Source: Nocardiopsis potens DSM 45234
GTDB lineage: Bacteria; Actinomycetota; Actinomycetes; Streptosporangiales; Streptosporangiaceae
Direction: 5' to 3'
NCBI RefSeq assembly: GCF_000341105.1
Contig: NZ_ANBB01000058.1
Coordinates: 1-47,105 of the forward strand
DNA: 47,105 bases
Position numbers and translations under genes: made by a program. Below, in pieces: positions 1 through 47,105 of the stretch. Positions within the stretch are counted from its first letter, which is position 1; the number at the start of each line of letters is the position of its first letter. The notes beneath the pieces are model-generated. The model was not told the origin of the DNA, did no database searches, and worked only from the letters and a program-made list of their open reading frames with translations.

Positions 1-2
1 GG

Positions 3-629
3 CCGGACCTGCCCGGACCGGCGGCGGCACTCGCCGCCGCCATCGGCTCGGCGGCGTTCGCCCTGGTGGTCCGCTGCTCCTCGGCCGGATCTCGGCTGCG
101 CGCCGTCGCGGCGGTCGGCGCGGTCGCCCTGGCGGCCGGCGTCCCGGCCGTGCTGCTGCGGCCGGCGGCGGAGGCCCGCGAGGAGGCCGCCGCGGACTTC
201 GACGCGTTCCCCGGCACCATGGTGGTGATGGACCGGGAGGGGTGGGAGATGACCGAGGCGGCGGCGGTCGGGGACTCCTACCTGGAGATCACCTACCGGT
301 CCACCGCGGAGGACCCCCGGACGCTGCAGGTCACCGGCTACGCGGACCGCGACTACGCGGACTTCGGCGACCCGTGCGCCGGCCTCAAGCGCGTCACCTG
401 CGAGGACGAGGGGGACGGCGTCCTGAAGCGCTCCGATGCCGGCCCCGAGCTGTACACCGGGTACGACGGCACCCCCGTCACGATCCAGGCGCCGACCTGG
501 ATGCCCGACGCCCGCGAGTCCGACCTGCTCGCCGCCGCCGGGCACCTGCGCGAACCGACCCCGGCCGAGCGGGAGGAGCTGCGCGACGCGGTGATGCGGC
601 ACGAAGCGGACATGAACCTCCCCGGGTAG
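3..629 (+). CDS. membrane-anchored hypothetical protein, 5' end outside window
   Basis: The reading frame is open to the left edge of the window, so the start is missing; the GTG at 66 is only an internal candidate. Two hydrophobic alanine/valine/leucine-rich segments (about residues 6-22 and 29-47 of the visible part) suggest a membrane domain. They are followed by about 150 soluble residues with one cysteine pair (DPCAGLK and VTCED) that could form a disulfide outside the cell. The C-terminus is acidic and charged. I do not recognise the family. Codon use matches the neighbouring core genes. Confidence 0.7.
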   Translation, partial: PDLPGPAAALAAAIGSAAFALVVRCSSAGSRLRAVAAVGAVALAAGVPAVLLRPAAEAREEAAADFDAFPGTMVVMDREGWEMTEAAAVGDSYLEITYRSTAEDPRTLQVTGYADRDYADFGDPCAGLKRVTCEDEGDGVLKRSDAGPELYTGYDGTPVTIQAPTWMPDARESDLLAAAGHLREPTPAEREELRDAVMRHEADMNLPG

Positions 630-683
630 CCGCCCCGGGAAGGAAGCGTCGGAGAGGAGCCGCCCGGAGAGGAGGCGCCGGGG

Positions 684-1010
684 TCAGCACGACGCCGTGT
701 AGCAGTCCACCTGGGCGAAGTCGCCCGCCCGCAGCGCCTCGGCCGGGATGTCGAAGGAGACCGTGCCGCAGTCGGCCCGGCTCCAGCCGTCGTCGCTGTC
801 GAGCCGGAGCAGGTGGACGCGGTCGGGGTCCGGGGCGGGGCCTCCCTGCATGGCCCACGGCCGGCCGAACGCCCGCTGCCCGCTCTCGTCCCGCCACTCG
901 CCCACGACTTCCTCGGAGAGGTTGAGGACCTGGGAGAGGGCCTCTCCTCCCCGCCCTCGATCCCGGGGAGGAGGACTTCGATCCGCTCGAACGCCTCCCG
1001 CAGCTCCGTG
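684..1010 (-). pseudogene. DUF1963 (YwqG-like) gene remnant, truncated and frameshifted
   Basis: The 3' part encodes residues such as GRPWAMQGG and LLRLDSDDGWSRADCGTVSF. These resemble the C-terminal DUF1963/YwqG signature (gHPdpiQ, LLQiDSD..WGDaGtlyF). Upstream, a segment beginning ELREAFERIEVLLPG lies in another frame. The two join sensibly only if one base is missing or two are extra near 940-950, in the run GGGGAGGAGAGGCCC of the minus strand. No start codon precedes the first segment: it abuts the stop codon of the NmrA-like gene at 1054. DUF1963 proteins are usually over 200 residues; about 110 remain. A complete tail with one frameshift points to recent decay, or to a sequencing error on top of a 5' truncation. 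Confidence 0.6.
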
Positions 1011-1053
1011 TGGTCCGCCTCGGCCCCGCGCCGTCGCCGGCGGGGGCGCGGGT

Positions 1054-1938
1054 TCAGGCCCGGGCGGCCGGGGCGAACGCCGCGGCGTGGTCGCGGGCGA
1101 AGTCGGCGATGTCCCGCGGAGGGCGGCCGAGGAGGCCGGCCACCGCGCCGGTGGTGAAGTCGCCCCAGCCGGAGGCGTACGCCTGCGCGTACTCCTCCAG
1201 CATGTCCGCGATCCACTCCGGGACCCCGTGGCCGAGCAGCGCCGCGCGCTTGGCGCCGTCGCCGACCGGGCGGTAGGAGACGGGGCCGCCGACCGCCTTC
1301 CCCAGCTGCTCGGCGACCTCGTCGAAGGTGACCGGGCGCGGGCCGGTGAGGGTGTGGACCGCGCCGTGGTGCCGCTCCGGAGGGTCGAGGAGCACCCGGG
1401 CGGCGCACTCGGCGATGTCCCGCGCGTCGACCATGCCGAGCCGCGCCGAGGCCATGTTCAGCGAGAACGCGCCGGTGGCGGAGATCTCGGCCGCCTCGTT
1501 CAGCAGGTTCTGCATGAACCAGAGCGGGCGCAGCACGGTCCAGTGCAGGCCGGACGCCTCGGTCTCGCGGTCGGACAGGGCGTGCAGTCGGCCGCTGCGG
1601 GTCGGCGCGTCGTGCGCCGCGCCGACGGCGGAGAGCCGCACGATGCGCTCCACCCCGGCCCGGCGCGCCGCCCACACCGCGTTCATGCTGTTCTCCGGGG
1701 CGCGCGGGCCGTTCGGCACGAGCAGCCACAGGTCCTGCACGCCCTCGAAGGCGGGCGGCAGCGAGCGGGCGTCGCCGAGGTCGCCGGTGACGGCCTCGAC
1801 GCCCCGCCTGCGGAGGGCGTCCGCCCCGGCCTCCCCGCGGACCAGGGCGCGGAGGCGGACACCGGTGCCTTCCAGCGCCTTCAGCAGTTCGGTGGAGACG
1901 GTCCCGGTGGCTCCGGTGACCAGTACGGTGCGCGGCAT
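1054..1938 (-). CDS. NmrA-like NAD(P)-binding oxidoreductase
   Basis: This 294-residue protein is an atypical short-chain dehydrogenase of the NmrA/SDR_a type. The N-terminus carries the glycine-rich dinucleotide motif VTGATGTVS. Then come LRALVRG and AVTGDLGD, typical of the ADP-ribose side of the Rossmann fold. There is no clear YxxxK catalytic pair, as expected for NmrA-like redox sensors or quinone/azo-type oxidoreductases. I chose the ATG at 1938 because AAGGAG lies 7 bases upstream. An ATG at 1944 overlaps the stop of the upstream transporter (ATGA) but sits almost on the ribosome binding site. The gene is cotranscribed with the EamA exporter and divergent from a MarR regulator, which suggests a small detoxification operon. 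The substrate is unknown. Confidence 0.85.
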   Translation of the reverse strand: MPRTVLVTGATGTVSTELLKALEGTGVRLRALVRGEAGADALRRRGVEAVTGDLGDARSLPPAFEGVQDLWLLVPNGPRAPENSMNAVWAARRAGVERIVRLSAVGAAHDAPTRSGRLHALSDRETEASGLHWTVLRPLWFMQNLLNEAAEISATGAFSLNMASARLGMVDARDIAECAARVLLDPPERHHGAVHTLTGPRPVTFDEVAEQLGKAVGGPVSYRPVGDGAKRAALLGHGVPEWIADMLEEYAQAYASGWGDFTTGAVAGLLGRPPRDIADFARDHAAAFAPAARA

Positions 1939-1940
1939 GC

Positions 1941-2882
1941 TCATTCTCCTTTTCGGGGGGAGGGGAGTCGGATCAGGGCGCGGGCGGCGCCGGGGGTCAG
2001 CTGCGCGGCGGCGATGGCGGCCAGCGCGAGCGCGAAGCCGAGGCCCTGCCACGGGGTCAGGGACTCGCCGAGGAGGAGCAGCCCCAGCAGGGCGGCGACC
2101 ACGGGGGAGAGCAGCGGGAGGAACGACACGGCGACCACGGGCAGCCGGCCGATGCCGCGGAACCAGATCGGGTAGGTGAGCAGCGCGCCCGCGACGGCCA
2201 GCCAGGTGTAGCCGCCGACCGCGCGGAGGTCCGGCGCGGGCGGGAGCCCTTCGAACGCGAGGGCGAGCGGGAGGAGCACGAGGCCGCCGGCGGTCAGCTG
2301 CCATCCGGCGAGGGCGGTCGGGCCGACGCCCTCGGGCAGCCCCCAGCGCTTGGTCAGGACGATCCCGCAGGCCATCGAGGCGGCCGCGGCGATGCCGGCC
2401 AGGACGCCCCACGGGTCGAAGGAGGCCCGGCCCTGCAGGACGATCAGTGCGACCCCGGCCGCGCCGGCCAGGCCCCAGCCGAGCCGCCACCGGGTCGGCC
2501 TCTCGCCGAGCAGCAGGAACGCCAGGCCGACGACGAGCAGCGGCTGGACCGCGAGGACGGTCGCCGCGACGCCGCCGGGCAGCCGGTAGGCGGCGACGAA
2601 CAGCAGCGCGAAGAGCGCCCCGATGTTGAGGGTGCCGAGCAGCAGGGAGCGCCACAGCCAGGCGCCGCGCGGCGGCGTGCGGGTGGCGGCGAGCAGGACC
2701 AGCCCCGCCGGCAGCGCGCGGATCACCCCGGACACCAGCGGGTGGCCGGGCGGGAGGAACTCGGTGGTGACCAGGTAGGTGGTGCCCCACACGGCCGGCG
2801 CGAGCGCGGTCAGCGCGGTCGGCGCCAGGCCTCCCGGCGCGGAGGCGCCGCCGGGGGCCGACCGGTTCGAGACCTGCGTCAT
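1941..2882 (-). CDS. EamA/DMT-family exporter (10 TM)
   Basis: This 313-residue protein has about ten hydrophobic segments arranged as two five-helix halves. The first half contains PAVWGTTYLVTTEFLPP, the usual EamA start of helix 1, and LLLGERPTRW at its end. The second half has the parallel LLLLGESLTPWQ motif. The family exports small metabolites, amino acids or drugs across the inner membrane. The gene is the first of a two-gene minus-strand operon with the NmrA-like oxidoreductase. It reads away from a MarR regulator across a 104-base gap with two palindromic operators. Regulation by that MarR protein is inferred from position. Confidence 0.9.
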   Translation of the reverse strand: MTQVSNRSAPGGASAPGGLAPTALTALAPAVWGTTYLVTTEFLPPGHPLVSGVIRALPAGLVLLAATRTPPRGAWLWRSLLLGTLNIGALFALLFVAAYRLPGGVAATVLAVQPLLVVGLAFLLLGERPTRWRLGWGLAGAAGVALIVLQGRASFDPWGVLAGIAAAASMACGIVLTKRWGLPEGVGPTALAGWQLTAGGLVLLPLALAFEGLPPAPDLRAVGGYTWLAVAGALLTYPIWFRGIGRLPVVAVSFLPLLSPVVAALLGLLLLGESLTPWQGLGFALALAAIAAAQLTPGAARALIRLPSPRKGE

Positions 2883-2894
2883 CCCTGACTCCTT

Positions 2895-2915
2895 AACGTT
2901 GAAATGTTCAACGTT
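2895..2915. promoter_or_regulatory. MarR-type operator 1
   Basis: A perfect inverted repeat lies just upstream of the EamA start: 9-base arms AACGTTGAA and TTCAACGTT around the trinucleotide ATG. It ends 13 bases before the EamA start codon, so a bound dimer would block transcription or initiation of that operon. Confidence 0.7.
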
Positions 2916-2945
2916 CGCAAGTCTAGGCAGGGGCTTAGAATGCCG

Positions 2946-2958
2946 TCAAACATTTTGA
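2946..2958. promoter_or_regulatory. MarR-type operator 2
   Basis: The inverted repeat TCAAA-CAT-TTTGA has perfect 5-base arms around CAT. Read on the minus strand it is TCAAAATGTTTGACG, which matches operator 1 (TTGAAATGTTCAACG) at 11 of 15 bases, with the same ATG spacer. Its centre is 47 bases from that of operator 1. It ends 28 bases before the marR start, so it probably mediates autoregulation. Confidence 0.6.
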
Positions 2959-2986
2959 TGTTGAGACGTCTCGGGGGTGGCGGACG

Positions 2987-3502
2987 GTGAAGGACAACGT
3001 CGACCGGCGGCTGGACCAGTGGCGGGCCGAGCGGCCCGACATCGACCCCGCGCCGATGGGCGTGGTGAGCCGGATCCAGCGCGCCTGCCGCCTGCTCGAA
3101 CGCGAGCTCCGCGACAACTTCGCCCGGTTCGACCTGCAGATATGGGAGTTCGACATCGCGGGGACGCTGCTCCGGTCCGGGCCGCCGTACCGGCTCACCG
3201 CCGGGCAGCTGGTCGAGTCGTCGATGGTCACCTCCGGGGCGATCACCAACCGGATCGACCGCCTCGCCGCCAGAGGGCTGGTGACCCGCGAGGTCGATCC
3301 GGAGAACCGGCGCAGCGTGCTGATCACCCTGACCGAGGAGGGCAAGGAGCTGATCGACCGGGTCGTCGTCGAGCACGTCGCACTGGAGGAGCGGCTCCTC
3401 GGCGAACTGGGCGGCGAGGACCGGGAGCGGCTCGCCGGGCTCCTGCGCGAGCTGCTCATCGGCCTCGGCGACGGCTCGCCCGGCAACCCGCTGAAGAAGT
3501 AG
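2987..3502 (+). CDS. MarR-family transcriptional regulator
   Basis: This 171-residue winged-helix protein has the MarR layout: N-terminal helices, a recognition helix region around LVESSMVTSGAITNRIDRLA (about residues 77-96), then the wing RGLVTREVDPENRRSVLITL and a long C-terminal dimerisation helix. The N-terminus is about 25 residues longer than in minimal MarR proteins. It starts with GTG and is divergent from the EamA/NmrA operon. Two palindromes of matching design in the shared intergenic region make it the likely local repressor. The ligand is unknown. Confidence 0.9.
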   Translation: MKDNVDRRLDQWRAERPDIDPAPMGVVSRIQRACRLLERELRDNFARFDLQIWEFDIAGTLLRSGPPYRLTAGQLVESSMVTSGAITNRIDRLAARGLVTREVDPENRRSVLITLTEEGKELIDRVVVEHVALEERLLGELGGEDRERLAGLLRELLIGLGDGSPGNPLKK

Positions 3503-3650
3503 CGGCCGGCCGCGACGCCCCCACCGCCGCGGCCCCGGGAACCCGCCGGGCCCCGCCCGCCGCGGCGCCCACCGCTGCGGATGCGGCGCCGTCCGGGCCC
3601 AGGTGTGCGCCGCCGGGCGACCGCTCCGGGCCGTGCCGGGCGTTACACCG

Positions 3651-3687
3651 AAAATCCCTCGACCCCGCGGTGCGCCCGGGCTAACCT
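3651..3687 (+). promoter_or_regulatory. WhiB7-like promoter of the ABC-F gene
   Basis: An A-rich block AAAATC (3651-3656) sits two bases before a -35-like TCGACC (3659-3664). After exactly 17 bases comes a -10 TAACCT (3682-3687). This A-rich patch abutting the -35 hexamer is the layout known for WhiB7-dependent promoters of ribosomal-antibiotic resistance genes in actinobacteria. Transcription would begin near 3694. Confidence 0.6.
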
Positions 3688-3694
3688 GGCCCGC

Positions 3695-3751
3695 GTGTAT
3701 GCGCAAACGGCGAGCACCGCCGCCGCCATGAGGCCCTGGACCCGCGCCTGA
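3695..3751 (+). CDS. leader peptide 1 upstream of ABC-F (leaderless GTG)
   Basis: A GTG lies 7 bases after the -10 box, at the predicted first transcribed base. It opens an 18-codon reading frame, MYAQTASTAAAMRPWTRA. An internal ATG at 3728 could make a shorter MRPWTRA; both end at the TGA at 3749. The stop falls inside a hairpin (3742-3759), so ribosome position could decide whether that hairpin forms. No homologue is known to me; the assignment rests on position and architecture. Confidence 0.45.
   Translation: MYAQTASTAAAMRPWTRA
3699..3731 (+). CDS. leader peptide 2 upstream of ABC-F (MRKRRAPPPP)
   Basis: The 10-codon frame ATG-CGC-AAA-CGG-CGA-GCA-CCG-CCG-CCG-CCA-TGA overlaps leader 1 in another frame. 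Its stop overlaps the ATG at 3728 (ATGA). The basic MRKRR start followed by four prolines resembles short upstream ORFs that act as ribosome-stalling sensors. There is no Shine-Dalgarno site and it begins only 4 bases inside the transcript. Whether this frame or leader 1 is translated cannot be decided from sequence. Confidence 0.45.
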   Translation: MRKRRAPPPP

Positions 3752-3813
3752 CGGCGCGGCACCGGCCGATCCACTCTCGTGTGTCCCGCCGTCCCGGTAG
3801 CCATGCCGGGCGG
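3742..3813 (+). terminator. two-hairpin attenuator candidate before ABC-F
   Basis: Hairpin A pairs CCGCGCC (3742-3748) with GGCGCGG (3753-3759) across the loop TGAC and overlaps the leader 1 stop codon. Hairpin B pairs CCGTCCCGG (3789-3797) with CCGGGCGG (3806-3813), with one bulged T. Neither is followed by a T run, so factor-dependent termination, or control by masking, is more likely than simple intrinsic termination. Confidence 0.4.
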
Positions 3814-3857
3814 TCCTCTCGTGCTGCCCGGCTCCGCAGCGAAACGTGGAGCACACC

Positions 3858-5573
3858 GTGGACGCACTTCACTCACACGACCGGCTCTCCGACCGGTCGG
3901 CACATGACATCCTCTCCGAACTGAACGCGGCCGGGCGGCTCCCGGCCGGCGCGAGCGCGCACGTCCGCGCCCGCGGGATCCGGGTCGTCCTCGGCGGGCG
4001 CCCGGTCCTGGCCGGCGTCGACGCCACCGTCTCCCGGCGGTCCCGCCTGGCCCTCGTCGGCGAGAACGGGCGGGGCAAGACGACGCTGCTTCGCGTCCTC
4101 TCCGGCGACCTGGCCCCCGATGAGGGGCGGGTGGAGCGCGCGGGCACGGTGGGCGTCGTCCACCAGTCGCTCGCCTCCCGCGGCGGCGAGACCGTCGGCA
4201 CCCTGCTCGCGGGGGCGCTCCGCCTCCCGCACCTGGCGCTGCGCGCGCTGGACCTGGCCGCCGAGGGCCTGGAGAACGGGGACGGGGACGCGGAGGAGCT
4301 GTACGCGGCGGCGCTGGAGGCCGCCGTGCGGCTCGACGCCTGGGACGCCGAGCGCCGGGTGGACGTCGCCCTGGAAGGGCTCGGCGCCTGCACCGACCGG
4401 GACCGCGCGCTGGCCGCGCTGTCCGTGGGCGAGCGCTACCGGGTGCGCCTGGCGTGCGTGCTCGGCGCCGCCCACGACGTCCTGCTCCTGGACGAGCCCA
4501 CCAACCACCTCGACGCCGGCGCGCAGGCGTTCCTCGCCGAGCGCCTGCGGGCGCACCCGGGCGGGCTGGCGATCGTCACCCACGACCGCGCCCTGCTCCG
4601 CGAGGTCGCCGAGGACTTCCTCGACCTGGACCCGAGCATGGACGGGCGGCCGCGGTCGTTCGCCGGAGGGTACGAGGGGTGGCAGGAGGGCCGCCGCCGC
4701 GAGCGCGAGCGGTGGACCCAGGAGCACGAGGCCCAGCAGGCCGAGCACGCCAGGCTGGCGCAGGCCGCGGAGGAGGCGCGGAACCGGCTGTCCACCGGGT
4801 GGAGGCCGGACAAGGGGACCGGGAAGCACCAGCGCCAGTCGCACGCGGCGGGCGTCGTGCAGAGCTTCAAGCGCAGGCAGGAGGCGCTGGAGGCGCACCG
4901 GGTCACCGTGCCCCGGCCGCCGCTCTCGCTGCGCTGGCCGGAGCTGCCGGCCAAGCGCGGCGCCCCCGTGCTGAGCTGCGAGGGGGTGGCCGTCGCGGGG
5001 CGCCTGCACGGGCCGGTGACCGTGCAGATCGAGGGCGGCGACCGGCTGCTCGTCACCGGCCCGAACGGGGCCGGCAAGTCGACGCTGCTCGCGGTGGTCA
5101 CCGGCGCCGCCGCCCCGACGTCCGGGGCGGTGCGCAGGTCCGACGGCGCCCGGGTCGCCCACCTGTCCCAGGAGGCCCCGGCCTGGGAGGACGGGCTCCA
5201 GGCCTACGAGGTGCACCGGCGGCACACCGCGCGGCTGGTGTCGGAGGGGAGGGTGGCCGCGTCCGACATCGTGCCGCTGCGCGGCACCGGCCTGCTGGAC
5301 GCGGAGGCGCTCCGCACCCCCGTCGGCCGGATGTCGGAGGGGCAGAAGCGCCGCCTGCACCTCGCGCTCTGCCTGGCCGAGCGGCCGCACCTGCTGGTCC
5401 TCGACGAACCCACGAACCATCTGTCGCCGCTGCTCGTCGACGAGCTCACCGACGCGCTCCGGGAGACCCCCGCGGCCGTCGTCGTCGCCACGCACGACCG
5501 CCGGATGCTGGGCGACTTCGAGGGCTGGCGGTCCGTCTCCCTCTCCGCGGCCCCCGGAGGGAGCGGCGGCTGA
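3858..5573 (+). CDS. ABC-F ATPase, antibiotic-resistance type ribosome protection protein
   Basis: This 571-residue protein has two tandem ATPase domains and no membrane segments, as in ABC-F proteins that act on the ribosomal E site. Domain 1 has Walker A GENGRGKT (about 68-75), signature LSVGE (about 188) and Walker [13 protein letters not shown] highly charged inter-domain linker spans about 270-345. Domain 2 has GPNGAGKS (about 401-408), signature MSEGQ and [12 protein letters not shown]. The start is the GTG at 3858, with GGAG six bases upstream; an upstream GTG at 3846 has no such site. The WhiB7-like promoter and leader peptides point to inducible resistance to macrolide, lincosamide, streptogramin or pleuromutilin type drugs. 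The spectrum cannot be read from the sequence. Confidence 0.92.
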
Positions 5574-5595
5574 CCCGCCCGCCGGCGCGGGCGGG
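5574..5595 (+). terminator. hairpin directly after ABC-F
   Basis: Perfect 9-base arms CCCGCCCGC and GCGGGCGGG flank the tetraloop CGGC and start at the first base after the stop codon. There is no T tract, as is usual in this genome. Confidence 0.6.
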
Positions 5596-5913
5596 GCGCC
5601 GCCCGCCGCGGATCCGGCCGCCCCTCTCCTCCGCCGAAAGCGGGTCCGGAGGGGAGGAGCGGTGCCTTCGGGGCCCGTCCGTACCCGCGGGGCGCCGTCC
5701 GCCGGCGCCGCTCCGGCGGGAAAAGGCGGGACTCTCCGGGATCCTCGCGCCGCCGGTCTGCGTCCGATCCGGGAGCGCCGTTCACGGCCGTGCGGCGGTC
5801 CCGCCGGGACCGCCCCCGGAGCGGCGTGCGGCGCGGCGCCTCCGGGCCCGCCGCCGGCGCCGGGCGCCTCTCCCCGGCACACCCCCCGATACCCGGAAAG
5901 GCACGGTCTCCCC
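5596..5913. other. non-coding stretch before the proline-rich protein gene
   Basis: About 320 bases of GC-rich sequence. All frames with length here lack a good start and ribosome binding site and have arginine/proline-rich, non-protein-like composition. The only signal I see is GGAAAGG at 5895-5901, which serves the gene starting at 5914. Confidence 0.5.
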
Positions 5914-6510
5914 ATGAGCGACGAGAGCTCCACCGCGGACGGCGGCCCCGGCGAGGCATCGCGCGGCGAGCGCCGGCAGCAGAGGCGGGAGCAGAAGCGC
6001 AGGCGGCTGACGATCGCGGCGGTCCTGGGGGCCGGCACGGCGCTGACCGTGGCCCTCGCGGCGATGACGCTGGGGTCCTCCTCCGACGAGCTGAGCACCT
6101 CCGCGGACGGCGGGGGCGGCGGTACCCGGTCCCAGAGCGCCGAGCCGAGCCCGCCGCCCCCTTCCGCGTCGCCCGGCCCGTCCTCCCCGCCCGCACCGGC
6201 CCCGCCGTCCGCCCCGCCCCCGCCGTCCCCGGCCGCCTCCGGGACCCCGGACCGGGAGCCCGAGGAGGAACCGGAGGAGGAGCCCGCCACCGCGGAGCCC
6301 CCCGCGGCCCAGGAACCCGAGGCCCCGCAGGAGGACGCCCCCGGGCGCCCCGACCCCGCCCCCGGCGGCGGGGGCGGCGGCGGGGGCGGCGAGCGGCCCG
6401 GCACCACCCCGCCCGAGACCCCGCCCGGTGACGGCGCCGAGCCGCCGGAAGAGGAGGAACCGGGCGAGACGCCCCCGGGCGACGACGACTGCTGGTGGTT
6501 CTTCTGCTGA
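5914..6510 (+). CDS. proline-rich single-pass membrane protein with CWWFFC tail
   Basis: This 198-residue protein is modular: a charged, glutamine/arginine-rich cytoplasmic N-terminus (about 1-32), one transmembrane helix (about 33-52), and an extracellular region of about 130 residues. That region is proline, serine, glutamate and glycine rich, with a run of glycines around residue 155. It ends in DDDCWWFFC. The ATG at 5914 has GGAAAGG upstream. The sequence after the membrane helix is low-complexity and looks like a wall-spanning linker, which leaves the short aromatic/cysteine tail as the probable working part. No catalytic domain is visible and I do not recognise the family. A terminator-like hairpin follows, so it is a single-gene unit. 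Confidence 0.7.
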   Translation: MSDESSTADGGPGEASRGERRQQRREQKRRRLTIAAVLGAGTALTVALAAMTLGSSSDELSTSADGGGGGTRSQSAEPSPPPPSASPGPSSPPAPAPPSAPPPPSPAASGTPDREPEEEPEEEPATAEPPAAQEPEAPQEDAPGRPDPAPGGGGGGGGGERPGTTPPETPPGDGAEPPEEEEPGETPPGDDDCWWFFC

Positions 6511-6525
6511 TCTCCGCCCCTCCGC

Positions 6526-6545
6526 CCCGGCGGCCCGCCGCCGGG
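6526..6545 (+). terminator. hairpin after the proline-rich protein gene
   Basis: Arms CCCGGCGG and CCGCCGGG pair perfectly around a CCCG loop, 16 bases after the stop codon. Confidence 0.5.
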
Positions 6546-6653
6546 CCGGAGAGCGGAAAAGGCGGAGGGAACCGCCCGCGCGGGCCGGTCCCCCGTGCCT
6601 CCGTGCGGCCGCTCCCCTAGGTTCGGATCAGACGGAACGGGAGGGGGCCGCGG

Positions 6654-7391
6654 ATGGGCGCGGGGATCAGGCGGGCGGCGGCGCACGGGGTGCTGGGCGC
6701 GGCCGGGCGGTGGGTGTCGTTCGTGGAGGCGGAGATGGCCGGGCTGCGCCGGGTGGTGCGGCCGGGCGACGTCTGCCTGGACGCGGGGGCCGAGTACGGG
6801 CTGTACAGCTACGCCCTCTCGCACCTGGTGGGGGAGCGGGGCGAGGTGCACGCGTTCGAGCCGCAGCCGGGGCCGTTCGGGGTGATCGGGGCCGGCGTCG
6901 CGGCGCTGGGCTGCGGCAACGTGCGGCGGCACCGGGAGGCGCTGGGCGCGCGGGAGGGCGGGGCGGTGATGAGCGTCCCGGTCCGCCGGGGGCTGCCGGT
7001 GCACGGCAGGGCCTTCGTCACCGACGGCGCCTCCGGGAAGGGGCCGAACGAGGAGTTCGCCGGGGAGCGGGCCGTCCCGGTGTCGGTGCGGACCGTGGAC
7101 GGCCTGGTCGAATCCGGCGAGCTGGGCCGGGTGGACTTCGTCAAGGCCGATGTGGAGGGGGCCGAGCCGCTGGTGCTGGAGGGGGCGGAGAAGACCCTGG
7201 AGCGGTACCGGCCGGCGCTGCTGCTGGAGATCGAGGACCGGCACCTGGCCAAGTACGGCCGGAGCGCGGACGGCCTCACCGCCTGGCTGCGCGAGCGCGG
7301 GTACGCCATGCAGGCCTGGAGCCGCACCGGGTGGCGGCCGGTGGACAGGGTCGTCCCGCAGCGCCGCAACTACCTGTTCCGGGCTCAGTAG
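6654..7391 (+). CDS. FkbM-family SAM-dependent methyltransferase
   Basis: This 245-residue protein has a class I methyltransferase fold. Motif I is VCLDAGAEYGLYSYAL (about 40-55); an acidic strand-2 end follows in VHAFEPQPGPF (about 65-75). The FkbM-type motif VDFVKADVEGAE lies near 160-171, and the C-terminal RPALLLEIEDRH is characteristic of FkbM O-methyltransferases acting on sugars or secondary metabolites. An ATG start with GGGAGGGGG upstream and a possible TAGGTT -10 box near 6618 give it its own promoter. The next gene begins 10 bases after its stop. The acceptor substrate cannot be inferred from context. Confidence 0.85.
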   Translation: MGAGIRRAAAHGVLGAAGRWVSFVEAEMAGLRRVVRPGDVCLDAGAEYGLYSYALSHLVGERGEVHAFEPQPGPFGVIGAGVAALGCGNVRRHREALGAREGGAVMSVPVRRGLPVHGRAFVTDGASGKGPNEEFAGERAVPVSVRTVDGLVESGELGRVDFVKADVEGAEPLVLEGAEKTLERYRPALLLEIEDRHLAKYGRSADGLTAWLRERGYAMQAWSRTGWRPVDRVVPQRRNYLFRAQ

Positions 7392-7394
7392 AAT
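7389..7394 (+). promoter_or_regulatory. -10 element embedded in the FkbM stop codon
   Basis: TAGAAT starts with the TAG stop of the FkbM gene and lies exactly 7 bases before the GTG of the next gene. That is the spacing of a leaderless transcript. Confidence 0.5.
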
Positions 7395-7401
7395 CCGGCC
7401 C

Positions 7402-8427
7402 GTGGCGTTCTCACGGATACGCAAGTCGCTGCGGGCGATGAAGAACCTGGAAAAGGTCGAGGCGGGGCTGCCCCCCGAGGACGCCGTCGTGCTCGACGCC
7501 GACGACGACGATCCGGAGCTGGTCGAGGCGGTGCACGCCGCCTGGGCCGGCGATCCGGGGCCGGTGGCGCGGCTGCTGGAGGCGGCCCGGCAGGCCGGCG
7601 ACCGGGAGCTGCACGGGCACTACGCCGCCGAGGCGGCCGAGGCCGCGCTCGACCGGGACCGGTGGCTGCAGGACTGGCTGGCCGGCTCCCCCGACGACCC
7701 CGACGCGCTGCTGGTGTTCGGCGGATACCTGCTGGACAGGGCGTGGGAGTCGCGCGGCGGGGCCTACGCCTCCCGCACCTCCGACGAGCAGTTCGCCGGA
7801 TTCCACCACTACCTGGGCCAGGCCGAGCCGGTGCTGCGCCGGGCGATCGCCGCGGACCCCGCCTCCCCCGCCCCGTGGGCCCTGATGATCACCTACGCGG
7901 TCGGCAGCCCCGGCGGGCGCCGCGACCTCTACGACGAGGCGTGGGCCGGAGTGCTCCGGCTGAACCGGTACGACCGGGAGGCGCACCGGGTGGCGCTGCA
8001 GTACAACTGCGCCAAGTGGCACGGGTCGAACGAGGAGATGTTCGCCTTCGCCTACGCGGCCTCCGACTCCGCCCCGGCCGGCTCGCCGCTGCACATGCTC
8101 CCGCTGCGCGCCTGGGTCGAGCTGGACGTGCGGGAGAAGGGCAGGGTGCTGGACCGGCCGGAGTGCCGGGAGGCCGCCAACCGGGCGCTGACCGTGTGCC
8201 CGCCGGCCGCGCCTGCCGCCTACCGGTGGGACCGCGCCGACCGGAACATGCTCGCCCGGGTGCTCTGCGCCCAGGACCGCTACGACGAGGCCTACGCCCA
8301 GTTCCAGGCGCTCGGCGTGCACGCCACCTCGTTCCCGTGGACCTACTACGGGACCCGCGACGCCCGCGCCGACTTCCTCACCTTCCGCGGTGCGGCGGCG
8401 CTCAAGGTCGCCGAGGAGATGCGCTGA
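7402..8427 (+). CDS. hypothetical protein with helical (TPR-like) repeats
   Basis: This 341-residue soluble protein has no signal peptide or membrane helix. From about residue 50 it is a series of amphipathic alanine-rich helices. Segments such as AEPVLRRAIAADPASPAPWALMI and LCAQDRYDEAYAQFQALG read like degenerate tetratricopeptide repeats, so a protein-binding solenoid is likely. The N-terminus has a basic patch (SRIRKSLRAMKN) and then a run of aspartates around residue 34. The GTG at 7402 fits a leaderless start, 7 bases after a -10 box inside the upstream stop codon. I do not recognise the family. The pairing with an FkbM methyltransferase is the only contextual clue. Confidence 0.75.
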   Translation: MAFSRIRKSLRAMKNLEKVEAGLPPEDAVVLDADDDDPELVEAVHAAWAGDPGPVARLLEAARQAGDRELHGHYAAEAAEAALDRDRWLQDWLAGSPDDPDALLVFGGYLLDRAWESRGGAYASRTSDEQFAGFHHYLGQAEPVLRRAIAADPASPAPWALMITYAVGSPGGRRDLYDEAWAGVLRLNRYDREAHRVALQYNCAKWHGSNEEMFAFAYAASDSAPAGSPLHMLPLRAWVELDVREKGRVLDRPECREAANRALTVCPPAAPAAYRWDRADRNMLARVLCAQDRYDEAYAQFQALGVHATSFPWTYYGTRDARADFLTFRGAAALKVAEEMR

Positions 8428-8539
8428 CCGGTGCGCCGAACACGGCCGCGGAACCGGGTTTTTCCGGATAACCCCCGCGTGACCGGGGCCGCGGGCAATA
8501 CGGTCGCTCTGTGCCGCCGCCCGCGGGCGGCGGCCGGCG

Positions 8540-8580
8540 GCGGGGCGGCGCCAGGACGGGGCTCCGCCCCGCCGCCCCGC
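8540..8580. terminator. bidirectional hairpin between convergent genes
   Basis: Perfect 11-base arms GCGGGGCGGCG (8540-8550) and CGCCGCCCCGC (8570-8580) enclose a smaller hairpin GGGGC-TCC-GCCCC. It lies between the plus-strand TPR-like gene (stop 8427) and the minus-strand FMN reductase (stop 8587) and probably terminates both. Confidence 0.65.
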
Positions 8581-8586
8581 CCGGGG

Positions 8587-9204
8587 TCACTCCCCGGAGA
8601 GCAGCCGCTCGAACGGCACCGGCTCGTCGTAGGGGTCCGGTCGGGCCGCGGCGGACCGGCCCGCCACCAGGTCGGCGAACTCCCCGGCGGCGCGGTCGAT
8701 CCGGGAGGCCAGGCCGCCGTGGGCGGCGCCGCCGGCCCCCCAGTCCTCCGAGGCGGCGTAGACCGCGGTCGGCACGGTCACCGCGCGCAGGTAGGCGAAC
8801 ATCGGCCGGAGCGCGTGCTCCAGCGCCAGCGAGTGGCGCGGCGTCCCGCCGGTGGCCGCGATGAGCACCGGCGTGCCCTGCAGCGCCCCCTCCTCCAGGA
8901 CGTCGAAGAAGGTCTTGAACAGGCCGCTGTAGGAGGCGTTGAAGATCGGCGTCACCGCGATCAGGCCGTCGGCCCGGGAGGCGGCGTCCACCGCCGCCTT
9001 GAGGTCGCCGGAGGGGAACCCGGTGAGCAGGTTGTCGGTGAGCGCGTGGGCGTGGTCGCGCAGCTCGACCGCCTCGGCCGCGGGGGCCGCGCCCCGCTCG
9101 CGCAGGGCGCGGTCGGCGGCCCCGGTGAGCCGGTCGGCCAGCAGCCGGGTGGACGAGGGCACGCTCAGCCCGGCGGAGACGGCGGTGATGCGGGGCTCGG
9201 TCAC
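8587..9204 (-). CDS. NAD(P)H-dependent FMN reductase (CE1759-type)
   Basis: This 205-residue flavodoxin-like reductase has N-terminal ITAVSAGLSVPSSTRLLADRL, matching the phosphate-binding loop of FMN reductases (S-x-x-S-x-[ST]). ADGLIAVTPIFNASYSGLFK matches the family's flavin-binding P-x-[YF] motif. The reductase supplies reduced FMN to a partner monooxygenase. The GTG at 9204 overlaps the stop of the upstream luciferase-like gene (GTGA), with GGAGAA just before it, so the two are translationally coupled. The pairing matches the corynebacterial CE1758/CE1759 two-component type. The substrate of the pair is unknown. Confidence 0.88.
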   Translation of the reverse strand: MTEPRITAVSAGLSVPSSTRLLADRLTGAADRALRERGAAPAAEAVELRDHAHALTDNLLTGFPSGDLKAAVDAASRADGLIAVTPIFNASYSGLFKTFFDVLEEGALQGTPVLIAATGGTPRHSLALEHALRPMFAYLRAVTVPTAVYAASEDWGAGGAAHGGLASRIDRAAGEFADLVAGRSAAARPDPYDEPVPFERLLSGE

Positions 9205-10310
9205 TTCTCCTCCTCGGCGGTCTGCAGGGCGGCGCGGTCCTGCTCGGCGGCGAGCAGGCCCGCGTGGGTGGGCGCGTCGGGCACGTGCGCCGGGCGGCCC
9301 GCGGCGAACTCGCGGCGGAGTACCGGGACGACCTCCTCGCCGAGCAGGTCCAGCTGCTCCAGCACGGTCTTCAGCGGCAGCCCGGCGTGGTCCATCAGGA
9401 ACAGCTGGCGCTGGTAGTCGCCGAAGTCCTCGCGGAACCGCAGGGTGCGGTCGATGACCTGCTGCGGGCTGCCGACGGTGAGCGGGGTCTCCCGGGTGAA
9501 GTCCTCCAGCGACGGGCCGTGCCCGTAGACCGGCGCGTTGTCGAAGTAGGGCCGGAACTCGCGCACCGCGTCCTGGGAGTTCCTCCGCATGAACACCTGC
9601 CCGCCCAGGCCGACGATCGCCTGGTCGGCGCGGCCGTGGCCGTAGTGCTCGTAGCGGCGCCGGTACAGGTCGACCATCCGCTTGGTGTGCTCGGCCGGCC
9701 AGAAGATGTTGTTGTGGAAGAAGCCGTCGCCGTAGTAGGCGGCCTGCTCGGCGATCTCCGGGCTGCGGATGGAGCCGTGCCAGACGAACGGCGGGACCCC
9801 GTCCAGCGGGCGCGGCGTGGAGGTGAAGCCCTGCAGCGGGGTGCGGAACTTCCCTTCCCAGTTCACCACGTCCTCCCGCCAGAGCCGGTGCAGCAGGTGG
9901 TAGTTCTCCACGGCCAGCGGGACGCCCTGCCGGATGTCCTGGCCGAACCAGGGGTAGACCGGCCCGGTGTTGCCGCGGCCCATCATCAGGTCGACCCGGC
10001 CGCCGGCCAGGTGCTGCAGCATCGCGTAGTCCTCGGCGATCTTCACCGGGTCGTTGGTGGTGATCAGGGTCGTCGCGGTGGAGAGCACCAGCCGCTCGGT
10101 GCGCGCCGCGATGTAGCCGAGCATGGTGGTCGGCGAGGACGGTACGAACGGCGGGTTGTGGTGCTCGCCGGTGGCGAAGACGTCCAGGCCGACCTCTTCG
10201 GCCTTGAGCGCGATGCGCACCATCGCGTCGATCCGCTCGCCCTCGCTCGGCGTGCGGCCGGTGGTGGGGTCGGTCGTCACGTCGCCGACCGAGAAGATCC
10301 CGAACTGCAT
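9201..10310 (-). CDS. FMN-dependent luciferase-like monooxygenase (CE1758-type)
   Basis: This 369-residue protein is a member of the bacterial luciferase-like (LLM) TIM-barrel family. Family marks are MQFGIFSVGDVT at the N-terminus, AEEVGLDVFATGEHHNPPF (the usual E-x-x-G-x-D-x-x-x-x-x-E-H motif), EDYAMLQHLAGGRVDLMMGRG and FVWHGSIRSPEIAEQAA. It oxygenates an unknown substrate with reduced FMN and O2, supplied by the coupled reductase. The ATG at 10310 has GGAG three bases upstream. It follows a PucR-type regulator gene on the same strand by 46 bases, and that gap contains a nested palindrome. Sulfur scavenging is possible given the nearby alkylsulfatase, but this is only inference. Confidence 0.9.
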   Translation of the reverse strand: MQFGIFSVGDVTTDPTTGRTPSEGERIDAMVRIALKAEEVGLDVFATGEHHNPPFVPSSPTTMLGYIAARTERLVLSTATTLITTNDPVKIAEDYAMLQHLAGGRVDLMMGRGNTGPVYPWFGQDIRQGVPLAVENYHLLHRLWREDVVNWEGKFRTPLQGFTSTPRPLDGVPPFVWHGSIRSPEIAEQAAYYGDGFFHNNIFWPAEHTKRMVDLYRRRYEHYGHGRADQAIVGLGGQVFMRRNSQDAVREFRPYFDNAPVYGHGPSLEDFTRETPLTVGSPQQVIDRTLRFREDFGDYQRQLFLMDHAGLPLKTVLEQLDLLGEEVVPVLRREFAAGRPAHVPDAPTHAGLLAAEQDRAALQTAEEEK

Positions 10311-10320
10311 GTTCTCCGCC

Positions 10321-10368
10321 CCCTGGGCTCTCCGAGGTAGTTGGTTCTGATTTCAACTACTTCCCAGG
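10321..10368. promoter_or_regulatory. nested palindrome between PucR-type gene and LLM gene
   Basis: The inner inverted repeat GTAGTTG (10337-10343) / CAACTAC (10354-10360) has a 10-base spacer. An outer CCTGGG / CCCAGG pair lies at 10322-10327 and 10363-10368. The right inner arm covers the stop codon of the regulator gene. The spacing of one helical turn suits an operator, but an RNA hairpin separating the two genes is equally possible. Confidence 0.45.
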
Positions 10369-11625
10369 AACGGTATTGCCCGCCGATCCATTCCACAGCA
10401 CCGCGGCCAGGGTGAGCAGCCCGCGCGCGGTGGCCGGATCGGCGCCGGTGAGCTCCCGGGCGCGGGCCAGCCGGTTGTCCACGGTGTTGGGGTGGACGCC
10501 CAGCATCCGGGCCGCGGCCCGGCGGTCCATGTCGCACGCCAGGTAGGCCCGGACGGTCCCGGCCAGCTCCGGCCGGTCGAGCAGCGGGGCCAGCGCGGCG
10601 CGGAGCAGGGGCAGCCCGTCGCTCTCCCGGGCCAGGTGCAGCTCCAGCGCGACGTCGGCGGCCCGGACGGCGCGGCCGCGCTCCCCGCGGGCGCGCGCGA
10701 CCCGCAGCACCTCGCGGGCGGTGCGGAGAGCCCGGGCGACGTCGCCGGGGCCGGAGGCGTCCTCCGCGGCCAGCACCGCGTCGGCGCGGAGAGCGGCCCC
10801 GAGGCCGGCGGCGAGCCGGTCGAGCCGCTCCCCGGTGCACCGCTCCCCGGTGCGCCCTTCGCAGGCCCGCCGGCCGCCGGGCCGCTCGGCGACCACCGTC
10901 CCGCCGCCCGCGGACAGGTCCATCAGCCAGGTCCCGGGCAGCGCCTGCTCGATCCGGGCGCGCATCCGCCGCACCGCGCGGCGCTCGGCCGGCCGGTCCG
11001 CGGCCGGATCCCGGTCCGCCGCGTCGCCCGGACCGGGGGCCCGCACAACCTCGACGACCAGCACCAGCGGCCGCTCCGGCAGCGGGCGGCGGGCGAGCCC
11101 GGCGGCCGCCCCGACCCGCCCCTCGGCCAGCGCCGCGACCACCCGGGAGGGCTCAACGTCGGCGCCGTCCAGCAGCTCCCGGTAGCGCCGCTCGAACGCC
11201 TCGGCGGCCGCCCGCTCCACGGCGAAGTGCACGGACCGGCTCCGCCGCAGCACCTCCCGGAGCAGGTCGGGGCGGTCGCCGAGGGCCGCGGCGAGCTCGT
11301 CGCCGAACACGGTGAGCGCGAGCTGCCAGGCGCGCATGTACTCGGCGAGCGGCACCCGCTCGTCGGCCCGGTCGGCGGCCCGCTCGGAGACCAGCCGGAG
11401 CAGCTCGGGGTCGGGCGGCTCCGGCTCCAGGACCGCGCGCAGCGCCGACCGCAGCATCGCCCGGATCGTCCCGGCGGCGACCAGGTGCAGGTGGTCCAGG
11501 ATCGCCGGGTCCCCGGTGCAGATCGGGGACTCCGCGGCGTAGCGCTCCACGATCAGCCGCGCCAGCGACGGCACCCGCGGCTCCAATGACGCGACGGTCC
11601 TGCGCAGCCGCTCCGGGTCCTCCAT
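10357..11625 (-). CDS. PucR-family transcriptional regulator (HTH_30 C-terminus)
   Basis: This 422-residue regulator ends with the PucR C-terminal helix-turn-helix, visible as DRRAAARMLGVHPNTVDNRL followed by ARARELTGADP. The N-terminal 150 residues are helical, in the style of the RsbT co-antagonist/RsbRD-like domain (ESPICTGDPAILDHLHLVAAGTIRAML), and a GGDEF-like degenerate middle part follows. I chose the ATG at 11625 because GGAGG lies just upstream; an ATG at 11649 in the same frame has no site. Its stop lies 46 bases before the monooxygenase gene, so it is a probable regulator of the flavin monooxygenase/reductase pair. Confidence 0.8.
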   Translation of the reverse strand: MEDPERLRRTVASLEPRVPSLARLIVERYAAESPICTGDPAILDHLHLVAAGTIRAMLRSALRAVLEPEPPDPELLRLVSERAADRADERVPLAEYMRAWQLALTVFGDELAAALGDRPDLLREVLRRSRSVHFAVERAAAEAFERRYRELLDGADVEPSRVVAALAEGRVGAAAGLARRPLPERPLVLVVEVVRAPGPGDAADRDPAADRPAERRAVRRMRARIEQALPGTWLMDLSAGGGTVVAERPGGRRACEGRTGERCTGERLDRLAAGLGAALRADAVLAAEDASGPGDVARALRTAREVLRVARARGERGRAVRAADVALELHLARESDGLPLLRAALAPLLDRPELAGTVRAYLACDMDRRAAARMLGVHPNTVDNRLARARELTGADPATARGLLTLAAVLWNGSAGNTVPGK

Positions 11626-11800
11626 CGGCCTCCGCCCCTCCCGTGCCATCGGCCGCACCCGGCCGCCCGCCCGATCGCGGCCGACGGCCCGGGCCCGGCA
11701 CCGGGGAGAGACGGCCGCACACGCCCATGGTGGAGCGGCCGGGACCGCCGGGCGGCCCCGGGGCGGACTTCGGCCGCCGCAGCGCGCCCTCCCCCGGCGA

Positions 11801-11852
11801 TCTCGGCGTCGCGGCCCTGGCAGAGCGCTCTGAAAGGGCCGCGACGCCGAGA
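11801..11852. repeat. long palindrome element 1 (core CAGAGCGCTCTG)
   Basis: Perfect 18-base arms (11801-11818 and 11835-11852), beginning TCTCGGCGTCGCGG, flank a loop with the 12-base palindrome CAGAGCGCTCTG (11821-11832). It lies just downstream of the alkylsulfatase-like gene stop (11867) and upstream of the PucR-type start. Elements at 13320 and 20288 share the same core and flanks. Confidence 0.85.
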
Positions 11853-11866
11853 CCATCGCACTGGGG

Positions 11867-13183
11867 TCACACGCCGATCCGGAACAGGGACCCGCCCGGC
11901 CTCTGCAGCTCCTCCACGGTCTCGGCGCCGCTCTGGGCGGCCCTGGACTCGGCGGCGGCCCAGCGGAACACGCCCTGGGCCATGGTGGACCGCTCCGCGG
12001 CGACCCGGGCCAGGTTGACCTCGGCGCGGGCCTCGTGCGCCCCGGCGTCGTCCGGCGCGGCCTGCACCGCGAGCTCGGCGAGGTGCCCGGCCAGGCGGAG
12101 GTCGCCCTGCTCGGCGGCGGTGCGGGCGCGGGCGGACAGCGCGGCCGCGCCGCCGCACAGCTCGGCCAGGGCGGCGGCCAGCCGGCCGGCCGGGGCCGGC
12201 TTGAGGTGCGACGGGTCGCCGTCGTACCAGCCGCCGTAGAGCCGCCAGACGTTGCGCACCACGAACTCCGGCTCGTCGTAGACGGGCCGCAGGTAGGGGC
12301 GGTCCGCCAGGTGCGCGGGCGGCGCCACGGCGTGCACCGCCTCGTCCAGCCGGGCGCCGGAGTTCATCAGCGCCAGGGTCTGCTCGACCAGGCTCTCCAG
12401 GAACTCCGCGGTCTCGGTCAGCGCGGTGCGGACCCGGTCGGCGCCGATGACGGGCAGCCCGTGCCCGGGCAGCAGGACCTCGGCGCCGGTGGCGGCCATG
12501 GCGCGCAGCGCCTCCGCCCACTCGGCCGGGTAGCGCTGGACCTTCTGCGGGTTGCCCGCGTTGGGCGCCACCCAGACGAACAGGTCGCCGGTGAGCAGCG
12601 TCCGGCGCTCCGGCAGGTAGGCCCAGGTGTGGTCGTCGGTCTCGCCCTCGGCGTGGAACAGCCGCAGGGCGGCGTCGCCCAGGTGCAGCTCCATGGAGTC
12701 CCGGTAGGTCTGGTCCGGGTACCGGTAGGAGCGCGGCCAGCGCAGATCGGAGCTGCCGAACTGGCGCCGGTTGACCACCTCGTTGTAGCCCGCGGTGCGC
12801 GCGTAGCGGTCGAACCGGGCGGCCACCGCCTCGTGCGCGACCACCACCGGCCGGGGCAGGCCCGCGGCGTCGGCCTCGGCGTCGAACGGGCCGACGCCGA
12901 ACACGTGGTCGACGTGGCCGTGCGAGTAGACCGCGAACCGCAGCGGCCGGCCGTCGTAGGCGCGGACCGCGGCGTGCAGCGCCTCGGCGGACATCGCGGA
13001 CCCGGTGTCGAAGAGGACCGGTCCCCGCTCGGAGCGGATGCAGAACGCGTTGCCGAAGCCCGGCCACATCCCGACCCCCTCGGCGACCTCCGCGATCCCG
13101 GCGCGCGCCGCCTCGCCCCGGTGGTACTCCGGGACGGGCTCGCCCCGCCATGCCTTCTCGGCCAGTTCCAGTACGGCGTTCAC
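11867..13183 (-). CDS. MBL-fold alkylsulfatase-like hydrolase with dimerisation domain
   Basis: This 438-residue protein has a metallo-beta-lactamase core with the zinc motif SHGHVDH (about 87-93), a second ligand region EGETDDHTW and LLTGDLFVW, and LLPGHG. After the core comes WRLYGGWYDGDPSHLKP, the hallmark start of the alkyl-sulfatase dimerisation domain of SdsA1/BDS1-type enzymes. The usual C-terminal SCP2-like domain is short or absent: the protein is about 200 residues shorter than SdsA1. There is no signal peptide, so it is cytoplasmic. The GTG at 13183 has GGAGG four bases upstream. It probably hydrolyses alkyl sulfates or related esters; the true substrate is open. Confidence 0.8.
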   Translation of the reverse strand: MNAVLELAEKAWRGEPVPEYHRGEAARAGIAEVAEGVGMWPGFGNAFCIRSERGPVLFDTGSAMSAEALHAAVRAYDGRPLRFAVYSHGHVDHVFGVGPFDAEADAAGLPRPVVVAHEAVAARFDRYARTAGYNEVVNRRQFGSSDLRWPRSYRYPDQTYRDSMELHLGDAALRLFHAEGETDDHTWAYLPERRTLLTGDLFVWVAPNAGNPQKVQRYPAEWAEALRAMAATGAEVLLPGHGLPVIGADRVRTALTETAEFLESLVEQTLALMNSGARLDEAVHAVAPPAHLADRPYLRPVYDEPEFVVRNVWRLYGGWYDGDPSHLKPAPAGRLAAALAELCGGAAALSARARTAAEQGDLRLAGHLAELAVQAAPDDAGAHEARAEVNLARVAAERSTMAQGVFRWAAAESRAAQSGAETVEELQRPGGSLFRIGV

Positions 13184-13319
13184 ACTGCCTCCGTCGGTCC
13201 GTTCGGTGCGTCGCGGCCGCGGGACCAGACTCGGCGGGGCGCGCCGCCCGGACAAGGCCCCGCCGTCACAACGGGGCGCCGGGCTCCCTGTCACGGATCA
13301 CAACGGCGCAGGCCGGGGC

Positions 13320-13381
13320 GATGATCTTGACGTTGCGGGGGTATCAGAGCGCTCTGATACCCCCGCAACGCCAAGATCATC
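13320..13381. repeat. long palindrome element 2 (62 bp, near-perfect)
   Basis: Two 31-base arms meet with no loop at AGAGC|GCTCT, centred on 13350/13351, and differ at one position only. The left arm begins GATGATCTTGACGTTGCGGG; the centre is TATCAGAGCGCTCTGATA. It lies between the metallophosphoesterase stop (13433) and the alkylsulfatase-like start (13183), downstream of the former. Confidence 0.9.
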
Positions 13382-13432
13382 GGGGGAGGGGCGGGGAGCG
13401 GGGTGCTCACCGCCTTTCCTCCCCCGGGGGGC

Positions 13433-14353
13433 TCAGCGGCGCTCCGGGACCAGGTCGATCAGGCTGGCCTCCGGGCGGCAGCAGAACCGGACCGGGGCGT
13501 AGGGCGAGGTGCCCAGGCCGCCGGAGACGTTCAGCCAGGCGTCGCCGTACCGGTTCAGCCCCCAGGCCCGGCGCCGGTCGATCCCGCAGTTGGTCACGAG
13601 CGTCCCGTAGAACGGCATGCAGATCTGGCCGCCGTGGGTGTGCCCGGCCAGCAGCAGCCGGTAGCCGTCGGCGGCGAACCGGTCCAGGTTGGCCGGCTCG
13701 GGCGAGTGCAGCACGCCCAGCCGCAGGTCGGCCGAGGCGGCGGCGGGGCCGGCCACCTCCTCGTACCGGTCCAGGCCGATGTGCGAGTCGTGCACCCCGG
13801 CCGCGGCGACGCTCAGCCCGCCGGCGCTGATCCGGCCCTTGCGGTTGTTCAGGTCCAGCCAGCCGGCGCCGGCCATCGCGGCGCCCAGCTCGCGCCAGGG
13901 CAGGTCCGGCTCGACCCGCTCGCGGTAGTCCTTCTTGCTGCTGCGCCACAGGTAGCGGGCCGGGTTCTTGGGGCGCGGCGAGAACAGGTCGTTGGAGCCG
14001 TAGACGAACGCCCCGGGCCGGTCCAGCAGCGGGCCCAGCGCCTCGATGAACGGCTCCACCGCGTCCGGGTGGGCCAGCGAGTCGCCGGTGTTGACCACCA
14101 GGTCCGGCTCGTACCGCTCCAGGCCGCGCACCCAGTCGATGAGCATACGGCGGCCCGGGGTCAGGTGGGCGTCGGACAGGTGCAGCACCCGCAGCCGGGG
14201 GCTCCCCTCGGGCAGCAGCGGCAGCTCGTGCCGGCGCAGCCGGAACCAGTTCCGCTCGATGACCGCGGCGTAGCCGATCCCGGCGGCGCCGACGGCGCCG
14301 GCCACCGCCGCCGCCCGGGCGGCCCGCCGCCACCCCTCATGTCGCCTGCTCAT
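13433..14353 (-). CDS. membrane-anchored metallophosphoesterase
   Basis: This 306-residue calcineurin-like phosphoesterase has one N-terminal membrane helix (about 12-30), so the catalytic domain probably lies at the membrane. Metal-binding blocks are visible in order: LHLSDAHLTPG (D-x-H), VVNTGDSL (GD), VYGSNDLF (GN-x-like), LLLAGHTHGGQICMP (GHTHGGQ). The GH[DE] position reads VLHSPEPANLD. The ATG at 14353 has GGGAG eight bases upstream. It is divergent from yqeY and lies next to the penicillin-binding protein gene, the same neighbourhood as Rv3683 beside ponA2 in mycobacteria. A role in envelope lipid or cell-wall precursor metabolism is inferred. Confidence 0.9.
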   Translation of the reverse strand: MSRRHEGWRRAARAAAVAGAVGAAGIGYAAVIERNWFRLRRHELPLLPEGSPRLRVLHLSDAHLTPGRRMLIDWVRGLERYEPDLVVNTGDSLAHPDAVEPFIEALGPLLDRPGAFVYGSNDLFSPRPKNPARYLWRSSKKDYRERVEPDLPWRELGAAMAGAGWLDLNNRKGRISAGGLSVAAAGVHDSHIGLDRYEEVAGPAAASADLRLGVLHSPEPANLDRFAADGYRLLLAGHTHGGQICMPFYGTLVTNCGIDRRRAWGLNRYGDAWLNVSGGLGTSPYAPVRFCCRPEASLIDLVPERR

Positions 14354-14432
14354 TGCGGCTGCTCCCTCCGTGCCGCCCGGGTTCCGTCCACAGGCCTGGG
14401 AAAAGGCGTGGGGCCGCCGCGGGCGATCGCTC

Positions 14433-14438
14433 TATGAT
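14433..14438 (+). promoter_or_regulatory. -10 box of yqeY-like gene
   Basis: TATGAT lies exactly 7 bases before the ATG at 14446, with no ribosome binding site between them, which suits a leaderless mRNA. Confidence 0.5.
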
Positions 14439-14445
14439 CAGTGCC

Positions 14446-14901
14446 ATGTCCGAACTCAAAGACCGCCTGAAGTCCGACCTCACCGCCGCCATGAAGGCGC
14501 GCGACGCGGTGCGCCTCCGCACGCTGCGCATGGCCCTGACCGCCGTGTCCAACGAGGAGGTCGCCGGCGGTGCCGCGCGCGAGCTGGCCGACGAGGACAT
14601 CGTCCGGCTGCTCACCCGGGAGGCCAAGAAGCGCCGCGAGGCCGCGGAGGCCTTCGCCGCCGGCGGCCGCGCGGACAAGGCCGCCGACGAGCGGGCCGAG
14701 GCCGAGGTGCTCTCCGAGTACCTCCCGGCCCAGCTGGACGACGCCGAGCTCACCGCCCTGGTGGCCGACGCCGTCGCCGAGTCCGGGGCGACCGGGCCCA
14801 AGGGCATGGGCGCGGTCATGAAGCTGGTCAACCCCAAGGTCGCCGGGCGGGCCGAGGGCTCGCGGGTGGCCGCCGAGGTCAAGCGCCAGCTGGCCGGCTG
14901 A
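14446..14901 (+). CDS. GatB/YqeY domain protein
   Basis: This 151-residue protein has the normal family length. It shows the YqeY start ELKDRLKSDLTAAMKARD, then RLRTLRMALTAVSNEEV, the helical YLPAQLDDAELTALV and the C-terminal GPKGMGAVMKLVNPKVAGRA. The C-terminal half resembles the tRNA-binding tail domain of the amidotransferase subunit GatB, but stand-alone YqeY proteins have no settled function. The ATG at 14446 follows a TATGAT box by 7 bases. The gene converges on the PBP gene, with only 7 bases between stop codons. Confidence 0.9.
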   Translation: MSELKDRLKSDLTAAMKARDAVRLRTLRMALTAVSNEEVAGGAARELADEDIVRLLTREAKKRREAAEAFAAGGRADKAADERAEAEVLSEYLPAQLDDAELTALVADAVAESGATGPKGMGAVMKLVNPKVAGRAEGSRVAAEVKRQLAG

Positions 14902-14908
14902 GCACCGC

Positions 14909-17296
14909 TCACTCGTCCTCGTGCGGAGGCCGGGTCGCCGGCACCACGCCGGGCTCGCCGCCGGTCTCCGCACCCTGCTCCGGCACCGCGCGGCCGGAGC
15001 CGCCGCTGAGGAACACGTTGACCGTGGCGCCCTCCGGCAGCACCGTGCCGGGGTCGGGGTTGATCGCGGCCACGGTGCCCTCGGCCTCGGTCGAGCGCAC
15101 CCGGTTGGCCGCCACGCTCACCTCGTAGCCGGCGTCCTCCAGGGCCGAGACGGCCGCGCTCTCCCGCTGCCCCACGACGTCGGGCACGCCGCCCTCGGCC
15201 GCCGCGTTGTTCGAGGTCGGCTGGGCGCTGCCGCCGCCCCCGCCGCGGTACTTGGACGGGGCGCCCGGGAAGTCCTTCTCCGGGACCTTCTCCACGGCCT
15301 TGGACATCGTCTCCTGCCAGATCGGCCCGGGGATGGTCGCCCCGTAGACCTGGCCGTAGTAGCGGTCGCCGATGGTGACGTTGCGCAGCGGGTAGTTCTG
15401 CGGGCCGCGCGGGTCGCCGACGAAGACCGCGCTGGCCAGGTTCGGGGTGTACCCGGCGAACCAGGCCGCCGCCGACCCGTCGGTGGTACCGGTCTTGGCC
15501 GCCGCCGGGCGGCCGATGCCCAGCCCGGACGTGGTGCCGCCCTTGAAGGTCTGCTGCAGCAGGTAGCTCACCCCGGCGGCGACGTCCTCGTCGATCGCCC
15601 GCTCGCACTCCGGCTCCATCTCGATGGTCTTGCCGGCCTGGCGGTCGTTGATCGAGGTGATGGCCTGCGGCTCGCAGTACATGCCGCCGGAGGCGAAGAC
15701 GGCGTAGGCGTTGGCCACCGTCATCGGGGAGACCTCTTCACTGCCCAGGGTGAAGGAGTTGTTGGCCTGGGTGTGCGGGTTGTCGAAGGACTGGCCGTCG
15801 GCCCGGTGCACGCCGAGCTTCTCCGACATCTCGATCACGTCGCACAGCCCGACGGACTTCTGCAGCTGCGCGAAGTAGGTGTTCACCGACCCCTTGGTGC
15901 CGGAGATCATGCTGCTGCCGCCGCCCTCGGTGTCGCCGGCGTTCTTCACCGGCCACGGGGCGAGCAGGTCGCCGTTGCAGTTGCGCTGGCCGGTCACCGT
16001 GGTGCTGCTGCCGCCGCCGAAGGAGGTGCCGAAGCCCTTGCCCTCCTCCAGCGCCGCGGCCAGGGTGAACGCCTTGAAGGTCGAACCGGCCTGGAAACCG
16101 GTGCTGCCGCCCCGGTCGGCGTCGGTGGAGAAGTTGATCGAGGTCTCGCCGAGCTTGGACTCGTCCGGCCCGTAGTTGCGGCTCTGCGCCATCGAGCGGA
16201 TCTCACCGGTGCCCGGCTCGATCAGCACCTCGGCGGCGACCTTCTTGGACTTGTTCTTGCGCGGCACCCACTTGTCGACCGCCTTCTGCGCGGCCTTCTG
16301 CATGTCCGGGTCGAGCGTGGTGTGGATCTCCAGGCCGGCCGTGCGCAGCCAGCGGGCGCGCTCGGTCTCGTTCTCGCCGAACTGCTCGTCCTTCTCGATC
16401 TCCTGGACCACGTAGTCGCAGAAGAACGGCTGCTTGCTGGGCACGCACCCGTTGGACTGGTCGGTGGGCTCCAGCTCGTCGGTGAGCTCGACCGACTTGG
16501 CCTCCTCGGCCTCCTTCCCGGTGATCGCGCCGGTCTGCACCATCCGGTCCAGCACCACGTCCCGGCGGTCCTGGGCGTCCTCCGGGTTGAGCCGCGGGTT
16601 GTACAGGTAGGGGTAGCGCACCGTGCCGGCCAGCGTCGCAGACTGGGAGAGGTTCAGCTCGGAGGCGGGGATGTCGAAGAAGTGCCGGGCCGCGGACTCC
16701 ACGCCGTAGGCGCCGTCGCCGAAGTAGGCGATGTTCAGGTAGCCCTCGAGGATCTCGTCCTTGCTCATCCGCTTCTCGATGGTGAGGGCGTAGCGCAGCT
16801 CGCGGAGCTTGCGGGCGATGGTGGTCTCCCGCGCCTCCTCCTGCTCGGCCTGGGAGTCGGCGCTCTCCACCAGGACGTTCTTCACGTACTGCTGGGTGAG
16901 CGAGGAACCGCCCTGGGTGGAGCCGCTCAGGGTGCGCAGCGCGGCGCGGAAGGTGCCCGAGATGTCGATGCCGCCGTGCTCGTAGAAGCGCGAGTCCTCG
17001 ATCGAGATGATGGCGTCCTGCATCACCGGCGACATGTCGTCCAGCGCGACCAGTTCGCGGTTCTTGTCGTAGATCTCCGCGATCACGCCGCCCTCGCGGT
17101 CGTAGATCACCGACCGCTGCGGGGGCGGGGGCGTCTCCAGGTCGCTCGGCATGTTCATGAAGCCGGTGGCGACGTTGCGGGCGGTGATGCCCAGACCGCC
17201 CACGGCGGGCAGCGCGATGGCCGCCACCAGCACGCCGGCGATCACGCCGACACCCATCAGCTGACCGATTCTCTGCAGCATTCTCCCCTGACCCAC
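14909..17296 (-). CDS. ponA: bifunctional penicillin-binding protein with PASTA domain
   Basis: This 795-residue class A PBP has an N-terminal membrane anchor (about 12-35) and a GT51 transglycosylase domain with catalytic Glu100 in IEDSRFYEHGG and GGSSLTQQYVKN (129-140). The transpeptidase domain has SxxK at Ser405-Lys408 (GSTFK), SxN at 470-472 and KTG at 601-603. A C-terminal PASTA domain begins VPDVVGQRESAAVSALEDAG. It polymerises and cross-links peptidoglycan outside the membrane and matches mycobacterial PonA2 in layout and neighbours. The GTG at 17296 lies 6 bases after a TAGTCT box (leaderless); an ATG at 17281 with an over-close GGAG is the alternative start. Expected flanking WhiB gene is absent. 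Confidence 0.95.
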   Translation of the reverse strand: MGQGRMLQRIGQLMGVGVIAGVLVAAIALPAVGGLGITARNVATGFMNMPSDLETPPPPQRSVIYDREGGVIAEIYDKNRELVALDDMSPVMQDAIISIEDSRFYEHGGIDISGTFRAALRTLSGSTQGGSSLTQQYVKNVLVESADSQAEQEEARETTIARKLRELRYALTIEKRMSKDEILEGYLNIAYFGDGAYGVESAARHFFDIPASELNLSQSATLAGTVRYPYLYNPRLNPEDAQDRRDVVLDRMVQTGAITGKEAEEAKSVELTDELEPTDQSNGCVPSKQPFFCDYVVQEIEKDEQFGENETERARWLRTAGLEIHTTLDPDMQKAAQKAVDKWVPRKNKSKKVAAEVLIEPGTGEIRSMAQSRNYGPDESKLGETSINFSTDADRGGSTGFQAGSTFKAFTLAAALEEGKGFGTSFGGGSSTTVTGQRNCNGDLLAPWPVKNAGDTEGGGSSMISGTKGSVNTYFAQLQKSVGLCDVIEMSEKLGVHRADGQSFDNPHTQANNSFTLGSEEVSPMTVANAYAVFASGGMYCEPQAITSINDRQAGKTIEMEPECERAIDEDVAAGVSYLLQQTFKGGTTSGLGIGRPAAAKTGTTDGSAAAWFAGYTPNLASAVFVGDPRGPQNYPLRNVTIGDRYYGQVYGATIPGPIWQETMSKAVEKVPEKDFPGAPSKYRGGGGGSAQPTSNNAAAEGGVPDVVGQRESAAVSALEDAGYEVSVAANRVRSTEAEGTVAAINPDPGTVLPEGATVNVFLSGGSGRAVPEQGAETGGEPGVVPATRPPHEDE

Positions 17297-17309
17297 CCCA
17301 TCAGACTAT

Positions 17310-17329
17310 GCGCCGCCCGAAGGCGGCGC
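17310..17329 (-). terminator. hairpin after ArsA-like operon
   Basis: The stem GCGCCGCC/GGCGGCGC with loop CGAA lies between the second ArsA-like gene (stop 17389) and the PBP start. It abuts the PBP -10 box (17303-17308), so one short gap carries both the end of one unit and the promoter of the next. Confidence 0.5.
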
Positions 17330-17388
17330 GGAGAGAGAAACGGACGGCCCGAATCGGCTGTGCCACCGGTGATTTCGGGCCCTTCTCC

Positions 17389-18534
17389 TCATCCTGGCAC
17401 ACCGTCCGGACCGGCCTCGCCCAGCGCCTCTCCCACCTCGCGCAGGGCCCCGATGTCGTACACGTCCTCCGCCCGCGCCGGGACCTCGGCGACCGGGATC
17501 CGCGGATGCGCCGCGGTGAGCCGCCCGCGCAGCTCCGCCTCGCGGTCGCGGAGCCGGGCCGCGCGCGCGTGCAGCAGCAGCGCCGCGGCGGCCAGCGGAT
17601 GCTCGCCGCCGGCCTCCAGCTCCCGGGACGCGGCCAGCGCCTCCTCCGCCGGGGGGCCGTCCGCCTCGGGCCGGTGCGTCCGGTTCAGCACCACCCCCGC
17701 CAGCGGCATCCGGTCCGCCGCCAGCCGCTCCATGAAGTAGTCCGCCTCGCGCAGCGCGTCCGGCTCCGGGACGGCGACCACGAGGAACGCGGTCCCCGGG
17801 GCCTGCAGCAGCCGGTAGGTGCGCTCGGCGCGCTCCTGGAAACCGCCGAACACCGCGTCGAAGGACGAGATGAACGACTGTACGTCCTTCAGCGCCTGGG
17901 CGCCCACGACCTTGGAGATGATTCCGGTCACCGCCCCGACGCCCGCACCGAGCAGCCGGAACGCCCCGGTCCGGGCGGGCGCGCCGAGGATCCGGATCAG
18001 CCGCCCGTCCAGGAACCGGCCGAGCCGCTTGGGCGCGTCCAGGAAGTCCAGCGCCGACCTGCTGGGCGGGGTGTCGACCACGATCAGGTCCCACTCGCCG
18101 CTCTCCCGCAGCTGCCCCAGCTTCTCCATCGCCATGTACTCCTGGGTGCCGGAGAAGCTGGAGGACATCGACCGGTAGAAGGGGTTGGCCAGGATCTCCC
18201 GGGCCCGCTCGGGGTCGGCGTGCGCCTCGACGATCTCGTCGAAGGTGCGCTTCATGTCCAGCATCATCGCGTGCAGCGAGCCGCCGGCCTCCGCGGCCTC
18301 CGGCAGCGGCACCGGGCGCGGGGTGTTGTCCAGCTCGGTCAGCCCCAGCGACTGGGCCAGCCGCCGCGCCGGGTCGACCGTGATGACCACCGCCCCCCGG
18401 CCCATCTCCGCGGCCCGCACCCCGAGCGCGGCCGCGGTGGTGGTCTTGCCGACCCCGCCCGACCCGCAGCACACGATGGTGCGCACCCCCGGGTCGGCCA
18501 GCAGGGCGTCCACGTCCAACCGCTCCGCGCTCAT
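17389..18534 (-). CDS. ArsA/Get3-like ATPase, second of pair
   Basis: This 381-residue protein has the deviant P-loop GSGGVGKTTTA (about 24-34) and the ArsA/Get3 DP motif in VITVDPARRLAQSLGL. LIVVDTPPSRSALDFLDAP is the typical switch segment. There is no arsenite-binding cysteine cluster, so arsenite transport is unlikely. It resembles Rv3680 of the mycobacterial Rv3679-Rv3680 pair, described as Get3-like proteins. Its ATG overlaps the stop of the first ATPase gene (ATGA), so the two are coupled and probably form a heteromer. Cytoplasmic. Confidence 0.88.
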   Translation of the reverse strand: MSAERLDVDALLADPGVRTIVCCGSGGVGKTTTAAALGVRAAEMGRGAVVITVDPARRLAQSLGLTELDNTPRPVPLPEAAEAGGSLHAMMLDMKRTFDEIVEAHADPERAREILANPFYRSMSSSFSGTQEYMAMEKLGQLRESGEWDLIVVDTPPSRSALDFLDAPKRLGRFLDGRLIRILGAPARTGAFRLLGAGVGAVTGIISKVVGAQALKDVQSFISSFDAVFGGFQERAERTYRLLQAPGTAFLVVAVPEPDALREADYFMERLAADRMPLAGVVLNRTHRPEADGPPAEEALAASRELEAGGEHPLAAAALLLHARAARLRDREAELRGRLTAAHPRIPVAEVPARAEDVYDIGALREVGEALGEAGPDGVPG

Positions 18535-19556
18535 CCGGCCGCCCCCTGCTCGGCCAGCCGGTCGGCGAGCCGGTACAGCGCCGCGGTGTCGATCCCCTCG
18601 CCCAGGTAGGGCAGGTCCACCGCGGGCAGGCCGACCCGGTCCAGCCGGCCGCGGACGGCCGCCTCGGCCCGGACCCGGCGGGCGTGCGCGGCCATCTCCC
18701 GGGCCAGCCCGTCCGCGGTCTCGGAGGGCCGGTCCAGCCGGGCCGCCTTCACCCCCTGGACCAGCGACTCCACGTCGACCTCGCCGCGCTCCGCGGCGGC
18801 CAGCACGTCCGGCGGGAAGAGCGGGTCGCGGACCATGTTCACGATCAGCCGCCCCGGGTTCATCCCGGCCCCGCGGATCTCGGCCACCCCGTCCGCGGTC
18901 TCCTGGGCCGGCATCTCCTCCAGCAGGGTGACGAAGTGGACCGCGGTCCGCGCCGAGCGGATCGTCTCCATCACCTTGTCCGCCTGGGTGCGCACCGGGC
19001 CGATCCGGGCCAGCCCGGCGACCTCGGCGTTGACGTTGAGGAACTGCGCGATGCGCCCGGTGGGCGGGGCGTCCATCACCACGGCGCGGTAGACGTACGG
19101 CTCGTCGCCGGCCTGGCCGAGGGGCCGGCGGCCGCCCCGCCGGCGGCGCACCGCCTCCACCGCCTTGCCGGTCAGCAGCACGTCGCGCACGCCGGGCGCG
19201 ATGGTGGTGGCGAAGTCGACCGCCCCGAACCTGGTGAGCGCCTGCCCGGCGCGGCGCATGCCGTAGAACAGCTCCAGGTACTCCAGCAGGGCCGCCTCGG
19301 CGTCGACGGCGAGCGCGAACACCTCGCCGCCGCCGCGCGCCTCGGCGACCTTGCGCTCCTCGTAGGGGAGCGGCGGCCGCCCGAACAGTTCGGCGATGCC
19401 CTGGCGGCCTTCGACCTCCACCAGGAGCACCCGCCCCCCGCCGGCGGCCAGGGACAGGGCGAGTGCGGCGGCGGCGGTCGTCTTGCCCGTGCCGCCCTTG
19501 CCGGTCACCACGTGCAGCCGGACGCCGCCGCTCGGGTCGGGATCGCGTTGGCTCAC
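18531..19556 (-). CDS. ArsA/Get3-like ATPase, first of pair
   Basis: This 341-residue P-loop ATPase has GKGGTGKTTAAAAL as Walker A (about residues 16-29), LVEVEGRQGIAELFG after it and VVMDAPPTGRIAQFLNV as the switch II segment. The middle contains a basic low-complexity insert RRRRGGRRPLG. It corresponds to Rv3679 in order and size. The GTG at 19556 lies 7 bases after TAGACT, giving a leaderless start. It is divergent from the DUF4177 gene, which also appears leaderless, so the 52-base gap carries two back-to-back promoters. Confidence 0.88.
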   Translation of the reverse strand: MSQRDPDPSGGVRLHVVTGKGGTGKTTAAAALALSLAAGGGRVLLVEVEGRQGIAELFGRPPLPYEERKVAEARGGGEVFALAVDAEAALLEYLELFYGMRRAGQALTRFGAVDFATTIAPGVRDVLLTGKAVEAVRRRRGGRRPLGQAGDEPYVYRAVVMDAPPTGRIAQFLNVNAEVAGLARIGPVRTQADKVMETIRSARTAVHFVTLLEEMPAQETADGVAEIRGAGMNPGRLIVNMVRDPLFPPDVLAAAERGEVDVESLVQGVKAARLDRPSETADGLAREMAAHARRVRAEAAVRGRLDRVGLPAVDLPYLGEGIDTAALYRLADRLAEQGAAG

Positions 19557-19563
19557 CCCTCGG

Positions 19564-19601
19564 AGTCTATGTCGGGGCGCGGCGGCCGGGATGAGTAGGC
19601 T
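19564..19601. promoter_or_regulatory. back-to-back -10 boxes of ArsA-like pair and DUF4177
   Basis: On the minus strand TAGACT (19569-19564) is 7 bases before the GTG at 19556. On the plus strand TAGGCT (19596-19601) is 7 bases before the ATG at 19609. Both imply leaderless mRNAs. Confidence 0.5.
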
Positions 19602-19608
19602 TGCGGCC

Positions 19609-19779
19609 ATGACGAAGTGGGAGTACGCGACGGTGCCGCTGCTGTCGCACGCGACGAAGCAGATTCTCGACAACTGGGGCGAGGACGGGTGGGAGCTCGT
19701 CTCCGTCATCCCGGGCCCGTCCGTGGACGGAGACCCGCGCAACCAGCAGCTGGTCGCCTACATGAAGCGGGAGAAGTAG
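19609..19779 (+). CDS. DUF4177 small protein
   Basis: This 56-residue protein has the DUF4177 pattern KWEYATVPL followed by ILDNWGEDGWELVSVIPGP and a C-terminal strand LVAYMKREK. Its function is unknown. It is the counterpart of Rv3678A, which also lies between RidA and the ArsA-like pair. The ATG is 7 bases after a TAGGCT box. The RidA gene begins 2 bases after its stop, so they form one operon. Confidence 0.88.
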   Translation: MTKWEYATVPLLSHATKQILDNWGEDGWELVSVIPGPSVDGDPRNQQLVAYMKREK

Positions 19780-19781
19780 CC

Positions 19782-20243
19782 GTGGCCACCCCGGAGGAGC
19801 GCCTCGCCGCGCTCGGCCTGGAGCTGCCCGAGGTGCCCAAGCCGCTGGCCTCCTACACCCGGACGGTGCGCACCGGCGACCACGTCTACGTCTCCGGGCA
19901 GATCCCGGTGGTGGACGGCGCCCCGGCCGGAACCGGCAAGGTCGGCGCCGAGGTGACCCCGGAGCGGGCCGCCGAGCTCGCCCGGATCTGCGCGCTGAAC
20001 GGCATCGCCGCGGTCAAGGCCGAGGTCGGCGAGCTGTCCGCGGTGCGCAGGGTGGTCAAGCTGGTCGGGTTCGTCGCCAGCGACCCGCGGTTCACCGGGC
20101 AGCCGCAGGTGATCAACGGCGCCAGCGATCTGATCGGCGAGGTGTTCGGCGAGGCGGGCGTGCACGCCCGCAGCGCGGTCGGGGTCGCCGTGCTGCCGCT
20201 GGACGTCCCGGTCGAGGTGGAGATGATCGTCGAGGTCGGCTGA
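19782..20243 (+). CDS. RidA-family (YjgF/Rv3678c-type) protein
   Basis: This 153-residue protein has the RidA fold marks GDHVYVSGQIPVVDG, LARICALNGIAAVKA, VVKLVGFVASDPRF and the C-terminal GVAVLPLDVPVEVEM. RidA enzymes hydrolyse reactive enamine/imine intermediates released by PLP enzymes. This longer 'LysR-substrate type' subgroup lacks the catalytic arginine pattern RSAVGVAxLPxxxxVEIE in part: ARSAVGVAVLPLDVPVEVE keeps the arginine. The GTG start lies 2 bases after the DUF4177 stop. A long palindrome element follows, which may end the transcript. Confidence 0.88.
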   Translation: MATPEERLAALGLELPEVPKPLASYTRTVRTGDHVYVSGQIPVVDGAPAGTGKVGAEVTPERAAELARICALNGIAAVKAEVGELSAVRRVVKLVGFVASDPRFTGQPQVINGASDLIGEVFGEAGVHARSAVGVAVLPLDVPVEVEMIVEVG

Positions 20244-20287
20244 GGCCGGCCGCGGGGAGGGCGGGGCTCCGGTGCCCGCCCTCCCCG

Positions 20288-20347
20288 GTGATCCCGGCGC
20301 CGCGGCCCGCTCAGAGCGCTCTGACCGGGCCGCGGCACCGAGACCAC
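20288..20347. repeat. long palindrome element 3 (core TCAGAGCGCTCTGA)
   Basis: Two 30-base arms meet at AGAGC|GCTCT (20317/20318) and pair at 26 of 30 positions. The arm begins GTGATCCCGGCGCCGCGG. It lies 44 bases after the RidA stop and before the NUDIX gene. Confidence 0.85.
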
Positions 20348-20429
20348 CGCTTCGGGGGCCGACCCCGGGGGCCGGGCGCCGCCCTCCCGCGGGGTACCGT
20401 TCGGCCATCGCCCCCGGAGGAGGTCGAGG

Positions 20430-21242
20430 ATGACGAAAGAGCCGGTGCGGCCGCGCGACGCCGCCACGGTGATGCTGCTCCGCGAGGCCCCCGGGCCCGG
20501 CGGCGGCCTCGAGGTCTACATGCTGCGGCGCGCCCCGTCCATGCCGTTCGCCCCGGGCGCGTACGCGTTCCCGGGCGGCCGGGTGGACGGGCGCGACGCC
20601 GACCAGGACACCGGCTGGGCCGGACCCGGCCCCGAGGAGTGGGCGGACGTCCTCGGCACCGGGGTGCCCGCCGCCCGCGCCCTGGTCTGCGCGGCGGTCC
20701 GGGAGACGTTCGAGGAGTCCGGCGTGCTGCTCGCCGGGCCGTCGGCGGACCGGGTCGTCGCCGACACCCGCGGCGACGACTGGGAGGCCGACCGGCTCGC
20801 CCTGATCGACCGCTCGCTCTCCTTCGCCGAGCTGCTCTCCCGGCGCGGCCTGGTGCTCCGCACCGACCTGCTGCGCGCCTGGTCGCAGTGGATCACCCCG
20901 GCGGGCGAGCCGCGCCGGTTCGACACCCGGTTCTTCGCCGCGGTGCTGCCGGAGGGGCAGCAGACCCGCGACGTCGGCGGGGAGGCCGACCGGGTGGCCT
21001 GGATCCGCCCCGCAGAGGCGGTCCGCCGGTGGCGCACCGGCGAGCTGGCGATGCTCCCGCCCACCGTCGCCACCTGCATGGACCTCGCCGAATGCGGGTC
21101 GGTGGCGGAGGCGACCGCCGGCCACCGCAGCATCTTCCCGATCGAGCCGGTGCTCCGCGAGGTCGACGGCGAGCGGCGCATCGTCGTCCCGGACGGCGCC
21201 GTCTACCCGCTGCCCGGCGGGCGGGAAGGAGGCCCCCGATGA
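20430..21242 (+). CDS. NUDIX hydrolase (NUDT19-like)
   Basis: This 270-residue protein has an interrupted Nudix box: AFPGGRVDGRD at about 49-59, then after an insert ALVCAAVRETFEESGVLL at about 83-100, with the RExxEEx core RETFEES. The long gap between GG and the RE helix is typical of the NUDT19/CoA diphosphatase-like group. The C-terminus has ADRVAWIRPAEAVRRW and MLPPTVAT. The ATG has GGAGGAGG upstream. Its stop overlaps the start of the next gene (ATGA), so it is coupled to the MBL hydrolase. Confidence 0.88.
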   Translation: MTKEPVRPRDAATVMLLREAPGPGGGLEVYMLRRAPSMPFAPGAYAFPGGRVDGRDADQDTGWAGPGPEEWADVLGTGVPAARALVCAAVRETFEESGVLLAGPSADRVVADTRGDDWEADRLALIDRSLSFAELLSRRGLVLRTDLLRAWSQWITPAGEPRRFDTRFFAAVLPEGQQTRDVGGEADRVAWIRPAEAVRRWRTGELAMLPPTVATCMDLAECGSVAEATAGHRSIFPIEPVLREVDGERRIVVPDGAVYPLPGGREGGPR

Positions 21243-22060
21243 GGATCGACGGCTCCGGAACGCTCCGCGCCGGCTGCGTGCTCTGCCCCAACCCGGGCCC
21301 GATGACCCTGGACGGCACCAACACCTGGGTGCTGCGCGAACCCGGCGCGCGCGACGTCGTCGTGGTCGACCCCGGCCCGCACGACGAGCGGCACCTGGAG
21401 CGGGTCGCCCGGACCGTGCAGGAGCAGGGCGCGCGGGTGGTCGCCACCCTCCTCACCCACCACCACTTCGACCACAGCGAGGGCGCCCGCTACTTCTCCG
21501 AGCTCACCGGGTCGCCGGTGCACGCGGTCGACCCGGAGCACCGGATCGGCGGGGAGGGCCTGGAGGACGGCCGGACCATCGAGGCCGGCGGGCTGGAGGT
21601 CCGGGTGGTCGCCACCCCCGGGCACACCGCCGACTCGGTCAGCCTGCTGCTCCCGGCCGACGGGGTGCTGCTCACCGGCGACACCGTGCTGGGCCGCGGC
21701 ACCACGGTCATCATGGACGGCGACGGCGGCCTCGCCGCCTACATGGACACCCTCTACCGGCTGCGCGGGCTGGCGCGCACCGAGGAGCTGCGGGCGCTGC
21801 TCCCCGGGCACGGGCCGATCCTGACCGACCCGCTCGGCGTGCTGGAGGGCTACATCGCGCACCGGGAGGAGCGGCTGGCCCAGGTGGTCGAGGCGGTCCG
21901 CGGCGGCGCGGCCTCCCCGGCCGAGGTCACCGCGGTGGTCTACGCCGGGGTGGACCCGGCGGTGCTCGGCGCCGCGGAGTCGTCGGTCCGGGCGCAGCTG
22001 CGCTACCTGGCCGAGCGCGGCGACATCGGTCGGCTCCCGGTGGAGGCGGAGGAGAACTGA
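21239..22060 (+). CDS. MBL-fold hydrolase (Rv3677c-type)
   Basis: This 273-residue metallo-beta-lactamase fold protein has the zinc motif LLTHHHFDHSEG (about 68-79), the second ligand in VVATPGHTADSVSLLL, the aspartate in VLLTGDTVLGRG, and LLPGHGPI. A C-terminal winged-helix-like tail (VEAVRGGAASPAEVTAVVY) is the LACTB2/beta-CASP-like associated domain, seen also in RNA-directed relatives. The ATG overlaps the NUDIX stop. It converges on crp, with a strong two-sided hairpin between. The position matches Rv3677c beside crp. Confidence 0.9.
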   Translation: MRIDGSGTLRAGCVLCPNPGPMTLDGTNTWVLREPGARDVVVVDPGPHDERHLERVARTVQEQGARVVATLLTHHHFDHSEGARYFSELTGSPVHAVDPEHRIGGEGLEDGRTIEAGGLEVRVVATPGHTADSVSLLLPADGVLLTGDTVLGRGTTVIMDGDGGLAAYMDTLYRLRGLARTEELRALLPGHGPILTDPLGVLEGYIAHREERLAQVVEAVRGGAASPAEVTAVVYAGVDPAVLGAAESSVRAQLRYLAERGDIGRLPVEAEEN

Positions 22061-22063
22061 GAG

Positions 22064-22110
22064 CGCCGCCGGGGAGCCCGCCCCGGTGCAGGGCGGGCCC
22101 CCAGGCGGCG
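22064..22110. terminator. bidirectional terminator hairpin between MBL gene and crp
   Basis: Nested stem: CGCCGCC/GGCGGCG outside (22064-22070 with 22104-22110), GGGG/CCCC in the middle, and GCCCGCCC/GGGCGGGC inside (22076-22083 with 22091-22098), closed by a 7-base loop. It gives about 19 GC-rich pairs with single bulges between two convergent stop codons. Confidence 0.75.
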
Positions 22111-22126
22111 GTCCGAGGCCGGTCCT

Positions 22127-22810
22127 CTAGCGGGCCCGGCGGCGCATCCGCTCGATGTCGAGCAGGACCACGGCCTTGGCCTCGATGCGCAGCCAGCCGC
22201 GCAGCGCGAACTCGGCCAGCGCCTTGTTCACCGTCTCGCGGGAGGCGCCGACCAGCTGCGCGAGCTCCTCCTGGGTGAGGTCGTGGTGCACGTGCAGCCC
22301 GTCCTCGCCCTCCTTGCCGAACTTCTCGGCGAGCTCCAGGAGCTGCTTGGCGACGCGGCCCGGGACGTCGGTGAAGACCAGGTCGCTCATCACGTCGTTG
22401 GTCCGCCGCAGCCGGGCGGCGAGCGCCTTGAGCAGCTGCAGCGCCACCTGGGGCTGGCTGGCGATGAACGGGCGGAGGTCGTCGTGGCCCAGGCCCGCCA
22501 GGACCGTGTCGGTCACCGCGATGGCGCTGGCGGTGCGCGGACGGGGGTCGAACAGCGACAGCTCGCCGAACATCTCACCCGGGCCCAGGACGGCCAGCAG
22601 GTTCTCCCTGCCGTCCACCGCGGAGCGGGTCAGCTTCACCTTGCCGCTCAGCACGACGTAGAGGCGGTCCCCCTCGTCGCCTTCGGCGAAGAGCGTCTGC
22701 CCCCGGCCGAGGCGCACCTCGCTCACCGACGCGCGCAGCGCGGCGGTCGCGTCCTCGTCCAGTGCCTCGAAGAGGGGCGCCTTCCGCAGCACCTCGTTGG
22801 TTTCGTCCAC
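22127..22810 (-). CDS. crp: Crp/GlxR-type cAMP-responsive regulator
   Basis: This 227-residue regulator has an N-terminal cyclic-nucleotide domain with GEMFGELSLFDPRPRTASA (about 78-96), which keeps the glutamate and the arginine-threonine pair that bind cAMP. The C-terminal helix-turn-helix is LTQEELAQLVGASRETVNKA (178-197), whose recognition helix carries the SRETVN motif that reads TGTGA. It matches Crp of Streptomyces and Rv3676. The GTG has GGAGG upstream. A near-consensus Crp site lies 33 bases upstream, consistent with autoregulation, and nth is divergent beyond it. Confidence 0.95.
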   Translation of the reverse strand: MDETNEVLRKAPLFEALDEDATAALRASVSEVRLGRGQTLFAEGDEGDRLYVVLSGKVKLTRSAVDGRENLLAVLGPGEMFGELSLFDPRPRTASAIAVTDTVLAGLGHDDLRPFIASQPQVALQLLKALAARLRRTNDVMSDLVFTDVPGRVAKQLLELAEKFGKEGEDGLHVHHDLTQEELAQLVGASRETVNKALAEFALRGWLRIEAKAVVLLDIERMRRRAR

Positions 22811-22842
22811 CGCTTCCTCCTTGCAACCTGACCGTCAACTAC

Positions 22843-22858
22843 TGTGACCTATATCGCA
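22843..22858. promoter_or_regulatory. Crp-binding site upstream of crp
   Basis: TGTGACCTATATCGCA matches TGTGA-N6-TCACA at 9 of the 10 conserved positions (TCGCA in place of TCACA). It lies 33 bases before the crp start codon. Confidence 0.7.
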
Positions 22859-23056
22859 TCCGCGTGGGAAGCCAGGTCGTCGTTTCGGCTTGTCGTCCGT
22901 TCGGGCGACCGGCCCCGTCGCAGCCGACGTCAGCCCTCACGATCTTAAACGGCTTCTCCCGCCCATGCCGTGCTGGCAGCGCCGTTCTCACGACATTGCG
23001 GACATAATCTGGATCACCGTCCGGGCGGCCCGCCTTCCAGGCCCTACCCTGGCGGC

Positions 23057-23797
23057 ATGGCGACGAGTACGGCCGGGGCCGGGCGGATCCGCCCCAGGAG
23101 GCCCGAGACGCGAACGGGACTGGTGCGCAGGGCCCGGCGGATCAACCGCACCCTGGCCGAGCTGTACCCCGACGCGCGCTGCGAACTCGACTTCGAGAGC
23201 CCTTTCCAGCTGCTGGTCGCCACGGTGCTCTCCGCGCAGACCACCGACACCCGGGTGAACCGGGTCTCACCGGCGCTGTTCGCCGCCTTCCCCGGACCGG
23301 AGGACATGGCCGCCGCCGACCCGGAGCGGATCGAGGCGATCATCCGCCCGACCGGCTTCTACCGCGCCAAGGCCGCCTCGCTGCTCGGCCTGGCCGCCGC
23401 GCTCCGCGACCGGTTCGGCGGGGAGGTCCCCGGCACCCTGGAGGAGCTGGTCACCCTGCCCGGCGTCGGACGCAAGACCGCCAACGTGGTTCTCGGCAAC
23501 GCCTTCGGGGTACCGGGCATCACGGTGGACACCCACTTCGGCCGGCTCACCCGCAGGTGGGGCTGGACCGCCCGGACCGACCCGGTCAAGGCGGAGAAGG
23601 AGGTCGCCTCCCTGTTCCCGCCGAAGGACTGGACGATGCTCTCGCACCGGGTGATCTGGCACGGCCGCAGGGTCTGCCACGCGCGCAGGCCGGCCTGCGG
23701 CGCGTGCGCACTGGCCCCGATGTGCCCGTCCTACGGCGAGGGGCCCACCGACCCGGAGACCGCCCGGTCGCTGCTGCGCGACGGGCCCCGGGCATGA
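23057..23797 (+). CDS. nth: endonuclease III (DNA glycosylase/AP lyase)
   Basis: This 246-residue repair enzyme has the helix-hairpin-helix [14 protein letters not shown] (134-147) with catalytic Lys140 and TVDTHFGRL with catalytic Asp158. The 4Fe-4S cluster uses Cys207, Cys214, Cys217 and Cys223 (C-x6-C-x2-C-x5-C). It excises oxidised pyrimidines from DNA. The ATG lies 6 bases after a TACCCT box without a ribosome site, so it is probably leaderless. The N-terminus is basic and about 25 residues longer than in E. coli. It is divergent from crp, as in other actinobacteria, and followed by a NUDIX gene. Confidence 0.95.
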
Positions 23798-23823
23798 GCG
23801 CCGGCGCCGAGGAGAGGGAGCGG

Positions 23824-24498
23824 ATGGACGGACGGACCCCGCCGGGATGGCTCACCGCGCTGGCCGAGGCCGGCGCCCGGATGGAGGTGCCGCCGATCAT
23901 GCGCCCGCCCGCCGAGGGCGGCCGCCGCTCGGCCGTGCTGGTGCTGTTCGGCTCCGGCGCCGCAGGCCCCGAGCTGCTGCTGATTCAGCGGAACGACGGG
24001 CTGCGCCGCCACTCCGGCCAGCCCGCCTTCCCCGGCGGCTCGTTCGAGGAGGGCGACCGGACCCCCGAGGAGTGCGCGGTCCGCGAGGCGGTGGAGGAGA
24101 CCGGGGTCGACCCGGCCGGGATCGTGCCGCTGGGCCTGCTCCCCGAGCTCTACATCCGGCACAGCGGGTTCCGCGTCCGGCCGGTGCTGGCCTGGTGGCG
24201 GGAGCCCTCCGCGGTGCACGCCGCGGACGCCGGCGAGGTCGCCGACGCCGTCACCGTGCCGGTCGCCGAGCTCGCCGACCCGGCCAACCGGGTCGTGGTC
24301 GAGGTGTCCGGCCGCCGGACCGGCCCCGGCTTCCGCGTCCGCGGCATGCTGGTGTGGGGCTTCACCGCGGCGGTGCTGGACGCCCTGCTCACCCTGGGCG
24401 GATGGCAGCGGCCGTGGAACGAGGCCGGGCGGGCGGAGGTGGTGCGGCTGGTCCCGCCCGCGGAACCGGCCCGGACCGCCTCCGGCGGGCGGGGATAG
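23824..24498 (+). CDS. NUDIX hydrolase, CoA pyrophosphatase-like
   Basis: This 224-residue protein has a full Nudix box: GGSFEEGDRTPEECAVREAVEE (about 70-91; the core is G-x5-E-x7-REAxEExG). It is preceded by LRRHSGQPAFPGG, the signature H-x-G-Q-x-[AS]-F-P-G-G of the YeaB/NudL CoA pyrophosphatase group. I chose the ATG at 23824, which has GAGGAGAGGGAG upstream. An ATG at 23794 overlaps the nth stop (ATGA) and would add 10 residues, so either coupling or a separate site is possible. Counterpart of Rv3672c. Confidence 0.9.
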   Translation: MDGRTPPGWLTALAEAGARMEVPPIMRPPAEGGRRSAVLVLFGSGAAGPELLLIQRNDGLRRHSGQPAFPGGSFEEGDRTPEECAVREAVEETGVDPAGIVPLGLLPELYIRHSGFRVRPVLAWWREPSAVHAADAGEVADAVTVPVAELADPANRVVVEVSGRRTGPGFRVRGMLVWGFTAAVLDALLTLGGWQRPWNEAGRAEVVRLVPPAEPARTASGGRG

Positions 24499-24507
24499 CG
24501 TAACGGG

Positions 24508-25698
24508 ATGGAAGGCATCGTGCTGGACGTGCTCCTCGTCGTCCTGGTGCTGCTGTTCGCGGGCTCCGGGTACCGGCAGGGGTTCATCGTCGGCGTCATG
24601 AGCTTCGCCGGCTTCATCGGCGGCGGCGTGCTGGCGGCGCTCGGCGCGCCGCCGCTGATCCAGCAGCTGGTCGCCGACCCGGGGCGGCAGGCGCTGCTGG
24701 CCATCGCGGTGGTCTTCCTCTCCGCGGCGATGGGCCAGTTCCTCGCCTCCTACCTCGGAGCCCTGGTGCGCAACCGGGTCACCCGGGACTCCGCGCGGGT
24801 GCTGGACGCGATGGGCGGTGCCCTGGTCAGCGCCGCGTCGGTGCTGCTGGTCGCCTGGCTGGTGGGCAGCGCGGTGGCCAACTCCTCGATTCCGGTGGTC
24901 ACCGGGCAGGTGCAGAACTCCCGGGTGCTGCACGCGGTCGACCGGACCATGCCGGAGGCCGCGAGCACCTGGTTCTCCACCTTCCGCAAGATCGTCGACC
25001 AGAGCGCCTTCCCGCAGGTCTTCAGCGGCCTGGGCACCGGCGAGCCGGCCGAGGTCGCCCCGCCCGACCCCGCGGTGCTCACCACCGAGGAGCTCCGCGG
25101 GGCCAGCCAGAGCATCGTCAAGGTGCTCGGCACCGCGCCGACCTGCCAGCGCCGGGTGGAGGGCACCGGCTTCGCCTACGAGCAGGACCGGATCATGACC
25201 AACGCGCACGTGGTCGCCGGCGTCACCGAGGACCTCCGGGTGGTCACCCGGGAGGGCAGGCAGCTCTCCGCCACGGTCGTGCTGTACGACCCGGAGATGG
25301 ACATCGCGGTGCTGGACGTCCCGGGGCTGGGCCTGGACCCGCTGGACTTCGAGCACGAGGCGGAGAAGGGCGACGACGCGGTGGTCGCCGGGTTCCCGAA
25401 GAACAACGGGTTCACCGCGGTGCCGGCCCGGATCCGGGCCGAGCAGACCGCCCAGGGCCCCGACTTCTACCACGAGAACCAGGTCAGCCGGGAGATCTAC
25501 CAGGTCCGCGCGCTGGTCCGGCCGGGCAACTCCGGCGGCCCGCTGCTCTCCCCGGAGGGCACCGTCTACGGGGTGGTCTTCGCCGCCGCCACCAACGAGG
25601 ACGAGACCGGATACGTGCTCACCGCCGACGAGGTGGCCGGGAACGCCGCCGCCGGCGCCGAGGCGACCGCCCCGGTGGACACCCAGAAGTGCGACTGA
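24508..25698 (+). CDS. marP: membrane-anchored acid-resistance serine protease MarP
   Basis: This 396-residue protein has four N-terminal membrane helices of CvpA type (about 5-125). A periplasmic trypsin-like protease domain follows, with His234 (TNAHVVAG), Asp265 (MDIAVLD) and Ser342 (RPGNSGGPL). Cys213 and Cys395 lie where mycobacterial MarP has its activating disulfide, so redox control may be conserved. MarP protects against acid by processing peptidoglycan-modifying enzymes in mycobacteria. The ATG at 24508 lies 6 bases after TAGCGT, a -10-like box that overlaps the NUDIX stop codon. Confidence 0.93.
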   Translation: MEGIVLDVLLVVLVLLFAGSGYRQGFIVGVMSFAGFIGGGVLAALGAPPLIQQLVADPGRQALLAIAVVFLSAAMGQFLASYLGALVRNRVTRDSARVLDAMGGALVSAASVLLVAWLVGSAVANSSIPVVTGQVQNSRVLHAVDRTMPEAASTWFSTFRKIVDQSAFPQVFSGLGTGEPAEVAPPDPAVLTTEELRGASQSIVKVLGTAPTCQRRVEGTGFAYEQDRIMTNAHVVAGVTEDLRVVTREGRQLSATVVLYDPEMDIAVLDVPGLGLDPLDFEHEAEKGDDAVVAGFPKNNGFTAVPARIRAEQTAQGPDFYHENQVSREIYQVRALVRPGNSGGPLLSPEGTVYGVVFAAATNEDETGYVLTADEVAGNAAAGAEATAPVDTQKCD

Positions 25699-25753
25699 CC
25701 CGCGGTCCCCGGCCGGGAGCCCGATCGGGAACCCGACCAGGAACGGAGCCCCG

Positions 25754-26506
25754 GTGGAACTGACCGTGCTCGGCAGCGCCTCGCCCTACGCCCGCCCGGG
25801 CAACCCCTGCTCGGGGTACCTGGTGCGGCACGGCGGCACCGCCCTGTGGCTGGACGCGGGCCCCGGCACCCTGGCCGAGCTGCAGCGGTACGCCTCCCCG
25901 GCGGAGCTCGGCGGGATCTGGCTCTCGCACCTGCACGCCGACCACGCGGCCGACCTGCTGACCGCCTACTACGCGCTGCTCTACGCGGACCTGGAGCCGC
26001 CGGGGCCGATCCCGCTGTACGGGCCGCCCGGGACCGCCGAGCGGCTGCGCGGCTTCCTCGGCAACACCGGGCCCACCCCGGTCGAGCGCGCCTTCGACGT
26101 GCACGAGCTGCACGACGGCCACCGGGTGCGGATCGGCGGGCTGGAGATCGCCGCGCGCGCGGTCGAGCACGGCTTCCCCGCGTTCGGCGCCCGGATCACC
26201 GCCGACGGCGGCGCGGTGCTGGCCTACTCCGGCGACACCGGCCCCTGCACGGCCCTGGACGAGCTGGCCCAGGGGGCGTCGGTGCTGCTCTGCGAGGCCG
26301 ACCTGGCCGCCCCGGCCGAGGGCGAGGCGGTCCACCTCACCCCGGAGCAGGCCGCCGCGGCCGCGGCGAAGGGCGGCGCCGGCCACCTGCTGCTGACGCA
26401 CGTCGGCCCGGCGCTCAGCGCGGCGGAGGCGGTCCGCCGGGCCGCCGGGGTCTTCCGGGGCGGGGTCTCGCACGCCGACCCGGGACGGAGCCTCTCGATC
26501 GGCTGA
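25754..26506 (+). CDS. MBL-fold hydrolase (RNase Z-like)
   Basis: This 250-residue protein begins MELTVLGSASPYARPGNPCSGYLVR, the typical ElaC/RNase Z-like start. It has LSHLHADHAADL (zinc motif H-x-H-x-D-H, about 58-65), AVEHGFPAFGARI, YSGDTGPC and LLLTHVGP. It lacks the long flexible arm of true tRNA 3' endonucleases, so it is probably another phosphodiesterase of the family. The GTG has GGAG five bases upstream. It follows marP by 55 bases and converges on a small minus-strand ORF. Confidence 0.85.
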   Translation: MELTVLGSASPYARPGNPCSGYLVRHGGTALWLDAGPGTLAELQRYASPAELGGIWLSHLHADHAADLLTAYYALLYADLEPPGPIPLYGPPGTAERLRGFLGNTGPTPVERAFDVHELHDGHRVRIGGLEIAARAVEHGFPAFGARITADGGAVLAYSGDTGPCTALDELAQGASVLLCEADLAAPAEGEAVHLTPEQAAAAAAKGGAGHLLLTHVGPALSAAEAVRRAAGVFRGGVSHADPGRSLSIG

Positions 26507-26513
26507 CCGGCCC

Positions 26514-26717
26514 CTACCAGGCGTCCGGGCCGGCGGAGAGGTCCTCTCCGGCGAGCCGGCGGGCGTCCACCCGGGCGTCCGCCGTCCAGGCCTCCCGTTC
26601 CAGCGCGCGCAGCGCCCGGCGGAGCACATCGGCCGCCTGCTCCCCGTCCCGCCGGGCGGAGCGGAGGATCCGCAGATCCGCGGCTGTCGGGTGGAAGGCG
26701 ACCGGGCCCGGGCGCAC
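26514..26717 (-). CDS. small hypothetical protein, possible ribbon-helix-helix type
   Basis: This 67-residue protein has a short strand-like start (PGPVAFHP), then two charged helices TAADLRILRSARRDGEQAADV and LRRALRALEREAW. That size and pattern fits small ribbon-helix-helix or antitoxin-like DNA-binding proteins, but the match is weak. The GTG lies 5 bases after the cyclophilin stop codon, so it would be the last gene of that transcript. No partner toxin is visible. It could be spurious. Confidence 0.45.
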   Translation of the reverse strand: MRPGPVAFHPTAADLRILRSARRDGEQAADVLRRALRALEREAWTADARVDARRLAGEDLSAGPDAW

Positions 26718-26722
26718 CGTGC

Positions 26723-27310
26723 TCAGTCCCCGCTCCGGTGGATCTCCACCGACTCCAGGACCACGTCGTCGACCGGGCGGTTCGCGCCCTCGGTGGGCAC
26801 CCGGGAGACGGCGTCGGCCACCTGCAGGCTCTCCTCGTCGGCGACCTCGCCGAAGATGGTGTGCTTGCCGTTCAGGTGCGGGGTGGGCGCGGTGGTGACG
26901 AAGAACTGCGACCCGTTGGTGTCCGGTCCCGAGTTGGCCATGGCCAGCACGCCCGGCTCGGCGAAGGTGAGCGACTCGTCGATCTCGTCGTCGAAGGTGT
27001 AGCCGGGGCCGCCCCTCCCGGTGCCCTCGGGGTCCCCGCCCTGGATCATGAAGTCGGGGATGACCCGGTGGAAGACCGTGCCGTCGTAGAAGCCGGGGTC
27101 GTCCTCGGCCAGCTCGGCGAAGTTGCGCACCGTCTCCGGGGCGCGGTCGGGGAAGAGGACGAGCTCGATGTCGCCCTCGCTGGTGCGCAGGGTGGCGCCC
27201 TGCACGTCGGAGACGGATCCTCCGCCCCCGTCGGCGGCGGAGGATCCGCAGCCGGCGGCGAGCAGGGCCGCGGCGCAGGCCAGGGCGGTGGCCGTGAGGT
27301 GTCTGTGCAT
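26723..27310 (-). CDS. lipoprotein peptidyl-prolyl cis-trans isomerase (cyclophilin)
   Basis: This 195-residue protein has a lipoprotein signal ending in the lipobox LLAAGC, so it is anchored outside the membrane. The cyclophilin domain shows TVRNFAELAEDDPGFYDGT, FHRVIPDFMIQGGDPEGTG with the catalytic arginine, NGSQFFVTTAPTPHLNGKH and FGEVADEES. It speeds proline isomerisation of secreted proteins. The ATG at 27310 has no clear ribosome site. A preceding in-frame TTG and a TACCGT box 8 bases upstream hint at a leaderless start. It follows the bldG unit, separated by a hairpin. Confidence 0.92.
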   Translation of the reverse strand: MHRHLTATALACAAALLAAGCGSSAADGGGGSVSDVQGATLRTSEGDIELVLFPDRAPETVRNFAELAEDDPGFYDGTVFHRVIPDFMIQGGDPEGTGRGGPGYTFDDEIDESLTFAEPGVLAMANSGPDTNGSQFFVTTAPTPHLNGKHTIFGEVADEESLQVADAVSRVPTEGANRPVDDVVLESVEIHRSGD

Positions 27311-27345
27311 CAAGGAGTACGGTACCCGGGCGGAGCGCGGCCGGC

Positions 27346-27379
27346 GCCCGGCGGTGCGGCCGAGCCGGCCGCCGGGCGG
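27346..27379 (-). terminator. hairpin after the bldG/ATPase operon
   Basis: Perfect 10-base arms CGCCCGGCGG (27346-27355) and CCGCCGGGCG (27370-27379), with further CGGC/GCCG pairing in the loop. It starts 4 bases after the ATPase gene stop on the minus strand. Confidence 0.65.
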
Positions 27380-27382
27380 GGG

Positions 27383-27937
27383 TCAGCCGACGAGCTGGGG
27401 GCCCTGGCCGTCCGGGGAGGTCAGGGGCCAGCTCATCCGGACCACGGTGCCGTCCTCGGCGGGCTCGATGCTCACCTCGTCGGCGAGCCCGATGATCACC
27501 GCCAGGCCGACGTCGGGGGAGAGGCCGGAGACGCCGCCGGGCGGGGTGTGCTCGCCCGGGTAGACGCCGTTCGCGGTGCCGTCCAGGGGCGCGGGGGCGC
27601 CCCGGCCCGCGTCGGGCTCCTTGGCCGGGGCCCGGTCGGAGACGACGACCTCGAACCGCTTGGCGGCGCGGCCGTTGGCCGGGGCGGGGATCGTCGGCCC
27701 GCCGCGCCCGGGCGGCCTGGCCTCCGATCCGTCGATGAGCTCGATCTCGATCGGCCGGCCGGGGCAGTGCGCTCTGTGCGCCTCCACGGCGCGCGAGCAT
27801 GCCTCACCGACGGCGAGCCTGATCTCGTCGAGGGCGGATTCGGCGATGCCCGCCCGGCGCGCGACGGCGGTCGCCATCAGGCGGGCCGTGCGCACGTGGG
27901 CGGGCAGCGCGCTGATCGTGAGCTGGACGAGGGCCAT
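27383..27937 (-). CDS. anti-sigma-factor-type ATP-binding protein, BldG partner
   Basis: This 184-residue protein belongs to the HATPase_c_2 (RsbW/SpoIIAB-like) group. ESALDEIRLAVGEACSRAVEAH (about 33-54) contains the N-box glutamate/cysteine helix with alanine/arginine where asparagine is usual. GLAVIIGLADEVSIEPAEDGTVVRMSW is the C-terminal part. The middle (about 70-135) is a proline/glycine-rich insert that most RsbW-like kinases lack. Serine-kinase activity is therefore uncertain. It follows bldG by 23 bases, as the ATPase gene SCO3548 follows bldG in Streptomyces, and should bind BldG and a sigma factor. Confidence 0.88.
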   Translation of the reverse strand: MALVQLTISALPAHVRTARLMATAVARRAGIAESALDEIRLAVGEACSRAVEAHRAHCPGRPIEIELIDGSEARPPGRGGPTIPAPANGRAAKRFEVVVSDRAPAKEPDAGRGAPAPLDGTANGVYPGEHTPPGGVSGLSPDVGLAVIIGLADEVSIEPAEDGTVVRMSWPLTSPDGQGPQLVG

Positions 27938-27960
27938 CTTCTCGCTCGCTAAGCGGCCGG

Positions 27961-28308
27961 CTACTTGGCGGCGCGCTTGTCGATGGCCTCCTGCACCGAC
28001 TCATGGATGCCGAAGACCTTGGTCAGCCCGGTGATGCGGAAGATCTTGAGGATCCGCTCCTGGGTGCAGACCAGGTCCAGGGTGCCGTCGTGGGCGCGCA
28101 CCCGCTTCAGGCCGCCCACGAGCACGCCGAGGCCGGTCGAGTCGAGGAACTCCACCTTCTCCATGTTCACCACGAGGTGGAAGTTGCCCTTGTTGACCAG
28201 GTCGATCAGGAGCTCACGCAGCCGAGGCGCGGTATAGACGTCGATCTCACCCTCGACGACGACGATCTCGGTGTCGTCCTTGGTGTAGTGATCCAGCTTC
28301 AAGTCCAC
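27961..28308 (-). CDS. bldG: anti-sigma factor antagonist BldG
   Basis: This 115-residue STAS-domain protein is very close to Streptomyces Bld[19 protein letters not shown], then [20 protein letters not shown] with the phosphorylatable Ser57, and [16 protein letters not shown]. Unphosphorylated BldG-type antagonists bind anti-sigma factors and free stress or developmental sigma factors. In Streptomyces BldG is needed for aerial growth and antibiotic production. The GTG at 28308 has GGAGG four bases upstream. It is divergent from the helicase gene and cotranscribed with its ATPase partner. Confidence 0.95.
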
Positions 28309-28517
28309 TAGTCCTCCAGCGCCGAACCGCGAAAAACCGCGAGTGATCTGTGCCGGGCGTTACCCCACAGAGCGGCATTCAACCACGCTTTCACGTCCCG
28401 GCTTCCCGCTTCCCATGAGAAAACCGTGACACCGCGCGTCCCTTCCCCCGGATGCCACACTGAAACCGGTGGTCACCTGCCACTGCGCCGTTCCGGTGCG
28501 CCGAAGGAGGGCTCCAG

Positions 28518-30905
28518 GTGGATCTGTGGGAATCGACACTCGGGCGATCGTGGCGTGACCATACCCCGAACCCGCAGGTGACACATGTGGAGCGGCTGGC
28601 ACGTAGCGAACCGGTAAGCGAAGAGTGGCCGGCATGGACACCGTCCTCGGTGCGGCGGAGGATGGCCGGCGCGGGCGTCGAGGCCCCCTGGTCGCACCAG
28701 GTGGCGGCCGCGAACATGGCACGCTCCGGCGACAACGTGATCATAGCGACCGGTACCGCCTCGGGGAAGTCGCTGGCCTTCCTGCTCCCGGCGGCCGAGG
28801 CGGTGATCGGCGGCGGGACGGTGCTCTACCTCTCGCCCACCAAGGCGCTCGCCGCCGACCAGCTGCGCGCGGTGCGCGAGGCGGGCCCGCCGGAGCTGAT
28901 CGGCGCGGTCTACGACGGGGACACCCCGCGCGAGGAGCGGGCCTGGGTCCGCGCGCACGCCAACTACGTGCTCACCAACCCGGACATGCTGCACCGGGCG
29001 GTGCTGGAGCGGCACCCCTCCTGGGCGGGCTTCCTGCGCCGGCTCCGCTACGTCGTGGTCGACGAGGCCCACCACTACCGGGGCGTGTTCGGCTCGCACG
29101 TCGCCCAGATCCTGCGCCGGCTGCGCCGGGTCTGCGCCCGGTACCGGGCCGAACCGGTGTTCATCCTGGCCTCGGCCACCACCGGCGCCCCGGAGGAGAG
29201 CGCGTCCCGGCTGACCGGCCTGCCGGTGCGCGCGGTGACCGAGGACGGCTCGCCCCGCCCGGCCGTCGACTTCGCCCTGGTCGAACCGGAGCTCACCGAG
29301 CAGACGGGGGAGCGCGGCGCGCCGGTGCGCCGCACCGCCACCGCGGAGACCGCCGCCGTCCTGGCCGAACTGGTCTCCCGCCGGGTCCGCACGCTGGCCT
29401 TCGTCCGCTCCCGGCAGGGCGCGGAGGTGGTCGCGCTGACCGCGCGGCGGACGCTGGCCGAGGCCGGCCGCCCGGACCTCGCCGAGAAGGTCGCCGCCTA
29501 CCGGGCCGGCTACCTGGCCGCGGACCGCCGGGAGCTGGAGGACGGGCTGCGCGGCGGCGGGCTGCTCGGGCTGGCCACCACCAACGCGCTGGAGCTCGGC
29601 GTGGACATCACCGGGGTGGACGCGGTGCTGGTGGCGGGCTGGCCGGGCACCCGGGCCTCGCTGTGGCAGCAGGCCGGGCGGGCCGGCCGGCGCGGCGCCG
29701 ACGCGCTGGCGGTGTTCGTCGCCCGGGACGACCCGCTCGACACCTACCTGGTGCACCACCCGGAGGCGATCTTCGGCCGCTCGGTGGAGGCCGCCGTCAT
29801 CGACCCGGACAACCCCTACGTGCTCGGCCCGCACCTGTGCGCGGCCGCCGCGGAGCTGCCGCTCACCCCGGAGGACCTGGAGCTGTTCGGCCCGGCGGCC
29901 GGGGAGGTCGCGGCCGACCTGGTCCGCCGGGGCCTGCTCCGGCGCCGCCCCCGCGGCTGGTTCTGGACCCGCCGGGAGCGGGCGAGCGACCTGGCCGACA
30001 TCCGGGGCGCCGGCGGCCCGCCGGTGCAGATCGCGGACGCCGAGACCGGCCAGCTGCTCGGCACCGTCGACGAGGCGGCGGCCTGCGGCACGGTGCACGA
30101 GGGCGCGGTCTACCTGCACCAGGGCGAGAGCCACGTGGTGCAGGAGCTGGACCTGGAGGAGCGGGTGGCGCTGGTCCGCGCGGCGGAGCCGGGCTACTCG
30201 ACCTGGGCCCGGGAGGTCACCGAGATCGAGGTGCTGCGCTCCCGGGAGCGGCGCTCCTGGGGGCCGCACGAGGTGCACTTCGGCGATGTCCGGGTGGGCC
30301 GCCAGGTGGTCGGCTACCTCAAACGCGACGTGCGCACCGGGACGGTCCTCGGCGAGCAGCCGCTGGACCTGCCGGAGCGCTCGCTGGACTCGCGCGCGGT
30401 GTGGTGGACGCTGGCCCCGGAGACCGCCGAGCGGCTCCGCGCCGAGGGGGTGGAGCTGCGCGGCGCGGCGCACGCGGCCGAGCACGCCGCGATCGGCCTG
30501 CTGCCGCTCTTCGCCACCTGCGACCGGTGGGACATCGGCGGGGTTTCCACAGCCCTGCACGCCGACACCGGGCGGCTGACGGTCTTCGTCTACGACGGCC
30601 ACGAGGGCGGCGCGGGCTTCGCGGAGCGGGGGTACGCGGCGGCTCGGGAGTGGCTGGCGGCGACCCGCGCGGCCATCGCCGACTGCGAATGCGCGTCCGG
30701 CTGCCCCTCCTGCATCCAGTCTCCGAAGTGCGGAAACGGAAACGATCCGCTGAGCAAGCCGGGGGCGCTGCGGCTCTTGGACGCACTGCTCGACGCGGCG
30801 GTGAACGACGCGGGAACGGGCCGTGATCGCTCCGTGATCGGCGGACCGGAAACCCCGGTAGAGGGAAGCGCGGAAAGCCGCCCGCCGAAGTTTTCCACAA
30901 CGTAA
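28518..30905 (+). CDS. DEAH-box helicase of the MrfA/Hrq1 family
   Basis: This 795-residue superfamily 2 helicase has a Q-type motif PWSHQ, Walker A ATGTASGKS (77-85), VVVDEAHHY (DEAH), SATTGAPEES, and in the C-terminal lobe FVRSRQGAEV, TTNALELGVDI and QQAGRAGRRG. The C-terminal DUF1998-like domain carries the cysteine set CECASGCPSCIQSPKCG, the zinc site of MrfA/YprA-type repair helicases. The family works in mitomycin C or crosslink repair in Bacillus. The GTG has GGAGGG upstream. Its counterpart Rv3649 also begins the tad neighbourhood. Confidence 0.93.
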   Translation: MDLWESTLGRSWRDHTPNPQVTHVERLARSEPVSEEWPAWTPSSVRRRMAGAGVEAPWSHQVAAANMARSGDNVIIATGTASGKSLAFLLPAAEAVIGGGTVLYLSPTKALAADQLRAVREAGPPELIGAVYDGDTPREERAWVRAHANYVLTNPDMLHRAVLERHPSWAGFLRRLRYVVVDEAHHYRGVFGSHVAQILRRLRRVCARYRAEPVFILASATTGAPEESASRLTGLPVRAVTEDGSPRPAVDFALVEPELTEQTGERGAPVRRTATAETAAVLAELVSRRVRTLAFVRSRQGAEVVALTARRTLAEAGRPDLAEKVAAYRAGYLAADRRELEDGLRGGGLLGLATTNALELGVDITGVDAVLVAGWPGTRASLWQQAGRAGRRGADALAVFVARDDPLDTYLVHHPEAIFGRSVEAAVIDPDNPYVLGPHLCAAAAELPLTPEDLELFGPAAGEVAADLVRRGLLRRRPRGWFWTRRERASDLADIRGAGGPPVQIADAETGQLLGTVDEAAACGTVHEGAVYLHQGESHVVQELDLEERVALVRAAEPGYSTWAREVTEIEVLRSRERRSWGPHEVHFGDVRVGRQVVGYLKRDVRTGTVLGEQPLDLPERSLDSRAVWWTLAPETAERLRAEGVELRGAAHAAEHAAIGLLPLFATCDRWDIGGVSTALHADTGRLTVFVYDGHEGGAGFAERGYAAAREWLAATRAAIADCECASGCPSCIQSPKCGNGNDPLSKPGALRLLDALLDAAVNDAGTGRDRSVIGGPETPVEGSAESRPPKFSTT

Positions 30906-30953
30906 TTCACAGCCTGTGGGTAATCCGGCGGGCGATTCCCCGGGTTGTCCACA
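30891..30953. promoter_or_regulatory. cluster of three DnaA-box-like 9-mers
   Basis: TTTTCCACA (30891-30899, inside the helicase 3' end), TGTGGGTAA (30915-30923, reverse of TTACCCACA) and TTGTCCACA (30945-30953, identical to the GC-genome DnaA box consensus) lie within 63 bases. They sit between the helicase stop and the first tad gene. Confidence 0.45.
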
Positions 30954-31058
30954 GGCCGTGGATTTCCCATTCCGGTTCGCCTCCTCCGGGTCCACCGTGG
31001 ACCCGTGCCGCGCGCTCCGAGCACGTCGCGCGGCCCGGAACGGCCCCAGGAGGTCCCA

Positions 31059-31256
31059 GTGAACCACGCCCGCCCCCTCCGCCCCGCGCGCACCGCGGCG
31101 CGTTTCCCCGACCGGGGAATGTCCACCGCCGAGTACGCGGTGGGCACCGTTTCCGCGGTGGCCTTCGCCGCGGTTCTCTACGCGATTCTGACCAGTGCCG
31201 AAGTGCGCGACGCGCTCACCCGGATCGTCATCGATGCGCTCCAGGCCGCCGGCTGA
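31059..31256 (+). CDS. DUF4244 small pilin-like protein of the Tad locus
   Basis: This 65-residue protein has a type IVb (Flp) prepilin signature: a basic leader (about 1-20), then G-MSTAEYAVGTVSAVAF, with the glutamate at position 5 after the expected cleavage glycine, and a hydrophobic stretch to about residue 50. It is probably the structural or a minor pilin, matching Rv3656c. The GTG has AGGAGG upstream. It begins a plus-strand unit with two TadE-like genes, which converges on the minus-strand tadCBA/ssd unit. Confidence 0.88.
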   Translation: MNHARPLRPARTAARFPDRGMSTAEYAVGTVSAVAFAAVLYAILTSAEVRDALTRIVIDALQAAG

Positions 31257-31734
31257 TCCGCGCCGGGAACGCGGGCAGGCCACCGCGGAGACCGCCGCCG
31301 CGCTGCCCGCGCTCGCCGCCGTACTCGCCCTGTGCCTGGCCGCGATCCAAGCGGTCGCGGCCCACCTGGCCTGCGTCGACGCCGCCCGCGCCGGTGCCAG
31401 GGCGCTGGCCCGCGGCGACGACCGGTCGGCCGTGCTCGCCGCGGTCGCCGAGGCCGCCCCGCCCGGGGCGTCCGCCTCCGTCGTCCGCTCCGGCGGCTAC
31501 GCCCGGGTCGAGGTCACCGCCCGGGTGCGCCTCGGCCCGGGGCTGCCGGCCCCGGTCGAGGTCGGCGGCCGCGCCGCCACCCCGCTGGAGGGCGTCGGCG
31601 CGGCCCACCCGCAGGAGGGCGCCCCCGCGCCCGCGGAAGGCGCCCCGCCGGCACCGGAGGTACCGGACACGCCGGAGGAGCCCGGACCGGCGGAGGCGGC
31701 GGAGGAGCCCGGAACCGCGGAGGCACCGCCATGA
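31234..31734 (+). CDS. TadE-like minor pilin protein
   Basis: The 166-residue protein begins with a basic leader and ERGQATAETAAALPALAAVLAL, the TadE-like pseudopilin pattern (glutamate inside a hydrophobic helix). A soluble beta-rich segment follows (VVRSGGYARVEVTARVRLG). The last 45 residues are alanine/proline/glutamate-rich low complexity. The ATG at 31234 overlaps the DUF4244 gene by 23 bases and has only a weak ribosome site, so the start is uncertain. The end overlaps the next gene by 4 bases (ATGA). Matches Rv3655c in position. Confidence 0.8.
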   Translation: MRSRPPADPRRERGQATAETAAALPALAAVLALCLAAIQAVAAHLACVDAARAGARALARGDDRSAVLAAVAEAAPPGASASVVRSGGYARVEVTARVRLGPGLPAPVEVGGRAATPLEGVGAAHPQEGAPAPAEGAPPAPEVPDTPEEPGPAEAAEEPGTAEAPP

Positions 31735-32162
31735 CCCGGCCCCGCCGCGACACCGGATCCGGGACGGTGTGGGTGCTCACCCTGTGCATGCTGCTCTGGT
31801 TCGCCGCGGCCGTCGCGGTGACCGTCGGCGGCGTCCGCACCGACCGGCACCGCGCCGCCGCCGCGGCCGACCTCTCCGCCCTGGCCGCGGCGGCCCGCGC
31901 CGTCGAGGGCCCCGAAGCCGCCTGCGCCGCCGCGGCCCGGACCGCCGCGGAGAACGGCGCGGACCTCACCGACTGCCGTGTCTCCGGCCCCACCGCCGCC
32001 GTCGAGGTGGCCCTGCCCGCCCGCACCTGGCCCGCCCCCATCACCGCCCGCGCCCGAGCCGGCCCCGCCACCCCACTCCCGGCCGGCGGCCCGGCCCCGG
32101 CCCCCGGCACCACGGCGCCGAGCACCGCCGCCCCCGACGGCACACCGCCCCGCCCCGGAGCC
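31731..32162 (+). CDS. TadE/TadG-like protein (Rv3654c-type), 3' end unresolved
   Basis: The N-terminal 115 residues are a clear Rv3654c-type protein. They run DTGSGTVWVLTLCMLLWFAAA (TadE-like helix), then VRTDRHRAAAAADLSALAAAA and ACAAAARTAAENGADLTDC, ending near WPAPITARARAGP. The ATG overlaps the TadE-like stop. After about 32100 the frame does not stop. It runs through proline/arginine-rich sequence into the next predicted gene and beyond, to 33986. All three plus frames are open here, so a frameshift or sequencing slip near 32100-32200 could hide the true stop. The end given is approximate. Confidence 0.65.
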
Positions 32163-32450
32163 GCGAACAGAGCCCGCGAGAGCACGCCCCGGCGCCGCTC
32201 CGTCCCGTCCCGGCCCCTTCCACGCCGAAGCCGATGCCCGGGTCGGCCCGCCTCCTCCCTCCCGACCGGTCGCCGAAGACCACCGCCGCCCCGAGCCGGG
32301 GCCGGGCACCGCCCCCGGGCCGGGCCCGCTCAGGAGGCGGTGCCGCCGGTGCTCTGCGGCGGGGCGGAGTCCCCGTCGGCCCGCCGCAGGTGCGTCGGCA
32401 CGGCCCTTCGGCCATCCGAGGAAGACGAAGCGGAAGAGGAGGACGGCGGC

Positions 32451-33020
32451 ATGCCGCCCAGGACACGCCGATCCCTGACCTCGCGGGCGGTGCCGCTGCT
32501 GTGCGCGCTGTGCGGCGCCCTCGCCCCCGAACCGACGCCCACCGCGCCCCCGGTCGGGCCCGAGTGCTCCTCCCCGGCGGCCCCCACCGAGACCCCCGCC
32601 GAGGAGAGCCCGCCGGAGCCGCCGCCCGCCCGGCCGGCACCGCCCCCGGTGCCGCCGCGCAAACCCGACCTCCCCGATGAGCCCGCCGCCCGGCCCCGGA
32701 CCCCCGAACCGCGGTCCTCCTCCGGGGAGGACGGCGACCCGTCCCCGGCCCCGCCGTCGCCCTCCCCCTCCCCGTCGCCGTCCCGGTCCGCGGAGCCCTC
32801 CCCGTCCCGCACCCCCTCCGCGCCCCGGGCGGAACCGCCGACCCGCTCCGGCCCCGCCCCGCGCGTCGAATACGGGCACCTGGCGCCCCGGGCGGCCCTC
32901 GGCGACCCGCTGGCCACCGCCGCCGCATGGGCCGCCCCGCTGCTCACCGCGGCCGTCATCGTCCTCCGGCTGACCGTCGGCTGGCCCCGGTTCCCGCCCC
33001 GCTACCGGGGCCGGCGCCGG
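32451..33020 (+). CDS. secreted proline-rich protein with C-terminal membrane anchor, no stop found
   Basis: An ATG at 32451 with GAGGAGG upstream opens a signal peptide (RRSLTSRAVPLLCALCGALA). A proline/serine/glutamate-rich region of about 110 residues follows, then a membrane helix TAAAWAAPLLTAAVIVLRL and a basic tail. This is the layout of a wall-spanning membrane-anchored protein. The frame does not stop before the convergent tadC gene; it continues across it to 33986, where it is antisense and not protein-like. Credible coding therefore ends near 33020. It is in the same frame as the Rv3654c-type gene, so a fusion is formally possible. No recognised domain. Confidence 0.4.
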
Positions 33021-33773
33021 TCACGGCGGGGCGAGGCCGCCGAGCAGGCCGGCGACGAGGGGGACCACCCCGATGAGCACGAAGGCGGGCAGGAAGCACA
33101 GCCCCAGCGGGGCGACGACCAGCACCGCGGTGCGCCGGGCCCGCTCCAGCGCCCTGCCGTGCGCCTCCGACCGCGCCTCGGCGGCCTGCCGCTCCAGCAG
33201 ATCGGCCAACGGGGAGCCGTTCTCCGCCGCGCGGGCCAGCGCCCGCCCCACCGCGGCCGGCTCCGGCGCTCCCCCCGCCGCCCAGGCCTCCGCGGGGTCG
33301 GCGCCCAGCCGCTGCCGCTCGGCGATCTCGCCCAGCAGCCGCCCCAGCGGCCCGTCCAGCGCGGTGGAGAGCACGGACAGCACCTCCACCGGCGCGCCCC
33401 CGGCCCGCACCCCCGCCGCCAGCAGATCCAGCGCGAGCGGGAGATCCGCCGCGATCCGGGCGGCGCGCTCCCGCTCCCCGGCCCCCGCGGTGCGCCGCAG
33501 CCCCCACCACAGGGCCGCCCCCGCCGGCACCCCCAGCAGGACCGCCGGGCCGGCCCCGGCGACCGCCCACAGCGCGGCGGCGGGGGCGCACAGCACCGCG
33601 ACCGCCGCGACCCGTCCGGCCGCCCGGCCGCGCCGCGCCCCCGGCCGCGCCCGCACCGCCGTCCGGCCGGGCACCGCCGCGGCCAGCCGCAGCCGCCCCA
33701 CCGACGTCCCGGGGAACAGCAGCAGGCGCACGGCGGCCCCGCCGAGCAGCGCGACCGCGATCAGCAGCAGCAC
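33021..33773 (-). CDS. tadC: TadC-like type II/IV secretion F protein
   Basis: This 250-residue membrane protein of the GspF/TadC family has N-terminal helices (LLLIAVALLGGAAVRLLLF and AAVAVLCAPAAALWAVAG), then the cytoplasmic F domain (IAADLPLALDLLAAGVRAGG, ALDGPLGRLLGEIAERQRLG, ALARAAENGSPLADLLERQA) and two C-terminal helices. It forms the inner-membrane platform of the Tad pilus with TadB. The GTG at 33773 has GGGAGG four bases upstream. It is the last gene of ssd-tadA-tadB-tadC on the minus strand. Confidence 0.85.
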   Translation of the reverse strand: MLLLIAVALLGGAAVRLLLFPGTSVGRLRLAAAVPGRTAVRARPGARRGRAAGRVAAVAVLCAPAAALWAVAGAGPAVLLGVPAGAALWWGLRRTAGAGERERAARIAADLPLALDLLAAGVRAGGAPVEVLSVLSTALDGPLGRLLGEIAERQRLGADPAEAWAAGGAPEPAAVGRALARAAENGSPLADLLERQAAEARSEAHGRALERARRTAVLVVAPLGLCFLPAFVLIGVVPLVAGLLGGLAPP

Positions 33774-33870
33774 GGCGCCTCCCGCACACCACCGGCACCG
33801 CCTCCCGGGCCCTGGGGGCGTCCCGGCGGCGGAGCGCAGGCCGGCCGCCCCCGGCGCCCCGGCGGCGGGC

Positions 33871-34611
33871 TCACCGGAGGCCGCCTTCGTCCAGGGAGCG
33901 GCGCACCATGCGGTGCACCCAGTAGAGGCCGGCGGCGTCCAGGGCCGCCCCGGCGGCCAGGCAGCCCAGGCCCGCGGGGGTGGTGAACAGGAACGCCACC
34001 GGGCCGCCGCCCATCGCGCCGGCCATCCCCAGGCCCGCCGCGGGCAGCACCGCCAGCAGCAGCGCGGTGGTGCGCGGGCCGGCCAGCTGGGCGGAGAGCT
34101 CCCGGCGCCGGCCCTCCTCCAGGTCGAGGGCGGCGGCCAGGCGCTCGGCGACGCCGGCGAGGCCGGCGCCGGACCGGGCCGCCACCGCCCAGCAGACGGC
34201 CAGCCGCGCCATCCCGGCGCACCCGGGGGCGGCAGCGGCCCGGCGCAGCGCGCCACCGGGGTCGGCACCGCCCCGGCCAGCCGCGGCGACCGCGGCCATC
34301 CCCGCGGCGCCGACCGCCTCGGCCTCCCCGGCGGCCGACGCCAGCGCGGGCCCCGGCGGGCGTCCGGAGCGCAGCTCCGCGGCGAACACCCGGCACAGCG
34401 CCACCGTCGCCCGCCGCCCCCGGACCCGGGAACGGCCGGTCGCCGCGGCCGCCCGGGCCCGCGCCCGGGCGGCCGCGGACGCCAGGACGCCGGCCCGGCG
34501 CCGGGCCGGCCGCCGCACCGCGGCCCGCAACCGGAGCAGCCCCCGGGGCGGCAGGAAGGCCAGCGCGACCAGGCCGAGCAGCCCCGACGCCAGCGGCCAC
34601 CACCCGCTCAC
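33871..34611 (-). CDS. tadB: TadB-like type II/IV secretion F protein
   Basis: This 246-residue protein has an N-terminal helix (LASGLLGLVALAFLPPRGLL), a basic cytoplasmic stretch and the F domain (CRVFAAELRSGRPPGPALASA, ARSGAGLAGVAERLAAALDLE, RRELSAQLAGPRTTALLLAVL), then C-terminal helices. It is the platform partner of TadC. The GTG at 34611 overlaps the tadA stop (GTGA) and has GGAGG upstream, so it is coupled to tadA. tadC starts 97 bases downstream. The sequence is unusually alanine/arginine-rich. Confidence 0.85.
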   Translation of the reverse strand: MSGWWPLASGLLGLVALAFLPPRGLLRLRAAVRRPARRRAGVLASAAARARARAAAATGRSRVRGRRATVALCRVFAAELRSGRPPGPALASAAGEAEAVGAAGMAAVAAAGRGGADPGGALRRAAAAPGCAGMARLAVCWAVAARSGAGLAGVAERLAAALDLEEGRRRELSAQLAGPRTTALLLAVLPAAGLGMAGAMGGGPVAFLFTTPAGLGCLAAGAALDAAGLYWVHRMVRRSLDEGGLR

Positions 34612-35786
34612 CGGTCCTCCCTCCACCCGGTGCCCACCCGGGCCGCCAGGTCGGGGTGGCCCTCCCCCTCGGCCCACCCGCCGGCGGCGTCGAAGCGGAC
34701 CGCCGGCACCGCCGCGGCCAGGCCGTCGGGGCCCCGGCGCAGCACGCAGACCTCGGACGGCGCCCGCCGCCCGTCCGGACCGCGCACCATGTGCACCGCC
34801 ACCGCCCGCGTCGCGCACAGCTGGCCGTGCGCGGCCTCCCGCCCCAGCCCGGCCGCGCAGGCCAGCGCCTCGATCCGGGCGGGCAGCTCCGCGGCGGCGT
34901 TGGCATGCAGAGTCCCCGCGCCCCCTTCATGGCCCGTGTTCATGGCGGCCAGCAGCGACACCACCTCCGGGCCGCGCACCTCGCCGACCACCAGCCGGTC
35001 CGGGCGCATCCGCAGCGCTTGGCGGACCAGCTGGTCCAGGGTGACCTCGCCGGTGCCCTCGATGTTGGCCGGGCGGGCCTGCAGCCGGACGACGTGCGGG
35101 TGGTCCGGGCGGAGCTCGGAGGAGTCCTCCACCAGCACCAGGCGCTCGCCCGGGTCGGCCAGCGACAGCAGGGCGGAGAGCAGGGTCGTCTTCCCGCTCC
35201 CGGTGCCGCCGGTGAGGAGCAGGGCGGCCCGGGACCGGACCAGCGCGGCCAGCAGCCGGGACGCGGCCGGCGGCAGCGCCCCGCGCGCGCTCAGCTCCGC
35301 CAGGCCGAAGCCGTGCCGCGGCGGGATGCGCAGCGACAGGCACGCCCCCTCCGGGGCGATCGGCGGGAGCACCGCGTGGAACCGGGCACCGGACGGCAGC
35401 CGGGCGTCGCACCAGGGGGCGGAGGCGTCCAGCCGCCGCCCGGCCTGCGCGGCCAGCCGCCGGGCCAGCCCGCGCACCGCCTCCTCGCCGGAGAAGCGGA
35501 CCCCGGCCGGGCGGAGCCCGCCGGCGCCGTCGATCCACACCTCCTCCGGGCCGTTCACCAGGATGTCGGTGACCTCCGGGTCGTCCAGCAGGGGCTCCAG
35601 CGGCCCGGCGCCGGACAGCTCGGCACGGAGCGCCCGGACCACCTCCAGCACCTCGGCGTCGCCGAGCACCCCGCCCTCGGCGCGCAGCGCCGCGGCCACC
35701 CGGGCCGGACTGGGCTCCACCCCGTCGCGGGCCAACCGGGTACGGACCGCCTCCACCAGCCCGGGCCCCGGTCGCGGCGCGTTCAC
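34608..35786 (-). CDS. tadA: TadA/CpaF-type pilus assembly ATPase
   Basis: This 392-residue secretion ATPase has an N-terminal domain (SGAGPLEPLLDDPEVTDILVNG, typical of CpaF), Walker A LTGGTGSGKTTLL (191-203) and the Asp box LVLVEDSSELRPDHPHVVRL. Walker B/His-box segments are LRMRPDRLVVGEVRGPEVV and GGAGTLHANAA. It powers Tad/Flp pilus assembly from the cytoplasmic face. The GTG at 35786 has only a weak GGAAGG-type site. A 470-base gap separates it from ssd, so it may have its own promoter. Counterpart of Rv3659c. Confidence 0.92.
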   Translation of the reverse strand: MNAPRPGPGLVEAVRTRLARDGVEPSPARVAAALRAEGGVLGDAEVLEVVRALRAELSGAGPLEPLLDDPEVTDILVNGPEEVWIDGAGGLRPAGVRFSGEEAVRGLARRLAAQAGRRLDASAPWCDARLPSGARFHAVLPPIAPEGACLSLRIPPRHGFGLAELSARGALPPAASRLLAALVRSRAALLLTGGTGSGKTTLLSALLSLADPGERLVLVEDSSELRPDHPHVVRLQARPANIEGTGEVTLDQLVRQALRMRPDRLVVGEVRGPEVVSLLAAMNTGHEGGAGTLHANAAAELPARIEALACAAGLGREAAHGQLCATRAVAVHMVRGPDGRRAPSEVCVLRRGPDGLAAAVPAVRFDAAGGWAEGEGHPDLAARVGTGWREDR

Positions 35787-36255
35787 CGGCCACCGCCTTC
35801 CCGGGGACGGGCCGGACGGCCGCCCCGGCGCCGCCCCGCCCGAGGAGCGGGCGCCGCACCGGCAGGACCGGAGAGCGGACCGGCCACCGGCCGGCGCCCC
35901 GCCCGCCAAGGCGGCGCTCCGGCACGGCGCCCCCGGTACACCGATGCACGGACGCCCCACCCTCGCGGACGCGAACCGGCCCCCTTGCACCGGGCCCGCA
36001 GCCGGGCGCCGGGGCACCGCCCGATGCCCTGGGGCGCCGAGGGGCCTCCGGTCTCCGACCGCCGGCCTTCCCTGCCGGGAGGCGTACGGAGGCGCCGCTC
36101 GCGGGCCCGGGCGGCAGAGGGTCTCCCGGGTCCTGGCCGCCGGTTCTGCGGCCGGGGGACGCCATGCCGGACGGACACGTGGACGGGCCGCCCGCGCCCC
36201 TGGGCGGACGCGGGGCCACCGGCCCCCATGCACCGCAGGGGGCCGTGCACCGGGG
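35787..36255. other. non-coding gap between tadA and ssd
   Basis: The 469 bases hold no credible gene. Open frames on both strands are arginine/alanine/proline-rich by-products of GC content, and none has a good start with a ribosome site. I see no clear promoter hexamers for tadA. The length is unusual because the two genes are adjacent and closely spaced in most tad loci. Confidence 0.5.
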
Positions 36256-37341
36256 TCAGCATCGGGCCGCCTCCCCGGTGCGGGCCGCCGCCAGCAGGCG
36301 GTCGGCGGCGCGGGCCAGTACCGACGACGGCCGCGCCCCGGGCAGGTCGCCCCGGTCCAGGGCGCGGCCCAGCCGGGGGTCGTCGGGAACGTCGCCGAGG
36401 AGCGGCAGCTCCAGCGCGGACGCGACCGCCGCCCCGGGCAGCGAGGCGTCCGCACCCCGGGTGACCAGGAAAGGGGCGGCGGCCAGGGCGCGCAGCGCCG
36501 GCACCGCCCGGTAGGCGGCCATGACCGCCAGGAAGTCGGCCGGCACCACCAGCAGGGCGGCGGTGCAGCGGCGCAGCGCCTCCTCCGCGCACGGGCCCAG
36601 GGAGCGGGGCAGGTCCAGCAGGACCAGGTCGCAGCCGAGCGCCGCGGCCCCCAGCACCGCGCGCAGCGCGGCCGGCGGGACCTCCGCGGCCGGCCCGCGC
36701 GGCCAGGTGACCAGCGGGCAGCCGCGCACCGACGGCAGCACACCGCGCAGTGCGTCCCAGCTCATCCGGCCCTCGCGCGGGACGAGGGCGTCCCACCGGG
36801 TGCCGCCCAGGGAGTCCCCGCCGCAGAGCAGGTCCAGCCCGCCGCCCAGCGGGTCGGCGTCCAGCAGCGCGGTGCGCAGCCCGGCGCGCACCCCGGCCAG
36901 GGCGAGCGCGACCGAGAGCACGCTGGCCCCGGCGCCGCCGCGGCCGCCCAGCACGGCGAGGACCGCGCACGGCCCGGCGCGGTGCTGCGCGGAATCGGCC
37001 AGCAGGCCGGCCAGCCGCTCCTCGTCCTCGGGCAGCCGGAGCAGGGCCCGGGCGCCGATGCGCAGCGCGTCGGCCTCGGCGGGCGGGCCGGTGCCGTCCG
37101 GCTCCCCGCGCAGCGCGACGACCGCGTTGGGGTGCCGGTCCGGTTCCAGCTCGGCGAGGCCGGCCAGCAGGTCGCCGCCGACCACGGCCAGCGGGGCGCG
37201 GCCCCAGTCCCGCCCGGCCAGGGCGGCGGAGTCCGCGACGGAGACCTCCACGGACGCGGCGGCGGCCAGCCGGAGCAGGTCGTCCAGGAGATCGGGGTCG
37301 GCGGTGGCGAGCAGGGGGCGGGCGGGAGGTGCGTCGTTCAT
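36256..37341 (-). CDS. ssd: septum-site-determining/TadZ-CpaE-like protein Ssd
   Basis: This 361-residue protein has a receiver-like N-terminal domain (about 1-115) and a MinD/ParA-type ATPase domain. The P-loop AVLGGRGGAGASVLSVALAL is deviant (GGRGGAGAS, without the usual GKT). TALLDADPLGGGLDLLCGG and CDLVLLDLPRSLGPCAEEAL supply the switch aspartates. This matches the actinobacterial Ssd/TadZ group, which localises the Tad machine and affects septation in mycobacteria (Rv3660c). The ATG has only a weak upstream site. It is the first gene of the minus-strand tad unit. Confidence 0.9.
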   Translation of the reverse strand: MNDAPPARPLLATADPDLLDDLLRLAAAASVEVSVADSAALAGRDWGRAPLAVVGGDLLAGLAELEPDRHPNAVVALRGEPDGTGPPAEADALRIGARALLRLPEDEERLAGLLADSAQHRAGPCAVLAVLGGRGGAGASVLSVALALAGVRAGLRTALLDADPLGGGLDLLCGGDSLGGTRWDALVPREGRMSWDALRGVLPSVRGCPLVTWPRGPAAEVPPAALRAVLGAAALGCDLVLLDLPRSLGPCAEEALRRCTAALLVVPADFLAVMAAYRAVPALRALAAAPFLVTRGADASLPGAAVASALELPLLGDVPDDPRLGRALDRGDLPGARPSSVLARAADRLLAAARTGEAARC

Positions 37342-37393
37342 GGCCCGACCATCGCCCAGGGGGCCGCGGACCGGAAAGAGGCGATCGGGGCCC

Positions 37394-37418
37394 TGTGGAC
37401 GAACGGGGCTGTGGACAA
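37394..37418. promoter_or_regulatory. two DnaA-box-like 9-mers upstream of ssd
   Basis: TGTGGACGA (37394-37402) and TGTGGACAA (37410-37418) are reversed TCGTCCACA and TTGTCCACA, spaced 16 bases apart inside a short direct repeat GGGGC-(C)TGTGGAC. They lie 53-77 bases upstream of the ssd start. Confidence 0.4.
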
Positions 37419-37419
37419 G

Positions 37420-37453
37420 GACGGCCCCCGCCGGGGGGAGGGCGGGGGCCGTC
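37420..37453. terminator. strong 13-bp hairpin upstream of ssd
   Basis: Perfect arms GACGGCCCCCGCC (37420-37432) and GGCGGGGGCCGTC (37441-37453) flank an 8-base G-rich loop. It is directly next to the DnaA-box pair. It could end a minus-strand transcript entering from the 38 kb side. Confidence 0.6.
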
Positions 37454-38082
37454 CGCGGTCCGGCTCCGGGGGGGTAGAGCCGGCTCCGTTCCAGGAGAGG
37501 TCCGGGTCGGTCGGCGCACAGGGCGGCCGGTCACGGGCAGAAGAGGAGAGGGGACGCCCGCGAGCGGCGCAGGCGCTCGGTCGAGGTAACAAATCCGATA
37601 CGCAACGTTACCACGCGGGCGGCGAGCGGAGGAGGGGAACGGAGACTCCGCCCCTCTTTCCAAAGTGCCTGATCAGGCGTACAAAAGAAGACAGGAGGTG
37701 GGTGAGGACCCACTGGGCACGGCAACCGGGTACCCACGCGTCACTCAGGCCGCGGAAGGCCCGTCCAGACCAGGTCGCTCCTGGTCGGACCAGGTATGGA
37801 GCACGCTTGATAGCCCGGGGCGACGTGCTCGCGGCGGCGCTCCGTCCGCACCCGTGGCGGATGCGGGGAGCGCCGTTCGCCGTGTTCGGGATGTGACCCA
37901 ACCGAGACCTGCGCCGGTGCGGGGGCGGCAGCCCTTCCCCGCTTCCCCACCGGGCCCGCCCGTACCCGCCGATCCCGGAACAGGGGGCGGAGCGCGGCCG
38001 GCGCCCGGTCCGCATCGACCGCCGCCGCACCGGGAGGGCGACCGCCGATCGGCCGCGTGAACGGCGCACCGGGGCGGCGCGC
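37454..38082. other. long intergenic region with locally lower GC and short repeats
   Basis: No confident gene. Features seen: GGTAAC/GTTACC inverted repeat (37585-37612); GGGG-AA-CGGAGACTCCG-CCCC hairpin followed by TCTTT (about 37635-37659); perfect palindrome GCCTGATCAGGC (37667-37678); AGGAGGTG at 37693-37700, three bases before a GTG that opens a 64-codon frame to 37896; and three GACCAGG-type repeats, two as the hairpin GACCAGG-TCGCT-CCTGGTC (37768-37786). Sequence from about 37580 to 37810 has more A and T than its surroundings. An unrecognised RNA or small gene is possible. Confidence 0.4.
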
Positions 38083-38883
38083 CTAGCCGCGCTTGAGCGC
38101 CTCGCAGGTGGCCAGGGAGTCCCGGGCGCCGTCGGCGACCGCGGTGCAGCAGTGCACCACCCAGGCGGCGACCCCCTCCGGGGTGCCGGTGGTGTACCCG
38201 CGCAGCGCCTCGGCGTACTCCTCGCGCCGCTGCCGGTGGCCCAGCTCCGGCGGGACCAGCGACTTCGGGTCCAGCCCGCGGTCGATCAGGGTCAGCCGCC
38301 CGGCGGCCCGCGCCACCAGCCCGTCGCCCCAGCCGAACGGGCGCAGCGCCAGCAGCTCGCCGTGCACGACCGCCGACACCACCAGCGCGGGCACCGATGC
38401 GTGCGCGTCCAGCAGCCCGTCCAGGCCGTCCAGGCGCGCGGCCACCGCCCCGGGGGACGGGGGCTCGCCGAGGCCGAGCGGGTCCTGCGCCGGCTCCCCG
38501 GCGGCGCGCGGCCGGCCGAGCGCGTCGGCGCCGACCCCGTCCGCGGCGGCCAGCGTGTGCAGCCGGGCCAGCACCTGCCGGGGCGCCTTCCGCCAGACGT
38601 CCACCAGCTGGCCGAGCTCGCCGGAGACCCGCAGCGCGCCCTTGATCAGCGGGTCGTCCGCGGCGCCGGAGCGGACCTCCTCCAGCTCGGCCCGGGAGCC
38701 GTCCAGCACCGCCGACGCGTGCGCGCCGCGCAGCGCGGACTCAAGGGAGACGTCGGCGCTGCGCCGCCGCAGCACCCGATGGCCGAGGAGCCGGTCGACG
38801 ACGGTCCGGGTCTCCTCGACCGCCTCGCCGACACCGGGAAGTTCCGCGATCCGCTGCAGCGGATCTGCTGTCACCGCGTTCAC
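38083..38883 (-). CDS. Fic-fold protein with degenerate active site
   Basis: This 266-residue protein resembles Fic/DOC-type folds. SAVLDGSRAELEEV (about 58-70) parallels the Fic N-terminal [AS]-x-[IL]-E-G-x-x-x-x-x-E-E segment. LALRPFGWGDGLVAR (178-192) is aligned with the HPFxDGNGRxxR motif but has Arg for the catalytic His, Trp for Asp/Glu, Asp for Asn and Leu for Arg. AMP transfer by the known mechanism is thus unlikely. Such proteins are often annotated 'oxidoreductase' next to acs in actinomycetes. The GTG at 38883 is 7 bases after a TAGGGT box (leaderless). It is divergent from acs, 168 bases away. Confidence 0.7.
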   Translation of the reverse strand: MNAVTADPLQRIAELPGVGEAVEETRTVVDRLLGHRVLRRRSADVSLESALRGAHASAVLDGSRAELEEVRSGAADDPLIKGALRVSGELGQLVDVWRKAPRQVLARLHTLAAADGVGADALGRPRAAGEPAQDPLGLGEPPSPGAVAARLDGLDGLLDAHASVPALVVSAVVHGELLALRPFGWGDGLVARAAGRLTLIDRGLDPKSLVPPELGHRQRREEYAEALRGYTTGTPEGVAAWVVHCCTAVADGARDSLATCEALKRG

Positions 38884-39051
38884 GGCCCCAACCCTACGTG
38901 AAGGCTACGCGCGAGTAACCCCCGCCCGGGCGTTTTCGCACCTGCGGGCACTTGTCGCACCGGCCACCCGGTTGATGGAGTGGGCCCCGCCACGTGATTC
39001 AGTACATACGTCGGCAACGGCCTTCGAGACGCTTAAAGGAGCTGTGCACCG

Positions 39052-41025
39052 GTGGCTGAGACTTCGCAGGGGCAAGAGGCCCTGTCCAATCTGCTTCACG
39101 AGTCGCGTCGCTTTCCTCCGCCCGCAGACCTCGCCGCAGCGGCCAACGTGAAGGCCGACGCCTACGAGACCGCCGCCGCAGACCGCACCGCCTTCTGGGC
39201 GGAGCAGGCCGGCCGGCTGCGCTGGGAGAAGCCCTGGGACACCGTCCTGGACTGGCAGCCCCCCTTCGCCAAGTGGTTCACCGGCGGCGAGATCAACGTC
39301 GCGGTCAACTGCCTGGACCGGCACGTCGAGGCGGGCCTGGGCGACCGCGTCGCCTACCACTGGGAGGGCGAGCCGGGCGACACCCGCACCATCACCTACG
39401 CCCAGCTCAAGGACATGGTCTGCCAGGCCGCCAACGCCCTGCTCGAACTGGGCGTGACCAAGGGCGACCGGGTCGCCATCTACATGCCGATGATCCCGGA
39501 GACGGTCGTCGCGATGCTGGCCTGCGCCCGCATCGGCGCCGTGCACATGGTGGTCTTCGGCGGCTTCTCGGTGGACGCACTGGGCACTCGGCTCGACGAC
39601 AGCGCGGCCAAGGTCGTCGTCACGGCCGACGGCGGGTACCGGCGCGGCGCGCCCAGCTCGCTCAAGCCCGCGGTCGACCAGGCGGTCGCCGAGCGCCCCG
39701 CGGTCGAGCACGTGCTGGTGGTCCGGCGCACCGGCCAGGAGGTCGACTGGACCGAGGGCCGCGACGTGTGGTGGCACGACATCGTCGACCGGCAGAGCAC
39801 CGAGCACGCCGCCGAGGGCCATGACGCCGAGCACCCGCTGTACATCATGTACACCAGCGGCACCACCGCCAAGCCCAAGGGCATCCTGCACACCACCGGC
39901 GGCTACCTCACCCAGGTCTCCTACACGCACTGGGCGGTCTTCGACATCAAGCCGGAGACCGACGTGTTCTGGACCGCGGCCGACATCGGCTGGGTGACCG
40001 GGCACTCCTACATCGTCTACGGGCCGCTCTCCAACGGCGCGACCTCGGTCATGTACGAGGGCACCCCGGACACCCCGCACAAGGGCCGGTTCTGGGAGAT
40101 CGTCGAGAAGTACAGGGTGACCATCGCCTACATGGCGCCCACCGCGATCCGCACCTTCATGAAGTGGGGCGCGGAGATCCCGGCCCGGTTCGACATGTCC
40201 AGCCTGCGCATCCTCGGCTCGGTCGGCGAACCGATCAACCCCGAGGCCTACGTCTGGTACCGCAAGCACATCGGCGGCGACCGCACCCCGGTGGTGGACA
40301 CCTGGTGGCAGACCGAGACCGGGGCGATCATGGTCAGCCCGCTGCCCGGGGTCACCGAGGGCAAGCCCGGCGCCGCCATGCGCCCGCTGCCCGGCCTGGC
40401 GGTGGACGTCGTCGACGAGAAGGGCGAACCGGTCGGCGACGGCGAGGGCGGCTACATCGTCGTCCGCGAGCCGTGGCCGTCCATGCTCCGCGGCATCTGG
40501 GGCGACCCGGAGCGGTACAAGGACACCTACTGGTCCCGGTTCGACGGCCTCTACTTCCCCGGCGACGGCGCCAAGAAGGACGAGGACGGCGACCTCTGGC
40601 TGCTCGGCCGGGTCGACGACGTCATGCTCGTCTCCGGGCACAACATCTCCACCACCGAGGTGGAGTCGGCCCTGGTCTCGCACTCCGCGGTCGCCGAGGC
40701 CGCCGTGGTGGGCGCCAAGGACCCGGTCTCCGGCCAGGCCATCGTCTCCTTCGTGATCCTGCGCGGCGAGGCCGGCGACGGCGGCGAGGCCCTGCTCAAG
40801 GAGCTCCGCGACCACGTCGCCTCCTCGCTCGGCCCGATCGCCAAGCCGCGCAAGATCATGGTCGTCCCGGAGCTGCCCAAGACCCGGTCCGGCAAGATCA
40901 TGCGCCGCCTCCTCCGCGACGTCGCGGAGAACCGGGAGCTGGGCGACGTCTCCACGCTCACCGACGCCGGATCCATGAAGACGATCAGGGACGCGTTCGG
41001 CTCGGCCGGCGGTGACGACGAGTAG
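39052..41025 (+). CDS. acs: acetyl-CoA synthetase
   Basis: This 657-residue AMP-forming enzyme has the family length. It shows the P-loop-like [12 protein letters not shown], the acetate-pocket region [34 protein letters not shown] and the C-terminal hinge [17 protein letters not shown]. The catalytic lysine lies in [10 protein letters not shown], the site where Acs is switched off by acetylation. It makes acetyl-CoA from acetate, ATP and CoA in the cytoplasm. The GTG has AAAGGAG about 9 bases upstream. A near-perfect hairpin follows the stop. Counterpart of Rv3667. Confidence 0.97.
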
Positions 41026-41037
41026 CGCCCCACCGGC

Positions 41038-41079
41038 GCGCGGCGGGCCCCGGGGACGGCTTCCCGGGGCCCGCCGCGC
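41038..41079 (+). terminator. terminator hairpin after acs
   Basis: Perfect 17-base arms, GCGCGGCGGGCCCCGGG (41038-41054) and its complement (41063-41079), with an 8-base loop GACGGCTT, begin 12 bases after the acs stop. Confidence 0.8.
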
Positions 41080-41189
41080 ACCCCGGCCCGGGGCGCGGGG
41101 CCCGTGAAGGGTGTGCCGCAGAGAACCCCTGGGGCAGGGGATGTGGAAAGATGCGGGGGACGTTCGGCGGAAGGAAGGGAGCGACCGCG

Positions 41190-41630
41190 ATGCCCGACAA
41201 CCCGTCGGAGGGCCGGCCGGCCGACGAGTACGACGCCGCGGAGCTGTCCATCGGGCAGCTGGTCTCCGAGGCGAGCGGCGGCATGTCCAAGCTCGTCCGG
41301 CTCGAACTGGAGATGGCCAAGCTCGAACTGGCCCGGGACGCCAAGCAGGTCGGCAAGGGCTCGGGGCTGTTCGTCGCCGCGGCCGTCTTCCTCCACCTGG
41401 TCCTGGTCCTCGGCTCGATCACCCTGGGCTTCCTCTTCTACGAGGTGGTCGGCCTCTCCGCCACGCTGTCCTTCCTCATCGTCACGGTGATCTACCTCGT
41501 CGTCGCGGCGATCCTGATCGGCATCGGCGTGCTCCACCTGCGGAAGATCCGCGGGCTCGAAGGGTTCGGCGCCACGATGGCCGACACCGCGGCGCTGTTC
41601 GACCGGGACCGCCCGGCCTCCCAGCGCTGA
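41190..41630 (+). CDS. holin-superfamily-like integral membrane protein (Rv3669-type)
   Basis: This 146-residue protein has a hydrophilic N-terminus and an amphipathic helix with ELSIGQLVSEASGGMSKLVRLELE. Two membrane helices follow (about 70-92 and 97-121), then a charged tail with LRKIRGLEGFG. It fits the actinobacterial 'putative holin-X/phage holin family' group, which is chromosomal and not phage-derived; no lysis function is implied. The ATG at 41190 is preceded by GGAAGGAAGGGAG. It starts an operon with the hydrolase and DUF309 genes. Confidence 0.82.
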   Translation: MPDNPSEGRPADEYDAAELSIGQLVSEASGGMSKLVRLELEMAKLELARDAKQVGKGSGLFVAAAVFLHLVLVLGSITLGFLFYEVVGLSATLSFLIVTVIYLVVAAILIGIGVLHLRKIRGLEGFGATMADTAALFDRDRPASQR

Positions 41631-41655
41631 CCGGGCCCGGAGCCCGCCCGCGCCC

Positions 41656-42609
41656 ATGGCCGACCCGACCGACGAATCGGCGGTCCTCATCGACGGGCCG
41701 TGGAAGCACCGCACGGTGAGCGCCGCCGGAACCCGGTTCCACGTCGCCGAGGCCGGCGACGGCCCGCTCGTGCTGCTGCTGCACGGCTTCCCGCAGTTCT
41801 GGTGGACCTGGCACGGCCAGCTCGCCTCGCTCGCCGAGGCCGGCTACCGGGCCGTCGCCGCCGACCTGCGCGGCATCGGCGCCAGCGACAAGCCGCCGCG
41901 CGGCTACGACCTGATCACCGCGGCCTCCGACGCCGCCGGGCTGGTCCGCGCGCTCGGCGCGGCCGACGCCGCCGTGGTCGGGCACGGAACCGGCGGGCTG
42001 ATCGCCTGGACCATGGCCGGCTACTTCCCCTGGGTGATGCGGCGCCTCGCGGTGGTCTCCGCCCCGCACCCGGTCCGGCTCCGCCGGGCCGTGCTCACCT
42101 CCCCCGCCCAGGCCTGGGCGGCGCGCGGCCTCCTCGCCCACCAGGCGCCGATGGCGCCGGAGCGGCTGCTCGCCGCGGACGGCGCCGCCCGCGTCGGGGC
42201 GCTGCTCCGCTCCTGGTCCCGGCCGGGCTGGCCGGACCCCGAGACCGAGCGGCACTGCCGGGCGGCGTTCGGCGTCCCCGGCGCGGCGCACTGCTCGCTG
42301 GAGTACCACCGCTGGCTGTTCCGCTCCCAGGCGCGGCCGGACGGCCACCGCTACATGCGCCGGATGCGCGCCCCCATCGGCGTCCCGGTGCTCCAGGTGC
42401 ACGGCGAGCGCGACCCGTTCCTGCTCCCGCGGGCGGCGCGCGGCTCCGGGCGGCACGTGGACGCCCCCTACCGGTGGCGGCTGATCCGGGGCGCCGGGCA
42501 CTTCCCGCACCAGGAGCGGCCGGAGGCGTTCGACGCCGCGCTGCTCGGCTGGCTGGGCGACACCGAACCCGACGACTGGGGCCCGGAGCGGACCGGGCAG
42601 AATCGGTGA
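41656..42609 (+). CDS. epoxide-hydrolase-like alpha/beta hydrolase lacking the nucleophile
   Basis: This 317-residue protein of the EphE-type has HGFPQFWWTW (oxyanion-hole HGFP, about 43-52), ADLRGIGASDKPPRGYDL, and the nucleophile elbow VVGHGTGGLIAW. Where epoxide hydrolases have Asp in GHDxGG, this protein has Gly111. The acid (VHGERDPFLLP) and histidine (GAGHFPHQERPE) are kept. Either it has lost hydrolase activity or Thr112 or another residue acts. The start is an ATG at 41656. Counterpart of Rv3670 beside marP in mycobacteria, but here it is 16 kb away from marP. Confidence 0.85.
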   Translation: MADPTDESAVLIDGPWKHRTVSAAGTRFHVAEAGDGPLVLLLHGFPQFWWTWHGQLASLAEAGYRAVAADLRGIGASDKPPRGYDLITAASDAAGLVRALGAADAAVVGHGTGGLIAWTMAGYFPWVMRRLAVVSAPHPVRLRRAVLTSPAQAWAARGLLAHQAPMAPERLLAADGAARVGALLRSWSRPGWPDPETERHCRAAFGVPGAAHCSLEYHRWLFRSQARPDGHRYMRRMRAPIGVPVLQVHGERDPFLLPRAARGSGRHVDAPYRWRLIRGAGHFPHQERPEAFDAALLGWLGDTEPDDWGPERTGQNR

Positions 42610-42638
42610 TGCAGGGGGCGGAGAGCCGAGGAGGGGCC

Positions 42639-43124
42639 GTGAACGGGCAGCCGGGCGCACGCGATCGCAACGCCGACGGGAGGGCGCAGAACCAGCGCCC
42701 CCGGGACCGCTACGGCCGGCCGCTGCCCTACGGCTCGCCCGGGGTGCCGCGGGTTCCCGACGACGCGGTCTTCGCCCCGGAGGAAGGGCTGGACGAGGCG
42801 CAGCGCCTGCTGGACGAGGGGTACGCCTTCCACGCCCACGAGGTCCTGGAAGCGGTGTGGAAGGGCGTCGAGGGGCCCGAGCGCGAGCTCTGGCGCGGCC
42901 TGGCGCAGATCGCCGTGGGGCTGACCCACGCCCAGCGCGGCAACCGGGTCGGGGCGGCGCGGCTGCTGCGCCGCGGCGCCGGCGCGGTGGAGCCGTTCGC
43001 CCCCGGCGCCCCGTCCGGCGTCGACGCGGCGGGCGCCGCGGCCTTCGCGCGCACGGTCGCCGACGCGGTGGAGGCCGGGGCGGACGCCCCGGTGGACCCG
43101 GCCGGCCTGCGGCTCCGCCGCTGA
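42639..43124 (+). CDS. DUF309 family protein
   Basis: This 161-residue protein has the DUF309 signature AFHAHEVLEAVWKG and ELWRGLAQIAVGLTHAQRG, then GAARLLRRGA. The family is all-helical with conserved histidines and tryptophan and unknown function. I chose the GTG at 42639 with GAGGAGG just upstream. An ATG at 42609 overlaps the preceding stop by one base (TGATG) and would add 10 residues. It is the last gene of the holin-like/hydrolase operon, followed by a palindrome element. Confidence 0.85.
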   Translation: MNGQPGARDRNADGRAQNQRPRDRYGRPLPYGSPGVPRVPDDAVFAPEEGLDEAQRLLDEGYAFHAHEVLEAVWKGVEGPERELWRGLAQIAVGLTHAQRGNRVGAARLLRRGAGAVEPFAPGAPSGVDAAGAAAFARTVADAVEAGADAPVDPAGLRLRR

Positions 43125-43138
43125 CCCCGCCTCCCCCC

Positions 43139-43194
43139 GTTGATCCCGGCGTCGCCGCGGTCTCGACCGGCTTCGAGACGGCGACGGCGCCGAG
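43139..43194. repeat. long palindrome element 4 (divergent family member)
   Basis: The left arm GTTGATCCCGGCGTCGCCGC... and the right arm ending GCCGAGATCAGC pair at 23 of 28 positions around a short CCGGCT loop. Outer sequences (GATCyCGGCGTCGC) match elements 1-3, but the centre is TCTCGA-CCGGCT-TCGAGA rather than CAGAGCGCTCTG. It lies 14 bases after the DUF309 stop. Coordinates are accurate to about 2 bases. Confidence 0.7.
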
Positions 43195-43731
43195 ATCAGC
43201 GCGGAGGGGCGGACGGCGGGGTGTGCTGGGCCACACATCGGGCGAATCGGTGGCGCCGCGCGCCGCGGTCCGGTTTGCTGCGTTCGGGAGCCGTGCGCGG
43301 GAGCGCCGGCGGTGCCGCCGGGGGCCGTGCGGCGCGGGGGAACAACGGGACGGATGGGGCCTCTGCCCGTTGAATGGGGCTTTGGGAATTTCCTCCGCAT
43401 TTCATGTCAGAGGTTTCCAGGCGCGTTGAATAGGGAATGACGTCGCCTATATAGGTAAATATCCTACCTGGAAGATCACCGGCGGGTCACATATTCCGCG
43501 TGGACGCGGTAACTCTGGACCCGGCCCTCACATTTCAACCCTCCGATGCGTAGAATCCCGGAACATCGTGCCCGTTGAAAACAGCGGAATCGGTGACCGG
43601 AAAAAGCTGTAAATGGTGGTGGCACCCGCATGACCCTGCTTCGTGCGCCGTCGGGCCGCTCCCACGGGCCCGTTCCGGGTGGCGGCGCGCCCTCGCGGGG
43701 CCGGAACGTGCCCGTCTCGTAGGAGGACGGA
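43195..43731 (+). promoter_or_regulatory. long AT-richer upstream region and 5' leader of hppA
   Basis: From about 43370 to 43620 the base composition is clearly less GC-rich than the rest of the window. Seen here: palindrome CCTATATAGG (43446-43455), a -10-like TAGAAT (43551-43556), three consecutive tryptophan codons TGGTGGTGG in the frame TGT-AAA-TGG-TGG-TGG-CAC-CCG (about 43608-43628), and a 30-codon frame 43630-43722 whose TAG overlaps the AGGAGG ribosome site of hppA. A long regulated leader is plausible; no known riboswitch is recognised. Confidence 0.45.
43630..43722 (+). CDS. possible upstream ORF before hppA
   Basis: An ATG at 43630 opens 30 codons (MTLLRAPSGRSHGPVPGGGA...), stopping at TAG 43720-43722, which overlaps the hppA Shine-Dalgarno AGGAGG (43721-43726). 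The upstream site is weak (GGTGG). If translated, its terminating ribosome would sit on the hppA initiation region. Confidence 0.25.
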   Translation: MTLLRAPSGRSHGPVPGGGAPSRGRNVPVS

Positions 43732-46203
<2,472 letters not shown>

Positions 46204-46234
46204 GGACCGCCCTGCGGCGAAGCGGCGAAGCGGC

Positions 46235-46274
46235 GGAGGGGCCGCCCGGAACAGAGGATCCGGGCGGCCCCTCC
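46235..46274 (+). terminator. terminator hairpin after hppA
   Basis: Perfect 15-base arms GGAGGGGCCGCCCGG (46235-46249) and CCGGGCGGCCCCTCC (46260-46274) around a 10-base loop, 31 bases after the stop codon. Confidence 0.85.
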
Positions 46275-46351
46275 CGCATGATGTCCATAGGCTGGTGGTG
46301 CGGCGCGGTTCTCAGGAGCGCCGCGGAGCCGCAGGGAAGGGAAGAGCCGAC

Positions 46352-46444
46352 GTGTCCGGAATGAAAGGCCTGGTCGTGGTCCTCGGGATCATGCTGGGCA
46401 TGATGGCGGTGCTCGCGATCATCGCCACGGTGCTGTCGCCGTGA
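46352..46444 (+). CDS. 30-residue single-helix membrane peptide
   Basis: A GTG with GGAAGGGAAGAG upstream opens 30 codons: MSGMKG, then a hydrophobic helix of about 22 residues rich in V, L, I, M and A, ending TVLSP. The stop TGA overlaps the sixA start (GTGA), so the two are translationally coupled. It has no charge beyond one lysine. Length, ribosome site and overlap make it more than chance, though it is below the size most gene finders accept. The function is unknown; it may tether or regulate a partner at the membrane. Confidence 0.6.
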   Translation: MSGMKGLVVVLGIMLGMMAVLAIIATVLSP

Positions 46445-46929
46445 GCGGGCGCCTGGTGATCCTCCGCCACGCGAAGGCGGAGCACGGCACCGGGGGCGAC
46501 GACCACGCGCGCCGCCTCACCGGGAAGGGCCGCGCCCAGGCGCGCGCGGTGGGACTGCGGCTGGCCGAGGCCGGCCTCCTCCCGGACCTGGCGATCTGCT
46601 CGACCGCGGCGCGCACCCGGGAGACCCTGGAACTCGCCCTGGGGGAGATGCCCGACGGGCCGGCCCCCGGCTTCGAGGCCGAATACGAGGACGCCGCCTA
46701 CGCCGCGGACGTGGACACCCTCTTCGACCTCGTCAACGCCGTCCCCCGGGAAGTGGGCACCCTGCTCCTGGTCGGACACAACCCCGCGGTGGCCCAGCTC
46801 GCCTCCGCGTTCGTCGACGGGGGAACCTTCGTCTCCTTCCCGCCGGCGTCGGTGGCGGTCGTCTCCCTGGAGGTCGACTGGCTCTACGCGGCCCCGGGAA
46901 CCGGCAGCGGGTACCTGCTGGAGGGCTGA
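46441..46929 (+). CDS. sixA: SixA-type histidine phosphatase
   Basis: This 162-residue protein has the histidine-phosphatase motif LVILRHAKAEHG (RHG-like RHAKAEH, about residues 8-14) and LLLVGHNPAVAQL with the second catalytic histidine. LTGKGRAQARAVGLRL and STAARTRETLELAL complete the pattern. SixA proteins dephosphorylate phosphohistidine in phosphorelay or PTS-type proteins. The GTG overlaps the stop of the 30-residue membrane peptide gene. After the stop, a GC decamer GGCGCCGTCC is repeated twice in tandem, plus a partial copy (46944-46970), and may terminate the transcript. Confidence 0.9.
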   Translation: MSGRLVILRHAKAEHGTGGDDHARRLTGKGRAQARAVGLRLAEAGLLPDLAICSTAARTRETLELALGEMPDGPAPGFEAEYEDAAYAADVDTLFDLVNAVPREVGTLLLVGHNPAVAQLASAFVDGGTFVSFPPASVAVVSLEVDWLYAAPGTGSGYLLEG

Positions 46930-46972
46930 CGCCGGGGGCCGAAGGCGCCGTCCGGCGCCGTCCGGCGCTGGT

Positions 46973-47001
46973 TTGTCAGGGGTTCACCTTGCGGCTATAG
47001 T
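46973..47001 (+). promoter_or_regulatory. strong sigma-70-type promoter near window end
   Basis: TTGTCA (46973-46978) and TATAGT (46996-47001) are separated by exactly 17 bases, the best housekeeping-type promoter in the window. The transcript would start near 47008 and its gene lies beyond the right edge; no start codon with a convincing frame is visible by 47105. Confidence 0.65.
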
Positions 47002-47105
47002 CGTCCGAGTCGCCTGGAGCGGGGTCAACGATCCCGGGCCCGGGCGGCGGTCTTCTGAGGCCGGAACGAACACCCGATCAGCGGAGCTGAAGAGGGTGGG
47101 CGGGG

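Follow-up and report, generated by a model that had tools for sequence, protein, structure and literature searches.

The leader upstream of the ABC-F gene in the analysed window (the whole stretch of 47,105 nucleotides from Nocardiopsis potens DSM 45234) is best read as a WhiB7-driven, leaderless, erm-like macrolide attenuator of this gene, with a probability of about three quarters. Attenuation of the ABC-F gene, which the initial annotation had already proposed as the role of the leader, is likely. The papers compared are given by their PMC numbers. The relevant features of the window are the following:

3650 to 3655 (+): WhiB7/WblC box GAAAAT (read directly; consensus GAAAWY from PMC7157823)
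3659 to 3664 (+): -35-like hexamer TCGACC, departing from TKGMNN at base 2
3682 to 3687 (+): -10 hexamer TAACCT, 17 bp downstream of the -35 and 7 bp upstream of GTG 3695
3695 to 3751 (+): leader 1, MYAQTASTAAAMRPWTRA plus stop, GTG start, predicted leaderless (frame and 7-nt spacing in 15/15 loci)
3699 to 3731 (+): leader 2 frame, MRKRRAPPPP plus stop, judged non-functional (kept in 2/18 loci)
3731 to 3739 (+): R-P-W codons (codons 13 to 15 of leader 1), where a macrolide is predicted to arrest the ribosome with W in the A site (R/K-X-R or R/K-P-W in 18/18 aligned loci; motifs of PMC6238534)
3742 to 3759 (+): hairpin 1:2 (hairpin A), CCGCGCC-TGAC-GGCGCGG, 7 bp, stop of leader 1 in the loop (direct read, alignment, module energies)
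3750 to 3756 (+): segment 2, GACGGCG, able to pair with segment 3 (invariant in 15/15 loci; 2:D3 mean z -2.67, 19 loci)
3787 to 3793 (+): segment 3, CGCCGTC, pairing with segment 2 or (as CCG.CCCGG, 3789 to 3797) with segment 4 (alignment, fold, shuffles)
3805 to 3814 (+): segment 4, GCCGGGCGGT, pairing with segment 3 or 5 (4:5 mean z -3.87, 19 loci)
3823 to 3832 (+): segment 5, GCTGCCCGGC (shuffled-partner and module energies)
3831 to 3837 (+): GCTCCGC, overlapping segment 5, able to pair with the Shine-Dalgarno (SD) region (shuffled-partner and module energies)
3846 to 3852 (+): segment 6, GTGGAGC, with the SD sequence GGAG at 3848 to 3851 (kept before the ABC-F start codon)
3858 to 5573 (+): ABC-F protein of 571 aa; TlrC/CarA/OleB/SrmB is the closest named model, with a score below its cut-off (NCBIfam search)

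Promoter and downstream gene

The box GAAAAT, an instance of the GAAAWY element of WhiB7/WblC promoters, is separated from TCGACC by 3 bp. In the WblC regulon of S. coelicolor, as described in the accessible text of PMC7157823, GAAAWY lies 3 bp before the -35 element TKGMNN, which is followed by a spacer of 16–19 bp and TANNNT; transcription starts 7 or 8 bp past the -10, and the -35 is less conserved. TANNNT and the 17-bp spacer of the window fit this consensus, and TCGACC misses TKGMNN at base 2. The pattern GAAAWY-N3-TNGMNN-N16..19-TANNNT, in which one -35 base was widened from TKGMNN after the site had been seen, had a single match in the 47-kb window; 100 shuffles searched with the same relaxed pattern gave no match. 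Seven WhiB-family matches were detected in the same genome, one of which (L120) contains GVWGGEL...RGRPRK; the RGRPRK tail is taken here as the mark of WhiB7, and L120 is presumably WhiB7-like. The WhiB7-style promoter described in the initial annotation is supported by box, spacer and -10, together with the presumably WhiB7-like gene in the genome. Directly upstream of the leader, a gene for a MarR-family regulator is located (window 2987–3502, +), whose best NCBIfam models remained below cut-off.

The ABC-F gene most likely starts at GTG 3858 behind GGAG (3848–3851), and the mechanical start of the open reading frame (3846) falls inside the SD region. In the relatives, too, a conserved SD sequence precedes the start codon, Kocuria coralli (L039) being the exception. 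The best of 188 models was NF000171 (TlrC/CarA/OleB/SrmB; 310.7 bits, below its cut-off of 800), and NF000355 (ribosomal-protection-like ABC-F; 301.6 bits) likewise stayed below its cut-off of 380. It is probable that the gene confers antibiotic resistance. Close orthologues are patchily distributed (E ≤ 1e-200 in 14 of 250 genomes of the family, own genome included, and in two of six genomes of the genus), and all 14 carry a leader of the leader 1 type. Nine ABC-F genes with 53–58% identity (L014–L022) possess another leader type, as judged by eye, and were left out of the leader counts.

Other leader types were observed as well. In front of the ABC-F genes L014–L022 and L036, a third type encodes 6–8 residues ending with LYL, YFL or FFL before the stop and lies, by eye, shortly downstream of a TANNNT-like box. 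The genome also contains a second ABC-F gene (G000:C15:61240-62832, -), which is preceded by the WhiB7-like box GAAAAAACC, the -10 sequence TACTCT and, 7 nt past the latter, a three-codon leader GTG-CGC-AAC-TGA (MRN). Its relatives (L023–L027 and L029–L032) show, by eye, MRN, MRI, MRK, MRY or MRH before the stop; these leaders are reminiscent of the published MRS and MRI leaders.

Conservation of leader 1 and its predicted arrest motif

Leader 1 comprises 18 codons, from GTG 3695, which lies 7 nt past the -10, to the stop TGA (3749–3751). Its conservation was analysed in 15 loci, namely the 14 ABC-F orthologue loci (window included) and Kocuria coralli L039, the one useful relative among seven loci of a scan of genome contigs. 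In all 15 loci, the frame starts exactly 7 nt past TANNNT (6–10 nt were allowed) and ends at the conserved sequence TGACGGCG. The lengths range from 12 to 18 codons, so that a short leader frame is conserved and length changes occur in threes. The window and L010 encode VYAQTASTAAAMRPWTRA, in which the first V is the GTG start; the other loci encode VYTGTAFMRPRLRA, VYRGTASAMRPWTRA, VFTASLRLRPRA, VLTASMRLRFRA, MYGRCVFFMRPRSRA, MARGIWSQK[I/V]RSAR, MALGIWSQRLRSAR or MSSPIAMMKPWTAR. The frame that the initial annotation had placed, leaderless and with 18 codons, at the predicted transcript start is therefore kept in relatives, including its spacing, and the beginning of leader 1 coincides with the expected start of the RNA. 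Covariance searches contributed four further loci (L097, L099, L121 and L124), which brought the set to 19; in all of these except L097, a start with TANNNT could be identified. At this locus (G221:C12:189627-189761), the leader RNA is kept and no TANNNT occurs 5–9 nt before a start; the ABC-F frame behind it looks internally shortened, and the locus is perhaps a decaying copy.

In 18 of 18 loci, R or K stands at -6 before the stop, position -4 is occupied by R in 14 loci and by W in four, and the distance from motif to stop is identical (RPW in 3, KPW in 1, RPR in 2, RLR in 5, KIR in 2, KVR in 4 and KLR in 1). The 19th locus, L097, has RLR by eye. The idea that basic and polyproline stretches cause the stalling pointed to residues other than this conserved motif, which occupies codons 13–15 in the window.

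The leading edge of a ribosome lies about 12–14 nt past the start of the A site. With Trp15 in the A site, it would be located at the leader stop, so that arm 1 of hairpin A (3742–3748) would be masked and arm 2 freed; the motif is thus placed such that a ribosome stalled at the predicted site would cover the first arm.

Erythromycin-dependent pauses are enriched at +X(+), XP(X), +X(W) and XP(W), the bracketed residue being in the A site (PMC6238534, partial text). According to the available part of PMC8298421, ribosomes stall at Arg-Leu-Arg; a peptidyl-tRNA ending in Arg-Leu in the P site fails to react with Arg in the A site, and XPW is listed for erythromycin. The motif of the window is RPW, not the better-studied RLR, and as a sequence it fits both XP(W) and +X(W). 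For ErmDL, the same source describes a dependence on +X+ with telithromycin and no strict need with erythromycin, for which RLR is dispensable; the motif is therefore not the whole sensor. The occurrence of R-L-R, K-I-R, R-P-R, R-P-W and K-P-W at one fixed position provides a natural test of how context determines which macrolide is sensed.

Potential alternative pairings of the leader RNA

Hairpin A over the stop of leader 1 is present as initially annotated, and downstream of it the pairing CCG-U-CCCGG/CCGGGCGG was read directly. The two annotated hairpins A and B do exist, but the RNA offers more alternative pairings than these two. The region 3695–3875 folds better than all but one of 200 shuffles (z -2.42), and the consensus fold of the 15-locus alignment contains the invariant pairing GACGGCG/CGCCGUC (2:3) and GCCGGGCGG/GCUGCCCGGC (4:5). 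Since 2:3 is invariant in the aligned loci, covariation is almost absent: two of 24 predicted pairs show a double change (covariation term -0.5), one of them, by eye, the exchange of G-C for U-A within 4:5 in L039. The U that is bulged from 3:4 and paired in 2:3 is also invariant in the 15 loci; L124, which stands outside the alignment, has a C.

When the 19 loci were compared with shuffled partners, the pairings 4:5 (mean z -3.87), 2:D3 (-2.67) and 5:6 (-2.04) stood out; 1:2 had a mean z of -1.49 and was weak in the L048 group, and 3:4 (-0.79) was no better than its shuffled partners. GUGUGUCC, which lies immediately upstream of segment 3, could also form a long-range pairing with the SD sequence. 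This pairing looked convincing by eye, was part of the MFE structure and showed a clade pattern in cross-duplex energies; it was dropped as a main element, as its mean z of -0.53 was no better than that of shuffles.

In each of the 19 loci, the sum of module energies is lower for the OFF state (1:2 + 3:4 + 5:6) than for the ON state (2:3 + 4:5), the difference ranging from 1.9 to 19.2 kcal/mol, and in all of them the balance turns to ON once 1:2 is removed. This ordering also appears in 89–123 of 200 dinucleotide shuffles per locus, and the switch rule is therefore no proof; only the depth is informative, and each of the two sums is reached by at most two of 200 shuffles at any of the 19 loci. 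Within the 5:6 module, the SD becomes more accessible in 15 of 19 loci when 4:5 occupies segment 5, less accessible in three and equally accessible in one. In whole-leader folds with the stalled ribosome masked, SD accessibility rises in 11 of 15 loci (in two by ≤ 0.02) and falls in four, among them the window (from 0.20 to 0.08), so that modelled folding gives mixed support for the window itself. No Rfam family was found at gathering score for the leader RNA in the window. Elsewhere in the window, a 6C RNA (RF01066, 54.1 bits) was detected at 37416–37489 (-).

Proposed mechanism and alternative explanations

From these sequence features, we infer the following course. The WhiB7-activated promoter would produce a transcript starting at or next to GTG 3695, and the first codon of the RNA would open the 18-residue leader peptide, so that the sensor would start at the first base of the RNA. 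Without the drug, the ribosome would complete the leader and leave, the segments would pair as 1:2, 3:4 and 5:6, and the SD sequence in front of the ABC-F gene would be buried by the last of these pairings. If the exit tunnel contained a macrolide, the ribosome would be arrested while Pro14 occupied the P site and Trp15 the A site; its leading edge would reach the stop codon and cover segment 1, segment 2 would then pair with 3 and segment 4 with 5, and segment 6 and the start site would be freed for synthesis of the ABC-F protein. Binding of WhiB7, the macrolide as the drug class and control of translation rather than of termination are likewise predicted. If this is true, control would be exerted on two layers, by WhiB7 at the promoter and by the ribosome itself on the leader, and the RNA element would mark probable macrolide-responsive resistance genes of three kinds.

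The initial annotation had regarded two overlapping frames as competing drug sensors on one RNA. Both frames are indeed present in the sequence, leader 2 (ATG 3699, TGA 3729–3731) being shifted and its stop overlapping the internal ATG 3728 of leader 1. Overlapping uORFs (MLV and MRS) have been published for are5sc (PMC12421871) and two leader peptides for ermB (PMC8274638), both known from partial texts. However, MRKRR[A/V]PPPP occurs in only two of 18 loci, the window and the sister species L010 of the same genus. An ATG at this offset in L047 and L099 opens the unrelated peptides MVDASFS and MEVSAP, and 14 of the 18 loci lack it. The stop lies 20 nt upstream of the leader 1 stop in all four loci with the ATG, a shared position that results from leader 1 encoding M-R or L-K there (xTG-ARG); in the window, TGA arises from ATG-AGG. 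The sole difference in the overlap between the window and L010 is silent in leader 1 (AGC/AGT) and changes A to V in leader 2 (GCA/GTA). Furthermore, ATG 3699 is at +5 of the predicted transcript and would, by analogy with mycobacteria, where RTG is preferred at +1 to RTG at +2 to +5 (PMC4633059, partial text), be a poor near-leaderless start. Even for are5sc, the toeprint described in the accessible part of PMC12421871 indicates that only one of the two uORFs is translated. Conservation of both frames, as in the class of dual overlapping-uORF regulators proposed for are5sc, is thus absent here; leader 2 was rejected as a sensor on these grounds, the second peptide looks like an accident of sequence, and two competing sensors are highly improbable.

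Less remote, although still unlikely, is a leader with the same sensor that acts by premature transcription termination, with 4:5 or another hairpin as terminator. Helix 4:5 is the strongest, and transcription attenuation has been described for ABC-F genes such as LmrC and VmlR (PMC8546547 and PMC12421871, partial texts), but the helices end on the conserved SD sequence, and no T-tailed terminator-like hairpin was found in 3500–3900. The sensor part being common to both, this explanation is a variant of the WhiB7-driven macrolide attenuator, and the odds given to the alternatives are not exclusive. Terminators of actinobacteria may lack a T run; translation attenuation is favoured from the modelled pairings, and this preference is held loosely. 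It is also rather improbable that the leader answers another stress (lincosamide, amino acid or general stalling) and that R-X-R/R-P-W is kept for codon or RNA constraints. The leader region consists of G+C-rich codons, among which those for R, A and P are favoured; moreover, the nearest ABC-F models were reached only below cut-off, and four of six MFS leaders found with the covariance model R1 (see below) lack R-X-R. Against this, the conserved residues R/K (-6) and R/W (-4) are encoded upstream of arm 1, AAG and other non-CG codons occur in K-I-R, K-V-R and K-P-W, and R-X-R is present in 16 of 17 Erm relatives.

Similar leaders before erm and MFS genes

The covariance model R1 matched in 50 of 250 genomes of the family. 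The 16 strong matches (E 7.3e-23 or better) are the 14 ABC-F orthologues, L097 and L099; the 34 weak matches range from 1.1e-9 to 7.6e-4. In 388 genomes of the class, 20 matched, 11 inside and nine outside the family. The best 30 of the 50 family matches were examined, and four more via the class search. Among the 43 distinct loci examined, 18 lie before ABC-F genes, 17 before erm genes, six before MFS genes and two before neither, the classes being assigned by eye and ten downstream proteins being checked against models. Three of these (L102, L108 and L123) score above the Erm cut-off. L121 and L124 resemble ABC-F proteins without reaching the cut-offs, and L103, L111, L125, L130 and L132 correspond to DHA2/LmrA-type MFS models, also below the cut-offs. 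The two loci with neither a leader nor a resistance gene (L129 and L133) were taken as chance matches.

A leader 7 nt past TANNNT was found in 17 of 18 ABC-F, 15 of 17 erm, six of six MFS and neither of the two other loci; the count of 38 of 41 leans towards 7, as the candidate nearest to 7 nt was picked, and the 15-locus test with 6–10 nt is cleaner. R/K-X-R/K or XPW occurs within the last eight leader residues at 17 of 18 ABC-F, 16 of 17 erm, two of six MFS and neither of the two other loci. L097 and L122 had no leader according to the script; by eye, L122 has MCAAIRLRSAR plus stop 10 nt past TACCCT. Many erm leaders share, by eye, segments 5 (GUGCUGCCCGGCUCCG) and 6 (CGGAGCAC). The DHA2/LmrA-like MFS genes (L103, L104, L111, L125, L130 and L132) possess the same kind of leader; four of these leaders (L104, L111, L125 and L130) end with VTRxxR before the stop, without R-X-R, and perhaps have another drug specificity. 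The 19-nt pattern of hairpin A was also tried as a class-wide probe and discarded; it occurred in 25 of 394 genomes, and among the 29 sites examined four ABC-F leaders (L074, L075, L077 and L078) were recognised, the others showing no leader by eye.

Judged from sequence likeness, a common origin of the ABC-F, Erm and MFS leaders is likely, and convergence on one leader design is possible. One may tentatively go further, at somewhat less than even odds, and assume that one ancestral leaderless attenuator RNA has spread in actinomycetes among unrelated genes for macrolide/lincosamide resistance (ABC-F, Erm and LmrA-like MFS) as an exchangeable sensor cassette under WhiB7-type promoters, R-X-R having turned into R/K-P-W in some lineages, perhaps repeatedly. 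If so, R/K-P-W should shift the drug range from ketolide-responsive to cladinose macrolides only.

Comparison with known systems

Attenuation of ABC-F and erm genes is already known. The tlrA gene of Streptomyces fradiae is reportedly a tylosin-resistance gene under attenuation; as an attenuated resistance gene of an actinomycete, it resembles the present system by description only. A leaderless R-X-R/R-P-W attenuator, or its sharing by ABC-F, Erm and MFS genes, was not found by title and beginning of the abstract among the matches listed, which cover few subscription journals.

The following comparisons rest on the accessible parts of the papers. For Streptomyces, ABC-F attenuation (LmrC, Are5sc and TiaA), WblC attenuation and the overlapping uORFs of are5sc are described in PMC8546547 and PMC12421871. 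Control of yxjB by termination and translation upon tylosin stalling is reported in PMC6851288, and the uORFs of erm genes, including those of actinomycetes, were surveyed in PMC11264731, where part of the erm side may already stand. LmrC, Are5sc, TiaA, VmlR, CplR and MsrD are likewise ABC-F proteins under ribosome-mediated attenuation (PMC8546547, PMC12421871, PMC10201436). The first five respond to lincosamides, streptogramin A and pleuromutilins and have leaders such as MLV, MVGDDDISG, MIN or MRI; MsrD answers macrolides, but is streptococcal.

The promoter of the window shares box, 3-bp gap, spacer and TANNNT with the WblC/WhiB7 regulon promoters of S. coelicolor and differs from them at base 2 of the -35. 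The Erm-type attenuators (ErmDL with Arg-Leu-Arg, ErmBL and ErmCL) also combine a short leader, macrolide arrest and a refolding of the mRNA that favours the resistance gene (PMC8298421, PMC10219788). In contrast to them, the leader of the window is predicted to be leaderless, stands under a WhiB7-type promoter, has R-P-W in place of R-X-R and targets an ABC-F gene.
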